Assembly (NCBI GenBank): GCA_016196065.1
Contig: JACPYL010000025.1
Coordinates: forward strand, 558,001 to 622,000
Length of the DNA: 64,000 nucleotides
Origin: Acidobacteriota bacterium
GTDB taxonomy: Bacteria; Acidobacteriota; Terriglobia; Terriglobales; Acidobacteriaceae
Reading direction: 5' to 3'
This document shows, in pieces, positions 1-64,000 of this stretch (its first letter is position 1; every line of letters begins with the position of its first letter). The position numbers were made by a program, and so were the translations under genes. Below the pieces are notes generated by a model. That model saw only the letters and a list, made by a program, of their open reading frames with translations, ran no database searches and was not told the origin of the DNA.

Positions 1-270
1 GTGCTGGATGTTCGCCGCGCCAACGAGTGGCAAGCAGGCCACATCGAGCAGGCGGCAAATCTCGCTCTCGACGATTTTCCGCACGGGCTACCCGAGGTGC
101 AGGACAGCCAACCGCTCGCGGTTCACTGCAAGGGGGGCTACCGGAGCATGATTGCGTGCAGTCTGCTGGAGCGCGCCGGGCATCACAATGTCCTCAATGT
201 AGTCGGCGGCTATGACGCATGGCACGCCGCAGGGCTACCTGAGGTCAGCGGACAACTGGTCAAAGCATAG
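1..270 (+). CDS. Rhodanese-like domain protein, 5' end cut by window
   Basis: This is the C-terminal part of a protein whose start lies before base 1. It reads in frame from the first base, and the GTG there is probably an internal valine. The visible 89 residues form one rhodanese domain: an LDVR opening, a GHI segment, and the active-site loop CKGGYRS with the catalytic cysteine at visible residue 43. A typical Gly-Gly-Tyr-x-x-Trp end follows. Rhodanese domains carry a persulfide on this cysteine and transfer sulfur. In many bacteria such a C-terminal domain is fused to a metallo-beta-lactamase-fold persulfide dioxygenase, but the missing N-terminus prevents a decision here. Confidence 0.85.
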   Translation: MLDVRRANEWQAGHIEQAANLALDDFPHGLPEVQDSQPLAVHCKGGYRSMIACSLLERAGHHNVLNVVGGYDAWHAAGLPEVSGQLVKA

Positions 271-297
271 CTGGGTCCGAGTGTTCTACCAGAACGA

Positions 298-1437
298 ATG
301 ACTCGTTACGTCGGCCACAGATCGCTCTGCACCTTGCGTCGGATTGTAATTGCTATCGTCATCGGGATTTCCGTGACCACATCTGCTCAAGTCTATCCTG
401 AAAAAATCGATGCGCTTTTCTCGCAGTTTTCCCACCAACGTGAGCCCGGCTGCGCGGTGCTGGTGATCAAGGATGGGAAGCCGGTATTCCGCAAGGGTTA
501 CGGCGTCACTGATCTTCGAACCATGCATGCGATTGGCTCGGAGACTAATTTCAGGTTGGCGTCATTGACCAAGCAGTTCACTGCGATGGCCATCATGTTG
601 CTCGTTCACGATGGCAAATTGAAATACGAGGACCATCTCACGGATGTGTTTCCCGACTTCCCTGCCTATGGCAAGTCGATCACGATTCGGGAAATGCTGA
701 ACCACACTTCGGGGCTCAAAGATTACGAAGACCTGATGGGAAAGCTTTTTGATGGCGCCGAGGGCAACACTCTGCAGATGAAAGACGCAGGTGTATACGA
801 CCTGTTGAAAAGTCAAACCGCCACCAAATTTCCTCCGGGCACGCATTGGGACTACAGCAACTCCGGGTACGTCTTGCTGGGGATCGTGGTGGAGAAGAAG
901 TCGGGAATGAGCTTTGGCGATTTTCTTCGCTCTCGAATTTTCGATCCGCTCGACATGAGCCACACTGTGGCCTATGAGAGAGACATCAACGAAGTAACAA
1001 ATCGGGCATACGGCCACACGCGAACGGACGGCAAATGGCGTGAGACGGACCAGAGTTCGACGTCGGCCACGCTTGGGGACGGCGGTATCTACACCTCGCT
1101 CAACGACCTCGAAAAGTGGGATCGCGCGCTGACCCGGCACACCCTGCTGACGGAAAAAGAAATGGCACCCGCGCTGGCTCCCCCAAAGACCGCGAGTGGT
1201 GGCCCGTTGCCCATGACCAACGGCGGGGCTGCTCCACTGTACGGCTTCGGGTGGTTTCTGGACCCGTACGAGGGACATCGCCGCTATACGCACTATGGCG
1301 AGACGGTCGGGTTCCGGACGGCGATTCAGCGCTACCCCGATGATCGCTTGACGGTAGTCGTGCTCTGCAATCGGTCGGAGACGGATGCGCCAGCGCTCGC
1401 GGAAAGCACGGCGAAACTGAATTTGAACGCTAAGTAG
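298..1437 (+). CDS. Serine hydrolase, class C beta-lactamase / penicillin-binding fold
   Basis: A 379-residue secreted serine hydrolase. Residues about 12-31 form a signal peptide ending near TSAQ. All three signatures of the family are visible: SLTK with Ser89 as nucleophile and Lys92 as base, YSN at residues 186-188, and HYG at 332-334 in the KTG position. Relatives include D-aminopeptidases, esterases and peptidoglycan-active enzymes; the HYG variant is more usual in esterase/peptidase members than in true beta-lactamases. The substrate cannot be told from sequence. The gene starts 28 bases after the rhodanese gene and may be cotranscribed with it. Confidence 0.85.
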   Translation: MTRYVGHRSLCTLRRIVIAIVIGISVTTSAQVYPEKIDALFSQFSHQREPGCAVLVIKDGKPVFRKGYGVTDLRTMHAIGSETNFRLASLTKQFTAMAIMLLVHDGKLKYEDHLTDVFPDFPAYGKSITIREMLNHTSGLKDYEDLMGKLFDGAEGNTLQMKDAGVYDLLKSQTATKFPPGTHWDYSNSGYVLLGIVVEKKSGMSFGDFLRSRIFDPLDMSHTVAYERDINEVTNRAYGHTRTDGKWRETDQSSTSATLGDGGIYTSLNDLEKWDRALTRHTLLTEKEMAPALAPPKTASGGPLPMTNGGAAPLYGFGWFLDPYEGHRRYTHYGETVGFRTAIQRYPDDRLTVVVLCNRSETDAPALAESTAKLNLNAK

Positions 1438-1537
1438 CTGGATAGAGTGTGGTTTTGCCGTCCCGCTTAAAGAAGCGTAAATCCAGCTACCGTTTGGGCA
1501 AGTCGCGCATCTAACTTTTCAGGCAGAACTGCAGTCT

Positions 1538-1584
1538 TCCACCTCCTCCTTGGGGCTGTTTGCACGGCGGCCCTTGGAGGTGGA
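1538..1584. repeat. Inverted repeat upstream of secreted protein gene
   Basis: TCCACCTCC at 1538-1546 is complemented exactly by GGAGGTGGA at 1576-1584, with a 29-base loop. It lies between the serine hydrolase stop and the next start. It has no T-tract, so a terminator role is unsupported. The right arm contains GGAGG but is about 48 bases from the next ATG, too far to be its ribosome-binding site. Confidence 0.45.
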
Positions 1585-1631
1585 GGCTGCTGTTGACTCC
1601 TCAAAGTTCTGTTTTCGCTACACTACTACAT

Positions 1632-2486
1632 ATGACAGCTTCCTTCCGTTATGTTCGTCTGGCATTGGGATTCGCTCTGGCCCTGGTCGCAGTATCCCCC
1701 CTGCGCGCGCAGGAAGGCACGCTCGACAAGTCCGATCCAAAAGGGATTACGACTGACGAAGTCATCAAGCGCTTTGCCGCCAAGGAAAAAGAATTCCAGA
1801 CCGCGCGCGACCAGTACACGTTCCGGCAGGACGTGAAGGTCCAGACGCTCGAGGGCGACACACCCGACGGCGAGTACCGGCAGGTGTTCGACGTGAGCTT
1901 CGACGACAAGGGGCACAAGGTGAGAACGGTTGTCCTGTCGCCGCAGCCCACGCTGCAGCGTGTTCAGATGACGACAGAAGACTTTGAAGACATCGAAAAC
2001 AGGCTTCCGTTCGTGCTCACATCCGACGAAATCGGGGAATACGACATCCTGTACGTCGGCCAGCAGAAACAGGACGAACTGAATACCTACGTGTTCGATA
2101 TTGCGCCGAAAGAGATTGTGGGCAAGAAACGCTATTTTCAGGGACGCATCTGGGTCGACGCAGAGGATTATCAGATCGTAAAGACCTACGGCAAGACCGT
2201 GCCTGACATCAAGAAAAAGAAGGGACAGGAAAACCTGTTTCCCAAGTTCACGACCTGGCGTGAACAGATTGACGGCAAATACTGGTTTCCCACCTATACG
2301 CGGGCCGAAGACACCCTGAAATTTTCGACCAACGACGTGAAGATCCGCGAGATCGTCAAGTACATGAACTACCAGAGATTTGGAGCGAAGGTGACGATCA
2401 CCTATCAGGGTGAAGAAGTGAAGAAAGCGGATCCCGCAAAACAGCCGGATACGCCACAGGACAAACCACAGCAGAAACCGCAGTAG
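1632..2486 (+). CDS. Secreted protein of unknown function, possible outer-membrane lipoprotein-sorting-like fold
   Basis: A 284-residue exported protein. The ATG at 1632 was chosen because it opens a clear signal peptide (basic start, hydrophobic residues about 8-22, cleavage near LRAQ); an upstream in-frame ATG at 1560 would bury it. The mature part alternates beta-rich stretches with charged segments, including a GRIWVDAEDYQIVK-like strand and a WREQIDGKYWFPTYT segment. These resemble LolA-type or DUF4412-like proteins often seen in Acidobacteriota. The C-terminus is a Lys/Pro/Gln-rich tail. No catalytic motif is evident. Function unknown, with a periplasmic or envelope location likely. Confidence 0.75.
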   Translation: MTASFRYVRLALGFALALVAVSPLRAQEGTLDKSDPKGITTDEVIKRFAAKEKEFQTARDQYTFRQDVKVQTLEGDTPDGEYRQVFDVSFDDKGHKVRTVVLSPQPTLQRVQMTTEDFEDIENRLPFVLTSDEIGEYDILYVGQQKQDELNTYVFDIAPKEIVGKKRYFQGRIWVDAEDYQIVKTYGKTVPDIKKKKGQENLFPKFTTWREQIDGKYWFPTYTRAEDTLKFSTNDVKIREIVKYMNYQRFGAKVTITYQGEEVKKADPAKQPDTPQDKPQQKPQ

Positions 2487-2489
2487 ACT

Positions 2490-2696
2490 CTAGCCCTTCC
2501 AATGTCTGGCTTGGCGGCGCTTCATGTCGGCGAGTTCGTCTTTGATCTGGACGAGTCGTAATCGGCGCTGCTCCTGGGCGGAGTTGTCGGTATGGCTGTG
2601 GGATTCACGATCTTGATACTGGGAGCTCATGTCCTGCAGATCCCGGATTTCCTGGCGTAGGCCAACCAACCGCTGAGAGACGTCGACGAGGTCCAT
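2490..2696 (-). CDS. Small coiled-coil protein, unknown function
   Basis: A 68-residue protein dominated by charged helix with heptad-like spacing (QEIRDL near the start, RRLRLVQIKDELADMKRRQ near the end) and a short Ser/His-rich middle. It ends 3 bases from the stop of the secreted protein gene, so the two converge tightly. Small coiled-coil proteins like this are common hypothetical genes in Acidobacteriota. I recognise no named family. Support comes from the coherent amphipathic helix, correct fit in the gap and lack of a competing gene; no strong ribosome-binding site was identified. Confidence 0.55.
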   Translation of the reverse strand: MDLVDVSQRLVGLRQEIRDLQDMSSQYQDRESHSHTDNSAQEQRRLRLVQIKDELADMKRRQARHWKG

Positions 2697-2998
2697 ACCC
2701 CATCATACGACACTTTCTAACGGCTGAATGGAGCGGCGCTCCCCGATGGACTCGCACCATCCGAGCCAACAGGATGTGACCAAGGTAACCAGTGCGAATC
2801 GCCGAGTCTGCTATACTACTGATGACGCGATTTCCACGGTTTGCTCGTCACGCGGTGGTTCCTGGTGGAACCAGATTCATCTCCGCATTTCCTGCCCGCC
2901 GTTAATCTAGCGTAAATCTAAAAGTGTGAGCGGCGCGAAAACGCTGGACGTGTGTCTGAGTGTGTGACAACGGGCCCCTCAAAGAAAGAAACAAAAGA
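2697..2998. other. 302-base gene-free stretch: divergent promoter region and long leader of helicase gene
   Basis: No gene is supported here. The stretch separates divergent genes. It contains an extended -10 element at about 2809-2817 and then about 175 bases of presumed 5' untranslated region for the helicase, including the small inverted repeat GGTTCC/GGAACC near 2863-2876. A 60-codon ORF at 2728-2910 has no homology I recognise and no ribosome-binding site. Confidence 0.5.
2809..2817 (+). promoter_or_regulatory. Candidate extended -10 promoter of DEAD-box helicase
   Basis: TGCTATACT combines an extended TGn with a -10 hexamer matching TATAAT at five of six positions. There is no clear -35 box, as expected for extended -10 promoters. 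Transcription starting near 2824 would give a leader of about 175 bases, a length often seen for cold-regulated DEAD-box helicase mRNAs. Prediction only. Confidence 0.4.
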
Positions 2999-4195
2999 AT
3001 GAGTGCATTTACAGAACTGCCCCTTTCGGCTGCATTGCAGCAGAAGCTGGCGGCAGGTCAATTTGTAACCTTAACCCCTATCCAGGAAAAGGCGATTCCG
3101 CCGGCACTGGAAGGCAAAGACGTCATCGGCACGGCCCAGACGGGAACCGGCAAGACGCTGGCGTTCCTGATTCCGATTATCGAGATGCTGGATCGTGAAC
3201 CAACTCGCCAGGCACTGTCGCTGGTGCTGTTGCCGACCCGCGAACTCGCCATGCAGGTGTACGAGCAGTACGAACAGTTGCGTAGCAAGGCGATGCCAAA
3301 AGCGTCGCTCGTGATTGGCGGCGTATCCGAGAAGGCACAGATCCAGGCGCTACGCGCTGGATCTCCTCTAGTCATCGCGACTCCCGGACGCCTGCAGGAC
3401 TTTATCAATCGCAAACTCGTCGATCTCCGCAACGTGAAGTTGCTGGTGCTGGACGAAGCCGACCGCATGCTGGACATGGGCTTCCTGCCTGCGATCCGGC
3501 GCATCGTGACCGTGCTCCCCATCCGGCGGCAGACCCTTTGTTTCTCAGCCACGCTGGAAGCATCGGTCGCCTCGCTGGTCAATGACTACATGAGGAGCCC
3601 TGTGCGAGTCGCACTCGGGTCGGTGTTGAAACCGGCAGAGAGCGTACAGTTGCAGGCTTTTGAAGTGCGGCCGGGAGAAAAACTCGACCTGCTCCGCCAG
3701 CTACTCTATGCGGAAAAGGGACAGACCCTGGTCTTCACGCGTACCAAGCGCGGCGCACAGCGCCTCGCCAAGGAATTGGAGCGCGATGGATTCTCGTGCG
3801 CCCTGATTCACGGCGACCGCACGCAATCTCAACGAAATGGAGCGCTCAGCGGATTTCAGGAAGGGCGCTATCAGATCCTGGTTGCAACTGACATTGCATC
3901 GCGTGGTCTGCACGTGGACGACGTCGCTCATGTGGTGAACTACGATTTGCCGAAGATGGCAGAGGATTTCATCCACCGCGTGGGCCGTACTGGACGCGCA
4001 GGATCAGAAGGCCGAGCTTCTTCGCTGGTCACCGGCGTCGAAGTATTGGAACTGCGTCAGATCGAACGCACATTGGGATTGCGCATCGAACGTAAGCAAA
4101 AAGATGCCGCTGGAAAAGATCTCCCCAAGCGCGTCGTGCAGAACACTTTGGCTTCCCGCACGCTGTCCGCGTTGCCGGGCGAAGTGTTCGTCTAG
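2999..4195 (+). CDS. DEAD-box ATP-dependent RNA helicase
   Basis: A 398-residue helicase close to a minimal DEAD-box core. Motifs in order: Q motif (FTELPLS to TPIQEKAIP, residues 4-34), Walker A AQTGTGKT (46-53), PTREL (79-83), TPGR (128-131), DEAD (152-155), SAT (183-185), then the second RecA domain with HRVGRTGRAG. The C-terminal extension is short, so it resembles RhlE-type rather than long DeaD/CsdA enzymes. It unwinds short RNA duplexes using ATP, in ribosome assembly or RNA turnover. The ATG at 2999 was chosen because homology begins right after it and an AAAGAAAG purine tract precedes it. A strong terminator follows, and an RRM-protein gene lies convergent nearby. Confidence 0.95.
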   Translation: MSAFTELPLSAALQQKLAAGQFVTLTPIQEKAIPPALEGKDVIGTAQTGTGKTLAFLIPIIEMLDREPTRQALSLVLLPTRELAMQVYEQYEQLRSKAMPKASLVIGGVSEKAQIQALRAGSPLVIATPGRLQDFINRKLVDLRNVKLLVLDEADRMLDMGFLPAIRRIVTVLPIRRQTLCFSATLEASVASLVNDYMRSPVRVALGSVLKPAESVQLQAFEVRPGEKLDLLRQLLYAEKGQTLVFTRTKRGAQRLAKELERDGFSCALIHGDRTQSQRNGALSGFQEGRYQILVATDIASRGLHVDDVAHVVNYDLPKMAEDFIHRVGRTGRAGSEGRASSLVTGVEVLELRQIERTLGLRIERKQKDAAGKDLPKRVVQNTLASRTLSALPGEVFV

Positions 4196-4229
4196 AAGCC
4201 TTTCCATCCAGAAATAAGGGAAAAGAAAA

Positions 4230-4256
4230 GCCGGGGCATTATGCCCCGGCTTTTTT
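4230..4256. terminator. Rho-independent terminator, probably bidirectional
   Basis: GCCGGGGC (4230-4237) pairs with GCCCCGGC (4243-4250) around a five-base loop, followed by six T residues on the plus strand. On the minus strand the same stem is followed by a CTTTTCTTTT tract. It therefore serves the helicase gene (plus) and the small basic-protein gene ending at 4276 (minus). This is the clearest intrinsic terminator in the window. Confidence 0.9.
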
Positions 4257-4275
4257 CGATGGCTCTCAGTTGCTG

Positions 4276-4515
4276 CTATTTCGTCTCGCTGACTTCGGGT
4301 GAAGAAAAATCCTCGTCTTCGGCGCCGATGCGGAAAAGCGCCGCCTGTGCTTCCGCGGCTTCTCGCATTTCACGAGCTTCTTGCAGCTCGTCGACCACGG
4401 TGCCTTCGGGTCTGTCTTGCTTGATTTGAGTTTTACGCTCGGCTTTGTCGCGAGCTTTTTGCTGGCGCGCTTGTTCTTTTTGACGCTTTGTAAACGTCGA
4501 TCGTCCTCTTGGCAT
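4276..4515 (-). CDS. Small basic/acidic charged protein, conserved-hypothetical type
   Basis: A 79-residue protein opening MPRGRSTFTKRQKEQARQQ, a very basic Lys/Arg/Gln helix, followed by an acidic second half (EAREMREAAEAQ, then an Asp/Glu/Ser tail). Small proteins with this basic opening recur in Acidobacteriota as uncharacterised genes. The basic half could bind RNA or ribosomes, which is inference from charge and from the neighbouring helicase and RRM genes. It lies between the bidirectional terminator and the RRM gene, transcribed with the latter. Confidence 0.7.
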   Translation of the reverse strand: MPRGRSTFTKRQKEQARQQKARDKAERKTQIKQDRPEGTVVDELQEAREMREAAEAQAALFRIGAEDEDFSSPEVSETK

Positions 4516-4590
4516 TTACAATCCCCATTTCTGTAGTGTCGATCTTGCCCTGGCAGTGCCGGGAGAGGGCTGCGGGCGAATCCTTTGAAG

Positions 4591-4944
4591 CTACCAGCGC
4601 GGCTCGCGAGGCTGACGCGCATGGCCTTGATAATCGTCGCGGCCTCCGCCACCACCGAAATGCCGGCCACCACCACCGCCGCCACCCTTGGGCCGATCCG
4701 TCTTCGGCTTCGCCTCGTTGATCTTCAAGGCACGGCCTCCGAGTTCCTTACCGTCGAGCGCGGCGATCGCCTTATCGGCTTCCCCGGCGTTCGTCATTTC
4801 CACAAAAGCGAAGCCCCGCGAACGGCCGGTTTCACGGTCGGTCACGATGCTGATCTTGTCGACGGCACCGTGCGCCTCGAACACTGTGCGCAAGTCAGAT
4901 TCGGTCGTGCTGTGCGGCAGATTTCCAACGTAGAGATTCTTCAT
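4591..4944 (-). CDS. RNA-binding protein, single RRM with glycine-rich tail
   Basis: A 117-residue protein with one RNA-recognition motif in residues 2-78. RNP2 appears as LYVGNLP and RNP1 as RSRGFAFVEM, both with the aromatic residues that stack on RNA bases. The tail from about residue 88 is Gly-rich with scattered Arg, ending in a short Arg/Gln/Pro segment, like cyanobacterial and plant glycine-rich cold-induced RNA-binding proteins. The ATG at 4944 was chosen because RNP2 follows at once. Its role is probably RNA chaperoning; it neighbours a DEAD-box helicase, a common functional pairing. Confidence 0.92.
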   Translation of the reverse strand: MKNLYVGNLPHSTTESDLRTVFEAHGAVDKISIVTDRETGRSRGFAFVEMTNAGEADKAIAALDGKELGGRALKINEAKPKTDRPKGGGGGGGRHFGGGGGRDDYQGHARQPREPRW

Positions 4945-5015
4945 TGCGCTCCTAAGTGTTCTTTCTTTTCTATTGTAATGCAGGCGGGATAATGGCGCTC
5001 TAGGGCCGACCGTGC

Positions 5016-5627
5016 CTAGTAGAACAAATACTTCCGCCACTTGTCGTCGGAGTGGCCCATGAGCCGCATGATGTGGCGACTGGTGTGGAGATTGAAAGAA
5101 CGAGGCTCGCGCGTGGGCCGCATGTTGGCTTCGTGCGGAAGCTGATTCCCCTTGCGGCGATTGCAGGGGTGGCAGCAAGCGACCAGGTTTTCCCAGGTAG
5201 AAAGGCCTCCGCGCGAACGCGGAATCACGTGGTCAAGGGTGAGTTCCCCGGAGGGCAGCGCCGTGCTGCAATACTGGCAGGTATTGCGATCGCGCAACAG
5301 AATGTTCTTCCGCGACAACGCCCGTGACTGGTGCGGAATCCGACGATACTCCAGCAGGCGAATCACGGACGGCAGTCGCACGGCCAGGCGCGCGGCATGC
5401 AGGAAGTGCCCGTTCTCTTCCTCGGTCATGGCAACGCCCTTCAACACCAGGACAATGGCGCGTCTGGCGGCACAAACGTTGATGGGCTCGTAGGAAGCGT
5501 TCAACACCAGCACCGGTTGATGCAGGGCGTGGCCATCGTCGGGCTGATGCATTCCCGAAGCAAGCAGAGCTCCAGGGATAAGCCCGCGGCCCCCTCCCAT
5601 CGCCGAGTTATAGCTTCGTAGAGACAT
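5016..5627 (-). CDS. HNH endonuclease family protein
   Basis: A 203-residue protein with a C-terminal HNH nuclease domain. The zinc-binding CxxC pairs are visible (CQYC, then CHPC in the segment [12 protein letters not shown]), and [11 protein letters not shown] carries the metal-binding Asp-His and catalytic region. The N-terminal part has the [13 protein letters not shown] opening typical of a widespread chromosomal HNH family of unknown biological role. It is not next to restriction or phage genes. The stop is 15 bases after the comF-like stop on the same strand order, so the genes are probably cotranscribed. Confidence 0.85.
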
Positions 5628-5642
5628 GACGCTTCACAACTG

Positions 5643-6329
5643 CTAGCCATTCGCCGCAGCAGCCATGCTGACAGCAGTTCCTTCTTCCGTTTCCGGTACT
5701 GCAAATATTTCATGGATCTTCAGCGTGCGTGCGACGGTCGCGACATAGACACGACTGGCTCCTGCCCTGCGCAAGACCCGGGCACATTCCGAAACGGTAG
5801 TCCCGGTCGTGTACACATCGTCCACTAATAAGACATTGCGTGTCATGATTCGCTCGGGATCGACGACTCCAAAGGCGCCACGCAAATTCTCTCTTCTTTG
5901 ATGCCTTGTCAGGCCGATCTGGGATGCGGTTTCCCGGCGCCGCACGAGCGCACGAGCAGAAATCTGGAAACGCTCAGGACGGCGCAGCTGTTTCAATGCT
6001 GCGCGGGCGATCAGCTCCGACTGATTGAATCCACGTTGGCTGTGCTTGCTCGCGTGGAGTGGAACCGGCACCACCAGAATCTGCCCTGCTGGAAAAATGG
6101 GGTCGAGGCCGGTAATCGTCTCGGCCAGCATCCGTCCCAGCACCGCCGCGGCCGGACGAACCTGCTGAAACTTCAGCAAGTGGATTAGGTCACGCAGCCC
6201 ACCGTCATAGCTCCCGTAGGCCGCTGCTTTCTCAAACGGCGGATGCAATTGCTGGCACAATCCACAGAGCGGTTCGCTTCGATCCAGGAACGCGGGCGAG
6301 AGCAGTGCTTCACCACAAACACCGCACAA
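5643..6329 (-). CDS. comF: ComF-family phosphoribosyltransferase-like protein; N-terminus lies in a shifted frame
   Basis: ComF proteins have an N-terminal zinc ribbon and a C-terminal PRTase fold and act in DNA uptake or recycling. The PRTase signature VLLVDDVYTTGTT is clear, as are VPVPLHASKHSQRGFNQSE and the TASQ-x-GLTRHQR motif. The first plausible start in this frame is a TTG at 6329, which leaves 228 residues and removes part of the zinc ribbon. The same frame stays open upstream and encodes CRICNAPLV and CETCLESLRPLAGC, the missing ribbon, but no ATG, GTG or TTG. The natural starts (ATG 6490 or 6460) are in another frame, so the gene appears frameshifted at a T-rich site. Confidence 0.85.
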   Translation of the reverse strand: MCGVCGEALLSPAFLDRSEPLCGLCQQLHPPFEKAAAYGSYDGGLRDLIHLLKFQQVRPAAAVLGRMLAETITGLDPIFPAGQILVVPVPLHASKHSQRGFNQSELIARAALKQLRRPERFQISARALVRRRETASQIGLTRHQRRENLRGAFGVVDPERIMTRNVLLVDDVYTTGTTVSECARVLRRAGASRVYVATVARTLKIHEIFAVPETEEGTAVSMAAAANG

Positions 6330-6490
6330 ACATCCGGCCAGCGGACGGAGGGATTCCAGACAAGTTTCACAAACGGGAAGCCTTGCAATGCGAACCAGGG
6401 GAGCGTTGCAGATACGGCAATCGGCGGGAAAAAACGTAAAAAATAGACTCGCTGCAGCATGCTCTGCCCAATGGCGAGAACCTGCTGCAT
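6330..6490 (-). other. N-terminal comF extension in two frames with slippery T-tracts
   Basis: From ATG 6490 (or 6460) translation reads toward 6428 in one frame; the zinc-ribbon codons (CRIC at about 6419-6408) are in the frame one base back. Between them lies T TTT TTA CGT TTT TTC, read in the upstream frame as TTT TTA and TTT TTC. Both heptamers (6443-6437 and 6434-6428) have the X XXY YYZ phase needed for a -1 slip. This could be programmed frameshifting, polymerase slippage, a real mutation, or a sequence error in a homopolymer. Confidence 0.6.
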
Positions 6491-6610
6491 GACCCCGGCC
6501 AGCCGGTATTCGAAAGCCAGTACTGCTGAAGACGGCCTCCTGCTTCCGGGCGAGGAGTTTGGGGGCTCTCGCCAGGCTAACTGTGCCCAGTATAGACGCG
6601 GCTCATAGCG

Positions 6611-6967
6611 TTATGCAACGCGGCTTCCAGCACTAGAGTCACTGGAGGAACGACTGTCCACCCGACCTGAGGCAGCACGCGATTCCAAAGCTGGAACTCT
6701 CCGAAAAACATAGGTGCGATGGAAACAACGTTCGCAGCGCACAGGTTTCAGCATCAGAGGAACAAGAAAGAATTGTTCGAGGAAGCGCCGGTACCTCGAA
6801 CGATAGGCTTTCTGACCTCCGCAACCGGGGCAGCGGAATTCGCTCAGGAAGCGTAAGTAGGGGGATCCGATGAAAGACAGGGCGATCACCTCCCGGCCAG
6901 GGTATTTCATTGTAACCCTGAGAAACGCACAGAGTCGCGGTGGAGGTCGCTGATAATCCTGTTTCAA
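6611..6967 (-). CDS. Small zinc-ribbon protein, unknown function
   Basis: A 118-residue protein with two separated cysteine pairs, CPGC near residue 46 and CERC near residue 78. They are joined by a basic, aromatic linker (YRSRYRRFLEQFF) and would together bind one zinc ion. The C-terminus is a Ser/Arg-rich low-complexity tail. Such short zinc-ribbon proteins are common hypothetical genes in Acidobacteriota. A second in-frame ATG at 6910 sits just ahead of the conserved part and may be the real start. It lies upstream of comF on the same strand and diverges from the OPT transporter gene. Confidence 0.65.
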   Translation of the reverse strand: MKQDYQRPPPRLCAFLRVTMKYPGREVIALSFIGSPYLRFLSEFRCPGCGGQKAYRSRYRRFLEQFFLVPLMLKPVRCERCFHRTYVFRRVPALESRAASGRVDSRSSSDSSAGSRVA

Positions 6968-7069
6968 GGTGTTCTCTGCACTTGTAAAGCGGCCTTTTGG
7001 CGTGCTAAGGTGCGCCGTTCTGTTAATGTGAATCGGAAATTAAACTCTGCTACCGCATAGAGGACATGA

Positions 7070-9121
7070 ATGAGCACTCCTCCGGATACCGCCTCCCAAG
7101 CATCTCGCAAGCACCGACCCTACGTTCCCGAGACCATGGAGATGAAGGAATTAACCTTCCGCGCCGTGTTTCTCGGCTTGATCCTGACCGTGGTTCTGGG
7201 AGCGGCAAACGCCTACCTGGGATTGCGGGCAGGCATCACGATCGCCGCCACGTATCCAGCCGCCGTGATCGCCATGGCAGTGTTGCGAGCCTGGAAAGGG
7301 TCGCTGCTGGAAGAGAACATTGCTCGAACAGCGGGATCGATCGGTGAGGGAATTGCGGCGGGAGCCATTTTCACGATCCCTGCGTTTCTGATCGCGAAGG
7401 CGTGGCCGTCATTTCGCCCGCAGGATGCCTACTGGAAGTCAACCGCACTGATCATGGTGGGCAGCGTTCTCGGCGTCTTGTTCATTTCACTGGTACGCCG
7501 CACGATGGTCGAAGATCCGGAGCTTCCCTTCCCGGAATCGGTGGCGGCGGCCGAAATTCACAAAGCAGGACAACGTGGCGCCGAAGCGGCGAAATATCTT
7601 TTCTGGAACATTGGCGTGGGCGGCGTTGTTTACATGCTGGGCAAATTTGGCCTGTTCGCCTCCGACAAAGATTTTCATTTCCCGATTGGCAATCTGGGAC
7701 ACTCCCAACTTCGACTTGGACCGGCAGGTAGTACCAACCTGGTAGCCACGGGCGCAACCACGATGTTCCCCGCGGCGAGCGTAAGCCCTGCATATTTGGG
7801 CGTGGGATACATCATCGGACTGCGACTGGCTTCGATCCAGTTTGCGGGTGGCGTGCTGGCGTGGGGCCTGATGGTTCCCGTGCTTGTCTATTTCCTTGGG
7901 CCACAACTGCGAGGATATTTGCCAGCCGATACTCCAGAGAACTGGGCCGGAATGGTGCTGGCCGTGTGGCGATTCATCGTGCGGCCGATTGCCGTCGGAG
8001 GAATGCTGGTCGGAGCCGCCTACACGCTTTTCAAGATGCGGAAGAGCCTGACCGCCGGACTGGGCAAGGCGTTTGCCGATTTGAAGCAGACGTCGGCCGA
8101 CCGAGCCAAGTTGTCGCGGACCGAGCAGTACATGAGTTCCAAGGTCGTCCTCGGATTGATTGCACTCATGTTCGTGCTGATGTGCCTTCTGTATATCAAC
8201 ATTTCGCATTTGCGCGGCCCGGCCGTTTTGGCGGCCGGAGTCATGATCGTGGTTGGCTTTTTCTTCGCTACTGTGTCCGGAAACCTGGTTGGGTTTATCG
8301 GATCGTCGAACAATCCGATCTCGGGACTGACACTCTCTACTTTGCTGATTGCCGCGCTCCTGATGGTCTCCTTGGGAGTCTCGGGAGTAGAGGGCGTAGC
8401 CGTAGTCCTCGGCGTTGCTGCGGTGGTTTGCGTTTCCTCGGCGGTCGCAGGCGAGTTGCTGCAGGATTTCAAGGTTGGATACATCCTTGGCGGTACCCCT
8501 CGCAAGATTCAAATCGCGGAATTGATCGCGGTCGTCGTCGCCAGCCTGGTAATGTACTGGCCGCTATACCTTCTGAACGCGGCCAACATCCAGGCCGGTG
8601 GAATCGGCTTTGGCGACCGCCAGTTACCGGCGGTGCAGTCCGGCCTGATGGCCACGCTTGCGCAAGGCATTGTCGGCGGCGATATGCCGTGGGCGCTGGT
8701 GGTGGTCGGAATCTTCTTCGGACTTGCCATGATCATGATGCAGGTCAAGAGTCCGATGCTGGTTGCAGTCGGAATGTATCTCCCCTTTGAAACAACGTTT
8801 GCCATCTTCCTCGGCGGAGTGTTTCGCGCCATCGGCGACTGGCTGGGAGAACGACGGGGCCACAATGCGGCGCAGAAAATACGCGCAGAAAATGCAGGTG
8901 TGCTGACCGCCTCCGGCTTAATTGCAGGCGAAGCAATTCTGGGATTGGTTTGGGCCGGCCTGCAATTTGCCCCGGAGTGGGCTCGACCTCAGATCTTCAG
9001 TCAACCATCGTACCTGGCGGGCGTCGTCGTCATGGTTGGCCTCGCCGGGCTAATGATTAGGATTCCGCTTTCGAGCGCCGGCGATCCGAACGAACCCGCC
9101 CCGCCGAGCGGAATGATGTAA
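7070..9121 (+). CDS. OPT family oligopeptide transporter
   Basis: A 683-residue polytopic inner-membrane protein, roughly 15 hydrophobic segments. Family features include the opening ELTFRAVFLGLILTVVLGAAN, the GSIGEGIAAGAIFTIPAF segment, SSNNPISGLTLSTLL near the middle and the KSPMLVAVGMYLPFETTFAIFLGG segment near the end. OPT proteins use the proton gradient to import small peptides or metal-siderophore complexes; the substrate is not readable here. AGAGGA sits ahead of the ATG at 7070. A POT-family peptide transporter lies 1.2 kb downstream, suggesting peptide uptake matters to this organism. Confidence 0.95.
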   Translation: MSTPPDTASQASRKHRPYVPETMEMKELTFRAVFLGLILTVVLGAANAYLGLRAGITIAATYPAAVIAMAVLRAWKGSLLEENIARTAGSIGEGIAAGAIFTIPAFLIAKAWPSFRPQDAYWKSTALIMVGSVLGVLFISLVRRTMVEDPELPFPESVAAAEIHKAGQRGAEAAKYLFWNIGVGGVVYMLGKFGLFASDKDFHFPIGNLGHSQLRLGPAGSTNLVATGATTMFPAASVSPAYLGVGYIIGLRLASIQFAGGVLAWGLMVPVLVYFLGPQLRGYLPADTPENWAGMVLAVWRFIVRPIAVGGMLVGAAYTLFKMRKSLTAGLGKAFADLKQTSADRAKLSRTEQYMSSKVVLGLIALMFVLMCLLYINISHLRGPAVLAAGVMIVVGFFFATVSGNLVGFIGSSNNPISGLTLSTLLIAALLMVSLGVSGVEGVAVVLGVAAVVCVSSAVAGELLQDFKVGYILGGTPRKIQIAELIAVVVASLVMYWPLYLLNAANIQAGGIGFGDRQLPAVQSGLMATLAQGIVGGDMPWALVVVGIFFGLAMIMMQVKSPMLVAVGMYLPFETTFAIFLGGVFRAIGDWLGERRGHNAAQKIRAENAGVLTASGLIAGEAILGLVWAGLQFAPEWARPQIFSQPSYLAGVVVMVGLAGLMIRIPLSSAGDPNEPAPPSGMM

Positions 9122-9138
9122 TCGTTTACTACTTTCAG

Positions 9139-9217
9139 AACTGTCATCCCGAGCGAAGCGAGGGATCTGCATTGGGTGGGCGACTGCAGATCCCTCGCTT
9201 CGCTCGGGATGACAGTT
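9139..9217. repeat. Dispersed palindromic repeat, copy 1 (33-bp perfect arms)
   Basis: Arms 9139-9171 and 9185-9217 are exact reverse complements, 33 bp, around a 13-base loop; the core reads CATCCCGAGCGAAGCGAGGG. A second copy with the same arm sequence lies at 59107-59183, but its loop differs. It sits between the OPT transporter stop and the yggS start. Confidence 0.95.
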
Positions 9218-9262
9218 TCCAACAAGTATTTCGCTGCTTTTCCCTGTGATCTAATTGTGCCA

Positions 9263-9967
9263 ATGTCCATCGCTGCAAACGTGGCACTCGTGCGTGAACG
9301 AATTGACGCTGCGGCTCGTCGGGCCAATCGCAATCCGGACGAAATCACGTTGATGGGCGTCAGCAAGACCTTCCCTGTAGAACGAATCCGCGAGGCCTAT
9401 GCGGCTGGGCTGCGGGTGTTCGGTGAGAATCGCGTACAGGAATTTTCCGACAAGGTCGGTGCTTTGCGCGATTTGACGGACGCGGAGTGGCACCTGATTG
9501 GACATCTGCAGAGCAACAAAGCGGCCAAGGCAGTGGAACTCTTTGGCGCAGTAGATTCAGTTGACTCCATCAAACTCGCCGAACGGCTCAACACATTCGC
9601 GGAAAATGCGGGCAAGACGCTGCCGATTCTGATTGAGGTCAATGTCGGCGGCGAGGAAGCGAAAACTGGCCTCGCTCCTGCCTCGCCAGAGTTCGAGCAG
9701 ATATTACTCGCAGCGCCGCGATGGCAGTACTTACGCGTTCGCGGGTTGATGACGGTTCCTCCGTATGCGGATGATCCGGAATCAGCTCGGCCGTTCTTTC
9801 GTCAATTGCGAGCGATTCGAGACCAGATCGCTGCGCGCAGATTGCCGGCAGTAGAAATGAATACGCTGTCCATGGGGATGTCTCACGATTTCGAGGTTGC
9901 GATTGAAGAGGGATCAACCTGCGTGCGGGTGGGTACGGCGATCTTCGGGACCAGAGAAGAAGCTTAA
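9263..9967 (+). CDS. YggS/PLPBP family pyridoxal-phosphate homeostasis protein
   Basis: A 234-residue protein of the alanine-racemase-like TIM-barrel family that binds pyridoxal 5'-phosphate but has no known catalysis and keeps PLP and amino-acid pools in balance. The PLP lysine is Lys35 in MGVSKTF. Other family segments are FGENRVQEF, WHLIGHLQSNKAAK, IEVNVGGEEAKTG, GLMTVPP and LSMGMSHDFEVAIEEGSTCVRVGTAIFG. The ATG at 9263 matches the usual start; an upstream in-frame ATG at 9176 lies inside the palindromic repeat and is rejected. A DUF167 gene follows after 15 bases, a frequent partner of yggS. Confidence 0.95.
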   Translation: MSIAANVALVRERIDAAARRANRNPDEITLMGVSKTFPVERIREAYAAGLRVFGENRVQEFSDKVGALRDLTDAEWHLIGHLQSNKAAKAVELFGAVDSVDSIKLAERLNTFAENAGKTLPILIEVNVGGEEAKTGLAPASPEFEQILLAAPRWQYLRVRGLMTVPPYADDPESARPFFRQLRAIRDQIAARRLPAVEMNTLSMGMSHDFEVAIEEGSTCVRVGTAIFGTREEA

Positions 9968-9982
9968 CCGAAGTGTCTTTCG

Positions 9983-10270
9983 ATGGCAGCGTTCACGAGC
10001 ACTCACGATGGAGTCACGTTCGCGGTCAAAGTTCATCCTCGCGCGAAGAAGAACGCCATCACGGGCCAAGTCGGCGAGGCCCTCAAAGTGTCCCTTACCG
10101 CTCCTCCCGTCGACGGCAAAGCCAATGACGCCTGCATCGATTTCTTTGCAAAACTTTTGAAGGTACCGCGTTCGTCCGTTACTATTGCTGCCGGCCAGAC
10201 CAGCCGGAATAAAGTGATCCGGGTGGTGGGGCTGACCGCGCAACAAGTGCGGGAGTGTATCGGCGTTTAA
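9983..10270 (+). CDS. DUF167 (YggU-like) protein
   Basis: A 95-residue protein of the DUF167/UPF0235 family. Its hallmark segments are VKVHPRAKKNAI near residue 15, LKVSLTAPPVDGKAND near residue 34 and SRNKVIRVVGL near residue 74, with length and start as usual for the family. The function is unknown; the fold is a small alpha/beta domain. It follows yggS by 15 bases, so the two are almost surely cotranscribed, as in many bacteria. Confidence 0.92.
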   Translation: MAAFTSTHDGVTFAVKVHPRAKKNAITGQVGEALKVSLTAPPVDGKANDACIDFFAKLLKVPRSSVTIAAGQTSRNKVIRVVGLTAQQVRECIGV

Positions 10271-10290
10271 ACGCGGGCGGGGGCGCCCGC
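10271..10290. repeat. Short GC-rich hairpin between DUF167 and POT genes
   Basis: GCGGGCG pairs with CGCCCGC around a few G residues directly after the DUF167 stop. It has no T-tract. It could attenuate or end transcription, or simply be one of the many small palindromes in this genome. Confidence 0.4.
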
Positions 10291-10315
10291 GCCACATAAC
10301 ACCCAGGAGCCCATC

Positions 10316-11716
10316 GTGACTTTTGCGGAACGGTTAGAGGAAATTCGGACTGGCTTCGAGCGTCCCTTCTGGATCGCGAATATCACAGAGATCTTCGAAC
10401 GGCTTTCCTACTACGGCGCGTTCGCGTCACTGGCGTTGTACCTGCAGGGGAAACTGAATTTCTCTACCGAGCAAACCGGGACACTGACTGGCTTGTTTGG
10501 TGGCATGGTCTGGTTCATGGCCATGTTCGGAGGAGCCGCGGCAGACCGCCTCGGTTTCCGCCGCGCGCTCTCGCTCGCTTACCTGTTGTTGGCGGTCGCG
10601 TATTTTCTGATCGGCTCGATCGCTGCGCCATGGCTGGCGCCGATCCGCAACGCTGTCCCGCTGGGCCTCTTCGTCGGAGTCATTCTCGTGTTGCCGGCAT
10701 TGGGCGTCGCGCTGGTCAAACCGTGCGTGGTCGGCACCACAGCACGCGCCTCCAAGGAGAATGTCCGCTCCATCGGTTATTCCATCTACTACACCATGGT
10801 GAACATCGGCGGCGCACTCGGACCGCTGTATGCCAACTGGGCGCACCAGCATCTCGGAGTTGAGAATGTGTACCGCGTGGCGGCGGTCAGTGTTTTCGCC
10901 ATGTTTTTTGTCGTGATCCTTTTCTTCCGGGAACCGCGCAAAGCCAGCGACGCCCCTCCACCTTCGATCGTCACCGTGGCGCGGAATTTCTGTGTTGTGG
11001 TCGGGAATGCCTGGCTCGTTCTCCCTGCACTTGGAGTCCTGCTACTGCTACGGGTTTCGATGTTCTTCCTGCCTTATGCAATTCCGTGGTGGGTATGGCT
11101 CGCCCTGCTTGGGATCGTGCTCGCGGGCGCCAGCAAGTTCCTCTGGTTCCTTCTGCTCTTCACCGGTTATTGGGTTGTCTTCTGGCAGCAGTACATCAGT
11201 TTGCCGGGGTACATCCAGAACTACGTCGATCCGAAGGCGCCGGTTGAACTGGTGCTGGTCACCGATGGACTCACGGTAATTTGCCTGACACTCCTGCTGA
11301 ATTACCTGACGCGCAAGATCTCGGCGTTTCCAGCGGTGATCCTGGGCACGGTGATCACATCGGTTTCATGGCTGATTCTCGCGGTGCGGCCAACGGTATG
11401 GGGCGCGGTGCTCGTACTCTTCGTGTTGGCCCTCGGCGAAATCATTCAAGCGCCGCGTTACTACGAATATATTTCCCGCCTTGCCCCGCCCGGACAGCAG
11501 GGCACCTACATGGGATTCGCCTTCCTTCCCATCGGCATTGGATCGATCATCGGCGGGTGGTTTGGCGGAACGGTCGTCCATCGCTTTGGAGAAGTCGCAC
11601 ATCAGCCGCAGATGATCTGGTGGAGCGTGACGGCGGTAGGCCTGGTCACGGCAGCAGCGCTATGGATTTACGACAAAATTGTTAAGACCGCCGCACCCGC
11701 CGTATCGGCAACGTAG
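10316..11716 (+). CDS. POT/PTR family proton-dependent peptide transporter
   Basis: A 466-residue major-facilitator protein with 12 or more membrane segments. The N-terminal ExxER motif of POT transporters is visible as EIFER (residues 25-29), followed by LSYYG, which places it in the proton-coupled oligopeptide transporter family rather than generic MFS. Both ExxER glutamates and the arginine, involved in proton coupling, are kept. It imports di- or tripeptides across the inner membrane. The start is a GTG at 10316 after the sequence AGGAG. With the OPT transporter upstream it forms a local pair of peptide importers. Confidence 0.88.
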   Translation: MTFAERLEEIRTGFERPFWIANITEIFERLSYYGAFASLALYLQGKLNFSTEQTGTLTGLFGGMVWFMAMFGGAAADRLGFRRALSLAYLLLAVAYFLIGSIAAPWLAPIRNAVPLGLFVGVILVLPALGVALVKPCVVGTTARASKENVRSIGYSIYYTMVNIGGALGPLYANWAHQHLGVENVYRVAAVSVFAMFFVVILFFREPRKASDAPPPSIVTVARNFCVVVGNAWLVLPALGVLLLLRVSMFFLPYAIPWWVWLALLGIVLAGASKFLWFLLLFTGYWVVFWQQYISLPGYIQNYVDPKAPVELVLVTDGLTVICLTLLLNYLTRKISAFPAVILGTVITSVSWLILAVRPTVWGAVLVLFVLALGEIIQAPRYYEYISRLAPPGQQGTYMGFAFLPIGIGSIIGGWFGGTVVHRFGEVAHQPQMIWWSVTAVGLVTAAALWIYDKIVKTAAPAVSAT

Positions 11717-11798
11717 TAATTCACATCACAGCATTTCGCGTTCGCATTGGTTTATGATGAGCGGCCCTGACGGGCTGGGCCCGTCTTTCGGTGCGATC

Positions 11799-12524
11799 AT
11801 GGCCAAGCGCAAACTCGCTCCCGAGTACATTGCTGCGCACATCCGCAGAGTATTGAAGGATGGCGGATCCGCTCCCCACTCCGAAGAAGTGCAGTGGTTT
11901 TTCAAAGAAGAAGTGAAATCGCGCGGGTGGTATACCGCCGAACTCCGCAAAGTCGCGGTTCGCTTCCGGCGCGCTATGGTTCGAGAACGAGGCCTGGAAT
12001 TCGTCGTACGTGTCGCGGACAAGCTCTTCTCCGGGAGCTATCTGGAAGAAAAAGTTTTTGCGGTTTTTCTACTCGAGAAGCAGACGCATCTTTTCGGAGA
12101 AGAAGAATTCAAGCTTTTTACTTCGTGGCTGGACCGCGTAAGTAGTTGGGCGGATCACGATGCGCTGGCCCACTATCTGCTCGCTCCCATGGTCTATGCC
12201 AAACCTGCGCGTTGCCGGGAAGTTTTTCGCTGGGCGAAATCAAAGAACCGCTGGCGCCGTCGTGCGGCATGCGTGGCGTTGATCTTGCGTCCGGAACAAA
12301 AGAAGTTTTTTGCCGAAATCGTGCGTCTCTCGGAGCAGTTGTTGCAGGATCAAGACGACATGGTGCAGAAGGGATTGGGATGGCTTCTCCGCGAGATGGC
12401 CAAGGCCGATCCTACGCGGACTGTACCTTACCTGATGACGATTCGCAGCCGCGCTCCGCGGCTCGTGCTACGGACGGCCTGCGAAACGCTCACTCCCGCC
12501 GAGCGGCGGCGAGTGTTGAAGTAG
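11799..12524 (+). CDS. AlkD-like DNA alkylation repair protein (HEAT-like repeats)
   Basis: A 241-residue all-helical protein matching the AlkD DNA glycosylase family, which excises bulky or cationic alkylated bases using HEAT-like repeats. The segment SSWADHDAL contains Trp117 and Asp121 with the same four-residue spacing as the AlkD catalytic Trp and Asp. The helices FAVFLLEKQ and GLGWLLREMAK fit the repeat pattern. The start is uncertain: ATG 11799 fits homology, ATG 11754 or 11757 would add about 15 residues, and a still earlier ATG would overlap the POT gene. DNA repair by base excision is the likely role. Confidence 0.8.
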   Translation: MAKRKLAPEYIAAHIRRVLKDGGSAPHSEEVQWFFKEEVKSRGWYTAELRKVAVRFRRAMVRERGLEFVVRVADKLFSGSYLEEKVFAVFLLEKQTHLFGEEEFKLFTSWLDRVSSWADHDALAHYLLAPMVYAKPARCREVFRWAKSKNRWRRRAACVALILRPEQKKFFAEIVRLSEQLLQDQDDMVQKGLGWLLREMAKADPTRTVPYLMTIRSRAPRLVLRTACETLTPAERRRVLK

Positions 12525-12536
12525 TGGAATGCGGCG

Positions 12537-12797
12537 TCAATCCAGAAAAACTTCATCGGCATAGCACCATCGCCAGTCTTCACCCGGCTCAAACGACTTC
12601 ACAATCGGGTGCTTCTCATGTCGATAATGCGCGGTGGCGTGCTTGTTCTTGGACGAATCGCAACAGCCGACATGTCCGCACGACAGGCAGAGTCGCAGAT
12701 GCACCCAGGTGTCGCCCATCTCCAGACACTCTTTGCAGCCCTTGCCGCTGGGTTTCACTTTGTGAATTTCGCCGAGGTGAGTACATGCAGTCGCCAT
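12537..12797 (-). CDS. UBP-type zinc finger protein
   Basis: An 86-residue protein consisting of a single ZnF-UBP domain. It has CTH at the start, a CKEC pair, LCLSCGHVGCCDSS in the middle, and a His-rich end (ATAHYRHEKHPIVKS), giving the cysteines and histidines for zinc. In eukaryotes this domain binds ubiquitin; bacterial stand-alone versions are frequent and uncharacterised. The ATG at 12797 is preferred over the adjacent one at 12800. It is convergent with the AlkD-like gene and lies downstream of trxB on the same strand. Confidence 0.85.
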   Translation of the reverse strand: MATACTHLGEIHKVKPSGKGCKECLEMGDTWVHLRLCLSCGHVGCCDSSKNKHATAHYRHEKHPIVKSFEPGEDWRWCYADEVFLD

Positions 12798-12871
12798 CAC
12801 GATCTCCTACTAGGCGCAGACGCGCGGTTGAACGATTCAAAAACAGGAATCTGCCGAAGATGTGGCCGGCT

Positions 12872-13801
12872 TCAGTGCCCTGCTTCCTCCAGATACTTCT
12901 CGACTTCGAGGGCTGCCATGCAGCCGCTGCCGGCGGCGGTAATGGCCTGGCGATAGCGGCGGTCCTGCACGTCGCCGCAGGCGAAGACGCCGGGCACTTT
13001 GGTGAATACGTTCTTGGTGGTGATCAGATAACCGTCCGCATCGGCATCCAGTTGACCTTCGAAAATCTTGGCGTTGGGAACGTGGCCGATGCCGAGGAAC
13101 ATGGCGCTGGTCGGGAAATCCCAACTCTCCCCGGTCTTGAGGTTGCGCAAACGAAGCGCAGTTACCTCGTGCTTGCCGACATCGAGGACGTCATCCACAA
13201 CCGTATCCGTCATGAATGCGATCTTCGGATTCGCTTTCGCGCGGTCCAGCATGATTTTGGATGCGCGAAATTCTTCGCGACGATGAATGAGCGTGACCTT
13301 GCTGGCAAAACGAGTCAGGAAGGTCGCTTCTTCCATGGCGGAGTCTCCGCCGCCGATGACAGCGATTTCCTTCCCATTGAAGAAGAATCCGTCGCAGGTG
13401 GCGCAGGAAGAGACACCGTGCCCGATCAGGGCCTGCTCGTTGGGTAATCCCAGCCAGCGTGCGGAGGCGCCGCTGGCGATAATCAGCGTACGCGTCTGAA
13501 TCGTTTCCTTGCCGAGACTCAACTCGAAAGGATGCTTGCTCAGATCCGCTTTGACGACGTGTCCCATGTGATATTCGGCACCGAAGCGGGAGGCCTGCTT
13601 GCGCATGTTCTCGATCAGTTCCGGTCCCTGGATGCCGTCGGGAAAGCCAGGGAAATTTTCCACCAGAGTGGTGAGTGAAAGCTGCCCGCCCGGGTGATGG
13701 CCTTCGAGCACGAGCGGCTTGAGGTTGGCACGCGCGGCGTAGAGAGCGGCCGTGTGGCCTGCACAGCCCGAACCGATGATGACGACGTTACGAATATCCA
13801 T
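12872..13801 (-). CDS. trxB: Thioredoxin-disulfide reductase
   Basis: A 309-residue low-molecular-weight thioredoxin reductase, the normal length. It uses NADPH and FAD to reduce thioredoxin in the cytoplasm. Visible features: FAD-binding GSGCAGHTAA (residues 10-19), redox-active CATC (133-136) followed by DGFFF, NADPH-binding GGGDSAMEEA (150-159), HRREEFR (173-179), and the C-terminal FACGDVQD. The first glycine-rich loop has Cys where most TrxB enzymes have Pro (GSGPAG). Start and length agree with the family. It is transcribed toward the UBP zinc-finger gene. Confidence 0.96.
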   Translation of the reverse strand: MDIRNVVIIGSGCAGHTAALYAARANLKPLVLEGHHPGGQLSLTTLVENFPGFPDGIQGPELIENMRKQASRFGAEYHMGHVVKADLSKHPFELSLGKETIQTRTLIIASGASARWLGLPNEQALIGHGVSSCATCDGFFFNGKEIAVIGGGDSAMEEATFLTRFASKVTLIHRREEFRASKIMLDRAKANPKIAFMTDTVVDDVLDVGKHEVTALRLRNLKTGESWDFPTSAMFLGIGHVPNAKIFEGQLDADADGYLITTKNVFTKVPGVFACGDVQDRRYRQAITAAGSGCMAALEVEKYLEEAGH

Positions 13802-13867
13802 AATGGTTAGTCTGATAGATTCCGCAAAAGCGATTCGGTTGCAAACGGCACAACAGTGCGTTGAGAA

Positions 13868-14587
13868 TTAAGGACTTTTCCGCGCGGCCGGGGGTGTCTT
13901 TTTGCTCGTCCTGCTGGCGGTGCCCCAACCTAACCGGGCCAGTTCCTGCGGCACCATCCTGCTCACGCCCAGCGTGACGCGGTAGCGGCTCATGAGCGCG
14001 GTGGCTGCCTTGAAAATCGGTTCATACACCGTCTGATCGGTGGCAGGCCCTTCGGCGCCTGAACAACGCGCCAGCACGACCGACGGCTTGCCAAAGCGCT
14101 CCAGCTTGATGCGAGAGACGGGCGTGTTGGACGACAGCATGGCGGCCGGCGAGGCAACGTTGGAAGCACTGTCTTCGATGGAGACCTGCATCAAATCTTT
14201 CGGATCGCGCACCCGCAGAGCCAGGGTCTCGATCATGTTCTTCGAATCCACGCTGAAGGAATACTGGGCGTTCAGGAAGAATGTGGACTCCGGAAATTCG
14301 CGCCGAATGCGGACCCAGTCGGCACTGGACGTCGTTCCCGGCGGCAACGGCTGCATGCCTGGAATCGCGGTGCTCTGATCGAGGGTGGAGTGTCCGCGAG
14401 CGACTTCGTAGTCCGTGCCGAACGTGAGTTTGGCCGGAACCTTTGCGAGAGCCGAAGACAGTTCCTTTTGTTCGTCCGCAGAGGGAGTGCACACGTTGAT
14501 CACGTTGACTTTGACCGGCGGCTGCTGCGCGCAGACCAAGGCAGCAACAGACAGAATGACCAGGAGCAGAATTATTCGTGGGAACAC
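13868..14587 (-). CDS. Exported protein of unknown function
   Basis: A 239-residue protein with a clear signal peptide (hydrophobic residues about 4-18, cleavage near VCAQ). The mature part has no motif I recognise. It is predicted mixed alpha/beta with two isolated cysteines, and ends in a basic Lys/Thr/Pro/Arg tail, an odd ending for an exported protein. Function unknown; periplasmic location is inferred. It stands upstream of trxB on the same strand with a 66-base gap. Inverted repeats of the TTCTCAGT type begin 27 bases upstream of its start. Confidence 0.65.
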   Translation of the reverse strand: MFPRIILLLVILSVAALVCAQQPPVKVNVINVCTPSADEQKELSSALAKVPAKLTFGTDYEVARGHSTLDQSTAIPGMQPLPPGTTSSADWVRIRREFPESTFFLNAQYSFSVDSKNMIETLALRVRDPKDLMQVSIEDSASNVASPAAMLSSNTPVSRIKLERFGKPSVVLARCSGAEGPATDQTVYEPIFKAATALMSRYRVTLGVSRMVPQELARLGWGTASRTSKKTPPAARKSP

Positions 14588-14613
14588 GGCGAAATTGTAT
14601 CAGGAGGAAACCC

Positions 14614-14692
14614 GTTCTCAGTTCTCAGTTCTCAGTGAAATCCGCACTTCACTAAAAACCAGCGTTGATTGAGAACTGAGAACCGAGAACTG
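14614..14692. repeat. Composite inverted repeat, TTCTCAGT family
   Basis: The left arm is three head-to-tail units of GTTCTCA; the right arm (from 14671) carries GAGAACTGAGAACCGAGAAC, its imperfect complement. The element fills the gap between two minus-strand genes. Related arms occur at 31278-31332, 31630-31749, 40563-40587 and 42614-42700. Confidence 0.85.
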
Positions 14693-14695
14693 TTA

Positions 14696-15349
14696 CTACG
14701 CCGATTCCGTTTCTATCGCGCCGTGCCGTCGCAACAGCTGGGGAAGATTTTGCGAGAACGCGGAACGCGGCAGGACCATGTCGCAGCCCACTTCGTGGGC
14801 CTTCTGCTTCAGATCGCCCTGCACGTGGGAAAGGAATCCGATGATCGACGTGCCCTTCTTGAGCTTGCTTTTCAGCTTGGGGATCAAGGTCAGTGGCTTC
14901 GCGTTGGCGTTGTTCAGATCGAAAATGATCAGGGAAGGCTTGCCGTCGCCGTTATTGCTGAGCCGTTCGGTGAGGTCTTTTTCGTTTTTCACGAATTCGA
15001 CCTTCACGTTCATTTTGCGGCCGGTCTCCTGAATCTTGGCGAGGAAGAACAGGTCCTCAACAAACGCGAAGATGCGGGATGCCGCGTCTTCGTGCTGGGC
15101 GGGAAGAGGCTCGGGATCCATCGGGGTGTAGGAAGGGCCAAAGCCGGCACGGCGCCCTCCTCCGCGACTGCCATTGTCGCTGCCCATGTTGGTGCGATAG
15201 TTGTGATCCATGGGGGCGGTGTAGATGCCCTGTTGTTGTTGGCGGTCACGGCCCATCGGGCCTCCGGGACCTCTTTTAGGCGGACGCCGTCCCCGGCGCC
15301 GTTTGTTCTTCCCTCCGCCTCCGGAGGGATTTCGCGGTCCAGCATTCAT
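14696..15349 (-). CDS. Receiver-like domain protein with Arg/Gly-rich N-terminus
   Basis: About 217 residues. Residues 1-85 are low-complexity: Gly-rich, then basic (KNKRRRGRRPPKRG), then Gln- and Gly/Arg-rich, suggesting nucleic-acid binding. The C-terminal part resembles a response-regulator receiver fold: RIFAFVEDLFF strand, LIIFDLN with a possible phosphoacceptor Asp, a Ser in IIGFLSHVQ and a basic residue in VLPRSAF. The usual acidic pair at the first strand is not kept, so phosphorylation is doubtful. The start at 15349 is uncertain; ATG 15376 would add 9 residues. Role unknown, perhaps a regulatory scaffold. Confidence 0.7.
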   Translation of the reverse strand: MNAGPRNPSGGGGKNKRRRGRRPPKRGPGGPMGRDRQQQQGIYTAPMDHNYRTNMGSDNGSRGGGRRAGFGPSYTPMDPEPLPAQHEDAASRIFAFVEDLFFLAKIQETGRKMNVKVEFVKNEKDLTERLSNNGDGKPSLIIFDLNNANAKPLTLIPKLKSKLKKGTSIIGFLSHVQGDLKQKAHEVGCDMVLPRSAFSQNLPQLLRRHGAIETESA

Positions 15350-15671
15350 GTTTTTCTCTTGTTTGTCGTTAATCATCCAGCCTGGTTGCCCGGCTTGGTT
15401 GTTTCTACTTCCCCACTTGTAAAGGCACGCTGTTCGCATAGGCTGCTATGCCTGCACTACCAGCACAGCACCTCGCAAAACACTGGGTTGCTTCGAGAAC
15501 GATGTTCAAACCGTCTTGGCGCCTTGGAGTTGTGCGCGAAGGGCCACGCTAGGAGCGCGACCGCAGGGAACTCCATGATGTTACTCATGAAAGCATCCCC
15601 TGCGCAAGGGGGTATTGCCCCTAAGTTTTGCACAACCACCAACCGTTGGTAATGCCCCGACCCTTGGCTCC

Positions 15672-16538
15672 TCACTGGGCAAAGGTGTTGCAGGCCTTCA
15701 AATCTCCGGTGGTAAATCCTTTTTGAAACCAGTCCATGCGCTGTTGCGAGGAGCCGTGGGTAAACGATTCGGGATTCACCCGGCCGGTCGACATGCGTTG
15801 CAAACGATCGTCGCCGACCGCTGCCGCGGCGTTCAATCCTTGCTGCACCTCTCCCTCGGCCAGCAGGTTGCGCTGGCTGGTGGAGTATCCCCAGACGCCC
15901 GCGAAACAATCTGCCTGCAATTCCAGGCGAACAGAAAGTTGATTCGCGGAACGCGGGTCGCGTCCTTGCGCCGCGCGCACTTTCTCCTCGACGCCAATCA
16001 ATTTCTGAATGTGATGACCGATTTCGTGCGCGAGCACGTAGGCTTGCGCAAACTCGCCAGGCGCTCCAAAGCGCTGCTTCAACTCATCATAGAAACCCAG
16101 ATCGATGTAAACCTTTTCATCCTGAGGACAATAGAACGGGCCGGTGGCGGACTGTGCCATTCCACATGCGGAATCGATGCCGTCACGAAACAGCACGAGC
16201 TTCGCATGCCTGTACGAAACACCCTCGCTGCTGAGAATCTGTGTCCACGTCTTCTGGGCGTCGTCGAGTACGAAGGAAACGAATTGCACCTCCGGCTCTT
16301 CGCGCTGGTCCCGCGCTGTGTCGGGTTGGCTGTTTTGAATCGGCGCACCGACGCCCCCGCCCCCCACCAGCGAGAGGAAATCGCGTTTGAACACCAGGCT
16401 CAACACCAGCAGGACCAGGAAACCGCCAATCCCGATGTGCATGCCGCCTAAGTTAAAGCCGCCGCCGCCACCTCCACCGCCACTGTCATCACGACGGTCT
16501 TCGAGGTCTTCGCTGCGACCACCGGGTGTCCAACGCAT
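15672..16538 (-). CDS. YpfJ-type neutral zinc metallopeptidase
   Basis: A 288-residue membrane-anchored protein of the YpfJ/neutral zinc metallopeptidase family. Order of features: charged start (MRWTPGGRSEDLEDRR), a polyglycine stretch, one membrane helix at about residues 36-50, then a periplasmic domain with the zinc motif HEIGHHIQ near residue 165. Family segments follow: LELQADCFAGVWG, including the third zinc ligand region, and FTHGSSQQRMDWFQKGF near the end. Length and layout are typical. The physiological substrate of this family is not known. Confidence 0.92.
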   Translation of the reverse strand: MRWTPGGRSEDLEDRRDDSGGGGGGGGFNLGGMHIGIGGFLVLLVLSLVFKRDFLSLVGGGGVGAPIQNSQPDTARDQREEPEVQFVSFVLDDAQKTWTQILSSEGVSYRHAKLVLFRDGIDSACGMAQSATGPFYCPQDEKVYIDLGFYDELKQRFGAPGEFAQAYVLAHEIGHHIQKLIGVEEKVRAAQGRDPRSANQLSVRLELQADCFAGVWGYSTSQRNLLAEGEVQQGLNAAAAVGDDRLQRMSTGRVNPESFTHGSSQQRMDWFQKGFTTGDLKACNTFAQ

Positions 16539-16645
16539 GGTGAGATTCCTTTCGATGATGGATTACGGGCAGCAACGCGCAGCCCAGCTCGCCACCTGTC
16601 GTCGGCTATTTTAATCGGAACCGATGAAGCGCGCCTTCTCCCGAG

Positions 16646-17989
16646 TCACTGTGGAGGCGGCGTCTCTGCGGTCTCGGTTCCTGCGTTGCGCCGAAACAGG
16701 AGCCAGTACACGGGCAGGCCCAACGCGACGATTGCCAGCCCCTTGGATGCATCCCAGGGCGTGGCGACTATGACGTTTACCACTAACGCAAACGCCGACC
16801 CCACGAAGACCAGCGGCGTCCAGGGGTATCCCGGTACGCGAAACGGCCGTTCGGCATCCGGTTCACGGCGGCGGAGTGGGAACACGCTGGCTCCGCCTAG
16901 TCCGTAAAAAATCCATGCCACGAACATCGTATAGCCGATCAGTTTCTGAAAACTTCCCATCATGGCTAACGCTGCCGACCAGACACCGAGGGCGATGATG
17001 GCGGTCGCGGGTGTGCGAAACCTAGGATGCACTTCGGCGAGTTTCTTGAAGAAGACGCCGTCGCGGGCCATGGCGTAAAACACTCTCGGGGCGGTTAGTA
17101 CGACGCTGTTCATTCCACTAAAGACAGAAATCAAGATCGTAAGCGCCACCAGCTTGGCCGCCCACGGACCGAGGGTCACTTTCATGGCATCGGCGGCGAT
17201 CACATCGGACCTGGTAGCCGCGTCCGGGCCGAGTGCGACAAGGTATCCGGAGTTTGCTACGACGTACAGAACGGTCAGAGATAGCGTCGCCCAGAAAAGG
17301 GCTCGCGGAAAATCGCGCCGAGGGTTGATAGCTTCGCCCGCACTGTAGGTCACGAACTGCCATCCTTCGTATGCCCACAACGCGGTGATCATCGCCAGGC
17401 CAAATCCTGCGGCCGCTCCTCCTGCTTCGCGTGGCCACAGAGTTGAGATCACGTCAGACTTGTGTTGTCCGAGACTGAAAAGCACGGCAGTGATGCCCAG
17501 CAACAGGACGGCTTTGATCAGCGTCGTCCAATTTTGCATGTCAGAGCTTTTGCGAGTGCCCAGTACATTGACGATGGTCACTGCGACGATGGAGGCCAGT
17601 GCAACCAGTTTCGATGCGAAGGGATTTAGCGGAATGACTGCTCCCAGATAAGTGGCAAACGCCACCCCGAGTGCGGATACCGTTCCACTCGAGATCGCGA
17701 GAAACAGGCTCCAGCCATAAAGGAATGCGGGCAGGCGGCCGAAACCGTCGCGAACATAGATGTAGACCCCGCCGGCGGAGGGCTTCATCGCGGCGAGTTC
17801 TCCATAGGTCAGCGCACCGAGCAGTGCGAGGACGCCGCCGCCGAGCCATACCAGTGTCGCCAGTCCCGTGGATCCGTGAACCTGTCGCAACACCTGCGCC
17901 GGCACCAGAAAAATCCCCGAGCCAATGACCGCTCCGACAATCAGCAGGGCCAAGTCACGCAACCGTAGAGTACGAACCAGTTCAGCCAT
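16646..17989 (-). CDS. APC-family amino acid permease
   Basis: A 447-residue inner-membrane permease with about 12 hydrophobic segments. The unwound first-helix motif of APC transporters is visible as GAVIGSGIFLVPAQV near residue 18, and the substrate-region GVYIYVRDGFGRLPAFLYGW follows. It probably exchanges or imports amino acids; the substrate is not determinable. The ATG at 17989 was chosen because homology starts there; a much longer frame reaches 18169 but would overlap the divergent EAL-HDOD gene. The C-terminus is a short polar tail rich in Thr/Glu/Pro. Confidence 0.9.
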   Translation of the reverse strand: MAELVRTLRLRDLALLIVGAVIGSGIFLVPAQVLRQVHGSTGLATLVWLGGGVLALLGALTYGELAAMKPSAGGVYIYVRDGFGRLPAFLYGWSLFLAISSGTVSALGVAFATYLGAVIPLNPFASKLVALASIVAVTIVNVLGTRKSSDMQNWTTLIKAVLLLGITAVLFSLGQHKSDVISTLWPREAGGAAAGFGLAMITALWAYEGWQFVTYSAGEAINPRRDFPRALFWATLSLTVLYVVANSGYLVALGPDAATRSDVIAADAMKVTLGPWAAKLVALTILISVFSGMNSVVLTAPRVFYAMARDGVFFKKLAEVHPRFRTPATAIIALGVWSAALAMMGSFQKLIGYTMFVAWIFYGLGGASVFPLRRREPDAERPFRVPGYPWTPLVFVGSAFALVVNVIVATPWDASKGLAIVALGLPVYWLLFRRNAGTETAETPPPQ

Positions 17990-18016
17990 GGATTGGAAGT
18001 ACGAGTCGCGGATGAT

Positions 18017-19390
18017 ATGCGACCCCGTGCCCGGAAAGCAACTCTTGTCGATGCGGGCTCGATTCAAGTTGGTACTCAAGCAGCTTTGGGTACGGGCATT
18101 CGGCGGCTGAAGTCCAGAGTGCTTTCCGCCGATGGGAAAAGAGTGAAACCAGTAGCCGCTGGCAGCCATGCGCCCACGTCACTCCCTCTGGTTGGGCAGC
18201 GCTTTGTCGCACGCCAGCCCATCTTTGACCGGACGCAAAAAGTCTATGGGTACGAACTCCTGTTTCGAGATGGGCAGGCAAACTGTTTTTCAGCGGAGCC
18301 GGAATTCGCGTCGCGCAGTACGCTGGACAGTACGTTGCTGTTCGGCCTGAACACGCTCTGCGACGGACGCCTGGCGTTCGTGAATCTGACCCGCGACGCC
18401 TTGCTGAAAGACCTGATCACGCTGCTGCCTCCGGATCAAACCGTGGTTGAAGTCCTCGAGACCGTGGAGCCCGGGGATCGCGTGATTGCAGCGTGCAAGC
18501 GTCTGAAGGCTGCCGGATACCTGATCGCATTGGATGACTTCGCTCCCCACGACCCTCGCGAGCCGCTCTGCGAATTTGCCGACATCCTCAAGATCGACGT
18601 CCGGGCAACGCGGGTTGAGGAACGAGCCGGACTGATGCGCCGTTTCGGGGCCAAGTGCCGGATGCTGGCGGAAAAACTGGAAACACCGCACGAATTCCGA
18701 CAAGCGCGCGATATGGGATTCGAACTCTTCCAGGGTTATTTCTTTCGACGTCCCGAAGTCAAGATGGTGCGCGAAGTACCAGCCAACAAGCTGCACTACA
18801 TGCGCTTGCTGGAAATGGTCTGCCGCGTCGAACTGGACTTGAACGAACTGGAGACACGAATCAAACAAGAAACGGCCATCTGCTATCGACTGCTGCGCTA
18901 TCTCAACTCGCCGCTTTTCGGATTCTCCCTGGAAATCAAGTCGATCCGGCACGCAATGGCGATTCTTGGCGAACGTGAACTGCGGCGCTGGATTCGACTG
19001 GTCGTAACCATCGCCGCAGCCGAGCGTTCCTGCAACGAACTGGTCCTCACCGCCCTGGCAAGAGCGCGATTCTGCGAGTCGCTTGCCGCGCGAGTGAAAT
19101 CAGGGAGTGACCTCTTTCTGATGGGCCTTCTTTCGGTGATGGACGCGATCCTGGAAGTCCACATGGATGTCGTGCTGGCACAGATTCCCGTCGACAAGGA
19201 GATCAAGGCGACTCTGCTCGGACAGCCAAGTGTGCTGCGACCCATTTACCAGCTCATGCTGGCCCTGGAATCGGCAGAGTGGAGTGAAGCGATCGTTCTC
19301 GCTAAACAGCTGCATCTTTCCGACGAGGAAGCGAACAACGAATGGTGGCGAGCTCTACAGTGGGCCGAACAGGCAATGCGAGGGATGTGA
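18017..19390 (+). CDS. EAL-HDOD signalling protein (YuxH-like), degenerate EAL
   Basis: About 457 residues. A modified EAL domain begins near residue 60 with FVARQPIFDRTQKVYGYELLFRDG; the EAL signature is ELL, and the later acidic segment reads ALDDFAPH, so cyclic-di-GMP hydrolysis is doubtful and a sensor role is more likely. An HDOD domain follows (LLRYLNSPLFGF, IKSIRHAMAILGERELRRW). The start is uncertain: TTG 17993 and ATG 18017 are almost on top of the divergent permease start, and GTG 18119 would fit the domain boundary better and leave room for promoters. Such proteins regulate motility or virulence-like programmes elsewhere; role here unknown. Confidence 0.88.
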   Translation: MRPRARKATLVDAGSIQVGTQAALGTGIRRLKSRVLSADGKRVKPVAAGSHAPTSLPLVGQRFVARQPIFDRTQKVYGYELLFRDGQANCFSAEPEFASRSTLDSTLLFGLNTLCDGRLAFVNLTRDALLKDLITLLPPDQTVVEVLETVEPGDRVIAACKRLKAAGYLIALDDFAPHDPREPLCEFADILKIDVRATRVEERAGLMRRFGAKCRMLAEKLETPHEFRQARDMGFELFQGYFFRRPEVKMVREVPANKLHYMRLLEMVCRVELDLNELETRIKQETAICYRLLRYLNSPLFGFSLEIKSIRHAMAILGERELRRWIRLVVTIAAAERSCNELVLTALARARFCESLAARVKSGSDLFLMGLLSVMDAILEVHMDVVLAQIPVDKEIKATLLGQPSVLRPIYQLMLALESAEWSEAIVLAKQLHLSDEEANNEWWRALQWAEQAMRGM

Positions 19391-19396
19391 GAACGG

Positions 19397-19445
19397 GGTC
19401 AAAGGGGAGAGGTCAGATTGCAGAGTGAACAACCCGACCTCCCTC
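19397..19445. repeat. Short imperfect inverted repeat between converging genes
   Basis: GGGGAGAGGTCAGATTGCAG is followed after a short gap by CCGACCTCCCTCC, forming an imperfect hairpin between the EAL-HDOD stop and the hpf stop. Similar GGTCAGATTGCAG words occur at about 30860-30880 and 49911-49945. It could act as a bidirectional terminator. Confidence 0.5.
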
Positions 19446-19485
19446 CATAGAAATTGCTCTTCTAATCCGGGTGCTGAGTGCTGCC

Positions 19486-20079
19486 TTACGGCGCTTCGAT
19501 CAACTCCATCTTCCCTTCCCGCGTGCGGTGCAGGACCATCAATTTGCCCTTCGGATCGCGGAATACAAATACGTCGCGATCGCGGAAATGCGCCTCTTTG
19601 ATGGCTTCTTCGAGGGTCATCGGGCGGAGCGCCACGGAATCCTTCGAATGCACAAGGTGGACTTCCGTGGTCTTTGCAACGGCGGGGAATTTATGGACCG
19701 TCACCGAAACAGCAGCGCTCTCGGTGAGTCCGACAGAAGCCTCGACGCTGTCCTGCTCGGCTTCGCCATTGAATTTCTTGCCGGCCTTGCGTTTCTTGCT
19801 CAGCCACTTCGTTTTGTACTTCAACGCTTGCTTGTGAAGATGGTCGAGCGCTTCGCCGACGGCGGAAGGCATGTCAGTCGTCTGCGCCAGGCCGACAATC
19901 GGGCCGTTGCGGAGGCTGATGGTGATTTCGGCTTTGTGGCGACGCTTCTCCACCGCGAGAACCACTTTGGTTTCGAATCGATCGCCTAGAATTTTGCGAA
20001 TCTTGCTGAGTCCGGTTTCAACATCTTTGCGGATGATAGGAGTGATTTCGTAATGACGGCCAGTATATTCGACGTTCAT
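19486..20079 (-). CDS. hpf: Ribosome hibernation-promoting factor, long form
   Basis: A 197-residue long-type HPF. The N-terminal domain (residues 1-100) shows MNVEYTGRHYEITPIIRKDVE and the conserved HKAEITISL strand that binds the ribosome decoding region. A variable linker follows, then the C-terminal dimerisation domain (residues about 140-197, with MTLEEAIKEAHFRDRDVFVFRD and the final HRTREGKMELIE). Long HPF joins two 70S ribosomes into inactive 100S particles. The ATG at 20079 has GGAGG nearby and fits homology; the longer frame to 20148 would run into a palindrome. It is the last gene of the lpt-rpoN-hpf cluster. Confidence 0.95.
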   Translation of the reverse strand: MNVEYTGRHYEITPIIRKDVETGLSKIRKILGDRFETKVVLAVEKRRHKAEITISLRNGPIVGLAQTTDMPSAVGEALDHLHKQALKYKTKWLSKKRKAGKKFNGEAEQDSVEASVGLTESAAVSVTVHKFPAVAKTTEVHLVHSKDSVALRPMTLEEAIKEAHFRDRDVFVFRDPKGKLMVLHRTREGKMELIEAP

Positions 20080-20116
20080 GGAGCAGCCTCCACAAAAGTA
20101 AAAACTATAAAGAACG

Positions 20117-20192
20117 GCTGCGGGCTTCGAGTCGCGAGCTTCGAGCAACCAGGTTTTTGTATGCTCGAAGCCCGTAGCTCGCGGCTCGCAGC
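20117..20192. repeat. Composite inverted repeat between rpoN and hpf
   Basis: GCTGCGGGCTTCGAG and further GCGAGCTTCGAGC words on the left are mirrored by GCTCGAAGCCCGTAGCTCGC and GGCTCGCAGC on the right. It fills almost the whole gap between rpoN and hpf. The same family recurs between lptB and rpoN at 22021-22096. Confidence 0.85.
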
Positions 20193-20193
20193 T

Positions 20194-22008
20194 TCATTTT
20201 TTCACTCTTCGTTGGTGCGTACTCGGAATCTTCATATCTTCCCGGTATTTTGCCACCGTACGGCGGGTAACCTGGATTCCTTGGGATTGCAGGATGCGAG
20301 TAATCTGCTCATCGGTCAACGGACGGCTCGGATCCTCTTCTTCGATCAATTTCTTCACGCGCCGCTTCAAGATCAGCAGCGAGGTGTTGCCGCCTTCGGG
20401 GCCTTGCACGCTTTCCGAGAAGAAGTAGCGTAGTTCAAAAACGCCCTGCGGCGTATGCGCGTACTTGCTGGCTACGGCGCGGCTGACGGTTGAAGGGTGG
20501 ACGCCGATTTCCTCGGCCACTTCCTTGATCATCATCGGCTTGAGTTGATCAATCCCGAGTTCCAGGAAATCCTGCTGGCGCGCGACAATCGAGTAGCAGA
20601 CTTTCATGATCGTCTGCTTGCGCTGCTCGATGTTCTTGATGAGCTGGATGGCCGACTTGTAACGCTCTTTGACGTAGTTGCGCGTGTCTCGATCATTGCC
20701 GTCGCGGGTCAGCAAACGCTTGTAGGCCGGGTTCAGCCGCAACGTGGGCATGTCTTCGTCGTTCATGATGACCAGCCACTCGTCACCATGCTTGATGAAG
20801 GCGACATCCGGCTCGATCAGGCGCGCGGGAACTTTGTTGTATTGCAGGCCGGGGCGAGGATCGAGTGTCCGGACATAGTCGAGGGCGGCCGTCACCGCTT
20901 CGACGGGCCGTCCAATCGCACGACCGATCTCCTTGAATTGCTTTAACGTGACGGCGCGCAGATGCTGATCGACCACCGCCATCGCATCTTTCAAGACTTC
21001 TTCAGTGGCGGCGTGTCCGTTCATGTTGCGATGCGCCTGTAACTGCGCCAGGTGGTATTGCAACTGGCACAACAGACACTCGCGTAAATCACGGCACGCA
21101 ATTCCCGGTGGATCGAACTGGCGCACAATTTCCAGCGCCTGATGCAGATCCTCTCGCGTGAAACTTGCGGGGACCGGTGCAGGCATTTGCAACGAAGCGG
21201 GTGCAGGAGCGGACATCTGCGGCTCCGGTGCCATCTGCGCCTGCGCAGCCACGCCGCTAGAAACCGGGATACTCACGGCTTCGACCACGGCGCTACTGTA
21301 ATCAGAGGGTGGAACTGATGGCGTAACGTCCGGAAAATCGGGATGGTCTCCGTAGTCCAGGCCTTCGTCGCCAGATTCCAGTTCCGTGGGCACGTCGGCA
21401 TCGATCCCGATTGCCTGAGCTTCTCCGACAATCTTGGCCTGGGTCTGCGCATCCACTTCCGGAGCGGCGGGCGGCGCGATCCCCAGCATTTCTTCGTCGC
21501 TGGCGATCAGGTAGCCGTCTTCGCTCAGATTGCCGATGATGACTTCAGCGGCATCATGTACGGGAGTGCTGACCGAAATTGCTCCCAGTTGCCAGAGCAG
21601 GTGGTCGGACAGGTTGCCGGGCTTGGAAAGGAAATTTTCGAACGATGGCTTCTCGATTTCTTCCATCTCGCCGCGGCTGCGATAACCGGGATCGAGGTAG
21701 TCCTGAAAGAAAGAGCCAAAATCGATTTCTTCAAAAGGGTCTTTTTTCTCGTCGGCGACGGGTTTCTCGTCGGCGGTGGCCTGAGCAGCCAGGCGGTCGC
21801 GTTCTTCTTCCTGGCGTCCGACATCATCAAGCAACGGGATGGCGTCTTCCAACTCTTCGAGAACAGGGTTCTCGACCATCTCGGCATTGATCATGTCCTT
21901 GAGCTCAAGTTTATTGAGCGCAAGCACGGAAACCATCTGCACCAGACCCGGAGTCAGGATCTGCCGCTGCGACAGTTTCACGTTCAAACGATGTTGGAGG
22001 ACGACCAT
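20194..22008 (-). CDS. rpoN: RNA polymerase sigma-54 factor
   Basis: A 604-residue RpoN. Region I (residues 1-50) is the Gln/Leu-rich activator-response part with LSQRQILTPGLVQMV. The core-binding region includes LSEDGYLIAS and FDPPGIACRDLRECL. The HTH that reads the -12 element (EEIGVHPSTVSRAVASKY) and the RpoN box VTRRTVAKYRE near residue 585 are intact. It directs transcription at -24/-12 promoters with enhancer-binding activators; one such activator is encoded at 59236-60618. It is long because residues about 178-285 form a Pro/Ala/Met/Ser-rich insertion. Its position after lptB and before hpf is a widely conserved order. Confidence 0.97.
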   Translation of the reverse strand: MVVLQHRLNVKLSQRQILTPGLVQMVSVLALNKLELKDMINAEMVENPVLEELEDAIPLLDDVGRQEEERDRLAAQATADEKPVADEKKDPFEEIDFGSFFQDYLDPGYRSRGEMEEIEKPSFENFLSKPGNLSDHLLWQLGAISVSTPVHDAAEVIIGNLSEDGYLIASDEEMLGIAPPAAPEVDAQTQAKIVGEAQAIGIDADVPTELESGDEGLDYGDHPDFPDVTPSVPPSDYSSAVVEAVSIPVSSGVAAQAQMAPEPQMSAPAPASLQMPAPVPASFTREDLHQALEIVRQFDPPGIACRDLRECLLCQLQYHLAQLQAHRNMNGHAATEEVLKDAMAVVDQHLRAVTLKQFKEIGRAIGRPVEAVTAALDYVRTLDPRPGLQYNKVPARLIEPDVAFIKHGDEWLVIMNDEDMPTLRLNPAYKRLLTRDGNDRDTRNYVKERYKSAIQLIKNIEQRKQTIMKVCYSIVARQQDFLELGIDQLKPMMIKEVAEEIGVHPSTVSRAVASKYAHTPQGVFELRYFFSESVQGPEGGNTSLLILKRRVKKLIEEEDPSRPLTDEQITRILQSQGIQVTRRTVAKYREDMKIPSTHQRRVKK

Positions 22009-22020
22009 GTTTTTGTATAC

Positions 22021-22096
22021 GCTGCGAGCTTCGGGCTACGAGCTTCGAGCAATTCCTCAATGGTTCGCTCGGAGCCCGTAGCTCGCCGCTCGCAGC
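22021..22096. repeat. Composite inverted repeat between lptB and rpoN
   Basis: Starts GCTGCGAGCTTCGGGC and ends CCGCTCGCAGC, with inner CTACGAGC/GCTCG arms. It is the same family as 20117-20192 with point differences. It begins 12 bases upstream of the rpoN start, so it lies in the rpoN leader and could affect its expression. Confidence 0.85.
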
Positions 22097-22173
22097 CTCT
22101 CTTCTAACTTCTCATGCACCAAGGTCGATCCGAGTGACACGAAAGGCCAATCCGGAAACGCCTTGGTAATGCC

Positions 22174-22902
22174 TCATACCAAAGAAAAGCTTTCTCCCAG
22201 ATACACCCGGCGCACTTCCGGGTTGCTTCCCAACTGCTCCGGCGAGCCGGAAAATGAGATCCGGCCTTCGGTGATGATGTAAGCCCGATCCGTCACCGAC
22301 AGCGTCTCGCGCACGTTATGGTCGGTGATCAAGATCCCGATTCCACTGGCTCGCAGATCCGAAATGATCTTCTGCAGGTCCAGCACTGCGATCGGGTCGA
22401 TGCCCGAAAACGGCTCATCCAGCAGGATGAATTTCGGGTTGATGCATAGCGACCGGGCAATCTCAACCCGGCGGCGCTCTCCGCCCGACAACGCATAACC
22501 GCGGTTTTGACGAATATGCTCCAGCCCAAGCTGGTCAATCAGCTGTTCCGCCTTCTCCCGGCGCTCATGCCAGGAAATAGGCTGGGCTTCCAGGACGGCG
22601 AGAATGTTCTCCTCAACCGTCAGCTTGCGAAACACCGAAGCTTCTTGCGGGAGATAGCTGATGCCGTACTGGCGCGCCCGTAAGTACATGGGAACGCTAG
22701 TGATATCTTCGTCGTCGTACAGCACCCTACCTGTGTCGGGAGGAATCAGGCCAACAATGGAGTAGAAGGAGGTAGTTTTTCCGGCGCCATTCGGACCCAG
22801 AAGGCCAACCACTTCACCTTGCTGAACCTGAATGCTGACACCATTCACCACCCGCCGGCCACGGTAACTTTTGCCGATTTCGTCGGTGGCCAACGTATGC
22901 AT
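22174..22902 (-). CDS. lptB: LPS export ABC transporter ATP-binding protein
   Basis: A 242-residue ATPase of the Lpt lipopolysaccharide exporter. Walker [12 protein letters not shown] (near residue 37), the Q-loop region [18 protein letters not shown], signature [13 protein letters not shown], Walker [14 protein letters not shown] and the switch His in ITDHNVRET are all present and match LptB closely. It powers extraction of LPS from the inner membrane with LptF/LptG, which are not in this window. Its ATG directly abuts the stop codon of the LptC/LptA-like gene, indicating translational coupling. Confidence 0.97.
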
Positions 22903-25206
22903 TTATCGTGCCACTCGCGTCCTGGTTGTTGTCGGGGACGTTTCTCTACCTTCAACCAGCACCCTACCATCGCCCCTGAAGAAAGTCAACGAATCGCCGG
23001 TAATCTTGCCATGTTCGGCATCAAAAATGCTAGGGGGACCACCGGTCAAAATGAACTTGTCGTCCGCGGCAATGTACTCCAACCGCTCTCCGGTGGCCGA
23101 CCGCGATGGCTGCGTGATCAAAATGTTGCCGTTCGCAACGATTCGGTCGACCTGTCCCGCGGCGGGACCCTCAGTTCCAGAAGACGACTGCGCTCTCGAC
23201 CGCAAAAGGACGTTCATTTGTTTCGCCGTCATCGTAACGGCGGATCCTTTGGCGGTAACGCCTCCCTCGAGCACAATTTTTCGTTCCGCATCGTTGTAAG
23301 ACAGACGCGGTGAGGTTACGGCGACCGGAGTTGCTCTCCCGCTCTTGTCGATCTGCACCAGTACGGTCGAAACCAGCTGGGTAGCAGATCCCTGAGCGAC
23401 CAGCGAGCGATGCTCTCGATCAAACTGGATGCTGGGAGACTGCACGACGTTCGCGTTCTGCCAAAGACGGGCACTGCCGGCGTAGGTAGCGATCGCCGGT
23501 GAACGGCGAACCGTCAGCGTCCGACTGGTGACGTGGATTGGGTCGGCCGATGCCAGCAGCGCTCCGTCGGGCTGCGCTTTCAGTTCCGAGTAGGTACTCT
23601 TCACGTCACCCTCAGCGATGGCGTCTCCGGTTGTCCGGTCCAGACGGATGACCTGCGCCGTTGTCGCCATCCCACTGTCGGCAACGCGGGGAGATCCGCT
23701 GAGCACGAGTAGCTGATCCGATGTCGTATAGGTGGCGCGCTGTCCCCAGGCCTTGCGGGTGCCATCGACATAGGCGACGCTGCCCTCCTGCGTAATGGAA
23801 TTGATGCCACCGGTGGGGCGAAAGGCAACATCGAGCGAATTACTGGAGGACACGCGGTCTGGCTGACCGGTGATACTGGAAACGATTCTGGCGTCAGGCG
23901 CGCCGTGCAGGCTCGCCAGCCGGCTCTTCTCCGTGAACGCGACCGTGAATTTCTGCGCCGTGACCACGGTCCGCTGATGAGCGCCGGGCTGTGCAATCAC
24001 GATCTGCGGCGGTCCACTGGTTTCCGCTAGTTTCAGTTGGCGGCCGTTCTTGAGGGTGAAGTCCATGGTTGGCGCGGTGAGTTCGATATCCTGTGAGTCG
24101 AACGCACCACTCTTCGATGCCGTCGCCTTTGAAGAAGCCGTAAGAACTGCATCGCCATTCGAACTTTTCTGCTGCGCGAGCCGGACGCCGCCCTCGGCGT
24201 GCACCGTCTGGAGAAGCTGTTGTCCGGCAAAGTGCATCGTCACGGTTCCTGCGGAAACTTCGCCAGGCTGGGATCCTTGCATCACCATTTGGACATTCCC
24301 GCTAAGAGTTGCCGTCCGCAACAGATTGCGCGGTCCGGTCAGCAGCAGGTCCGCCCGGTCAGCTTGCGAGTGAGCGTCGCCGGCTTCGGAGGAGCCGTGC
24401 AGTTCCGACTGAACGTTGCCCTGGGCGAGCACGCGGTCGACGGTGTTGTCCGGTTGCAGGAAGAACGTGGCGCGATCCGCGGAAAGTTGCTGTTCCTGGC
24501 GCGACATCTTCGGACGAGTCAACACCAGTTGCCGCGGCTGCTTGGTGATCTCGGCATGCGTGGCGGTCAGGTGCGCTTGTTGCGGACTGGCAATGTCGAC
24601 CGAGATGTCAGCCAACAGATTCAGCGTGCCGGTATTCGCGACGTATTGAATACCGACGGCCGAACCCGACGCCTGCGGCGTCTGAAAGATTACTCGTCCG
24701 CTAACCGAAGCATTGCCAGTGTTGCGATTGAAGATCAACCCGCTGGCTTCGATGTGAATGGGATTCCTGGTCTCACGGGGAATGGCTTGATCGGCGGCAT
24801 TCAGCCCCTCGGGGTTGGCCTCGAGATCGATTGCGACGGAACCTTTCGCAGTGACATCGCCGGATGCAGGATCAAATTCGAAGTCAGCTCCCGTGATGCG
24901 GTCGAACCGGCTGGAATCCTTACCAAACACAACGATCTTGACGTCGTGCAGTTCGGCGTGGCCGCCCTTCTTGAATTGAACAGCCTTCGAGGCACTGACC
25001 GTGAAGAGAGTCCTCCCCTCGGAGGACTTGGAGATGGAGAATCCATCCGCGGTCTGCGAGATTTCGACGCCGATTTTCTTGGGAATGTCATGCAAGGCAT
25101 TCCGCACCCGCCAGCGCGCGTACCCGTACATCCCCGCGACGACTGCGATCACCAGAATCGCACCCGCCGCAAACCAACGACGCAGCCGGGAAACAGGGAG
25201 AGGCAT
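22903..25206 (-). CDS. LptC/LptA (OstA-like) LPS transport protein, long form
   Basis: A 767-residue protein with one N-terminal membrane anchor (residues about 10-30). An LptC-like domain follows (residues about 40-170), then long beta-jellyroll OstA/LptA-type repeats seen as recurring motifs such as ATLSGNVQMVMQG, AIAEGDVKSTYSEL, ERKIVLEGGVTAKGS and VDRIVANGNILITQPSRSATG. Usual LptC and LptA are separate proteins of about 190 residues each; here one chain seems to span both and more, making a longer periplasmic bridge. It ends exactly where lptB begins. Role: carrying LPS from inner to outer membrane. Confidence 0.85.
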   Translation of the reverse strand: MPLPVSRLRRWFAAGAILVIAVVAGMYGYARWRVRNALHDIPKKIGVEISQTADGFSISKSSEGRTLFTVSASKAVQFKKGGHAELHDVKIVVFGKDSSRFDRITGADFEFDPASGDVTAKGSVAIDLEANPEGLNAADQAIPRETRNPIHIEASGLIFNRNTGNASVSGRVIFQTPQASGSAVGIQYVANTGTLNLLADISVDIASPQQAHLTATHAEITKQPRQLVLTRPKMSRQEQQLSADRATFFLQPDNTVDRVLAQGNVQSELHGSSEAGDAHSQADRADLLLTGPRNLLRTATLSGNVQMVMQGSQPGEVSAGTVTMHFAGQQLLQTVHAEGGVRLAQQKSSNGDAVLTASSKATASKSGAFDSQDIELTAPTMDFTLKNGRQLKLAETSGPPQIVIAQPGAHQRTVVTAQKFTVAFTEKSRLASLHGAPDARIVSSITGQPDRVSSSNSLDVAFRPTGGINSITQEGSVAYVDGTRKAWGQRATYTTSDQLLVLSGSPRVADSGMATTAQVIRLDRTTGDAIAEGDVKSTYSELKAQPDGALLASADPIHVTSRTLTVRRSPAIATYAGSARLWQNANVVQSPSIQFDREHRSLVAQGSATQLVSTVLVQIDKSGRATPVAVTSPRLSYNDAERKIVLEGGVTAKGSAVTMTAKQMNVLLRSRAQSSSGTEGPAAGQVDRIVANGNILITQPSRSATGERLEYIAADDKFILTGGPPSIFDAEHGKITGDSLTFFRGDGRVLVEGRETSPTTTRTRVAR

Positions 25207-25372
25207 GCGTCACTAGTGTAGCGGAAGGACAGGCGCAGGTTGTGGGACTCCATGCACCACTGCCGTGCTTGAGACGAAAGTGGCTTGCGATGGGCGGCTG
25301 ACTCCGATCCGGCATTGTGCATGGTCCTCAGATCAGGGAGAATTGAGACCGCACAGTTCATGTGCGAATCGG

Positions 25373-26497
25373 ATGAAACCTCACGAGTCAGTGCGATTTG
25401 GTCGCCGTACCACGGCTGTTTTTTTCGGCATGGCTTTTTTGTGGGTGCTGGCCGCGTCCGTTATTTTGTCGTCCGTAAGCTGCGGAGGCAATTCCGGAGT
25501 GACTGCTCCACCACCGCCACCTCCGCCTCCCAGCCAGATCCTCTCACTTTCAATGAACCCGCGCTCTATTCCACCGCCGACGCAGCAGGACGTTGATGAG
25601 GCGGTGAATCTTGCAATCGGCGCTGGCGTGAAAGGAGTCGCGCTCACCTACACCTGGAGCACGCTGGAGCCGATGCCGAACAATATCGATCTATCGCAAC
25701 TTCAGGGTGCTCTGACCTATTTCAATGCCAGGAATCTCCAGATCTATCTGGGCATTCAGGTTATTAATACCGTGAAGCGCGAAGTACCTTCGGACCTGAA
25801 CAACGTTGCATTCGATTCCCCGCAGATGGCGACGCGTTTTCATGCGCTTCTGGATCGCGTGCTTCCGATGCTCGGTTCCAACGCAAAATATGTTTCTATT
25901 GGAAATGAAGTGGATGGTTACCTGGCTGCGACCAATCAATGGTCAACCTACCGCACTTTCTTCGAAGACGCGGTGGCCTACATCCATGGGAAAAGGCCCG
26001 AGACGCTAGTCGGGGTGACATCGACTTTCATCGGTGCGAAATCCGGCAACCTGGCCAACGTGCAGGCATTGAATACAAAGAGCGACGTGGTCATCTTCAC
26101 CTACTATCCTCTGCACGGCGATTTTCAGGTCGACGCCCCAAACGCCCCCACCACGGACTTCCCTCTCATGCTGTCCTGGACCGGCGGAAAGCCGCTAATC
26201 CTGCAGGAAGTGGGTTATCCGTCGGATGCAGTCACAGGGAGTTCTCCTGACCTCGAGGCTCAATTCGTGACTGCTGCTTTCACATCGTGGCGGGCGGGTG
26301 GAACTCGGATCCCGTTCTTCAACTATTTCATCGAACACGATTTCGATCCGGCAACCTGCATCGCATTGGGGCAGTACTACGGAATTCCCAATGATCCCGC
26401 TTTTATCGGATACCTCTGTTCTCTGGGTTTGCGCGCTGACGACGACGCAGTAAAACCGGCTTGGGACGCATTCGTAACGGGCGCAGCGAGCCACTGA
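25373..26497 (+). CDS. Lipoprotein with glycoside-hydrolase-like TIM barrel
   Basis: A 374-residue probable lipoprotein. The signal peptide ends in a lipobox-like LSSVSC with Cys37 as lipidation site, followed by a nine-proline linker. The rest looks like a clan GH-A beta/alpha barrel: YVSIGNEVDGYL places an acid/base Glu179 after Asn178, and PLILQEVGYPS places a nucleophile Glu279 at the seventh strand. These Asn-Glu and Glu positions are typical of retaining glycosidases of the GH5/17/53 kind; the exact family and sugar cannot be named. An earlier in-frame ATG at 25265 is rejected as it would hide the signal peptide. It diverges from the LPS transport operon. Confidence 0.78.
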   Translation: MKPHESVRFGRRTTAVFFGMAFLWVLAASVILSSVSCGGNSGVTAPPPPPPPPSQILSLSMNPRSIPPPTQQDVDEAVNLAIGAGVKGVALTYTWSTLEPMPNNIDLSQLQGALTYFNARNLQIYLGIQVINTVKREVPSDLNNVAFDSPQMATRFHALLDRVLPMLGSNAKYVSIGNEVDGYLAATNQWSTYRTFFEDAVAYIHGKRPETLVGVTSTFIGAKSGNLANVQALNTKSDVVIFTYYPLHGDFQVDAPNAPTTDFPLMLSWTGGKPLILQEVGYPSDAVTGSSPDLEAQFVTAAFTSWRAGGTRIPFFNYFIEHDFDPATCIALGQYYGIPNDPAFIGYLCSLGLRADDDAVKPAWDAFVTGAASH

Positions 26498-26535
26498 TAG
26501 AAGCAAGACAAATCTGCGGGGACCAACGTGGTTAA

Positions 26536-26563
26536 GGAGACGAGACAAGCCTCGTCTCTACGG
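26536..26563. repeat. Short hairpin, GAGACG family
   Basis: AGACGAG and CTCGTCT pair around a CAAGC-type loop (26538-26557). Related elements occur at 40598-40627 and 43406-43485. It lies between converging genes and could end transcription from either side. Confidence 0.7.
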
Positions 26564-26592
26564 CGAACATTCGCATGCCGGTGCTTTGCCCG

Positions 26593-27228
26593 CTAGCCGA
26601 TCCGCACCAGCGTTCCGGCGATCATGTCATGGAGTGCCTGCTTGCGCTCCGTGAAGCCGGCAACAATGTAGCCGATGAGCAGCGTGAAGGCTGAGAGCCA
26701 TTTCGCGAAATAGCGGCCCGTGGCGCGGCCGAATGAAATCCGGTTGCCGTTTAGATCGGTGACTCTCATCCCGAAGATCATTTTGCCAAGCGTGGCCTGG
26801 CGGGCAGAACTCGTCATCAGTCCCTCATACAGCCACGTACCGGCGATGCCGATGACAGCGCCGAAGAGCCCGCCGAGGATTGCTAATCCGACGTTCGACC
26901 CTCCACCGATCGCTCCTGCGGCACCGGTGATGCCGCCGATGACGAAGCTGATTGGCATCACTACGGCCTGGACAATCACGGCATCGATGATCGCGGCAAC
27001 AAAGCGGATCCAAAAACCTCCATAGCGAACACCGCCCGCGGGCACAATACCCGCAAAGGGCGCGGCCTGCAAGGGCTGATAAGGATTTGCTGCCATCGGT
27101 GTCGGGGCCGCGGCGGGCGCCGTCATGGCCGGGCGCGCTGCTTGCGTCGCGGCACCACAATTCGTACAAAACTGGGCGCCTTCGGTGTTGGCCGCGCCAC
27201 ATTGCGTGCAATAAAAATTTCCGCTCAT
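26593..27228 (-). CDS. RDD-family membrane protein with N-terminal zinc ribbon
   Basis: A 211-residue protein. Residues 5-25 form a zinc ribbon with CTQCG and CTNCG. An Ala/Pro-rich linker leads to an RDD domain with three or four hydrophobic segments, including GGFWIRFVAAIIDAVIVQ and the family signature ATLGKMIFGMRVTDLNGNRIS. The end KQALHDMIAGTLV is also typical. RDD proteins are small inner-membrane proteins; some help ion or metabolite transport, but most are uncharacterised. The zinc ribbon plus RDD layout is common in Acidobacteriota and Firmicutes. Confidence 0.88.
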   Translation of the reverse strand: MSGNFYCTQCGAANTEGAQFCTNCGAATQAARPAMTAPAAAPTPMAANPYQPLQAAPFAGIVPAGGVRYGGFWIRFVAAIIDAVIVQAVVMPISFVIGGITGAAGAIGGGSNVGLAILGGLFGAVIGIAGTWLYEGLMTSSARQATLGKMIFGMRVTDLNGNRISFGRATGRYFAKWLSAFTLLIGYIVAGFTERKQALHDMIAGTLVRIG

Positions 27229-27288
27229 GGACGGGCACTATAAAGACCTGAACTGCCTCTGTAAAGATCAATTTTTGTTGAGATCGAC

Positions 27289-29196
27289 CTAGCGGTCCAG
27301 CTTGGCACGGACCACATCCTGCAACGTCAACTCCAGGCCACCGAACTCAGGATGATCGTTCATCCCCAGCGTGTATGCGATATCGAGGTTGTCCCCGGCC
27401 AGCAATTGAAGCTGATCACAGGATTTTTTCAAACCCCACCCCATCGCCTTGAAGGTAATGTTGCGGCGCCATGACGACGCTGTCTCGGGAACAGATTCGA
27501 CAACCACCGGAGCCTGTCCATTTCGTTTAGGAATTGCCGCCGAGTCAGGATGACAGCGCGGCTCAAGCGGCCGGGAGTCTCCGCCTTCATTCTGGCCGGA
27601 GTGAGCATTCCCCGGTGCTGCGGGAGCAACGCGCAGACGAACATGCTTTTCTTTCACCGCTTGCGGAGGCGCTACGAGCCGCACACTCCGAGCGATAAAC
27701 ACTGGCTCGGAATTGTTCATGCCAAACGGTTCCAGTAACTGCAGCGCATGATGTAATTCTGGAGTCACATTCTCGAGTGGAAGGCTGGCATCATAGTCGA
27801 GTTGCGGTTCGAAGTCCGCGAGCGTGAGACGGGCTCGGGCGTAGGCGTCGAGATGAGCGGAAAGTTTCGCGACGTTTGCAACAGGTAACCCGAAACCAAC
27901 CGCATGCGCATGTCCGCCATAACGAGAAAACAGTTCATGGCAAGACTCGAGCGCATCCAGCATGTGGAAGGCAGGAATCGACCGCCCCGACCCATGCGAC
28001 TCGTCTCCGTCGCGCGACAAGATCAGAGTCGGCCGGCCGTACTTTTCAACGATGCGGGTGGCCGTGATGCCGATCACGCCCCGATGCCAGCCGTCACCTT
28101 CAATGACCATGCAATACGCTTCGCGCAGCGCAGGTTCTTCTTCGAGCAGGTGCTCAATGCTTTCCAAGATGCGGCGCTCTTCGTCCTGACGTTCGGCATT
28201 GAGCTGATCCAGCCGCCCGGCGATCTCGCGGGCGCGTTCCATATCTTTCACGCTGAACAGTTCGACCACGTCGCGAGCAGCATCCATCCGTCCAGCGGCG
28301 TTGATGCGAGGGGCGATCCGGAACGCAACTTCGGTCGAAGTGAGATTTCGCCCGTCACCGAGTTTCGCGACTTCAAGCAGAGCCTTCAGACCCACATTGA
28401 CCGGCGTGCGCAAACCACGAAGTCCCAGGCTGGCGAAGACGCGATTTTCGCCGAGGAGCGGGACGGCATCGGCAATGGTCGCGATGGCCACCACCTTCAT
28501 AAATGACATCAACAGGCGCGCCTGATCCTTTGCATCCAGGCGGCGCTGCATCAGTCCTTGCGCAAGTTTGAAAGCGACGCCCGCGCCGCAAAGATATTTG
28601 CAGGGATAGGCGCACCCGTCCTGATTCGGATTGACTACGGCGAGCGCATGCGGAACGCCATCGGTTCCCGGCAGGTGATGATCGGTCACGATCAGGTCGA
28701 CGCCTGTTCGGCGGGCAGTTTCAGCGGCGGCAAAGGCGCGAATGCCGGTGTCTACGCTGATGATGAGGCGAACGCCATCGGCGGCGGCCCGTTCGATCAC
28801 TTCATCGCGCATTCCGTAGCCTTCGCGAATGCGGTGTGGGACATGAAAATCGGCGGTGCCCCCGCAAAGCTCGATCGCGGTCTTGAGGATCACGATTGCG
28901 GTGGTGCCGTCGACATCGTAGTCGCCGTAAATCAGTACTTTCTCCTTGCGCTCGACCGCAGCTTCCAGACGATCGAGTGCCACCTTCATCCCGCTCATCT
29001 GGAGCGGGTCATGCAGATGGGTGAGTTCGGGCACCAGAAAGCGCTGCGCGACTTCGGGATCGTCCAGCCCTCGCCGGACAAGCAGCTCCGACAAGACAGG
29101 AAGCGCTGCCGGCGCGATCTTCAGGCCGCTTTGGGCGAGCGCAGCACCGAGAGTTCTTGCCTTTACCGAATCGACCGGCTGCGAAATCCAACGCAT
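27289..29196 (-). CDS. recJ: Single-stranded-DNA-specific exonuclease RecJ
   Basis: A 635-residue RecJ, a 5'-3' exonuclease on single-stranded DNA used in recombination, mismatch and base-excision repair. Catalytic motifs include YGDYDVDG (Asp92-Asp96), SVDTG near residue 148 and the DHH triad at 172-174, with the DHHA1 domain GSGRSIPAFHMLDAL and GGHAHAVGFGL. It is about 60 residues longer than usual because the C-terminal OB-fold carries a Pro/Gly/Glu-rich insertion (about residues 540-582) between VRLRV and NITFKAMGWG. The start at 29196 matches the family. It diverges from an HDOD gene. Confidence 0.95.
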   Translation of the reverse strand: MRWISQPVDSVKARTLGAALAQSGLKIAPAALPVLSELLVRRGLDDPEVAQRFLVPELTHLHDPLQMSGMKVALDRLEAAVERKEKVLIYGDYDVDGTTAIVILKTAIELCGGTADFHVPHRIREGYGMRDEVIERAAADGVRLIISVDTGIRAFAAAETARRTGVDLIVTDHHLPGTDGVPHALAVVNPNQDGCAYPCKYLCGAGVAFKLAQGLMQRRLDAKDQARLLMSFMKVVAIATIADAVPLLGENRVFASLGLRGLRTPVNVGLKALLEVAKLGDGRNLTSTEVAFRIAPRINAAGRMDAARDVVELFSVKDMERAREIAGRLDQLNAERQDEERRILESIEHLLEEEPALREAYCMVIEGDGWHRGVIGITATRIVEKYGRPTLILSRDGDESHGSGRSIPAFHMLDALESCHELFSRYGGHAHAVGFGLPVANVAKLSAHLDAYARARLTLADFEPQLDYDASLPLENVTPELHHALQLLEPFGMNNSEPVFIARSVRLVAPPQAVKEKHVRLRVAPAAPGNAHSGQNEGGDSRPLEPRCHPDSAAIPKRNGQAPVVVESVPETASSWRRNITFKAMGWGLKKSCDQLQLLAGDNLDIAYTLGMNDHPEFGGLELTLQDVVRAKLDR

Positions 29197-29426
29197 AGAG
29201 TTTGGGAGCGAATCCTAGTTATCTCACAAACCGGCATGGCGTTGTCTTTGTAGAACGGTCCCGCACAGTAGGACGCGTACTTCGGTCATGCGCAGTCGAA
29301 ATGCTGAGTGTCGATAGGATATGAAGTTGGAAAACTACCAAGCGGAGCTGTCTTTAATCGATCTTTAGCAGTATTTGATCGAACCGAGCAGCGGTCTTCT
29401 CGGCTAGTTCGTCAGATTTGCGTGTC

Positions 29427-30293
29427 ATGTATATGGGAACCCTTGCTGCCAGCCGTGCGCAATCCGCCAAACCGCCGGAAATATTGTTGGCTTTAGAAAA
29501 GCTTCCTCCCTTTCCAACGGTTGCACTCCGGGCGATGAATGTCTTGTCGGGGACGGATACGTCGCTCAGCGAACTATGCGATCTGGTGCGCGCCGATCCG
29601 GTGTTTACAGGTGAAATCCTGCGAATCGCCAATTCGCCGTTGATCGCATTTTCCAAGGAAGTGACAAGCATTCTGCAGGCCTCGATGTTGCTTGGCTTCC
29701 GTCGCCTGCGCAGAGTAGTCATCACGGTCGGGCTGCGGTCCTATATGGATAAGTCCTTTACGCCCGCGCTACGATCCTGCTGGCGTCACTGCGTGGCCAG
29801 CGCAATGGTCGCGGAACGGATTGCGCGATGGAACCTGATTGACAGTGACTTCGCTTACACGGCTGGCATCCTGCACGACATTGGCCGAGTTGCACTGGCG
29901 TCGCTGCGGCCAGAGGAATATTCAGCGATGGTCGAGCGAGCGGCGGGTGATCCGAACTGGAACGCGCTGGAGCGCGAACAGGAAGTCTTCGGACTCGATC
30001 ATTGCTCGGCCGGGCGCATGCTGATCCAGTCGTGGAAGCTCCCCGAGACTTTCCTCGACACTACTTGCGCTCACCACGAACCACTGTCCCGTAAGGACGA
30101 CCCGGCGGAAGTAATCCGGCTTAGTTGCCTTCTAGCGGATGCACTCGGCTTCGCGGCCGTGCAGCATTGTTCCATTCGCAGTTTTGAGCAGATCCTGATT
30201 GATTTTCCGGAGAGTATCCGCAAGCACATGCTCACCAGGGACGAAATGACGGCCGAAATCGCCAAAGAAATTCAGACGATCGAATCCGCATAA
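29427..30293 (+). CDS. HDOD domain protein
   Basis: About 288 residues, mostly one HDOD domain (PPFPTVALRAMNVLSG, DLVRADPVFTGEILRIANSP, ITSILQASMLLGFRRLRRVV-like helices). A segment with HD-like residues follows (YTAGILHDIGRVAL and CAHHEPL), reminiscent of HD-GYP or HD hydrolases, so some metal binding may remain. HDOD proteins act as signalling scaffolds in c-di-GMP and stress pathways. Start: ATG 29427 preferred over TTG 29418; ATG 29433 is also possible. It is the second HDOD protein in the window, the other being fused to EAL at 18017. Confidence 0.85.
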   Translation: MYMGTLAASRAQSAKPPEILLALEKLPPFPTVALRAMNVLSGTDTSLSELCDLVRADPVFTGEILRIANSPLIAFSKEVTSILQASMLLGFRRLRRVVITVGLRSYMDKSFTPALRSCWRHCVASAMVAERIARWNLIDSDFAYTAGILHDIGRVALASLRPEEYSAMVERAAGDPNWNALEREQEVFGLDHCSAGRMLIQSWKLPETFLDTTCAHHEPLSRKDDPAEVIRLSCLLADALGFAAVQHCSIRSFEQILIDFPESIRKHMLTRDEMTAEIAKEIQTIESA

Positions 30294-30319
30294 GTCGATG
30301 AGAGAGAGTAAAACCGAAG

Positions 30320-30808
30320 CTATCGTTCGTCGTCCTGATCTGGTTCGTCAATCATGAAGCCACCGACGTCGTCGGAGAGTTCCCGCAATCGCTGGTAGTG
30401 TTCGTACCATTCTGTGCCGGCTTCGTAGACAAACATGCACCCCTGGTACGCCCATCCCAACTGGAGAAACCCGGTCTTGCCGACATAGGTTTTCAGCCAG
30501 CGTGCTTCTTCCAGATCTTCCTCGTTGCTGTACTCGCCGTCGCCGAGACGCTTCGACAAACGGTCAAGCTCGTCACGCTCGAGCACCCAGGCATGCATGG
30601 TGAGGAAAGCCGCGCCGGCAGCCTTCGCCAACTCGGCGAAATCTTTCCAACCATCGGGATTCGGACCGGAGTCCCATACGACGCAGGGAATTTCCTCCGC
30701 CTCGACATAGCCAAAGAAACGGCGCATGCCCAGACCCTCGATGAAGGCCGTCATGTCGTCTTTTACGCCGGTTAAGTCGTCAGGATGCGGAGACATCGAT
30801 AGCGTCAT
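30320..30808 (-). CDS. Conserved-hypothetical acidic protein
   Basis: A 162-residue, strongly acidic protein ending in a run of Asp/Glu (EPDQDDER). It contains several Trp/Tyr residues (WDSGPNPDGWKDF, LGWAYQGCMFVYEAGTEWYEHY) and looks like a soluble cytoplasmic alpha/beta protein. I recognise no family. An alternative start is ATG 30754, 18 residues downstream, close to where the ordered sequence begins. It converges with the HDOD gene, with a 26-base gap. Function unknown. Confidence 0.6.
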   Translation of the reverse strand: MTLSMSPHPDDLTGVKDDMTAFIEGLGMRRFFGYVEAEEIPCVVWDSGPNPDGWKDFAELAKAAGAAFLTMHAWVLERDELDRLSKRLGDGEYSNEEDLEEARWLKTYVGKTGFLQLGWAYQGCMFVYEAGTEWYEHYQRLRELSDDVGGFMIDEPDQDDER

Positions 30809-30992
30809 TGTACGGCAGGGAACGGACAGGTGTCAGGTTGCACAAAGGCAAGTCAGAGGTTAGAAGTCAGATTGCAGAAGTAAAGTCTCGCGCTGTCCGC
30901 GGCGCGAATTAGTACATCCTTTCACCTCTGCAATCCGACCTCGAACCTCCGCCCTCGCTCTCCTGTGCTAAACTTTTCCTTCACACTCTGAC

Positions 30993-31271
30993 ATGCTCTT
31001 CTCCAAGGAATATGTGGGCTATCTGGCCCGCGAAGTCGCCAAGAAACTGGTTGCCAGCGGTCTCATCGAGACCAAGGCCCTGCCTGCCCTGAACGAAAAG
31101 GTGCATGCTGCCCTGCTTGATGAACTGGCGCTCGAGGACCGTATCAACGATGAAGTACGCGTGATTCTCGAGGCCTACTCTGACGAAATGCAGAAGGCCG
31201 GCGCGAACTATCAGGAAATGTTCCGCAAGGTGAAGACGGAACTGACCAAGAAATACAAAGCTATCCTGTAG
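30993..31271 (+). CDS. DUF507 family protein, first of a tandem pair
   Basis: A 92-residue helical protein of the DUF507 family. Typical features are the opening FSKEYVGYLAREVAKKLV and the charged C-terminal helix YQEMFRKVKTELTKKYK. The family is found in Acidobacteriota, Deltaproteobacteria and Aquificae and has no known function. A second DUF507 gene follows 79 bases downstream, separated by a small inverted repeat. The two share family layout but differ in sequence, so they arose by an old duplication rather than a recent one. Confidence 0.88.
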   Translation: MLFSKEYVGYLAREVAKKLVASGLIETKALPALNEKVHAALLDELALEDRINDEVRVILEAYSDEMQKAGANYQEMFRKVKTELTKKYKAIL

Positions 31272-31277
31272 CGGTCC

Positions 31278-31332
31278 CGATTCTCAGTGGCCGGATGCAA
31301 CGGTTTTACTGAGAACCGGGAACTGAGAACTG
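31278..31332. repeat. Inverted repeat between the two DUF507 genes, TTCTCAGT family
   Basis: TCCCGATTCTCAGT on the left is mirrored by ACTGAGAACCGGGA on the right. It belongs to the same family as 14614-14692. It separates the tandem DUF507 genes and may reduce read-through to the second. Confidence 0.75.
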
Positions 31333-31350
31333 TTATCGAGGGGTTCTGCC

Positions 31351-31626
31351 GTGCGATTGAGCCGCGACAAAGTCAATAAACTCGCTCATGTAGTCACCGA
31401 CGCTGTCGCTGACATGGACGAAGTAGAGTTCATCGAGGACCGCAATACCGTCCGACTCGAAGTACGCAAGATTCTCGACGATCTTCTAATGCAGGAAGCC
31501 CGCATCGATCAATCTGCGCGCTTCAAGATTGAAAGCCAGCGCCGCACGATTATCGAGGGCTCCGAAGAGTGGAGCATCCTCTACCGCAAGTACTACAACG
31601 AGGAAGTGAAGAAGCTGGGAGTTTAA
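31351..31626 (+). CDS. DUF507 family protein, second of a tandem pair
   Basis: A 91-residue DUF507 protein beginning with GTG at 31351. Family features: LSRDKVNKLAHVVTDAVADMD at the start, RIDQSARFKIESQ in the middle and a final EWSILYRKYYNEEVKKLGV helix. It is similar in length and helix layout to the preceding DUF507 protein but only distantly alike in sequence. Paired DUF507 genes suggest the two may form a heteromer, which is inference. Function unknown. Confidence 0.88.
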   Translation: MRLSRDKVNKLAHVVTDAVADMDEVEFIEDRNTVRLEVRKILDDLLMQEARIDQSARFKIESQRRTIIEGSEEWSILYRKYYNEEVKKLGV

Positions 31627-31629
31627 GAC

Positions 31630-31749
31630 CGGTTCCCGGTTCTCAGTTCTCAGTTTCCGGTTTTCAGTTTCCCGTCTATTACCTCAGATCCTAGTTCATT
31701 CGGAATGCGGCTTTGCTCAGCACTTCCTTCCTTGCTGAGAACCGAGACT
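31630..31749. repeat. Composite inverted repeat, TTCTCAGT family
   Basis: Left side: repeated GGTTCTCAGTTCTCAG and GGTTTTCAG units directly after the DUF507 stop. Right side: GCTGAGAACCGAGA near 31734-31747, just before the sppA stop. Together they can form a long interrupted hairpin between converging genes. Confidence 0.75.
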
Positions 31750-31751
31750 TC

Positions 31752-33524
31752 CTACTTTCCCGCCTCGACATCGGGCATTCTTAGAACATCCTCTTGTTCT
31801 TTCTTGCGAGTGATCCCCGCGGCATCGAGCTGGCGGGCGACGGGTTGGACTGTTTCCAGAATGCGCGCGAGGGTCTGCCCGACGGCTTCCTTGTCGCTAT
31901 TGTCGGCACCTCCCCGCTGTAGCAAGCTCTGCAGGAATGTCTTCGGCTTCGGGTACTCGACGATTTTTACGTCGTCGCCTTCGGCAATGCCGGCCGCTTT
32001 CTTGGCAAGGGTGAGAGCCGTATCGAAACCGCCAAGTTCATCCACCAGTCCTAGATTCTTGGCATCCTGCCCGGACCAGATTCGTCCCTTTGCAATCTCT
32101 AGAACTCTTTCTTTGGACAGCCTTCGCCCGTCTGCAACCTTGCCGGTAAAGTCCACGTAGACACGGTCGAGCCAGGCTTCGAACCGCGCCCATTCGGCAG
32201 GCGTGTAATCCTGCGTACCGGTGAACATGGTGGCATTGTTGCCCTGATGAACCTCATCCCAGCTGAGGCCAACTTTGTCCCACAAGCCGGACGTCAGCAT
32301 CTTGCCGCCGAGCACGCCGATCGACGCAGTGATCGTTCCCGGCTGCGCGACGATTTTGTCCGCGGCCATGGCAACGAAATATCCGCCGGATCCGGCGAGG
32401 TCCCCCATCGAAACAATTACGGGCTTACCGGCTTTGCGCGCGTTGACGACTTCGCGCCAGATGGTGTCGGAAGCGACGTACGAACCGCCGGGACTATCGA
32501 CGCGGAACAGAATCGCTTTCACATCATTGTCAGCAACCGCCGCACGGATTGCGCCCGCAACCGTGTCGGATCCCATATTCTGGCTGCCTTGCACGGGATC
32601 GTAATCGCTCCGGCCACGGGTCACACCACCGACGCCGAAAACGAGCGCGATCTTCTTGCCTTTATCATGCGGGCGTCCGGCGCGGTCGAGATATTTCCCG
32701 AGATAAAGGAACTGCGCGCGCGCGCCTGCTTTGCTGCGGGCCTGGCTGTAAACTTCGTCGCGATACGCAACACCATCCACCAGCTTCGCCGATACGGCTT
32801 CTTTTCCCAGATAGGGTCCTGCATCCACGATGGACTGGAATTTCTCGGGCGCGATCTGGCGAGCCTGGCAGATGCCGTCTTTCATCTGGTTGAACCAGGA
32901 ATTCATGATCGCCGTCATCGCCTCCTTATGCTCCGGCGTGAACTTGGTCTGGGTGTAGAAATTGAGCGCGTTCTTGTACTCGTAGCGATGATCGCCATGG
33001 AAAGTGATGCCCAACTTGCCCAGCGTCCCTTTGACGAACGGAGACTCCATGATGATGCCGGTCAATCCGATGTCGCCAGAAGGTTGCAGATAGATCTGAT
33101 CGAACGAAGTAGCCAGGTAGTACGCGCCGTTGCCGGGACCGAACTCACCGAAGGTTTCGGCATAGGCAATGGCAAATTTCTTGTGCGCACGGAAGCGCCC
33201 GACGGCTTCGCGAATCTCCTGCACCTTCGCCATGCCGAGTGGAGGAGCACCGATTTTCGCGACCATGCCGACAACACGATCGTCCGTCGACGCGCGATCG
33301 ATCGCGTCTACGACATCCCGCAGGGTCGTTCGCTCTCCGTTCATCAACTTGGCGGTCGGACTATCCGGAACGTCTTCGGGCAAGGCCTGTTCGAAGTTTG
33401 CTTCCAGAATGGTTTTCTCGGGGACAGTACCTTTCATCCCCAAAACCAACACGATCATGATCACCATTGTGATCAGCCACAACGCTCCCAGGATGGCAAG
33501 AAAACGGACGACTGCCTTGGACAT
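31752..33524 (-). CDS. sppA: Signal peptide peptidase SppA, 67K type
   Basis: A 590-residue membrane-anchored serine protease that degrades cleaved signal peptides. One membrane helix at residues about 8-29. It has the two-domain layout of the long SppA: the catalytic Lys184 is in YEYKNALNFYT in the N-terminal domain, and Ser379 is in MGDLAGSGGYFVAMAADKI in the C-terminal domain. Length matches the E. coli-type 67K form rather than the short 36K form. RVDSPGGSYVASD and ITASIGVLGGK are further family segments. Its stop lies just after a converging inverted repeat. Confidence 0.95.
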   Translation of the reverse strand: MSKAVVRFLAILGALWLITMVIMIVLVLGMKGTVPEKTILEANFEQALPEDVPDSPTAKLMNGERTTLRDVVDAIDRASTDDRVVGMVAKIGAPPLGMAKVQEIREAVGRFRAHKKFAIAYAETFGEFGPGNGAYYLATSFDQIYLQPSGDIGLTGIIMESPFVKGTLGKLGITFHGDHRYEYKNALNFYTQTKFTPEHKEAMTAIMNSWFNQMKDGICQARQIAPEKFQSIVDAGPYLGKEAVSAKLVDGVAYRDEVYSQARSKAGARAQFLYLGKYLDRAGRPHDKGKKIALVFGVGGVTRGRSDYDPVQGSQNMGSDTVAGAIRAAVADNDVKAILFRVDSPGGSYVASDTIWREVVNARKAGKPVIVSMGDLAGSGGYFVAMAADKIVAQPGTITASIGVLGGKMLTSGLWDKVGLSWDEVHQGNNATMFTGTQDYTPAEWARFEAWLDRVYVDFTGKVADGRRLSKERVLEIAKGRIWSGQDAKNLGLVDELGGFDTALTLAKKAAGIAEGDDVKIVEYPKPKTFLQSLLQRGGADNSDKEAVGQTLARILETVQPVARQLDAAGITRKKEQEDVLRMPDVEAGK

Positions 33525-33570
33525 AGGTTTCTCCTTATGCAGTAGAAGACGAGTGTAACTCGGAGAGAGG

Positions 33571-33600
33571 GTAGGTCGGACACTCTTGTCCCGACCTACA
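33571..33600. repeat. Inverted repeat between ilvD and sppA
   Basis: GTAGGTCGGACA and TGTCCCGACCTAC form a nearly perfect hairpin around a CTCT loop. It lies downstream of ilvD and upstream of sppA on the minus strand, so it may act as a terminator or processing site, though no T-tract follows. Confidence 0.7.
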
Positions 33601-33607
33601 TTCCGTG

Positions 33608-35287
33608 TCAGTGGCGTCCAGGGGTCGTAATCGCGCCTTCGGAGGCGGACGTAACCAGCGCAGCGTACTTCGCGAATACTCCGGTTTTGTAGCGCGGCTC
33701 AGGAGCTTTCCATTCCGCCATACGCCGGGCAATTTCGGCGTCGGAAATTTCCAGTTCCAGCTTGCGGACTTTGGTATCAATGGTGATGCGGTCCCCTTCG
33801 CGTATAGCCGCGATTGGGCCGCCCAGCGCCGCTTCTGGCGCAACGTGTCCGACCATCAGTCCGCGCGTGGCGCCGCTAAATCGTCCATCGGTGATGAGCG
33901 CGACGCTTTCGCCGAGCCCTTCGCCGACAATCGCCGCAGTCACACTCAGCATTTCGCGCATGCCCGGTCCGCCCTTCGGACCTTCATAGCGGATGACAAC
34001 AACGTCCCCCGCTTTGATCTGCTTGCTGGTCACTGCCTTCATGGCGGATTCTTCCGATTCAAAAACGCGCGCTGGACCCGTATGCGATCCGCGTTCGTGG
34101 CCGCTCATCTTCACCACGCCGCCGCCCGGAGCGAGATTCCCTTTCAAAATGACCAAGCCGCCGGTCGCCTTCAACGGCTTGCTCAAGGGAGCGATGACCG
34201 CCTGGCCGGGAGTTTCCTTCGCCGCGTTCGCTTCTTCGGCAAATGTCTTTCCCGTTACCGTCATGGTTGAGCCATCGGCATGTTTGCCATCGAGCAACCG
34301 CTTGGCGATGACAGGAATGCCGCCCGCAGCATCCACGTCCGCAGCAACATATTTTCCCGCCGGCTTCAGATCGGCCAGCAGCGGAGTACGTTCACTGACG
34401 CGCTGGAAATCGTCGATCTGGAGAGGAAGGCCGATCTCGCGGGAAATCGCGAGCAAGTGAAGGACAGCATTGGTCGAGCCACCGGTCGTCGCCACGCCGG
34501 CAATCGCATTCTCAAACGCTGCGTGCGTCAGGATGTCGCTCGGCCGAATTCCTCGCTTCAATAAATTCATCACCACTTCACCGCAGCGGAACGAAACTTC
34601 GTCTTTCCGAGGATCCATCGCAGGAATGCCGTTGAAGCCCATGGGAGAAAGTCCGATCAACTCCATGACGGTGCTCATGGTGTTGGCGGTGTACTGACCA
34701 CCGCATGCGCCCGCACCGGGACAGGCAACATTTTCGAGGGCGAGCAGATCCGCATCACTCATCTTGCCGGCCGCATTCGCACCAACCGCTTCGAACACAT
34801 CCTGAATAGTGACGTCTTTGCCCTTGTACTTCCCGGCAGCAATGGTTCCGCCGTAAAGAACCAGGCCAGGTAGATTCATGCGAGCCAGTGCCATGGCCGC
34901 GGCTGGTATCGTCTTGTCGCAACCAACCACGCATACGGCGGCGTCGAACAACTGTCCTCGGCAGACCAGTTCGATGGAGTCGGCAATCACTTCGCGACTC
35001 ACGAGCGAGGCCCGCATGCCTTCCGTGCCCATGGTCTCGCCATCGGAGATGGCGATGGTGTTGAATTCCATCGGCGTACCTCCCGCCGCGCGAATGCCTT
35101 CCTTCACCTTCGCCGACAAACGGCGCAGGTGGAAGTTGCAGGGCATGGTCTCGATCCAAGTGTTGGCGACGGCGATCAGCGGCTTTGCAAGGTCGGCATC
35201 CGTGAAGCCGATCGATTTATACATGGCGCGAGCCGGAGCCTGGTCGCGCCCATCGGTGATACTGCGACTGCGATGTTTGAGGTCCAT
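33608..35287 (-). CDS. ilvD: Dihydroxy-acid dehydratase
   Basis: A 559-residue IlvD, the third enzyme of valine, leucine and isoleucine biosynthesis, converting dihydroxy-acids to 2-keto acids with an iron-sulfur cluster. The cluster cysteines are visible in MPCNFH, VGCDKT and PGAGACGGQYTANTM. Further conserved parts are ATTGGSTNAVLHLLAI, VRYEGPKGGPGMREML and TDGRFSGATRGLMVGHVAPEAA. Start and length are normal. ilvC lies 1.26 kb upstream on the same strand but an acyltransferase gene is inserted between them; no ilvB/ilvN is present in the window. Confidence 0.98.
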   Translation of the reverse strand: MDLKHRSRSITDGRDQAPARAMYKSIGFTDADLAKPLIAVANTWIETMPCNFHLRRLSAKVKEGIRAAGGTPMEFNTIAISDGETMGTEGMRASLVSREVIADSIELVCRGQLFDAAVCVVGCDKTIPAAAMALARMNLPGLVLYGGTIAAGKYKGKDVTIQDVFEAVGANAAGKMSDADLLALENVACPGAGACGGQYTANTMSTVMELIGLSPMGFNGIPAMDPRKDEVSFRCGEVVMNLLKRGIRPSDILTHAAFENAIAGVATTGGSTNAVLHLLAISREIGLPLQIDDFQRVSERTPLLADLKPAGKYVAADVDAAGGIPVIAKRLLDGKHADGSTMTVTGKTFAEEANAAKETPGQAVIAPLSKPLKATGGLVILKGNLAPGGGVVKMSGHERGSHTGPARVFESEESAMKAVTSKQIKAGDVVVIRYEGPKGGPGMREMLSVTAAIVGEGLGESVALITDGRFSGATRGLMVGHVAPEAALGGPIAAIREGDRITIDTKVRKLELEISDAEIARRMAEWKAPEPRYKTGVFAKYAALVTSASEGAITTPGRH

Positions 35288-35327
35288 GGATTAGTCCTAG
35301 ATTTAGAAATTGCTTCTTAAAAAACTT

Positions 35328-36464
35328 TCAGACTGTTTCGAGCGACTCGCGCTGTTGATCAGTCACCGGCAAAGGCTGGATTCGATTTGCTGTCCCGGAA
35401 ACAAATTTCGATTTCAAGCGCAGGATGGGCGACTCGAAATATCTCCAGGAAAGCGCGGCGAGAATATAGGTCACAGCGAAACTTCCCGTTACCTGCAGAA
35501 TCCGGTTCAACGCCCAGTGACTCACTAGAATATCTGCAAACACGGTCCGGAAAACTTTAATCACGAACAAATGCAGCAGGTAGAACATATAGCTCACGGT
35601 TCCCAACTTCAGCAGTGCTCGTGACCGAAGTATCCTGCAAACAAAAGTGTTTCCGCCCGAGCGATCCAGCACGTAAGCAAGCGCCAGAGTCATTGTGAAT
35701 GCGATCACGGTGTAGCCGCAAACGGAGAACCAAGGGTTGCGTTGTGGGTCAGCGACAAAAAGCAACATCAGGGAAGATGAAACCATCCCTATGCCAAATA
35801 AATATCCCAACTTTGCAGGCATGCGGAACCGGCCGCGGTACACGGCGAAAAGAGCACCGAAGGCAAGGGAGTCCATTCTGGCGGGGAAAAAATAGTATTC
35901 GGTCCGGTTACCCGGGGTATGCACATAGTATCTGACGGCAGGGGCAAGCAGGATAATCGCGAATAGCAAAATACCCAAATGCTCTCTCTTTATGAAACGG
36001 ACAGCCGGCGCCCACAGCAGATAAAACAACTCCTCGATGGAAAGCGACCAAGTGACTTCGATGGCGCGCGCCGGATCAGGCAGCCTTGCAAAAGCTCCCG
36101 GGAACCAAGGTAGCGTCGCGACCAGACTCGTTCCATAAAATGCCAATGCTCCCCACAGCCGCCAGGAAAAATGGTAGCTGCCTGCCAACGCCGCGCAAGA
36201 GATACAAATCAAGAAAAAGGCGTAGTAGGGCGGAAAGATGCGCAGCGTACGCCGCATGTAGAAATTCTTGAAGTAGTGGGGATCATCGCGCATTTCAAGC
36301 AGGATCGTGGTAATCAGATAGCCCGAGATCACGAAAAACAGGTCTACGCCGATCCAGCCTGCACCGGTAATTCTCACAATGGCAGGAAAGCCGAAGACGT
36401 GATGCACGAAGACGGAAAGAGCCGCCAGGGCACGCAGGCCGTCTATCTCAGAGACTCTTTCCAT
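35328..36464 (-). CDS. Acyltransferase 3 family membrane protein
   Basis: A 378-residue integral membrane protein with about 10 hydrophobic segments. It belongs to the acyltransferase-3 family, which adds O-acetyl or related groups to surface sugars or peptidoglycan. Visible features are the opening EIDGLRALAALSVFVHHVFG with the catalytic-type His, GWIGVDLFFVISGYLI and the RRTLRIFPPYY arginine motif. The acceptor sugar is unknown. It sits between ilvD and ilvC on the same strand although unrelated to branched-chain amino acids, and it reads somewhat more A/T-rich than its neighbours, hinting at later insertion. Confidence 0.9.
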   Translation of the reverse strand: MERVSEIDGLRALAALSVFVHHVFGFPAIVRITGAGWIGVDLFFVISGYLITTILLEMRDDPHYFKNFYMRRTLRIFPPYYAFFLICISCAALAGSYHFSWRLWGALAFYGTSLVATLPWFPGAFARLPDPARAIEVTWSLSIEELFYLLWAPAVRFIKREHLGILLFAIILLAPAVRYYVHTPGNRTEYYFFPARMDSLAFGALFAVYRGRFRMPAKLGYLFGIGMVSSSLMLLFVADPQRNPWFSVCGYTVIAFTMTLALAYVLDRSGGNTFVCRILRSRALLKLGTVSYMFYLLHLFVIKVFRTVFADILVSHWALNRILQVTGSFAVTYILAALSWRYFESPILRLKSKFVSGTANRIQPLPVTDQQRESLETV

Positions 36465-36511
36465 GGGAGGGATTCAGCAGCGCGATTCCGTCCCAGATTG
36501 TAGCAAGTAGC

Positions 36512-36539
36512 GCACTTCACGGTTGCAAACGTGAAGTGC
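36512..36539. terminator. Hairpin downstream of ilvC, terminator candidate
   Basis: GCACTTCACG (36512-36521) pairs exactly with CGTGAAGTGC (36530-36539) around eight bases. It starts 9 bases after the ilvC stop on the minus strand. No T-tract follows, so it may be a weak terminator or an mRNA-stabilising 3' structure rather than a classical intrinsic terminator. Confidence 0.5.
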
Positions 36540-36548
36540 CGAATCGAT

Positions 36549-37598
36549 TTACGCGTTGACGGCCGCGGGCGCTGGAGTTTTCTCCGCTTCCGTACCTTTC
36601 TTCTTTTCCGCGGGCAGCCATGACATCATGGCGCGCAGTTGCTCGCCCACTTTTTCGATGGGGTGCTGCTTTGCTTTCTCGCGGAGCGCGGCGAATTTCT
36701 TGCCGCCAGCTTTGTTTTCGGCGAGCCACTCTTCGGCGAAGGTGCCGTCCTGGATGCGGGCGAGGATTCCCTTCATTCGAATTTTCGCAGCATCGTCGAC
36801 GACGATTCCACCGCGCGTCAGATCGCCATACTCGGCGGTGTTCGAGATCGAATAGCGCATGCGGCTGAAACCGCCTTCGTAAATCAGGTCAACAATGAGC
36901 TTCATTTCGTGAACGCACTCGAAGTAGGCGATCTCCGGAGCGTACCCGGCTTCTACGAGCGTCTCGAAGCCCGCTTGCATCAGCGAAGTCAATCCGCCGC
37001 AGAGAACCGATTGCTCGCCAAACAGATCGCTTTCGGTTTCTTCTTTGAAAGTCGTTTGCAGCACGCCGGCGCGCGTCGATCCGATGCCGTGGCCGTAGCA
37101 GAGCGCGTATTCGTGAGCGCGGCCGCTGGCGTCCTGATGAATGGCTAGCAGCGCGGGCACGCCTCCACCCTGCGCATAGACGCGGCGGACGAGGTGGCCG
37201 GGGCCCTTGGGCGCGATCATGACGACGTCCACGTCTTTCGGAGGATCGATCGCCTTGAAATGAATACTGAAGCCGTGCGAGAAGCCGAGGATCTTTCCCT
37301 TGGTGAGGTGCGGCTTGATCGCGGACTCGTAGAAGTCAGCCTGGGTCTCGTCGGGAGTGAGAATCTGAATGTAGTCGGCGCGCTTAGCCGCCTCGGCGGG
37401 AGCGAGGACGGTCATGCCGTCGGCACGCGCCTGCTTGGCGGAACCGCGCTCGGGATCGAGGCCGATGATGACGTCATATCCGCTGTCGCGCAGGTTCTGC
37501 GCCTGGGCATGTCCCTGGGATCCGTAGCCGAAGACAGCAATGGTTTTGCCTTTGAGGGCGGAAGGGTTGGCGTCGTTCTGATAGAAAACTGTGGCCAC
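36549..37598 (-). CDS. ilvC: Ketol-acid reductoisomerase (NADP+)
   Basis: A 349-residue class I KARI, second common enzyme of branched-chain amino-acid synthesis, converting acetolactate to dihydroxyisovalerate with NADPH and magnesium. The dinucleotide loop [17 protein letters not shown] is near residue 25, followed by [18 protein letters not shown] and the C-terminal metal-site segment [12 protein letters not shown] with [22 protein letters not shown]. It ends in an Ala/Pro/Lys tail. A perfect 16-base palindrome of TetR-operator type lies about 40 bases upstream of its start. Confidence 0.98.
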
Positions 37599-37637
37599 GG
37601 TTAAGACTCCTTAAAGAAGTGCTGGGCGAACAAGGTA

Positions 37638-37653
37638 GACCGACCGGTCGGTC
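37638..37653. promoter_or_regulatory. Perfect 16-bp palindrome upstream of ilvC, TetR-type operator candidate
   Basis: GACCGACCGGTCGGTC is a perfect palindrome located 40-55 bases upstream of the ilvC start codon, where it would overlap a promoter or leader. Palindromes of the form ACCGACCGGTCGGT are typical operators of TetR/AcrR-family repressors. A TetR-family gene lies 2.3 kb away at 39970. Binding is predicted only. Confidence 0.6.
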
Positions 37654-37777
37654 GGCATCGCTTAATGCTATGTGTTCGATGCCTTTGGTGTCAACCCCGA
37701 TCTGAGTCTCCCAAAGCACCGGAGAGATCGCGACCTATACGCTTTATCAGGTTCAGACTCGAAGCTGAGAAATCGAA

Positions 37778-38188
37778 TCACTCCAGATGAAATTCACCCC
37801 CGCTCCATTCTTCGGGAGCGACATCGGCGACAGTCTCCGTAAAGTCCCAGCGGTGACCATAAAAATCCTGCGCGTTGTATTGGCGCTCGCCATAGGAGTG
37901 GTCTACGGGCTCGGTCAGTATGATCGCTCCGTTCTGTCGCGCGCGCTCGCGGTGACCCTTGGCATCTTCGATGCGAACCTGAATCACGTGCGAGTGGTTG
38001 GGAATCGCGCTGCCTTCCGCGATAGTGACGCAACCGTTCCCCACCTTCATCTGGACGCGGTGATTGGCGATGCGGAGGCGGATGGAGAAGCCAAACGCCC
38101 TGGATAGCCAATCGGCCGCTGCGCACGGATCGGGGTAGATGAGCACAGGAATTACGACACAAGGTGGCACGGATCGGTTGGGCCGCAT
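37778..38188 (-). CDS. VOC (glyoxalase/bleomycin-resistance fold) family protein
   Basis: A 136-residue single-domain vicinal-oxygen-chelate protein. The fold is recognised from PVLIYPDPCAAADWLSRAFGF at the start, HSHVIQVRIEDAKGHRERARQNGA in the middle and the ending YNAQDFYGHRWDFTETV, where the DFYGHRW segment carries a metal-ligand position. Members range from glyoxalases to antibiotic-binding proteins and dioxygenases; this one most resembles the PhnB/glyoxalase-like group of unknown substrate. It diverges from the M20-like hydrolase gene. Confidence 0.85.
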   Translation of the reverse strand: MRPNRSVPPCVVIPVLIYPDPCAAADWLSRAFGFSIRLRIANHRVQMKVGNGCVTIAEGSAIPNHSHVIQVRIEDAKGHRERARQNGAIILTEPVDHSYGERQYNAQDFYGHRWDFTETVADVAPEEWSGGEFHLE

Positions 38189-38253
38189 TCGGGCACTTTA
38201 CGTTTTTCTCGCCCGGTGGACAAGCTGTCTTTCTTCGCGATACCCTCCTCGCC

Positions 38254-39768
38254 ATGACTGAACGCAATATGGACCGACGAACTTTTGTATGGGGTGTAAC
38301 CGCTACCGCCGCTGCGTTGACTTCCGCTCAACTAAGTTTTGCTGCCTCGTCCGACCTGGATCCGATCTTCAAGGAAGTCGAGAAGCGTCATGATGAATCC
38401 GTGAAACGCCTGCAGACATGGATCCGCCAGCCATCGATTGCCGCGGAGAATCGCGAGGTCAACGAAGGTTGCGAGCTGACCATGCAGATGCTGCGCGATG
38501 CCGGATTCCAGTCCGTTAACAAAGTTCCTACCGACGGACAACCCGGTATTTTTGCCACGCTCGACGCGGGCGCTCCCAAAACGCTCGGCGTTTATTTCAT
38601 GTATGACGTGAAGCAGGTGAATCCCGCGGAATGGTCGTCACCGCCGTGGGATGCGGCCTTGGTCGATAAGCCCGGGGTGGGCAAAGTTGTTGTCGGACGC
38701 GGCGCGGTCAACCAGAAGGGGCCGGAAGCTACATTCCTCGCGGCCTTGCATGCCATTCGCGGCGCGGGACGAAAGCTGCCCGTCAACCTGGTGCTGGTTG
38801 CCGAGGGAGAAGAAGAAATCGGTTCACCGCACTTTGCGCAAATCGTACGCCGTCCGGAAGTGATTGCAGCACTCAAGAAATCAGAAGGAATCTTCCTCCC
38901 CGACGCGGCGCAGGATCTCGATGGCAGCATCGTCATGGACCTGGGCGCAAAAGGCGTCGTGGAACTGGAACTGGTCTCGAGCGGCGAGAAGTGGGGACGC
39001 GGGCCGGCGGCTGATCTACACTCCAGCGAAAAGGCTCGCGTGGATAGTCCTGCATGGCACCTGGTGAAGGCGCTCAATACGCTGGTGTCGGCGGATGGCA
39101 ACACGCCGGCGGTTCCGGGATTCGCCGACAAAGCGCGGCCGCTCTCCGCAGCCGAAAAAGCGATGATCGAAGTTGCAGCCAAGCGCATGAACGAAGAAAC
39201 CGACATGAAGCAGATGGGAGTGAAGCATTGGATCGGCGACGTCGGCTATCGCGAATCGCTTGAGATGCTGATGTCGCGGCCCACCATCAACATCGAAGGG
39301 CTGGTCGGCGGTTACACCGGACAGGGCGGCAAGACGATTCTTCCGCACCGAGCGGTGGCGAAGATCGATCTGCGCCTGGTGCCGGACATGACCGCCCTCG
39401 AAGCGCTGGCTTCGTTGAAAGCCCATCTTGCGAAGCAGGGATTCGGCGACATCGAAGTCAACATGACAGGCGGATACGATCCGAACAGCACGTCGGCCGA
39501 CGCACCGATCATCAAGAAAGAACTGGAAACCTATCGGCGCGCCGGAATCGATCCGATCGTCATGCCGCGCAGCGCCGGATCATGGCCAGGCTACGTTTTC
39601 ACCGGCGCCCCCTTGAACCTCCCGGCAGGCGGCTTCGGATTGGGCCATGGCAACGGCGCCCATGCTCCAAATGAATACTTCTTGATCGAGTCGTCCAATC
39701 CCAAGGTGCAGGGGATGGATGGCGCGGTACGGTCCTACGTCGAGTTCTTGTACGCGATGGCGGGATAG
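38254..39768 (+). CDS. M20-family metallohydrolase-like protein with altered metal ligands
   Basis: A 504-residue exported protein with a Tat-like start (DRRTF, then a hydrophobic stretch to about residue 32). The M20 two-domain layout is present: EGEEEIGSPHF around residues 185-194 and GHGNGAHAPNEYF near the end. Two usual metal ligands differ. The GHYDV-type histidine is Met116 in YFMYDVKQ, and the DDKG-type bridging Asp is Asn153 in AVNQKGPE. So a changed metal site, single metal, or loss of peptidase activity is possible. The ATG at 38254 avoids overlap with the divergent VOC gene. The substrate is probably a peptide or N-acyl amino acid. Confidence 0.85.
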   Translation: MTERNMDRRTFVWGVTATAAALTSAQLSFAASSDLDPIFKEVEKRHDESVKRLQTWIRQPSIAAENREVNEGCELTMQMLRDAGFQSVNKVPTDGQPGIFATLDAGAPKTLGVYFMYDVKQVNPAEWSSPPWDAALVDKPGVGKVVVGRGAVNQKGPEATFLAALHAIRGAGRKLPVNLVLVAEGEEEIGSPHFAQIVRRPEVIAALKKSEGIFLPDAAQDLDGSIVMDLGAKGVVELELVSSGEKWGRGPAADLHSSEKARVDSPAWHLVKALNTLVSADGNTPAVPGFADKARPLSAAEKAMIEVAAKRMNEETDMKQMGVKHWIGDVGYRESLEMLMSRPTINIEGLVGGYTGQGGKTILPHRAVAKIDLRLVPDMTALEALASLKAHLAKQGFGDIEVNMTGGYDPNSTSADAPIIKKELETYRRAGIDPIVMPRSAGSWPGYVFTGAPLNLPAGGFGLGHGNGAHAPNEYFLIESSNPKVQGMDGAVRSYVEFLYAMAG

Positions 39769-39811
39769 AGCGGAGCTGCAGTTTTTTCGAATGAGTAAAG
39801 GTCTACGCCCA

Positions 39812-39897
39812 ACCACGAAGGGCACCAAGGTTACACGAAGGCTGGCTTGGCGATTTCCTTCGTGATCCTTCGTGCAACCTTGGTGCCCTTCGTGGTC
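39812..39897. repeat. Composite inverted repeat, CACGAAGGGCACC type
   Basis: ACCACGAAGGGCACCAAGG and further ACACGAAGG on the left are mirrored by CCTTCGTG and CCTTGGTGCCCTTCGTGGT on the right. It fills the gap between the M20-like gene and the TetR gene and is one of several arm families in the window. Confidence 0.85.
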
Positions 39898-39916
39898 AAC
39901 GCTTCACTGCCCGCAA

Positions 39917-39930
39917 CATCCAGTTGGATG
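39917..39930. promoter_or_regulatory. Palindrome upstream of TetR gene, possible autoregulatory operator
   Basis: CATCCAGTTGGATG has six-base arms around a two-base centre and ends 39 bases before the TetR start codon. TetR regulators often bind such a site to control themselves. The sequence differs from the palindrome at 37638, so both cannot be typical sites of one regulator. Weak evidence. Confidence 0.3.
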
Positions 39931-39969
39931 ACTTTGCCTGCTCCGCATTCCGCGATACCATGTTGAGGA

Positions 39970-40557
39970 ATGCACCGCGAAGCGACCGTCGAACCCCGTC
40001 AGGAAATTCTGCGCGCCGCCGCCCGATTATTTCAGCAGCAGGGGTACGATGCCACGTCGATGAACGATGTGGCGGCCGCGCTCAAGCTCTCTAAAGGCGG
40101 CCTTTACCATCACTTCCAGTCCAAGGACGAGATCCTGTTCCACATCATGTCGCATGCCATGGACATCACCGAGGAACGGGTGATCAATACGGCGCGGCGA
40201 GTCGAAGGGGCGGAAGAGCGGCTGCGCACGCTAATCCGTTTGCATATTGAAGTCGTGATCAGTGAAGAAGATCGCGAGATCACGGTGATGCTGCACGAGA
40301 ATCATCCGCTGCCGGCTCCGTTTCGGCGCAAGATCAACGCTCGCAAGAAAGACTACGTCCACTTCGTCGAAAATTTGATTACCGACGTGCAGCGGCAGCG
40401 CGGCTCAGCCTCGCAAGTCACGCCGCGCGCCGCCGCCTTCGCGTTGCTGGGAATGGTCAACTGGATCTACCAATGGTACAAGCCTGATGGCCCGCTCACC
40501 GGAGATGTGATCGTCCGTCAATTCACGGATATATTTTTCCGCGGAGCAGTGGCGTAG
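39970..40557 (+). CDS. TetR/AcrR family transcriptional regulator
   Basis: A 195-residue repressor. Residues 10-56 form the TetR DNA-binding domain (RQEILRAAARLFQQQGYDATSMNDVAAALKLSKGGLYHHFQSKDEIL-type pattern, with the HTH at about 30-50). The C-terminal ligand domain has REITVMLHENHPLP and a Trp-rich GMVNWIYQWYKPDGPLTG end similar to KstR2/FadR-like regulators of acyl-CoA or steroid breakdown. The ligand is unknown. It is followed by a small cupin gene 88 bases downstream. Upstream lies a large palindrome and a smaller candidate operator. Confidence 0.92.
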   Translation: MHREATVEPRQEILRAAARLFQQQGYDATSMNDVAAALKLSKGGLYHHFQSKDEILFHIMSHAMDITEERVINTARRVEGAEERLRTLIRLHIEVVISEEDREITVMLHENHPLPAPFRRKINARKKDYVHFVENLITDVQRQRGSASQVTPRAAAFALLGMVNWIYQWYKPDGPLTGDVIVRQFTDIFFRGAVA

Positions 40558-40562
40558 GAAAA

Positions 40563-40627
40563 CAGTTCTCAGTTCCCGGTTCTCAGTAGAGCCAATCCGT
40601 AGAGACGCGGCTTGCCGCGTCTCCGGC
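40563..40627. repeat. Two adjacent repeat arms between TetR and cupin genes
   Basis: A single CAGTTCTCAGTTCCCGGTTC arm (40564-40583 region) is followed by a GAGACGCGGCTTGCCGCGTC hairpin at about 40603-40622. The latter is a perfect short palindrome of the GAGACG family also seen at 26536 and 43406. Confidence 0.75.
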
Positions 40628-40645
40628 ATTGGAAAGACTCCAGCC

Positions 40646-40969
40646 ATGAATCATTTCTTTCACATCAACGAACTCAACGCAGAGCGTGCCGAAAAGGGAA
40701 AGCTCTACCTGGAGTTTCTGCGCGTGCCGGCGATGAGCGCCGGGGTGTACGTGCTTCCCAAGGGCGGTAGGGATCCTCAGAAACCGCATCGCGAAGATGA
40801 AATGTATTTCGTGGTTCGCGGACGCGCGCGCATGCAGATTGGCGTCGAGCATGCTGAGGTGCGCGCAGGGTCGGTCATCTTCGTGGAAGCGGAAGCGGAA
40901 CACAAGTTCTACGACATCCAGGAAGAATTGGAAGTATTGGTGTTCTTCGCGCCGGCCGAGCAGGAGTGA
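40646..40969 (+). CDS. Small cupin-domain protein
   Basis: A 107-residue single cupin beta-barrel. The metal-binding motif is readable as HREDEMYFVVRGRARM (His and two Glu-type ligands) and the second motif as GSVIFVEAEAEHKFYD with a His. Such small cupins are dioxygenase-like, isomerase-like or simple ligand binders. The start at 40646 is well placed after a hairpin. It may be cotranscribed with or controlled by the TetR regulator just upstream, which is inference. Confidence 0.88.
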   Translation: MNHFFHINELNAERAEKGKLYLEFLRVPAMSAGVYVLPKGGRDPQKPHREDEMYFVVRGRARMQIGVEHAEVRAGSVIFVEAEAEHKFYDIQEELEVLVFFAPAEQE

Positions 40970-40990
40970 CAGCGTCTAGTCAGTTCCTGC

Positions 40991-41108
40991 TTTTGGGCGG
41001 CGCAGCGGTTCGCCGCTGCGATCCCCGTTAAGTAGTCTGGACCTCGGGCTGAAGCCCGTCATCTGGAGTGACTGTTATCGCAGCGGTAAACCGCTGCGCC
41101 ACCCAAAA
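40991..41108. repeat. Nested multi-hairpin palindromic element
   Basis: The outer arms TTTTGGGCGGCGCAGCGG and CCGCTGCGCCACCCAAAA pair across the whole element. Inside are GCAGCGG-TTCG-CCGCTGC, CGGGCT-GA-AGCCCG and GCAGCGG-TAAA-CCGCTGC. It lies between converging cupin and fpr-like genes, and probably folds into a branched structure in RNA; the outer T/A runs could aid termination in both directions. Confidence 0.85.
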
Positions 41109-41129
41109 ACAACCAGCCACGTGAAGTGA

Positions 41130-41906
41130 TTAAGTCGCGGCCTTTTCTGGAATCCAGTAAATCTCTTCCTTGAGATGTTCCTTTTGAAAGCCAGCGCGTT
41201 TCAGGATTCCCTTGCCATTCTCAACCATGTCCGGGTGCCCACACAGATAGGCCGTGCTGTTCTGCGCCGTGCATCCCCATTGATCGGTGTATTTGCGGAT
41301 CAGTTCATCCACACGTCCAACTTCGCCTTTCCAGTCGGCGTCCTCCCAGGGACGACTCACGGTCGGGATGTACGTCAGCCAAGGCACTTCCTGCGCGAAG
41401 CTTGCCAACTCGCTGCGGTACCCGAATTCCCACGAGCGGCTGGCACCATTGACCACGAATAATTTGTGGTCGCCTTTGAACTTGCCGTCTTTCCAGTCTT
41501 TAAAGAGCGTTCTCACATAGCTCACGAAAGGCGCGATGCCGGTGACGGTACAGAGCAACAAGTGATGGTTGCGTTCGGGATTCGAGGTGTCCATCGTGAA
41601 ACGGCCCTTGGGAACCTTGCGCATCATGACTTCGTCGCCGAGGTGCAGCAAATGCAGCGGAGGCGTGGTCGCGCCATGGGGCACGAGTTCGAAGAAAAAC
41701 TCCACTTCGCGCTCGTGGGGGGAAGACACGATGGAGTACGGACGCTCCAGGCGCCGTCCTTCCACGTCGAAGCCTTCCACGCCGAGCGTGGCATATTGGC
41801 CGGGCTGAAAGGGAAAGGCTGCGCCTGGGTCGATGCGGATCATCCAAAGGTCGTGCGCGAACTCCGCTCGCGCCGTGATGCGGGCCCGGAAATGCTTGTC
41901 GCTCAT
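41130..41906 (-). CDS. Ferredoxin-NADP+ reductase-like oxidoreductase
   Basis: A 258-residue protein of the FNR superfamily, the normal length for bacterial Fpr enzymes. FAD-binding is seen as RPYSIVSSP near residue 54 after FPFQPGQYATLGV. NADP-binding is at CTVTGIAPFVSYVRTL near residue 118 and GTASR-type NGASRSWEFGYRSEL near residue 155. The end CGHPDMVENGKGILKRAGF matches Fpr. It moves electrons between NADPH and ferredoxin or flavodoxin. The 797-base region upstream contains a probable structured leader or small RNA on the same strand, which may control it. Confidence 0.9.
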   Translation of the reverse strand: MSDKHFRARITARAEFAHDLWMIRIDPGAAFPFQPGQYATLGVEGFDVEGRRLERPYSIVSSPHEREVEFFFELVPHGATTPPLHLLHLGDEVMMRKVPKGRFTMDTSNPERNHHLLLCTVTGIAPFVSYVRTLFKDWKDGKFKGDHKLFVVNGASRSWEFGYRSELASFAQEVPWLTYIPTVSRPWEDADWKGEVGRVDELIRKYTDQWGCTAQNSTAYLCGHPDMVENGKGILKRAGFQKEHLKEEIYWIPEKAAT

Positions 41907-41926
41907 AGGAGAAGGTCTCGAAACAA

Positions 41927-42080
41927 GGTGTCAGGTCTCAGGTGTTAGGTTTTAGGAAGTCAACCGCCTGGCCGGTAATGTTAACTCAAAAAGCGGGTGT
42001 CAGGTGTCAGGTTCTTAGGTCTCAGGATACCGGTCCGAAGGTCTTCCTGATACCTAAGAACCTAACACCTGACACCTGCT
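41927..42080. repeat. Composite inverted repeat, TGTCAGGT family
   Basis: Units of GTGTCAGGT on the left (41928 onward and again from 41996) pair with ACACCTGACACCT near 42065-42078. The inner arms AACCTAAGA-type and TCTTAGG also pair. Located between the RNA locus terminator and the fpr-like start. Confidence 0.8.
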
Positions 42081-42089
42081 CTCAAAAGA

Positions 42090-42121
42090 ACAGCCCGCAA
42101 GCTTTGCAGCCTGCGGGCTGT
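42090..42121 (-). terminator. Intrinsic terminator of the RNA locus
   Basis: Read on the minus strand, ACAGCCCGCA (42121-42112) pairs with TGCGGGCTGT (42099-42090) around a 12-base loop, followed by TTCTTTT. It would end the small RNA, or act as the attenuator 184 bases ahead of the fpr-like start codon. Confidence 0.75.
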
Positions 42122-42302
42122 CCGGTGGACTGGTTGGGATTGACTGAGGCGGTCACTCTCGTGGCCCCCCGCTCATTCCGGTACCCGGAGCAGCTTGCGC
42201 CGGGTGGATCAGCCCATACTCACGGATTGTTTGCGAGAGAGGTCTCTGCTTTCCCCGACCAAAGGGTCTACAGAAACTCCCCATAGAATTAGAGCAACCG
42301 CT

Positions 42303-42359
42303 CTAAGTCTCAGCCACCTCACCTGGTCTGGAACAACAATGTGCATCTGAACTTTGCAT
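42303..42359 (-). CDS. Putative 18-codon leader peptide with adjacent Cys codons
   Basis: ATG at 42359-42357 is preceded by AAAGGAGGTGG (42374-42364), a near-perfect complement of the 16S rRNA tail, at optimal spacing. The peptide would read MQSSDAHCCSRPGEVAET and stop with TAG at 42305-42303, just as the folded domain begins. Two neighbouring Cys codons in a short ORF ahead of a terminator recall amino-acid-responsive attenuation. Whether it is translated is unknown; the exceptional ribosome-binding site is the main support. Confidence 0.45.
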   Translation of the reverse strand: MQSSDAHCCSRPGEVAET

Positions 42360-42387
42360 CCGACCACCTCCTTTCCGGTGTAAGCGC

Positions 42388-42417
42388 AGATTACAAAAAA
42401 ACGTCGTTGCGAGTCAA
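42388..42417 (-). promoter_or_regulatory. Promoter candidate for the RNA locus
   Basis: On the minus strand TTGACT (42417-42412) is followed after 16 bases by TGTAAT (42395-42390), or after 18 bases by TAATCT (42393-42388). Both boxes match the housekeeping consensus at five of six positions for the first pairing. Transcription would begin near 42384, about 10 bases before the strong ribosome-binding site. Confidence 0.55.
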
Positions 42418-42465
42418 CGGCACAAGGGTGGGGTTCCATGGAAGGCAACAGAAAAACAGGGGTTA

Positions 42466-42492
42466 GGTGTCAGGGATTAGGTGTCAGGAACA
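42466..42492. repeat. TGTCAGG repeat arm
   Basis: GGTTAGGTGTCAGG followed by GATTAGGTGTCAGG, two direct units of the family at 41927-42080, without an obvious inverted partner here. Confidence 0.6.
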
Positions 42493-42613
42493 GCGAAATC
42501 GAATCCGCTGTACATGCACAGCAGGCATCTACCTTTGGTGCTGTCGTCTCCCTAGACTGATAAGACCCTGCAAAGAGCGGGACGGCTTCCCCCTAAGTCA
42601 TAGATCTTTAGAC

Positions 42614-42700
42614 CAGTTCTCGGTTCCCAGTTCTCAGTTCTCAGAAAACCTTGGCGGTATGCGCTTTCACTGAGAACTGAGAACCGGGAACTGAGAACTC
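42614..42700. repeat. Composite inverted repeat, TTCTCAGT family
   Basis: CAGTTCTCGGTTCCCAGTTC and CTCAGTTCTCAG on the left face CTGAGAACTGAGAACCGGGA and ACTGAGAAC on the right. It ends 4 bases before the ubiX-like stop codon, so it would lie in that gene's 3' untranslated region. Confidence 0.85.
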
Positions 42701-42703
42701 ACT

Positions 42704-43306
42704 TCAGCCTTTCCACTGGAACGCGTCCTTCTGCGGGAGTCCGATGTGAGCTAGAACGCGATTCGCGAACTCGTGCGCCATGGTCTCGACGCTAGTCGGA
42801 CGGTTATAGAAGGCCGGGATGAGCGGAAAGATCGTCGCCCCTGCGTCCGCTGCTAGGGACATGTTGCGGATGTGGATCTTGTTGAGCGGCGTTTCGCGCA
42901 CGCACAACACCAGCGGCCGGCGCTCTTTCAGGGACACATCGGCAGCGCGCTCGATCAGGTGCAAAGCAATGCCGTTGGCGATGCGGCCCAGAGTACCGAC
43001 GCTGCAAGGAATCACGACCATCGCGTCCGAAGGATACGACCCGCTGGCGACGTTGGCGCCGATATCGGAATTGGACTGATGGTGAATCTTCTCCGACGGT
43101 GTGCCGATGATCTGACGTAGCAGGTCAGAACGGCCTTCGATTCCAAGTTCCTCGGCAATGACGCGCAAGGCGCTGCCGGAAGCGATGAAATTAACGGTCT
43201 TGACCCGGTCATCGCGTTCGACAGTCAGCAGTAAGTGCTTCAGGAACAACGCCCCACTGGCGCCGGTGGTGGCAACGGTAAGGTTTTCCGGCGGCGAAAG
43301 ATACAA
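42704..43306 (-). CDS. ubiX: UbiX-like flavin prenyltransferase
   Basis: A 200-residue flavoprotein of the UbiX/Pad1 family, which joins a prenyl group to FMN to make the cofactor of UbiD decarboxylases in quinone synthesis or aromatic-acid metabolism. Visible segments: VATTGASGALFLKHLL at the start (flavin-binding GxSG), VVIPCSVGTLGRIANGIALHLIERAADVSLKERRPLVLCVRETPLNKIHIRNM-type core, and the PAFYNRP segment. The start is taken as TTG 43306, with AGGGGGG 8 bases before it and homology right after; a longer frame to 43525 has no homology there and overlaps the next gene. No ubiD is in the window. Confidence 0.88.
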   Translation of the reverse strand: MYLSPPENLTVATTGASGALFLKHLLLTVERDDRVKTVNFIASGSALRVIAEELGIEGRSDLLRQIIGTPSEKIHHQSNSDIGANVASGSYPSDAMVVIPCSVGTLGRIANGIALHLIERAADVSLKERRPLVLCVRETPLNKIHIRNMSLAADAGATIFPLIPAFYNRPTSVETMAHEFANRVLAHIGLPQKDAFQWKG

Positions 43307-43405
43307 GATTCCCCCCTGTGGCGAAGGCCACTGATTGCATCGAAGTTGAGCATAGGGACCGGCCGGGCTTTCAGTCAAGGCAGGACGCGAGTGGAAAAAG
43401 TGCGG

Positions 43406-43485
43406 AGTAGAGACGGGGCTTGCCCCGTCTCCGCCGCAATCGGAGATGGCGCTGCACACGGAGACGCGGCAAGCCGCATCTCTAC
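43406..43485. repeat. Pair of inverted GAGACG-family hairpins
   Basis: GTAGAGACGGGGCTTGCCCC at 43407 onward is itself a hairpin, and GGAGACGCGGCAAGCCGC near 43460 is another. The two elements are also inverted copies of each other with a few differences, so they can fold alone or together. It ends 12 bases ahead of the ChaN-like start codon. Confidence 0.85.
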
Positions 43486-43497
43486 TAGAAAATTGAT

Positions 43498-45144
43498 ATG
43501 GCGACGCAAGGGATATTGCGGTCACGGCGGAGTGCGGCGCAGCTTCATGCGCTGGTCGGGGTGGAGCGCGAAATCCGCTCTTACGATCATGCCGGCGGAC
43601 GCAAATATCTTCGCGACTTCCGCGACGCTTACCAGTCCTACCAGGAGATCCTTACGCCAGAGCAGGTTCGCGACGAGATCGCGGGCTCCGAGATTGCGCT
43701 GGTTGCCGACTATCACGCATTACCGAGTTCGCAGCGCTTTCTCGCTTCGTTGATGCGCGATCCGGAAGTAAACCGGCGTCCACTGGTATTGGGAGTGGAG
43801 ACGATTTTTTCCCGCGACCAGCACATTGTCGACGAATGGTGGCGCGGCGAGATCGAGGAAGCGGAGTTTCGCGAGCGCGTCCGCTTCGACTTCGACTGGG
43901 GATACGACTGGGTTCCGTTTTACGAATTGCTCTCCGCGGCCCGCGACCATGCGATCGGCGTTTACGGACTCGACTGCATGCCACGCGAAGACCTGCGAAA
44001 GATCAACGCGCGCGACCGTCACGCCGCCGACAAGATTGCTGAAATTCACGCGCGTCATCCCGATGCGCTTGTGCTGGTGTTGTTCGGGGAATCGCATCTG
44101 GCGCCGCGGCATCTGCCGGCGCAGGTTAGGGAGCGTCTTCCGAATGCACGCGTGATTACGGCGCTGCAAAACGTGGACGCGCTCTACTGGCGGGCTGCGG
44201 GCGAGCCATCCGATCACGTGGAAGCGGTGCGCGTTGCCGACGACGTGGTCTGCGTCTTCAACGCGACGCCGCTGGAAAAATACGAGAACTACCGGCTTTA
44301 CCTCAATCGCTGGGGACGAAATGAACAAGGCGCGATTGATCTGGGACCCACCGTTTACAACCTGATCGACGGACTGGTGCGATTTCTCGGCATCAATCTA
44401 TATTCGCCGCACAACACAACGCAGCCACGCCTGCTGGTCGACTTGATGCCGGAAGTCTATTCCCGCAACTCGGACAGTCTTTTGCGACGACTTCTGTCAC
44501 GTAAAGGGTTTTCGGCCAGTGAGCGCAAGGCCATGTTGCAGCGCGTGCACGATCGAGGCAGCGCATACCTGGCGCCGCTCAACGCCTTCTATATTCGTAA
44601 GTTCCACATGATGACCGGTGCGGAAGATGCCGCACGGTTCCTGCACCATGCCTGCCGCGGCCTGCCAGATCGCGTCAACGGAAAAGTTCCCGAGCCGCGC
44701 GCGCCACATGATGCCTTCTTTGCCGCAACGCTGGAAAATGCTCTCGCTTGTTTTGGATCGCGCATTCTCTATCCCGCACGCCCGGCGTTTCGTGACGCGG
44801 ACTTGCGGGCGCTCTATGATTTGACTCGCGAAGATCTCGAGCAACAGACTTCCCTGCCTTACTCGGATGCCGTGGAAATTATCGATTTCGTTGCCTGGCA
44901 TCGCGAGTCAGGACGCCCCGATCGTGCGGCCGCTCCCGACTGGTCACGCGCCCTGTCATTCAGCGGACGCAAACGGGAATACGTTACGCAACAACTGGGA
45001 TGCCTGCTGGGAAACGACCTCTACGATGCTTACCTGGAAGGAACCATCAGTGCTCCCTTGCTGCGGAGGCTGTTCCTGGAACACCTTGAAGCCCCTGGCG
45101 CCGCCCAGCTGGCCTACGCGAATCTAAACCAGCGCCTGCGGTGA
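43498..45144 (+). CDS. ChaN-like (haem-binding uptake family) protein with long C-terminal extension
   Basis: A 548-residue protein. The first half (residues about 50-290) has the ChaN/DUF399 pattern: EIALVADYHALPSSQRFL, LVLGVETIFSRDQHIVDEWW, GLDCMPREDLRKINARD and VLVLFGESHLAPRHLPAQV. ChaN proteins bind haem and are linked to iron uptake. No signal peptide is visible, unusual for ChaN lipoproteins, so a cytoplasmic role is possible. The second half (residues 300-548) is alpha-helical and unrecognised. The gene precedes a Rieske oxygenase by 42 bases, probably one transcript. Confidence 0.8.
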   Translation: MATQGILRSRRSAAQLHALVGVEREIRSYDHAGGRKYLRDFRDAYQSYQEILTPEQVRDEIAGSEIALVADYHALPSSQRFLASLMRDPEVNRRPLVLGVETIFSRDQHIVDEWWRGEIEEAEFRERVRFDFDWGYDWVPFYELLSAARDHAIGVYGLDCMPREDLRKINARDRHAADKIAEIHARHPDALVLVLFGESHLAPRHLPAQVRERLPNARVITALQNVDALYWRAAGEPSDHVEAVRVADDVVCVFNATPLEKYENYRLYLNRWGRNEQGAIDLGPTVYNLIDGLVRFLGINLYSPHNTTQPRLLVDLMPEVYSRNSDSLLRRLLSRKGFSASERKAMLQRVHDRGSAYLAPLNAFYIRKFHMMTGAEDAARFLHHACRGLPDRVNGKVPEPRAPHDAFFAATLENALACFGSRILYPARPAFRDADLRALYDLTREDLEQQTSLPYSDAVEIIDFVAWHRESGRPDRAAAPDWSRALSFSGRKREYVTQQLGCLLGNDLYDAYLEGTISAPLLRRLFLEHLEAPGAAQLAYANLNQRLR

Positions 45145-45186
45145 AAAGGTTTTGATTTTCCGCTCTGTGCGATATCCTCACATCGC

Positions 45187-46302
45187 ATGCCGGACGATTC
45201 CCCACTCGAACGACAGACGCCCGACTCGCTCATGCTGTTCGGCTTCTGGTATCGCGCGCTGCCTTCGAACCAACTGAGCCGCGGCAAACTAGCAAAAGCG
45301 ATGTTGCTTGAGATTCCGCTCGCGTTGGGGCGCGATCGCTCGGGACGCGCGTTTGCCTTGCGTGATGCCTGTCCTCACCGCGGCATGCCGCTTTCCTGCG
45401 GACACCTTGAGGGCACAGAGATTGAGTGCTCCTATCACGGCTGGCGATTCGACGCGCACAGCGGCCAGTGCACGTTGATCCCTTCACTAGTCGCGGACCA
45501 GAAACTGAAAGTGGATCGCATTTACGCGAGGAGTTATCCGTGCGAAGAGCGGGATGATTTCGTTTGGGTATTCATTCCCGAGACCGGCCCTGCCGGCGCT
45601 GGATTCACGAAGGCTGCACCTGCCCCGGCACCGGCGCCCGAAGTTCCGAAATTCAGCGAGCACTACAAGCTTGCCTATCTCACCGCAGACCTTCCCTGCT
45701 CCGTTGATCACGGCATCATTGGACTGATGGATCCGGCACACGGGCCGTTTGTCCACCAGGCATGGTGGTGGCGCACACAGAGTTCGATCCACGAAAAACA
45801 GAAGAACTTTGAGCCGATTCCCTACGGATTCCGCATGAGCGCGCACACGCCCAGCTCGAACAGCGCTCCTTACAAGCTTCTGCGGTGGTATGCGGACGGC
45901 GACTCGGTCACAACGACGATCGACTTCGTCCTGCCGAACATGCGTTCGGAAATTATTCGCGTCGGCAAGTACTGGTTCTCAAGCGTGACCACCGTGACAC
46001 CGATCACGCGCAACCATTGCCGCATCGATGTAGTCGCGGCGTGGAATATTTTTCGCTGGGTGCCATTTGCGCCGGAACTGCTGAAGTTCGTGTTCGCAAA
46101 ATTCGTCGAGCAGGATCGCAAGACGATGGAAGAGCAATCCGAGGGACTGAAACACAATCCCCACTTGATGCTGATCGACGATGCGGACCGTCCTGCCAAG
46201 TGGTACTTCGGGTTGAAGCAGGCCATGCTCGACGTTAAGAGAAATGGCGGAGAATTTCAGCATCCTCTCAGCGGACGGGTGACTTTGCGCTGGCGAAGCT
46301 GA
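45187..46302 (+). CDS. Rieske non-haem iron oxygenase, alpha-subunit type
   Basis: A 371-residue enzyme. The Rieske [2Fe-2S] ligands are CPH at residues 62-64 and CSYH at 81-84 in ACPHRGMPLSCGHLEG and CSYHGWRFD. The catalytic mononuclear iron histidines are seen in DPAHGPFVHQAW (His185 and His190), preceded by Asp174 in SVDHGIIG. An Ala/Pro-rich linker (about 143-152) lies between the domains. The length and layout match aromatic-ring or sterol-type oxygenases; the substrate is unknown. It needs a reductase; the fpr-like gene at 41130 is a nearby candidate, which is speculation. Confidence 0.92.
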   Translation: MPDDSPLERQTPDSLMLFGFWYRALPSNQLSRGKLAKAMLLEIPLALGRDRSGRAFALRDACPHRGMPLSCGHLEGTEIECSYHGWRFDAHSGQCTLIPSLVADQKLKVDRIYARSYPCEERDDFVWVFIPETGPAGAGFTKAAPAPAPAPEVPKFSEHYKLAYLTADLPCSVDHGIIGLMDPAHGPFVHQAWWWRTQSSIHEKQKNFEPIPYGFRMSAHTPSSNSAPYKLLRWYADGDSVTTTIDFVLPNMRSEIIRVGKYWFSSVTTVTPITRNHCRIDVVAAWNIFRWVPFAPELLKFVFAKFVEQDRKTMEEQSEGLKHNPHLMLIDDADRPAKWYFGLKQAMLDVKRNGGEFQHPLSGRVTLRWRS

Positions 46303-46323
46303 AGCAAGCCGACTTCACGTTGC

Positions 46324-46584
46324 TCATACCAGGCCGATGACTAATCCAATGACCATGATGACCCAGAAGAGAATGCTTTCCTCAAAACGATCCAGCAGCC
46401 AGAAGTAGGCACTGGAAAGCAAGAACGCGATCCCGCCCGTCGCAAGCGCACCGATTCCGTCCCCGCTGATCAATGCCATGCCGGTTGCGATGGCTGCGTA
46501 GATTCCGGAACACAGCAAAGGTTTATGAGTTTCGATCAAGAGGCGAATCAGACCCATCAGCAACAGGACGCGGAAAATGATCAT
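46324..46584 (-). CDS. Small integral membrane protein, unknown function
   Basis: An 86-residue protein with three hydrophobic stretches (about residues 1-15, 24-58 and 72-86) and short charged turns such as DRFEES. No family recognised. It converges with the Rieske gene, with a 21-base gap, and its start is 32 bases from the stop of the next minus-strand gene upstream (46617), suggesting cotranscription with it. Confidence 0.65.
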   Translation of the reverse strand: MIIFRVLLLMGLIRLLIETHKPLLCSGIYAAIATGMALISGDGIGALATGGIAFLLSSAYFWLLDRFEESILFWVIMVIGLVIGLV

Positions 46585-46616
46585 CTTGCGCCTCCGTCAA
46601 TGATGAAGCAAAGCAG

Positions 46617-46979
46617 TCAGGCCGTCGCCAGCCAGTCCATCGCTTCTTCGCGCGTTTTGAACGTTGCGATGTTGCGTTGCGAGAAGGTGTGAAAGCCTTC
46701 CATGAGGGCGTGGGGGATTTTTTCGGTGCCGACCCAAGCTGTCTTTTTGACGAAGGGGCGATCCAGGGTCAACACTTCCTTGATTCTGGTCGCGACTGTG
46801 CGGTCGATTTCAGCATCGGTGAGATCAGCTAGAGTGACGACTGTCTCGTGACCGTGCTGGGCAACTGTTATGCGCAGATGCTCCAGCAGAAGCTGCATCT
46901 GATGGGCGGTGGCATGCGAGAAGTCGCACAGCAGGATCTTCTTGCCCTTGTGCTCGATGAAATGAATGCGGTCGTCCAT
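46617..46979 (-). CDS. STAS/SpoIIAA-like small protein
   Basis: A 120-residue soluble protein. It has an IHFIEHKGKKILLCDFSHA strand-turn-strand opening and the ending THAFK-like segment NIATFKTREEAMDWLATA that is characteristic of the SpoIIAA-like/STAS-fold family seen in many environmental bacteria (EEAMDWL is the classic end). The middle has LADLTDAEIDRTVATRIKEVL. Function of these stand-alone proteins is unknown; some sense lipids or nucleotides. It lies between alaS and the small membrane-protein gene, all on the minus strand. Confidence 0.75.
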   Translation of the reverse strand: MDDRIHFIEHKGKKILLCDFSHATAHQMQLLLEHLRITVAQHGHETVVTLADLTDAEIDRTVATRIKEVLTLDRPFVKKTAWVGTEKIPHALMEGFHTFSQRNIATFKTREEAMDWLATA

Positions 46980-46987
46980 AGTGAATG

Positions 46988-47095
46988 TCGTTGGTCGTTG
47001 GTCGGTGGTCTTTAGTCGTTGGTCATTCGTCGTTCGCCCTTTTTACTTGGCAATGAAGATGCTTTGCTAACGACGAAAGACGAACGACCAACGAC
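46988..47095. repeat. Composite inverted repeat, CGTTGGTCG type
   Basis: CGTTGGTCGTTGGTCG and CGTTGGTCATTCGTCGTTCG on the left face CGACGAAAGACGAACGACCA and ACGACC on the right. It fills the gap between alaS and the STAS-like gene. Confidence 0.85.
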
Positions 47096-47096
47096 C

Positions 47097-49883
47097 CTAT
47101 TTCAGTAAAGCCTCTACGACTTTGTATACCTCGGCTAGAGCGGAGTCCAGCGCTTCCGGATTCTTGCCACCGGCTTCGGCCAGGTCGGGACGCCCGCCAC
47201 CTTTGCCGCCGACTTTTTCCGCGATCGCGCCGACAACTTTTCCTGCCTGCACTCGGCTGGTCAGATCTTTGGTGACTCCGGCGATCAACGACACACTGCC
47301 GTTGCTGGCCGAGCCGACGACGACGACTCCGGATCCGAGTTTGTCGCGAAGTTGATCGACCAGCGTTCGCAACTGCGCTCTTTCCAGATTGTCGACGCGA
47401 TGGGCCAGCACTTTGACGCCGCGAACTTCCTTCACGTTGTCGGTAGCAGAAGCCGCTGAAGACGATGCCGACTTCATCCGTGCCTGGTCGAGATCGCGCG
47501 TCAGGCGCTTGATCTCGGCATCGCGGCGATCGATTTCGCCGCGCAAGGCTGCGGCGGGTGAATCGTGTTCTTTGTTGCTCAACGACGCGACGATATGTTC
47601 GAGCGCATGATCCTTGCGGAAATGCTTCAGCGAGCCTTCGCCGGTGACGGCTTCAATCCTGCGCACGCCCGACGACACGCTGCCTTCTTTCAGAATCTTG
47701 ATCAGTCCAATCTCACCGGTCGCAAGTGTGTGCGTGCCGCCGCAGAGTTCGGTGGAGAAGTCTCCGATTTTCACTACGCGAACTTTGTCGCCATACTTTT
47801 CTCCGAACAGCGCCATGGCGTGGTACTTGTTGACGGCATCGTCGATGGGTACGTCGGTGATGGTCTCGACCTTGAGGTTGCGCAGAACTTCTTTGTTGAT
47901 GATGTCCTCGATGTCCTGCAACTCTACGTCTTCGACCCCGGTGAAGTGCGAGAAGTCGAAGCGCAAATGATTGGGCGCGACCAGCGATCCGGCCTGCTTC
48001 ACGTGCTTGCCGAGGACTTCTCTTAGTCCCGCGTGGAGGAGATGCGTGGCAGTGTGGTTGCGCATCGTCGCTTCGCGGATGTCGGTGTTGACGACGGCGT
48101 CGACTTTTTGGCCTACGCGGATCGACTGCTTGGCAGTGACTTGGTGCGCGCGCACTCCCTGAATCGGAGAGTAGCAACCCGTCACTTCGGCGACGACAGT
48201 ATTGTGATCATCGGAGTAGAGCCATCCACGGTCGCCAACTTGTCCACCAGAATCTGCATAGAAGGGCGTGTGGTCGAGGATGATCTCGCCCTGGTCGCCA
48301 GTTTTCAGTTCTTGAGCGCCCTGGCCGTCTCTGATGATGGCGAGGACTTCGCAGTTCTCGGAGCGCGTCTGGCGGTAGCCTTCGAAGGTGGACTTCGGGA
48401 GTTGCTGATACGACGGATTCGCAGTCTGCTTGGCGGCGCCTTTCCAGGAGGCGCGAGCGCGAGTCTTCTGCTCTTCCATCGCACGGTCAAAGCCTGCTTG
48501 ATCGAAAACCACACCTTGATCGCGGCATGCATCCTGGATGAAATCCAATGGCATGCCAAATGTGTCGTATAACTTAAACGCGAGATCTCCTGGGTAAATC
48601 GGCGATGCGCTGCCAGCCGCATCCTTTCCCACACTACCCTGCATATGTTGCTTGAGAGTAGTGAAGGCCTCTTTCAAGTCGTCCTCCAACTTCCTTAATC
48701 CCAGGTCAAGCGTGTGCGCAAACCGTGTTTCTTCCGCCAGCACGGCCTTCGATACCCGCTCCGCCGATTCCTTCAATTCCGGAAATGCATCCTGCATCAA
48801 ATCGCGCACTGCGAAGACCATCTCGTGCAGAAACGGCTTCGTCTGGCCGAGCAAGCGTCCGTGAGTGATGGCGCGGCGAATAATCTTTCGCAGGACATAT
48901 CCACGGCCTTCATTCAGTGGAATGACTCCGTCCGAGATCAAGAACGTTGCGGCGCGGGCGTGGTCTGCAATTACCCGGAGTGAAGCTGCCGAAGCGGTGC
49001 CGGCCGATGTGGGAACGGGGCTCTGCCCCGTCTCGCCGGGTCGAAGACCCGGCTCCACATGTGCAGTGCCACCGACCAGTGCCGTTGCCCGAGCAATCAG
49101 GGGAGTAAACAGGTCCGTCTCGTAATTCGAAATCACACCCTGCAACACCGACGCCACCCGCTCCAACCCCATCCCCGTATCAATCGACGGCTTCGGCAGC
49201 GGCGTCAGCTTCCCGGAAGCATCGCGGTCGAATTGCATGAACACCAGATTCCAGATCTCGACATAGCGCCCGCAGTCGCAGCCGAACTCGCAAGCCTTGT
49301 GTCCCTGATCGGACGCGACCACGCCCATGTCGTAATGAATCTCGCTGCATGGGCCGCAAGGGCCGGTGTCGCCCATCTGCCAGAAGTTGTCTTTGGAACC
49401 GAACTCGTAAATTCGATCTTTCGGGACTTGCTGGCCGAGCCACAAATCGTAGGCTTCGGAGTCGCGCTCGACGCCGTTCTCGCCTTTGAAGATCGTGACG
49501 TAGAGCTTGTCTTTCGGAATATTGAACCACTCAGGCGACCTCAGCAGTTCCCAGGCGTAGGCGATGGCGTCTTTCTTGAAGTAGTCGCCGAAAGAAAAAT
49601 TGCCGAGCATCTCGAAAAACGTGTGATGGCGGTTGGTGAAGCCAACATTTTCGAGATCGTTATGCTTGCCGCCGGCGCGCACACATTTCTGGGAAGTCGT
49701 GGCGCGGTTGTAGTCGCGCTTTTCCAGGCCGAGGAAAACGTCTTTGAACTGGTTCATCCCCGCGTTGGTAAAGAGCAGAGTGGGATCATTCTGCGGGACG
49801 AGCGACGAGGAATGGACTTCGCGATGTCCCTTCTGAATGAAGAAGTCCAGAAAGCGGCGGCGGATTTGCGAGCCTGTGAGCAT
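47097..49883 (-). CDS. alaS: Alanine-tRNA ligase
   Basis: A 928-residue class II synthetase that charges tRNA-Ala. Visible parts: catalytic core with [53 protein letters not shown] and the [11 protein letters not shown] tRNA-binding region; editing domain with [13 protein letters not shown] and CGGTH; then the coiled region and C-Ala domain ending [12 protein letters not shown]. It is about 50 residues longer than E. coli AlaRS. One cause is an in-frame hairpin-forming element at 49009-49063 (residues about 274-292). recX lies 1.6 kb upstream on the same strand, a partial trace of the common recA-recX-alaS order. Confidence 0.98.
49009..49063. repeat. Palindromic element inserted in frame inside alaS
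   Basis: Two adjacent hairpins, ACGGGG-CTCTG-CCCCGT (49015-49031) and GCCGGGTC-GAA-GACCCGGC (49035-49053), lie inside the coding frame. They encode a Gly/Pro-rich stretch ([19 protein letters not shown]) in a region where AlaRS homologues have no such residues. The GGGGC-centred hairpin resembles the intergenic GAGACGGGGC element at 43406. Confidence 0.75.
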
Positions 49884-49982
49884 GAAACTTAAATTCTAAA
49901 TGATTGGGAGCGAGGTCAGAGGCTTGGCGTCAGATTGTAGAAGGGAGAGTCCGAGCGATTCACGTCAGCAGCCAAAGGCTTT

Positions 49983-50063
49983 TACCACGGAGGACACGGA
50001 GGATCACGGAGGAAATCCTCTACTCTAAATCTTTTCTCCGTGAACTCTGTGACCTCCGTGGTT
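49983..50063. repeat. Composite inverted repeat, CCACGGAGG type
   Basis: ACCACGGAGGACACGGAGG and ATCACGGAGG on the left face CTCCGTGAA and CTCTGTGACCTCCGTGGT on the right. It lies between divergent alaS and the cNMP/DUF1003 gene, about 47 bases before the latter's start. Confidence 0.85.
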
Positions 50064-50109
50064 ATGATCTTCCGTTGGTCCGCAAAGCTTTCTTGGGGAG
50101 AGTAATACC

Positions 50110-50964
50110 ATGCCTTGCAATCCGGAAATTCTTAGACAAGTTCCGCTCTTTGCCTTACTCGACGACGATGAGACCGCGGTCCTCGCCGGACAGGTTGAAG
50201 TCCGGACATTCGCTCCCCGCCAGCGTATCTGGAAAATTGGCGACTCCGGTGGGCAGGCCTATGTGCTGGTTTCCGGCATGGTGCGCGTCACCACGGTCGA
50301 CGAAGATCACCAAGAAGTTGTCGTGGACGAGCCGGTGCATGGGGAATTTTTCGGCTTCGCTTCCATGCTCGATCAGACGCCACACCAGACCAATGCCAAC
50401 GCGCTGGAGGAGTCCATCTGTATCGAGGTGGATCGCGAAGACATCTCCGTGCTGCTGCAGCGCAAGCCTTTGGCCGGCATGGACATGCTGTCCGTGCTGG
50501 GAAAACAGTTTCACGCCGCGCAGCAACTGGTGCGGGTGCGCGCCATGCGCAATCTGAACGAGATCATCGAAGAAGAGGAAACCCTGGGTGAGCGCGTCGC
50601 CGATAAGGTCGCCAGCTTCGGCGGATCGTGGACTTTCATCACGACCTTCGCCGTGGTGCTGCTGACCTATACCGCCATCAACATCGGGCTGCGCGGGCGG
50701 GCGTGGGACCCCTATCCGTTCATCTTGCTGAATTTGTTTTTATCGATGCTGGCGGCGATCCAGGCCCCCGTCATCATGATGAGCCAGAACCGGCAGGATA
50801 AGAAAGACAGGCTGCGCGGCGAGTTGGACTACGACGTCAACCGGCGCGCGGAAGCGGAAATCCAGGGACTCGCCCACAAAATGCATCTGCTCGGAGACAA
50901 GATCGCCGATGTCGAAGATCTCATCCGCCAGCAGCATGCCGGCCGAACCCCTGGTAATTCGTAA
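50110..50964 (+). CDS. Cyclic-nucleotide-binding domain plus DUF1003 membrane protein
   Basis: A 284-residue protein with two parts. Residues 1-130 form a CRP-like cNMP-binding barrel (FALLDDDETAVLAGQVEVRTFAPRQ, YVLVSGMVRV, GEFFGFASMLD). The usual phosphate-binding RxA arginine is not obvious, so the ligand is uncertain. Residues 145-270 are DUF1003: GERVADKVASFGGSWTFI, then two membrane helices (about 180-193 and 204-222) and the conserved QNRQDKKDRLRGELDYDVNRRAE coiled end. Fusion of a sensor barrel to a DUF1003 membrane module is known but uncharacterised. The start at 50110 is consistent with the domain. Confidence 0.88.
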   Translation: MPCNPEILRQVPLFALLDDDETAVLAGQVEVRTFAPRQRIWKIGDSGGQAYVLVSGMVRVTTVDEDHQEVVVDEPVHGEFFGFASMLDQTPHQTNANALEESICIEVDREDISVLLQRKPLAGMDMLSVLGKQFHAAQQLVRVRAMRNLNEIIEEEETLGERVADKVASFGGSWTFITTFAVVLLTYTAINIGLRGRAWDPYPFILLNLFLSMLAAIQAPVIMMSQNRQDKKDRLRGELDYDVNRRAEAEIQGLAHKMHLLGDKIADVEDLIRQQHAGRTPGNS

Positions 50965-50988
50965 GCACCACAGCCCCTACAGCGAGTC

Positions 50989-51354
50989 TTACTTCACCGC
51001 GTCGGCGGTCTTCTCGGCTGCTTTCTTGGTGGCATGGGCAGTTTTCTTGGCGCCCTTCTTCACGAAGTGGCCGGTTTTCTTGGCGGCGCCTTCGGTAGCG
51101 TCTTCTGTCTTGTCAGCAGCTTTGGCGGTCGCGTGGCCGGTATCTTTTGCTGCGTCAGTGGTGGCGTCGGCAGTCTTCTCGGCTGCCTTCTTGGTGGCAT
51201 GACCGGTTTTCTTCGCGGCGGTCTTGGTCGCGTGGCCAGTGTCTTTGGCTGCGTCTTTCATTTCAGAGCCGGCTTTTTTCATGTCACTGCCGGCGTCCTG
51301 CCCATAAGCAAACGCGGCAAGAGCGAGCACGGCCAATGCGAGTTGATATTTCAT
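50989..51354 (-). CDS. Exported LEA-like protein built of 11-residue repeats
   Basis: A 121-residue protein with a signal peptide (residues 1-18, cleavage near YGQ). From residue 39 it is built almost wholly from 11-residue units beginning TGHAT or TADAT and continuing KxAAxK, seven full units plus a partial one. Such Lys/Ala/Thr 11-mers match the pattern of group 3 LEA proteins, which become helical on drying and protect membranes or proteins. The ATG at 51354 gives the signal peptide; a longer frame to 51441 does not. A periplasmic desiccation-protective role is inferred. Confidence 0.82.
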   Translation of the reverse strand: MKYQLALAVLALAAFAYGQDAGSDMKKAGSEMKDAAKDTGHATKTAAKKTGHATKKAAEKTADATTDAAKDTGHATAKAADKTEDATEGAAKKTGHFVKKGAKKTAHATKKAAEKTADAVK

Positions 51355-51446
51355 GGTTCCTCCAGAGATTGAACTTGGGATCGGTCGAGTATGAAGGATA
51401 GGGAGAGCGGATGCAAGTTGATGCGGGCAAGCTTTTGACATTGCTC

Positions 51447-51989
51447 CTATTCGCCTTCGATCGTTTCAGTTTCCAGAGCGGTTAGGGTTTCGTCGTCCAC
51501 CTCCCAATTCTTGAGAATGAGGAAGATCGTCTTCGTTCCAAACCCTGCGCGCATCATCTGCCGGTAGATGCGAGCTGTCTGCTTTTGATCCTTCGGTTTC
51601 TGAAAACGCTTGCGGCGCAGGAAGTCGCGAGCGAGTTTCTCTTCGCTGACATCCTCGTACGCTGATGCCACCGCCTTCTCGATCACTTCCGGGTGGACGC
51701 CCTTGATTTTCAGGTCCGTGATCACGCGGCGACTCCCAAACTTTTCATTGTCGCGGCGAAAGGACGAGTACGCCGCGGCATACTTCGCGTCGTTCAGGTA
51801 TCCGCGATCCTTCAAGCGGACAATAATGAGTTCGACCAGCGTCTTGCCGATCTCGGTATCAGCCTCGACTCGATTCCTCAGCAGACGCTTCAGTTCCGCG
51901 ACGGAACGCGCGCGACGGCCAAGCGCTCCCACGGCGTACTCGTAGAGTTCTGCTTCGGTAAGGAGTTTTCTGGGGCGGCCAAAACTCAT
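51447..51989 (-). CDS. recX: RecX family regulatory protein
   Basis: A 180-residue three-helix-repeat protein of the RecX family, which inhibits or modulates RecA filaments. Features: YEYAVGALGRRARSVAELKRLL at the start, IIVRLKDRGYLNDAKYAAAYSSFRRDN in the middle (LxxRGYLND is a family signature) and a GAKSIFxxLK-like pattern GFGTKTIFLILKNW at the end. The ATG at 51989 was chosen because homology starts there; a longer frame to 52058 adds a Pro/Arg-rich extension with no support. recA is not in the window. Confidence 0.88.
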   Translation of the reverse strand: MSFGRPRKLLTEAELYEYAVGALGRRARSVAELKRLLRNRVEADTEIGKTLVELIIVRLKDRGYLNDAKYAAAYSSFRRDNEKFGSRRVITDLKIKGVHPEVIEKAVASAYEDVSEEKLARDFLRRKRFQKPKDQKQTARIYRQMMRAGFGTKTIFLILKNWEVDDETLTALETETIEGE

Positions 51990-52228
51990 AGGTACACAAT
52001 AGCGCGCTCCCGGCCGGGGAAACAGCCGATTCAGCCGGATTCGCCGGGGGCATGGCATATTACGCGGTGCTCCGCGTCACACCGTAGTGGTCCTCCCCTC
52101 CGTAGAATTATTGGTTGAGACTTGCCTAGAATGGCGATTGTCGGTGGAAAATATCATTGTGCCCTCCGATGCGTCGTCACCGCCGGTGGCACAGATCGGG
52201 AAATAGCAGTTTCAATAGACCGTTGCTT

Positions 52229-52927
52229 ATGGCACGTGCCAAACGAAACTTCGTGTTGACACTTCTTGTGATCCCGATGGTTCTGGAGTGTCTGTGTATT
52301 GGGCAAGACAGAGCCCCCGCAGTTGCCCAGCCGCAACCACCGGGTTACTTTCATGGACTGACGCTGTCGCTTAGCCAGGATTCAGCTGAACCTCCAGACT
52401 CAAGTGAATTCAAGAATTGTTTAGCTACACACCCGCCGCCAGCTTGTGTGCCGCTCACCGTCACCCTCAGGAAGGATGGTCCAGAAACGCTTGTGATGTG
52501 GGGTCCGGGAGGATGCGGAGAAATCGTCCCTGACATCGATTTTCAGCAGGCGGATGGTACCTGGAGAGCGTTCCCCTATTCGCCTGGTCACGTCTCGTAT
52601 CAACTCTGTAGCGTCATCGGATTTGCGCAACGCTTTTCGCGCGGTGAGAGTCGGGTCCGTAGGTTTCGGTTAGAATCTCTCGGGCTGGATGTGGTCTATC
52701 CCCCGCCTGACGATGAGTCCATACACCCGCGCTGCGTCGGCTGTGAGTGGCTGCTAGGTAAGGGCCCTCACCAGATCCGCGCTCGTTTGCACCTGAAGGC
52801 CTGCGTTGCTTCTAAGAAACTGAAGCCGACCCGCCCGTTCAATTCCTTCGATACGCGATCGATCTGCAATGCAGGGAAGGAACCGACACCCCTGCAGCTC
52901 CTATCCAACGAAATTTCCCTCCACTAG
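52229..52927 (+). CDS. Exported protein of unknown function with many cysteines
   Basis: A 232-residue protein. The ATG at 52229 opens a signal peptide (MARAKRNF then hydrophobic to about residue 22). The mature part holds eight or more cysteines, including HPPPACVPL, GGCGEIV and HPRCVGCEW, which could form periplasmic disulfides. A beta-rich pattern (PLTVTLRKDGPETLVMWGPGG, VRRFRLESLGLDVVYPP) suggests an immunoglobulin-like fold. No family recognised. An earlier in-frame start at 52157 is less likely as it precedes the signal peptide. Confidence 0.6.
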   Translation: MARAKRNFVLTLLVIPMVLECLCIGQDRAPAVAQPQPPGYFHGLTLSLSQDSAEPPDSSEFKNCLATHPPPACVPLTVTLRKDGPETLVMWGPGGCGEIVPDIDFQQADGTWRAFPYSPGHVSYQLCSVIGFAQRFSRGESRVRRFRLESLGLDVVYPPPDDESIHPRCVGCEWLLGKGPHQIRARLHLKACVASKKLKPTRPFNSFDTRSICNAGKEPTPLQLLSNEISLH

Positions 52928-53087
52928 TCGTCTTTCTCAGCACCAACGGCCCCTGTGTCAACGCTGACACGCACGCGTTCCCAGGCACACGATTTTCGTT
53001 TCAATCGTCCAGGTAACCGTCTTATTTACAAGTAGATAGCTCTGGCTCCACGCTTGCTTTTATTAGTGCGCAAGCAAGGAGGCTCTC

Positions 53088-53240
53088 ATGGAAACTCTTC
53101 TTCAATTCCTCGTCGTTGTCGGTGGGCTGATGTTCTCGTTCGCCGCCGCCCTTCTGATCGAAGAACTCATTTTCGGACGCATCTTCCGCGTGGTGTTTGC
53201 CCGCCGCCCGGAACCTTCCAACCCTGGGCAAAAAAATTGA
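53088..53240 (+). CDS. 50-residue single-pass membrane protein
   Basis: A short gene missed by length cut-offs. ATG at 53088 is preceded by AAGGAGG at ideal spacing and TGA ends at 53240. The product has one hydrophobic stretch (residues about 5-23, LLQFLVVVGGLMFSFAAALLI) followed by a basic end (RIFRVVFARRPE). It sits 13 bases before the SPFH-protein start, so the two are surely cotranscribed. It may be a small partner of the SPFH complex, which is inference from position only. Confidence 0.7.
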   Translation: METLLQFLVVVGGLMFSFAAALLIEELIFGRIFRVVFARRPEPSNPGQKN

Positions 53241-53253
53241 GAGGAGCACGACC

Positions 53254-54573
53254 ATGCTGTTGCTGAAGTACTTGCTGGTAGGCGCGGGGATCACGATGTT
53301 CGCGATCGCCGCTGGAATTCTCACTTACGATCTGTCACTGCTGTTGGCATACCGGAGATCACGGCTTGCGCCGCTGGCTGACGCGCCGGTCGCGGTCACA
53401 CCGTTCGTCCGGTGGCGCACTTCGATCGCTCTTGCCATGCTGGCCTGGGCGCCGCTGCTGGTTTCGGCGGCTATCGTTTTTGTGCCGAGCGGGATGGCGG
53501 GCGTCCGCGTGAGCCTGACGCAAGGAACGCTCGCGGGAACGCTCTATCCAGGCGTGCACTTCGTTGCGCCTCTCGCCGAGCACATCGAGTTGTTCAACAC
53601 GCGCGATCAATTGTTCACCACCGGGATCAGTGAAGACTCGACTGTGAAAGGTGCCCCGAAAAGTGAAGGTCTCCATGTGCAAGCCAAAGAAGGACTGACG
53701 CTTGGCCTCGCCATCACCGTGAGGTACCAGGTTGATCCGAAGCATCTGGACTTCATTCAGGCGAACCTGCCACAACCGTTGGAAAAAGAGATTGTCCCGG
53801 CGGTGGTGGCGACGGCGTGGCGGGAACTCGTACCGGCGTACACGGTCCGAGAAGTGTTTTCGAGCAAGAGGGAGGAAGTTCGCCAGCGCGCGTCGGAACT
53901 GATTCGCAAACGCCTGGCCGCTGACGGGATCGTCGTGAAGGAAGTCATGCTGCGCGACATTCAACTGCCGCAGGAGTATGCGCAGGGACTGGAGTCACTC
54001 TTACTGAAGGAACAAGAAAACGATCGCATGGGAGTCGAGACGGAAATCCATCAGAAACAAGTCAAGATTGCAGAAGCCGATGCCGAAGCGACCAAGGCAC
54101 AACAAGTCAAAGGCGCGGAAGGCGAAGCCGCGGTGCGCGTATTACAGGCCAAGGGCGAAGCGGATGCGATGCAGTACTTGCTGCCTCTGAAGCAGAAGCA
54201 AATCGAACAATCGAAACTGGAAGCGGAAGCGCGCAAGGAAACGACCGTAAAGGGCGCCGAGGCGGCGGGAGAAGCCAAGATCATCGACAGCAAAGCGGAA
54301 ATGGAGCGGCGCAAATTGCTGGCGCAAGCCGAAGCCGAACGGATCCGGATCACCGCGATCGCAGACGCAGAACGCATGAAGAACGAAGGCGTCGTTCTGA
54401 AACAGAATCCATTGCTGATTAACAAGATCGTTGCCGAACGTCTGTCGGACAAATTGCAGATCATGATGGTGCCTGCCGACGGAAAATTCTTTTTCACCAA
54501 TGACGTTTTACGAGGGATGAACACCGCCAATCACGTTAGCCAGGCTGAAGACGCGGGGGAAGAGAAACAGTAG
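53254..54573 (+). CDS. SPFH/Band-7 membrane protein, flotillin-like
   Basis: A 439-residue protein. Two hydrophobic segments at about residues 7-30 and 51-70 anchor it. The SPFH domain (residues about 75-270) includes GVRVSLTQGTLAGTLYPGVHFVAPLAEHIELFNTRDQLF, and a long coiled coil follows rich in Glu/Ala/Lys (QVKGAEGEAAVRVLQAKGEADAM and KLLAQAEAERIRITAIADAERMK). Such proteins form membrane rings or microdomains and regulate proteases or fluidity. The ATG at 53254 follows GAGAGGAG. An NfeD protein, a usual partner, is absent; a 50-residue membrane protein precedes it instead. Confidence 0.9.
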   Translation: MLLLKYLLVGAGITMFAIAAGILTYDLSLLLAYRRSRLAPLADAPVAVTPFVRWRTSIALAMLAWAPLLVSAAIVFVPSGMAGVRVSLTQGTLAGTLYPGVHFVAPLAEHIELFNTRDQLFTTGISEDSTVKGAPKSEGLHVQAKEGLTLGLAITVRYQVDPKHLDFIQANLPQPLEKEIVPAVVATAWRELVPAYTVREVFSSKREEVRQRASELIRKRLAADGIVVKEVMLRDIQLPQEYAQGLESLLLKEQENDRMGVETEIHQKQVKIAEADAEATKAQQVKGAEGEAAVRVLQAKGEADAMQYLLPLKQKQIEQSKLEAEARKETTVKGAEAAGEAKIIDSKAEMERRKLLAQAEAERIRITAIADAERMKNEGVVLKQNPLLINKIVAERLSDKLQIMMVPADGKFFFTNDVLRGMNTANHVSQAEDAGEEKQ

Positions 54574-54580
54574 CGTAGAC

Positions 54581-54648
54581 CGCCGTTCGTCGTTCGCTGT
54601 TCGCATCCGGCCCATAGACTATCGGCGAATAGCGAACGACGACGGACG
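54581..54648. repeat. Composite inverted repeat, CGTTCGTCGTTCG type
   Basis: CCGTTCGTCGTTCGCTGTTCG on the left (21 with mismatches to the right arm) faces CGAATAGCGAACGACGACGG on the right. It lies between the SPFH gene and the next operon and may isolate the two transcripts. Confidence 0.8.
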
Positions 54649-54670
54649 CAATACGACTCGAGACCACCTC

Positions 54671-55981
54671 ATGAACGATTCCTCCGAGCCCACGCGCTAT
54701 AATCAGCCCATTCCACACATGCACGGTCGCTGGTCAGGCAGTCCGCGGATGAGTTGGCTGGCATCGTTCCTCTATCTTCTTTTTCTGATTCTTGCCCTCA
54801 TCTTCGCGATCGCTGTATTCCCTTCTTTCGCCTCGGCATCGGTGCTCGGGGACTCCGCACGCCAACTCGCGCACAAGATTGCAGCTGCGACAGGACCAGG
54901 GTCGGTTGCTCTCGAGATCACGAATCGCTCGTCACTCGATGACAAATCCGTACATGAAATTCGCAGCGCACTCGAAGCGGAGTTGCGCGTCGCCGGCGTT
55001 CGCGCCGCCAAGCCGGAGGAGGCAATTGGCTCGGTGCAGGTCACCCTCTCCGAAAGCGTTCGCGAGTTTGTCTGGACAGCCGAGATCCTGATCGGAGCCG
55101 ACGAGCGCAAAGTTGTGCTGGTGGCAGCGCCACGGCCCCAGTCGTCTTCCGGACAAGTCGCTTCCATGCCGCTCGCGGTGAGAAAGAGTTTCCTGATCGC
55201 GCAGGAGCAGCCAATCCTTGACGCCGCTGTGTTGGAGATGTCTGGCGGCGCTCGCCTGCTTGTGCTCGACGCCAGCCAGGTCAGCGTTTTCCGCCAACAG
55301 AGCGGGCGCTGGGAGTCAGAGACTTCGCTCGCAATCACGCACTCGCGCATCTTCCCACGCGACCTGCGGGGACGCCTGCTCCTTCGCCGTGATCATCTTT
55401 TCGATGTTTACCTGCCGGGAATCGTTTGCCGGTCAAGCCTGGCCGCACCACTCGCTCTTACTTGCTCGGAGAGCGACGAACCCTGGCCGCTGACAGCGGA
55501 CGAAGGCAGCGGACGCGCATTTTTCGCGCCCGCACGAAATTTCTTTACTGGCGCATTTTCTCCGACCATCGGCAAAGTCAGTAACGGCCCATCGTTCTAT
55601 TCGTCAGCGGCCTTGCCCCGCTCCGGATACACGTTGTGGATTCTGGCTGGCGTCGACGGATCAACCCACATGCTCGACGGCATGACCGATCAAGTGATCC
55701 GCGGTGCGAAGTGGGGGAGCGATCTAGCGGCCGTTCATTCCAACTGTGGAACCGGCACGCAGTTACTGGTGTCCGAAAGTGGGAGCCCCTCGCAGGATAG
55801 CCTGCGCGCTTTCGAGATCCCGGATCGTGATCCGGTAGCGGCCAGCGCACCCCTGGAGTTCGACGGCCCCGTCGTTGCGTTGTGGCCCGAAGCGAGCGGC
55901 AATGGCGCGATTGCAATTGTGAAGAAGGAAGATACAGGCTGGTATGAGGCGTATCGCATTTCTATTGCTTGCGGCAGCTAG
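54671..55981 (+). CDS. Membrane-anchored or exported protein of unknown function
   Basis: About 436 residues. After a polar start there is one strong hydrophobic segment (about residues 28-56, WLASFLYLLFLILALIFAIAVFP), which could be an anchor or a long signal peptide; ATG 54749 would place it at the N-terminus. The remainder is beta-rich, with SALEAELRVAGVRAAKPEEAIG followed by repeating strand-like segments that could form a propeller-type fold. No known family. It overlaps the start of the next gene by 38 bases, so it belongs to the operon with the peptide-binding protein and the two-component system and may be an extra sensor part. Confidence 0.7.
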   Translation: MNDSSEPTRYNQPIPHMHGRWSGSPRMSWLASFLYLLFLILALIFAIAVFPSFASASVLGDSARQLAHKIAAATGPGSVALEITNRSSLDDKSVHEIRSALEAELRVAGVRAAKPEEAIGSVQVTLSESVREFVWTAEILIGADERKVVLVAAPRPQSSSGQVASMPLAVRKSFLIAQEQPILDAAVLEMSGGARLLVLDASQVSVFRQQSGRWESETSLAITHSRIFPRDLRGRLLLRRDHLFDVYLPGIVCRSSLAAPLALTCSESDEPWPLTADEGSGRAFFAPARNFFTGAFSPTIGKVSNGPSFYSSAALPRSGYTLWILAGVDGSTHMLDGMTDQVIRGAKWGSDLAAVHSNCGTGTQLLVSESGSPSQDSLRAFEIPDRDPVAASAPLEFDGPVVALWPEASGNGAIAIVKKEDTGWYEAYRISIACGS

Positions 55982-57302
55982 TCTGCTGAACGTGGCGGCG
56001 GGAGAGACCCACCCACGCTACGGCGGAACCCTGCGCGTCATGATGCAAGCCGCGCCCAGCACTCTGGAACTGAATACTACGGGCTCGTCCGCGGACTACT
56101 GGGACTCCGCCCGCATTCTCGCGATGATCGCCGACAACCTGGTGAACATTGATATTGTTGGCCGCACGCAACCCAAGTTAGCGCTCTCCTGGCAAGTCGA
56201 CTTGAACGGAAAGCGTGTGCAGTTCACGCTGCGACATGGAGTGAAATTTCATGATGGCACACCGGCGTCCTCAGCAGACGTCGCGCAAATACTCGGCGAA
56301 CGCCACAAGGATTGGAGCGTTCACGCATCCGGCGACTTGTTGACCATCGACAGCGAGTCGCCATCATCATCGCTGCTGGCTGCACTGGCACTGCCCGACA
56401 GCGCGATTGTGAAGCGCGGCCCGAATGGACTTCCCATCGGCACGGGGGCGTTTCGCATCGCAGAATTTCAGCCCGGGAAATCCCTGAAATTGACCGCCAA
56501 CGAGGAGAGTTGGGCAGGTCGTCCGTTTGTGGACGTGATTCAGATCGAACTGGGGCGATCCCTTCGTGAACAATCGCTCGCATTTGAACTCGGCCGGGCG
56601 GATGTAGTCGAAGCGATGCCGCAACCACCGGCACTGAACAGTGGCGCGCAGCGCATCCGTACTTCTCTGCCGGTGGAATTGCTGGCCTTGGTGTTCCCAG
56701 CAAATTCAAGAGCGCAGGACGCTCGCCTTCGGGAAGCAGTTGCACTCGCAATTGATCGCAAGCCAATCCAGTCTGTGCTGCTGAAAGGCGCCGGAGAACC
56801 TGCTGCGAGCATCCTTCCCAACTGGATGACCGGTTACGGAGCGGCATTTCCGGCACAGGCCAACGTACAGCGCGCCCGCGTGGTCCTCGCAGATTCGCGT
56901 CAACCGTCGCTCAGCCTCAGTTATGATCCGCGCGATCCGCAAGCGCAGCTGATTGCCGAACGGATTGCGTTGAACGCACGCGAAGCTGGCATCACGTTGC
57001 AGGTATCGCTCTCGGGCGTACCCGACATTAATTTGCTTCGCATCGTAATCCCCAGCTCCTATCCGGCGACTGCCATGCGGGAGGCAGCCCGCGGGCTCGG
57101 CTTGCCACAACCGCTCATCCACGGCAGTTCCGTGGACGATCTCTATTCCGCCGAACACTCGCTGCTCGATGCGCATACCGTCATCCCGCTGATTCATTTG
57201 CCGGTCACAAGCGCCGCGGCCACACGCGTCCACAATTGGCAGCCCAGCCGCACCGGCGAATGGAATCTCTCTGACGTCTGGCTGGAGGCGGACTCGCGAT
57301 GA
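55944..57302 (+). CDS. Periplasmic oligopeptide-binding-like protein (SBP family 5), orphan
   Basis: A 452-residue solute-binding protein with a signal peptide (residues 1-19, cleavage near VAAG). Family-5 features are RYGGTLRVMMQAAPSTLELN at the mature start, PKLALSWQVDLNGKRVQFTLRHGVKFHDGTPASSADV, and LREAVALAIDRKPI later. It is shorter than usual DppA/OppA proteins (about 500-540). No ABC permease or ATPase genes are nearby; instead it overlaps the preceding gene by 38 bases and the following kinase by 4 bases (ATGA). This suggests a ligand-sensing rather than transport role. Confidence 0.9.
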   Translation: MRRIAFLLLAAASLLNVAAGETHPRYGGTLRVMMQAAPSTLELNTTGSSADYWDSARILAMIADNLVNIDIVGRTQPKLALSWQVDLNGKRVQFTLRHGVKFHDGTPASSADVAQILGERHKDWSVHASGDLLTIDSESPSSSLLAALALPDSAIVKRGPNGLPIGTGAFRIAEFQPGKSLKLTANEESWAGRPFVDVIQIELGRSLREQSLAFELGRADVVEAMPQPPALNSGAQRIRTSLPVELLALVFPANSRAQDARLREAVALAIDRKPIQSVLLKGAGEPAASILPNWMTGYGAAFPAQANVQRARVVLADSRQPSLSLSYDPRDPQAQLIAERIALNAREAGITLQVSLSGVPDINLLRIVIPSSYPATAMREAARGLGLPQPLIHGSSVDDLYSAEHSLLDAHTVIPLIHLPVTSAAATRVHNWQPSRTGEWNLSDVWLEADSR

Positions 57303-59071
57303 GTTTCCGCAAGAAACTCCTGCTGATTTTTGCGATGACCGTCTTGCTCTGCGTGGTCGTGATTTCCGCGTCCGTGTGGAGCACCATGCGCAGTTCGTTC
57401 GATCGGGCGAACAATGATCGGGCGAACACGGTCGCCGGGCAGTTTCGCTCTGAGTTTCAGCGGCGCGGGAAAGAAGTAGTCCGCCAGGTCGAAGCGGCCG
57501 CGGCCAGCGAAGCCGTGCAAAGAATCGCCCTGGATATCAACCGAGGCACATCCGATTCCAGTGGCTATGTCAGCGAGGCCCCCCGTCTTGCCGAAACGCA
57601 CCATCTGGACTTCCTGGAAATCGTGGACCATCAGGGCGCGATTCTTTCGTCCGCGCAATGGCAGGCAAAGTTTGGATATCCCGAGCCGGCAATTCCGTCG
57701 GCAATCGGTTCGGCGGGCGCGTTTCTGAAGCGCGAGGAACTGGCGAGTGGATCGACTCTTGGCCTCTTCGCCGTGCGCGCGGCGAGGATTGGGGAGCAAC
57801 CGGTGTACGTCATCGGTGGAGAGCGGCTCGACCAGGGGTTCCTTTCGACTCTCGACATTCCCTCCGGCACGCGCGTCCTGCTCTATCAGAATCTGGACGT
57901 GAACTGGAATGCGAAGTCGCTGCTCGACCTGAATGGTTCCGCATCGGGAGCCGACAAATTTGCACCACTGATTGAAGAAGTACGGCGCTCGGGGAAAGAA
58001 TCGCAGAGTGTGATTCATTGGACTGCCGATTCCGCCGATGCGGAGAGTGTCCACGCAATCCCGCTTAACGGGCCGAACGAACAGATCATGGGCGTGCTGC
58101 TGGTGGGCAGCTCACGGCGTCCCTTGATCGAGTTGCAGCGACAGGTCGTTTCGGCGGCGCTCCTGGTAGGCGGCATCGGGATTCTGGTCGCCGTGTTAGC
58201 CAGTTTGTGGTTCGCAGCACGAATTACACGCCCAGTGGTGTCGCTCGCCGAAGCAGCACGGCGGGTGGCGGCCGGTGACCTCTACGCCAAAGTCGAAGTG
58301 GAATCGAGCGATGAACTCGGCGAGCTGGCCGCCGCATTCAATCACATGACCGAGGATCTTCTGCAGCAAAAAGAACGCACCGTGCAGGCCGAACGCGTGG
58401 CCGCATGGCGCGAACTGGCGCGGCGACTCGCGCATGAATTGAAGAATCCGCTGTTCCCGTTGCAAGTGACCGTCGAGAACCTGATCCGGGCAAAGGAGAA
58501 GGCGCCCGAGCTATTTGAGGAAGTGTTTCGCGAAAGCACTGCGACCTTGCTCGCCGAAGTGGACCATTTGAAAACCATCATTGGACGCTTCAGCGAATTT
58601 GCGCGGATGCCGCAACCCCACCGGAAGCCGACGCAACTCAACGATGTTGTACGCGCGGTATTGCGAGTGTTTCAGGCGCAGCTACAAGAAAAGAGCCAGA
58701 TTTCGGTGCGAACGGAACTCGACCCGAATTTGCCAATGATCGCCGCCGACCAGGAATTACTGCATCGCGCGTTGTCGAATCTTGTCTTGAATGCAATTGA
58801 CGCGCTGCCGCAAGGTGGAGAAATTACCGTCGCGACCAAGGCATCCGGGAATGACGTGGAACTGTCGGTCTCCGACACCGGATCCGGACTAACCCAGGAA
58901 GAGTGCGCGCGTCTATTCACTCCGTATTACACGACGAAGCAGCATGGCACCGGATTAGGACTGGCGATCGTGCAGTCCGTGGTCAGCGATCACGGCGGCA
59001 AGATTTCCGTCGAGAGCACGAAAGAAAAAGGGACAACGTTTCGCATCGAGTTACCGCGCGAAGCGCGCTGA
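57299..59071 (+). CDS. NtrY-like membrane sensor histidine kinase
   Basis: A 590-residue kinase. Membrane helices at residues 7-26 and 284-306 enclose a periplasmic sensor domain of about 255 residues. HAMP at about 305-358, then the HisKA phosphoacceptor His379 in RRLAHELKNPLFPL, and an ATPase domain with N-box HRALSNLVLNAIDAL, G1 DTGSGL and G2 GTGLGLAI. The HELKNPL form with a following sigma-54 activator is typical of NtrY/AtoS-type kinases. Its first codon overlaps the stop of the SBP gene, tying the two together; the binding protein may present ligand to the sensor domain. Confidence 0.95.
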   Translation: MSFRKKLLLIFAMTVLLCVVVISASVWSTMRSSFDRANNDRANTVAGQFRSEFQRRGKEVVRQVEAAAASEAVQRIALDINRGTSDSSGYVSEAPRLAETHHLDFLEIVDHQGAILSSAQWQAKFGYPEPAIPSAIGSAGAFLKREELASGSTLGLFAVRAARIGEQPVYVIGGERLDQGFLSTLDIPSGTRVLLYQNLDVNWNAKSLLDLNGSASGADKFAPLIEEVRRSGKESQSVIHWTADSADAESVHAIPLNGPNEQIMGVLLVGSSRRPLIELQRQVVSAALLVGGIGILVAVLASLWFAARITRPVVSLAEAARRVAAGDLYAKVEVESSDELGELAAAFNHMTEDLLQQKERTVQAERVAAWRELARRLAHELKNPLFPLQVTVENLIRAKEKAPELFEEVFRESTATLLAEVDHLKTIIGRFSEFARMPQPHRKPTQLNDVVRAVLRVFQAQLQEKSQISVRTELDPNLPMIAADQELLHRALSNLVLNAIDALPQGGEITVATKASGNDVELSVSDTGSGLTQEECARLFTPYYTTKQHGTGLGLAIVQSVVSDHGGKISVESTKEKGTTFRIELPREAR

Positions 59072-59106
59072 GAAGTAGCCGCGATCGGCGGATGAGTTAT
59101 TTTTAG

Positions 59107-59183
59107 AACTGTCATCCCGAGCGAAGCGAGGGATCTGCATTTTTCGGCGGACTGCAGATCCCTCGCTTCGCTCGGGATGACAG
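59107..59183. repeat. Dispersed palindromic repeat, copy 2 (31-bp perfect arms)
   Basis: Arms 59109-59139 and 59153-59183 are exact reverse complements. They are the same sequence as the arms at 9139-9217, while the loop differs. It lies between the kinase and the response-regulator genes and may separate or tune their expression. Confidence 0.95.
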
Positions 59184-59235
59184 AATCAAAGTTGGAAGGC
59201 GTTGAAATGGGGCTTCTGCCCTCGAGGTTGCAACG

Positions 59236-60618
59236 GTGGCCCACAAAGCGCATTTGTTGATTGTTGATGACGAAGCCAACACGCTGGCTTCCCTGTCGCG
59301 TGCATTTCGTCTCGAAGGCCACGAGGCTACCGTTTGCGATAACGCCGTCCGCGCACTGGAGCTCGCCAAGACACAGGCCTTCGACTTGATTCTCTCCGAC
59401 GTCGTCATGCCCGGAAAAGATGGCCTCACTCTGCTCGAAGAGTTGAAGGCGAACGCCATTCCTACACCGGTCGTGATGATGTCGGGACAGGCGCACATCG
59501 AGATGGCCGTACGAGCCACGCGACTGGGCGCGCTCGACTTTCTCGAAAAGCCAATCTCCACCGAGAAGCTCCTGCTGACGGTCGACAATGCCTTGAAGCT
59601 TGGACGATTGGAACGCGAGAATCGCGATCTGCAGCACCGCCTCGGCAAGCACGAAATCGTTTGGCAGGGCGACACCATGCGTCGCGTGATGGCACAGGTG
59701 GAAAAAGTTGCTGCCAGCGAAACTCGAATCTGCATTCTCGGGGAAACGGGCACCGGCAAGGAACTGGTCGCGCGCACGCTCCACGAGCGAAGCCCGCGAT
59801 CAGGCGGCCCATTTGTCACGTTGAATTGCGCTGCCGTGCCTGCCGAACTGATCGAGTCAGAATTGTTTGGACACGAAAAGGGATCCTTCACCGGAGCAGG
59901 CGCACGGCATCTGGGCAAATTCGAGCAGGCACAACACGGCACGATTTTCCTGGACGAAATTGGCGACATGCCGCTTGCCATGCAAGCCAAGCTTTTGCGC
60001 GTGCTCGAAGAAGGCGAAGTCGAACGCATCGGTGGAGACCGCCCGATCGCGGTCGATGTGCGCGTTATCGTCGCCACCCATCACGATCTGGAGAAGCTCC
60101 TTCGCGATGGAAAGTTTCGACAGGACCTCTTTCATCGCGTATTCGTGTTTCCGTTGCGTCTCCCTCCCTTGCGCGAACGCCGCGAAGATATCCCGACGCT
60201 GGTCGATCACTTCGCGCGGCAAGTCAGCGCCGCGAATGGATGGAAGCCGATAAAATTCGCGCCTGACGCAATCGCAGCGCTGGAGGACTATCCCTGGCCC
60301 GGTAACGTTCGCGAATTGCGCAATGCCGTCGAACGCCTGATGCTGCTCGCGCCTTCTGACGAAGTAACCGCGGAAACCGTGGAATTGGCATTGCCGGCCT
60401 CCGCGGCCAGTTCCGATTCAACCGTAGGCGGCACGGGGCCGCTCGCCGACCGCGTCCGTTCATTCGAGAAGCAGACTATCCTCGCGGAACTCAAGCGCAA
60501 TCACAATCAGATCTCAAACACGGCACGCGCGCTGGGACTGGAGCGGTCACATCTGTACAAGAAGGCAGAGCAGGTTGGGATTGATTTGAAGGCGGTACGG
60601 AATGATGGGGACCACTGA
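59236..60618 (+). CDS. Sigma-54-dependent response regulator (NtrC/AtoC type)
   Basis: A 460-residue activator starting with GTG at 59236. Receiver domain with acidic pair Asp11/Asp12 and phosphoacceptor Asp55 in LILSDVVMPGKDG. AAA+ domain: GETGTGKE Walker A near residue 175, the sigma-54-contact loop ESELFGHEKGSFTGA (GAFTGA with Ser for Ala), TIFLDEIGDMP Walker B and FRQDLFHRVFVFPLRLPPLRER. A C-terminal Fis-type HTH (NHNQISNTARALGLERSHLYKK) binds DNA. It would be phosphorylated by the adjacent kinase and activate RpoN promoters. A palindromic repeat lies between kinase and regulator genes. Confidence 0.96.
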   Translation: MAHKAHLLIVDDEANTLASLSRAFRLEGHEATVCDNAVRALELAKTQAFDLILSDVVMPGKDGLTLLEELKANAIPTPVVMMSGQAHIEMAVRATRLGALDFLEKPISTEKLLLTVDNALKLGRLERENRDLQHRLGKHEIVWQGDTMRRVMAQVEKVAASETRICILGETGTGKELVARTLHERSPRSGGPFVTLNCAAVPAELIESELFGHEKGSFTGAGARHLGKFEQAQHGTIFLDEIGDMPLAMQAKLLRVLEEGEVERIGGDRPIAVDVRVIVATHHDLEKLLRDGKFRQDLFHRVFVFPLRLPPLRERREDIPTLVDHFARQVSAANGWKPIKFAPDAIAALEDYPWPGNVRELRNAVERLMLLAPSDEVTAETVELALPASAASSDSTVGGTGPLADRVRSFEKQTILAELKRNHNQISNTARALGLERSHLYKKAEQVGIDLKAVRNDGDH

Positions 60619-60665
60619 CACCGTTTGCAATTCCCTGCCCACAAATACGACAATCAACACCACCC

Positions 60666-61022
60666 ATGATCCAGTCAACCGAAACTCGCTCCACCAGCCC
60701 CTTTAACCCCGGCGCAATTGTCATCGTGACATTGCACACTCCCCGGGAGAAATTTTGGGGGGCCATCCTCAGCCTTTCGGGCGAGGGGCTGAGCGTCCGC
60801 GGCGTGGATTTGATTTCTTTTGACGATCTGATCTCGACGATCAAGAGCGGCGATTCGTTCACGTCCGGCGTAATCTTCTTTCCCATGCACCGCATCGAGC
60901 GCATGGAACTGGACTTGCCCGAGAGCAACATTCTTTCGCTCAGCCAGCGCTTTGCGCAGCAGACGGGTCAGGATCCTGCTCCACTTTTGACCGGTGGATA
61001 TCTCGGGGAAGGCCGGGAATGA
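60666..61022 (+). CDS. Small conserved-hypothetical protein upstream of pgsA-like gene
   Basis: A 118-residue soluble protein with a beta-rich core (GAIVIVTLHTPREKFWGAILSLSGEGLSVRGVDL) that looks like a small SH3- or PilZ-like barrel, followed by FFPMHRIERMELDLPESNILSLSQRF. No family recognised. Its stop overlaps the next start by 4 bases (ATGA), so it is translationally coupled to the phosphatidyltransferase gene. Function unknown. Confidence 0.75.
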   Translation: MIQSTETRSTSPFNPGAIVIVTLHTPREKFWGAILSLSGEGLSVRGVDLISFDDLISTIKSGDSFTSGVIFFPMHRIERMELDLPESNILSLSQRFAQQTGQDPAPLLTGGYLGEGRE

Positions 61023-61603
61023 ATATCCGCCAGATCCTGACTGCGCCCAATCAGCTGACGCTCTTGCGGATGATCTTCCTTCCATTCATCGTGATCAATC
61101 TTGTGGGCCATCACTTTGTGTGGGCACTGGTGCTCTTTGTCCTGGCAGGACTCAGTGATGGACTCGATGGATTGCTGGCACGCACGCTTCATCAGCAAAC
61201 ACAACTCGGCCAATATCTCGACCCGATCGCCGACAAGCTCTTGATGAGCACCATGTTTTTGGTGCTTTCCATCGAATACCGGGCACTGGTGCCGTGGAAA
61301 TATACGGTCGTGGTGTTCAGCCGGGATATCTCGATTCTGCTGATCAGTGGCGTGCTCTTTATGATTGCCGGCCTAAAGGATTTTCGTCCCAGTATTTTCG
61401 GGAAGGCCAACACTTTTGCCCAGGTAGCCGCAATCTTCTTTACTCTGCTGCTCCTGGTGATGCCGGTGGTGTGGGTGGACATTGCGCGCAAGACTTTCTT
61501 GAAAGCTACTTTCTTGTTCACCATTCTGTCCGCCGTGCACTATGCGTTCCTGGTGCAGCATCGCTTACGAGAACATGGACACCACTCAGAGCCAAAGACG
61601 TAA
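61019..61603 (+). CDS. CDP-alcohol phosphatidyltransferase, PgsA-like
   Basis: A 194-residue membrane enzyme of phospholipid synthesis. The family signature DGx2ARx8Gx3Dx3D is visible as DGLDGLLARTLHQQTQLGQYLDPIADK, whose aspartates bind metal and CDP-alcohol. Several membrane helices flank it. It most resembles phosphatidylglycerophosphate synthase (PgsA), which joins CDP-diacylglycerol and glycerol-3-phosphate; other family members cannot be excluded. The start overlaps the preceding small gene by 4 bases. cysS follows after 80 bases. Confidence 0.92.
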   Translation: MNIRQILTAPNQLTLLRMIFLPFIVINLVGHHFVWALVLFVLAGLSDGLDGLLARTLHQQTQLGQYLDPIADKLLMSTMFLVLSIEYRALVPWKYTVVVFSRDISILLISGVLFMIAGLKDFRPSIFGKANTFAQVAAIFFTLLLLVMPVVWVDIARKTFLKATFLFTILSAVHYAFLVQHRLREHGHHSEPKT

Positions 61604-61683
61604 AGCGCTCCGAGACTCTCGTTTGCCCCATTTTCACGCAACCCCTAAAATGATGGATTCATAACCTAACTGCGAAATCATCC

Positions 61684-63168
61684 ATGGGACTGCACCTCTA
61701 CAACACACTCTCCGCAAAGGTCGAAGAATTCCAGCCATTGCAGCCCAACCGGGTCCGCATGTATGCGTGCGGGCCGACGGTTTACGACTACGGTCACATC
61801 GGAAACTTCCGGACATTCATCGCTGTCGATCTGCTGTACCGTTTTCTGCGGCAGAGCGGGTATGACGTCCGCTACGTGATGAACATTACCGATGTTGATG
61901 ACAAAATCATCCGCAACGCAGCGCGCGATGGCGTGACCGTGCAGCAGTACACGGCGAAATACGAGCAGGCTTTTCTGGAAGACTCCAATGTCCTGAATAT
62001 CGAGCGACCGGTGCTGGTGCGAGCGACGGAGCACATTCCTCAGATGGCGGAGTTCATTGGGAAACTCGTCGAAAAAGGTATTGCCTATCGCACGGAAGAC
62101 GGCTCTTACTATTTCCGGATCGCGAAGTTTCCCGAGTACGGAAAGTTGTCGAAAAAAGATTTTGCCGGGATGGAAGACGGCGCGCGCGTGGATGTCGACG
62201 AATACGAAAAAGACAGCGCCCGTGACTTCGCGCTATGGAAAGCTCCGAAACCCGGCGAGGCTTCGTGGGATACGGCGATCGGACCGGGACGTCCGGGGTG
62301 GCACATTGAATGTTCCGTGATGTCGATGGGCGAACTCGGGCCGAGTTTCGATCTGCACGCTGGCGGCGAAGACTTGATTTTTCCGCATCACGAAAATGAA
62401 ATTGCTCAGTCCGAGGCGCTCACCTGCCAGCCGTTTGCGCGTTTCTGGTTTCATGCACGCTTCTTGCTCGTCGAAGGCGAGAAGATGTCGAAGAGCCTGG
62501 GAAACTTTTTCACAATTCGCGATCTTGTGCTCAAGGGACACAAGCCGTCTTCGATTCGATGGCTGCTCACGTCAGTTCCCTATCGCAACCAGCTGAACTT
62601 CACGTTCGAAGGACTGAAATCGGCGGCCAGTTCGGTCGAGAAGTTGCGCAATTTTCGATTTCGCCTGACCAGCGCTCCTCTTCAAGACGACGCGAATGCA
62701 GCAATGGCGCAACTCGCGAGTGAAACGGTCGAAAGAATCAAAGGCGCGCTGGACGATGATCTGAATACTGCGCAGGCACAGGCTGCAATTTTTGACATGG
62801 TTCGGAAGGCAAATGCTGCCCTCGAAGCGGGCGAGGTTCGTAAAAATGATGTTCCGCTATTGCTCGGGGCACTCGAGAAATTTGATGGCGTGTTCAGCGT
62901 CCTGCAAGATGATGACCAACAAAAAATGAGAGCCATCCTGGATTGGGCGAAGAGCGTGGGTCGAGAGCAGGAGGCGAGTCCCGAATTGCTCGCCATCGCC
63001 GGCTCCACGCAACTTTCAGACGATCAGGTCAATCAGAAGATCGCCGAAATGGAAGCCGCTCGCAAGAGCCGCAACTTCAAAGTCTCCGACACACTTCGGG
63101 CGGAACTGACGGCGGCCGGCATCATCGTCGAGAACACGAAAGAAGGCGTGCGGTGGAGGCGGAAATGA
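61684..63168 (+). CDS. cysS: Cysteine-tRNA ligase
   Basis: A 494-residue class I synthetase that charges tRNA-Cys. The zinc-binding cysteine and HIGH motif appear as YACGPTVYDYGHIGNFRTF (residues about 28-46). FDLHAGGEDLIFPHHENEIAQSEA carries further zinc ligands, and KMSKSLGNFFTIRD is the KMSKS loop. Length and start are normal. An adjacent minus-strand gatA converges with it, with 35 bases between the stops. Nearby translation genes include alaS and gatA. Confidence 0.98.
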   Translation: MGLHLYNTLSAKVEEFQPLQPNRVRMYACGPTVYDYGHIGNFRTFIAVDLLYRFLRQSGYDVRYVMNITDVDDKIIRNAARDGVTVQQYTAKYEQAFLEDSNVLNIERPVLVRATEHIPQMAEFIGKLVEKGIAYRTEDGSYYFRIAKFPEYGKLSKKDFAGMEDGARVDVDEYEKDSARDFALWKAPKPGEASWDTAIGPGRPGWHIECSVMSMGELGPSFDLHAGGEDLIFPHHENEIAQSEALTCQPFARFWFHARFLLVEGEKMSKSLGNFFTIRDLVLKGHKPSSIRWLLTSVPYRNQLNFTFEGLKSAASSVEKLRNFRFRLTSAPLQDDANAAMAQLASETVERIKGALDDDLNTAQAQAAIFDMVRKANAALEAGEVRKNDVPLLLGALEKFDGVFSVLQDDDQQKMRAILDWAKSVGREQEASPELLAIAGSTQLSDDQVNQKIAEMEAARKSRNFKVSDTLRAELTAAGIIVENTKEGVRWRRK

Positions 63169-63203
63169 TTTCTAGTTTCGCCGGGCGCTTCGCTACAGAT
63201 CAT

Positions 63204-64000
63204 TCATAACAGGCCGCGGGCTTGTTCGTACGCGTGAGCAACACGCAACAACGTCGCCTCGTCAAAGTGCTTCCCGAACAATTGCAATCCGATGGGCAGC
63301 TTTTCGCCACTCTCTCCGCACGGCACCGAAATCCCGGGAATCCCCGCAAGGTTCGCCGTCACCGTATAGATGTCGGCGAGATACATTGCCAGCGGATCAT
63401 TCACTTTTTCTCCCAACCGAAACGCCGGCGTTGGACAGGTAGGCGCGGCAATCACGTCAACCTTCTTGAACGCCTCGTCGAAATCGTGAGTTATTAACGT
63501 GCGGACCTTCTGCGCCTTCAAGTAATAGGCATCGTAGTAGCCCGCGCTGAGGACGTATGTGCCCAGCATGATGCGGCGCTTCACTTCCATCCCGAATCCG
63601 CCGTCACGCGTCTGTCGATACATGTCGGAGAGCGTGCGAGCGTTGTGTGTTCGGAATCCATAGCGGACACCGTCGTAGCGTGCCAGGTTCGAGGACGCCT
63701 CCGCGGTCGCGACAATGTAATACGTGGGAACCGCGTATTCAGTGTGCGGCAACGAGATGGGGACAATCTCACATTCCATGTCCGCCAGCTTTTGAATCGC
63801 AGTCTCGACCGCAACGCGAACTTCGGGATCGAGTCCGTCGCCAAAATATTCCTTGGCAATTCCAACTTTCAGGCCTTTGACCGGCTTTTCCAGTTCCGCC
63901 ACATAGTCAGGCACCGGTACGTCAGCGGACGTCGAATCCATGGGATCGCGCCCCGCGATGGTGCGCAAAACCAGCGCCGCTTCTTTCACGGTATTCGCGA
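63204..64000 (-). CDS. gatA: Asp/Glu-tRNA amidotransferase subunit A, 5' end cut by window
   Basis: The C-terminal about 265 residues of GatA, the amidase subunit that makes Gln-tRNA(Gln) or Asn-tRNA(Asn) from misacylated tRNA. The frame stays open to the window edge ([19 protein letters not shown]), so the start is outside. Visible parts: [87 protein letters not shown] and the ending [23 protein letters not shown]. The catalytic Ser-cisSer-Lys residues lie in the missing N-terminal part. Confidence 0.96.

Follow-up and report, generated by a model that had tools for sequence, protein, structure and literature searches.

In the passages of the literature at hand, Ms_IGR-5, labelled by Rfam (RF02471) as an actinobacterial sRNA, appears repeatedly as a transcript. 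SLIV_16488 of S. lividans is annotated as Ms_IGR-5 with RNA-seq support (PMC8079986), and MS_IGR-5 and 6C are the two Rfam matches among 139 sRNA transcript units of S. avermitilis (PMC8780764). The IGR-5 of M. smegmatis, which from its name we take to be the Rfam Ms_IGR-5, overlaps ncMSMEG15794c (PMC10454040), and significant ribosomal reads were reported on MS_IGR-5 homologues of M. abscessus and M. smegmatis, with the caution, in the same paper, that RNPs and many non-coding RNAs also yield footprints (PMC4974804). The accessible part of a related sRNA paper (PMC3828370) makes no mention of IGR-5, and a partial survey of the literature returned no statement on the function of Ms_IGR-5, on an ORF within it or on its pairing with the tail of the 16S rRNA.

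The window, that is, the whole stretch of 64,000 nucleotides of acidobacterial DNA analysed here, carries on its minus strand what is very probably a small RNA gene, with the parts listed in Table 1. We read it, with moderate confidence, as a stand-alone, ribosome-loaded dual RNA of an acidobacterial Ms_IGR-5 branch, in which translation would decide the fold of the remainder of the molecule. A sequence-only reading of the locus had proposed a minus-strand promoter, a very strong ribosome site, an 18-codon ORF, a closing stem, hairpins and a terminator; direct reading found all of them, with the closing stem exactly where it had been placed. As for its promoter boxes, TTGACT stands, but TGTAAT (42395-42390) lies two bases off the conserved TAATCT. 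A plain sigma-70 consensus scan of the locus returned no promoter, so that the promoter call rests on conservation: promoter-like boxes are comparable in all 27 aligned loci, each of which has a -10 element of the loose pattern TANNNT. These 27 derive from 30 early loci after removal of L020 (the same place as L030) and of L024 and L028 (terminator only); L002, L016, L029 and L030, which are cut or gapped, were excluded from alignment A1. The RNA start at 42381 agrees with the match of the covariance model R1 (see below), and RF02471 matches in relatives begin at the corresponding place. Relatives also have the SD, the ORF, the stems, the linker and the terminator, and in their alignment the terminator stem shows compensatory changes. 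The 298-nt RNA is predicted to fold at -131.2 kcal/mol, as compared with -108.4 ± 5.3 kcal/mol for shuffled sequences, none of 200 shuffles folding as well (z -4.3), a fold beyond what chance would give.

Table 1. Parts of the RNA gene on the minus strand of the window, with the evidence for each.
Feature	Coordinates	Strand	Basis
Promoter: -35 TTGACT (42417-42412), 18-nt spacer, -10 TAATCT (42393-42388)	42388-42417	-	Sequence reading and conservation
RNA, about 298 nt, from 5' end ACACCGG to T-rich tail	42084-42381	-	Conserved block; ends inferred
Extended Shine-Dalgarno (SD) AAAGGAGGTGGTC	42362-42374	-	Complement of the 16S rRNA 3' tail, one G-U
18-codon ORF MQSSDAHCCSRPGEVAET; ATG 42359-42357, TAG 42305-42303	42303-42359	-	Read directly; conserved frame
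Stem P0a, 5' strand CACC	42377-42380	-	Pairs with 42323-42320; swap test and covariation
Stem P0a, 3' strand GGTG, within ORF	42320-42323	-	Partner of CACC
SD-like GAGGTG within ORF, 6 nt ahead of last sense codon	42315-42320	-	GAGG-N11-stop in 154/154
Closing stem P1, 5' strand TGGCTGAG, overlapping ORF codons GTG GCT GAG	42309-42316	-	Direct reading and swap test
Closing stem P1, 3' strand CTCAGTCA	42141-42148	-	Direct reading and swap test
Hairpin H1, CTTAGAGC-loop-GCTCTAA, stop codon TAG in 5' strand	42289-42307	-	7 pairs in 44/44 A2 sequences
Hairpin H4, GGCCAC/GTGACC, one mismatch	42151-42166	-	Consensus fold; two-sided changes few
Conserved linker AATCCCAACCAGTCCACCGG	42122-42141	-	Assigned in 123/154; Rfam consensus counterpart AAUUCC..GCAGUCACC
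Intrinsic terminator CAGCCCGCAGGCTG-CAAA-GCTTGCGGGCTG and T-rich tail; stem 42120-42091, tail to 42084	42084-42120	-	Read directly

BLASTN with a 351-nt query found matches in 28 of 61 genomes, the source genome included, and in 21 of the 24 genomes of the genus; some of these were partial, the match in G041 comprising 34 nt only. Two models, both covering just the 5' ~95 nt, were then used at greater distance. R1, a covariance model built on 95 nt at the 5' end, had matches in 154 genomes out of 399 from the class and in 105 of the 110 sampled genomes of the family (counted by hand from a kinship-ordered listing), with a single match per matched genome except for G093 and G365, which had two. 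The sequence-only model, R2, matched 61 of 297 genomes of the phylum, other classes included, once each. A pattern describing the ORF end retrieved 107 stretches from a genome collection of 84,980 species, and the 80 matches listed all bore acidobacterial names. The same pattern gave no match in viral contigs and the L185 copy matched no plasmid, on which grounds a mobile origin of the RNA was rejected. From these distributions, the RNA looks like an independent gene present about once per genome in many Acidobacteria.

The loci that we read are those fetched from R1 and R2 matches, a subset; 50 of 58 R1 loci were used, and the excluded ones (L178, L180, L183, L184, L186, L227, L228 and L229) were mostly repeats or near-repeats. 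Counts of the reading frame refer to 154 sequences (146 distinct leader-plus-ORF sequences), 84 of them fitting the search pattern (L021, obtained by BLAST, fits loosely) and 70 found with the models, and include only L001, L002, L021 and L025 of the early loci. ORF-end spacing and the TAG stop are fixed by the pattern in the 84 sequences; they were not imposed on the 70, but the models had been trained on such sequences.

At the gathering score, Rfam returned no match anywhere in the window. In a scan of the locus at E ≤ 10, which gave weak matches only, the window copy reached 11.8 bits against RF02471 (cut-off 45), and another place in the same genome, outside the window (G000:C25:313508-313648), scored 20 bits, above the RNA itself. 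The window copy is thus not a member by Rfam's rule, and its tie to the family rests on intermediates. Among 20 diverged relatives, RF02471 matched ten at this RNA (model positions 1-184; E from 2.5e-8 to 0.95), three of them above the cut-off: L242 with 50.3 bits, L185 with 49.3 and L237 with 47.3 (44.5 in a rerun on a smaller set); the other ten gave no RF02471 match at this RNA in a permissive Rfam scan. L185 comes from the same family as the window and is given 73.6 bits by R1, so that homology of the window copy to RF02471 members was found by way of intermediates. Over 247 genomes of the phylum there were 13 RF02471 matches at E ≤ 0.001, two above the cut-off and 12 coinciding with R2 places, and none among the listed genomes of the window's family. 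The thirteenth, in G619, was dropped because it sits inside a long ORF. The 14 control genomes yielded no match at E ≤ 0.001 and six at E ≤ 10, none over the cut-off. The earlier statement that the RNA matches no common family holds for the window copy at Rfam cut-offs, but some relatives do match RF02471.

The acidobacterial copies also resemble the Rfam consensus, that of an RNA labelled actinobacterial, part by part: the consensus has ACACA, GGAAGGAGGUGGUCC, GUGAGGUGGCUGCCCGCUAG, the GAGG-N11-UAG spacing, a closing helix, AAUUCC..GCAGUCACC and a terminator, in the same order. Sequence comparison thus suggests that the RNA is most likely a diverged acidobacterial branch of Ms_IGR-5, distantly related to the actinobacterial RNA.

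The 16S gene of the source genome ends in GGCTGGATCACCTCCTTTCT (mature end assumed). Against this one tail, used for all duplex predictions, the 154 leaders were predicted to form 13-20 bp, with a median of 17 bp and energies from -21.2 to -37.7 kcal/mol, the window copy forming 17 bp at -27.7 kcal/mol. Even the strongest of 52 control starts, at -18.4 kcal/mol, fell short of all 154 leaders, the controls being the first ATG of window ORFs of at least 200 codons, some of which are likely not genes. In the 5.5-Mb genome, the 13-mer AAAGGAGGTGRTC occurs in two places, this leader and opposite the 16S gene, as compared with one occurrence of the reversed control pattern. The leader of some distant families, AAAGGAGGTGATCCA, is an exact complement of the 16S tail, and in other lineages one base is inserted and pairing resumes on either side of it (AGGAGG-N-UGAUCC). 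As far as these predictions go, the ribosome site is exceptional.

Such a leader invites the main rival to our reading, namely that the RNA is a decoy for ribosomes or 30S subunits that occupies the 16S tail, parks ribosomes and lowers SD-dependent translation, its ORF and internal SD holding the ribosome in place. A predicted tail pairing far beyond the needs of initiation and unique in the genome, its continuation on both sides of the inserted base and the fixed distance from GAGG to the stop all argue for a decoy, which would nevertheless have no need of a conserved downstream domain, a linker or an in-frame ORF; we consider it unlikely, though deserving of serious attention.

All 154 sequences have an in-frame start after the SD, no internal stop and a stop codon exactly 11 nt past GAGG. 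Among the 70 model-found sequences, this stop is TAG in 55, TAA in ten and TGA in five, and a codon that varies in identity yet stays a stop is hard to explain without translation. The other frames are closed in 126 (+1) and 150 (+2) of the 154, and the distance from stop to linker, taken modulo 3, falls into classes of 45, 42 and 36 of 123 sequences, with no period of three. L006, a relative from the genus that lies outside the 154, has ATC where the others have ATG. For L249-L252 our script had chosen an inner ATG (6 codons), and the GTG beside the SD was taken instead (14 codons). These four loci are the most diverged form and the least certain relatives (R2 21-25 bits; ORF end MEVAAP, stop TAG), and a linker looked for in them was not found. 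Since the frame has been kept open by evolution, the RNA probably works by being translated, and we regard translation of the 11-22-codon ORF as probable.

The predicted peptides have 11-22 residues (the shortest, of 11, is MSSNHSEVAET) and a body rich in Ser, Gly, Arg, Thr and Cys that varies in length and sequence. Single-base codon changes in the body of the ORF were synonymous in 37 cases and non-synonymous in 80, as compared with expectations of 27.9 and 89.1; by this count the body appears weakly conserved as protein. The end of the peptide is EV[A/T/P/V] or EGA followed by two residues in all 154, encoded through the hexamer GAGGTG in 145, GAGGGT in eight and GAGGTA in one. One could thus suppose a small mRNA whose effector is the peptide, with its EVAEA- or EVAET-like end. 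The frame kept throughout and the recurrent ending are what such an mRNA would show, but the body is variable and weakly selected, and the conserved end falls within paired RNA strands and hardly varies in nucleotides, which makes this reading improbable.

An ordinary non-coding sRNA containing an ORF by chance appears very improbable: the RNA is structured, conserved and provided with a terminator, its peptide body is weakly conserved and L006 lacks a normal start codon, as this explanation would have it, but the stop stays a stop in the 15 of 70 sequences where it has become TAA or TGA, start and frame are retained in the other sequences, and the distances from stop to linker have no triplet period.

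Codons of the ORF body are rare in the long ORFs of the window, AGT making up 20% versus 0.75% and GC3 being 16% versus 67%. These A/T-ending codons may point to slow translation or to nothing more than a lack of structure in this stretch. As side observations, AGT, TGT, AGA, TCT and ACA are enriched about 11-38-fold in the ORF body (for instance window 42356-42321) over the window's long ORFs, and codon positions 2 and 3 are biased to G and T. The Cys-Cys pair that the sequence-only reading had emphasised occurs in eight of the 84 pattern sequences and one of the 70 model-found, 9/154 in total, and is therefore a feature peculiar to the window copy and a few others. Of the conservation expected among relatives, that of the stems and of the reading frame is seen and that of Cys-Cys is not.

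Pairing within the RNA was compared in A2, a set of 44 of the 83 distinct 5' stretches that was our own choice. In P0a, the RNA 5' end pairs with the four bases that end at the first G of GAGG. It is kept in 43 of the 44, one pair being C-G in 32, U-A in nine and G-C in two and another changing from A-U to G-C; the 44th sequence could form it in a register shifted by one. Swapping strands between relatives shortened the longest P0a stem from a mean of 4.44 to 3.66 ± 0.10 (best of 300 swaps 3.94; 68 distinct strand pairs, in 11 of which the stem has only 3 bp). For three helices taken jointly, the share of paired cells, the number of double-changed cells and the covariation score exceeded those of all 500 shuffles, and two other measures were unclear, as 35 of 500 shuffles reached the number of pairs with double changes and 340 of 500 that of further pair types. 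P0b (TGGTC/GACCA) was paired in 86.4% of cells. H1 is without covariation because its changes fall on one side only.

The closing stem P1 scored -11.93 with native strands versus -11.05 ± 0.22 with swapped ones over 54 distinct pairs, none of 300 swaps going beyond -11.58, which is a modest effect. The 31 of the 154 sequences to which no linker had been assigned were excluded from this test, and L052, L098 and L200 had been given a wrong one. Clear single cases are GACUGAGGCC with GGCCUUAGUC in L230 and GGCCUG with CAGGCC in L243 and L244. Two registers compete with it: GAGGTGG (42320-42314) with CCGCCTC (42152-42146), and GGTGGCTG with CAG.CCACC or CAG.TCCACC, the closing stem given by RNAalifold, the MFE structure likewise drawing a stem that competes with P1. 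From these folding models, the closing stem of the sequence-only reading and that of RNAalifold and MFE are both possible. Covariation in homologous loci, which had been suggested as a check, is thus clear for one stem and modest for another, with one-sided changes only in H1, as judged from the alignments. Most linkers resemble AAUCCCAACAG and have ACCG shortly after it, and of the 123 assignments at least three are wrong; AAUCCCAACAG is a candidate for pairing with target RNAs.

In eight loci (L216, L217, L218, L219, L222, L223, L253 and L254), a 5' CACUGA or CACUGG matches UCAGUG or CCAGUG downstream of H1; in one family such a match would take the place of P0a. The ORFs of the same eight end in EVADC, EVADS or EVAGS, and they perhaps represent an alternative architecture of the same RNA.

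The surroundings of the RNA gene are not constant. The fpr-like gene found downstream in the window (Pfam NAD_binding_1 and FAD_binding_6) is present in that position in seven of the 27 aligned loci, a set in which two loci are cut off ahead of any downstream gene. In 66 further loci from the class and the phylum, the nearest downstream ORF lies on the opposite strand in 37, ORFs having been called crudely. The commonest downstream Pfam family in that set, to which the genus loci do not belong, is NUDIX (8/66), and the commonest upstream ones are ABC transporter or glycosyltransferase (5/64 ORFs). With such low top counts, a constant neighbour was rejected as a clue to function.

In the window, the spacer between the terminator and the fpr-like gene is filled with repeats. 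Degenerate inverted and direct repeats occupy both spacers flanking the RNA gene (41926-42080 and 42465-42699), with arms of 36 nt (92% complementary) and 30 nt (93%); in a permissive Rfam scan, the same spacers gave matches to microRNA families below the respective cut-offs. Upstream of the RNA, a gene for a UbiX-like flavoprotein (42707-43525, minus strand; Pfam Flavoprotein) belongs to a cluster with 18 members in the 27 genus and family loci, often upstream and on the same strand, and also found in other genera (L026, L027). Adjoining it, 43498-45144 (plus strand) encodes a large protein that has a haem-binding domain resembling ChaN/Tiki (PF04187) and belongs to a cluster (c0) with 19 members in the 27 loci.

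That the locus serves the fpr-like gene starting at 41906 as an attenuator leader responding to cysteine or redox state, as the sequence-only reading had offered in view of a promoter, Cys-Cys ORF, terminator and gene in order on one strand, is scarcely credible, since neither that gene nor Cys-Cys is conserved, the nearest downstream ORF is often on the opposite strand and the spacer ahead of the gene is full of repeats. The other option of that reading, an independent and possibly dual-function small RNA, gains support from the RNA's own promoter and terminator, its near-single copy throughout the phylum, the lack of a fixed downstream gene and the conserved frame.

Four elements of a stand-alone, ribosome-loaded dual RNA are supported by comparison of relatives: an independent gene with its own promoter and terminator, a 5' leader whose sequence complements the single-stranded 16S tail, a reading frame of 11-22 codons that is open in nearly all relatives, and last ORF codons that double as strands of P0a, P1 and H1. 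Built on these, the mechanism that we propose would begin with the capture of 30S subunits by the very long SD, the predicted duplex covering the 16S tail. The ribosome would read the 11-22 codons to the stop, melting P0a, P1 and H1 on the way. Given the length of the ribosomal tunnel, no part of a peptide of 11-22 residues is expected outside before the stop is reached. Once the last sense codon has reached the P site, the GAGGUG 6 nt upstream would stand at an ordinary SD distance, so that a terminating or post-termination ribosome may linger there. Ribosome-occupied and free RNA would then differ in the closure of the 3' domain. The obvious sites for output would be the conserved linker and the P1 3' strand, whose exposure would change between the two states. 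If the translated and untranslated folds differ in this way, the RNA might report on, or draw on, the supply of initiating ribosomes. Candidate outputs are pairing with other RNAs, the holding of ribosomes, or the peptide.

A bolder version, in which a near-universal, housekeeping-like RNA of Terriglobia, other Acidobacteriota and Actinobacteria senses or buffers the free 30S pool through this change from occupancy to fold, is speculative and, on present evidence, doubtful. Were it true, such an RNA would be an RNA-based ribosome sensor. Diverged relatives in a second phylum lend Ms_IGR-5 comparative power, which brings out the frame, the predicted pairing with the 16S tail and the stems overlapping the frame, and turn an sRNA without a found function into a hypothesis of ribosome sensing that is directly testable in non-pathogenic laboratory bacteria.

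Extended SDs are described for rpsU in Flavobacteriales and in Staphylococcus aureus, where, in the accessible parts of the reports, SD-16S pairing is likewise longer than usual (PMC9976891, PMC13009471). However, rpsU is an ordinary protein gene, whereas the extended SD described here leads into an 11-22-codon ORF within a structured RNA. That the extended SD of rpsU could serve as a sensor of ribosome state is a reading made here, by analogy. tmRNA also has a short ORF whose stop codon is located in a helix, a trait that the acidobacterial RNA shares. As to identity with tmRNA, ARAGORN found none in the window, the tmRNA model (RF00023) gave no match at the locus, and the genome's tmRNA lies elsewhere (168.6 bits); this identity was rejected. 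So was that with 6S RNA (RF00013), whose model did not match at the locus, with a candidate elsewhere in the genome. That candidate (G000:C25:374301-374491, outside the window) scores 42.7 bits, under the cut-off of 46.4, and 6S RNA was above the cut-off in seven of the 15 genomes searched. The dual-function sRNAs SgrS/SgrT and RNAIII combine a short ORF with a structured, regulatory portion on one transcript, and the RNA described here would be of the same build. Unlike in those RNAs, the end of the ORF overlaps the structure in the acidobacterial RNA, and reading the one and folding the other would therefore be mutually exclusive.
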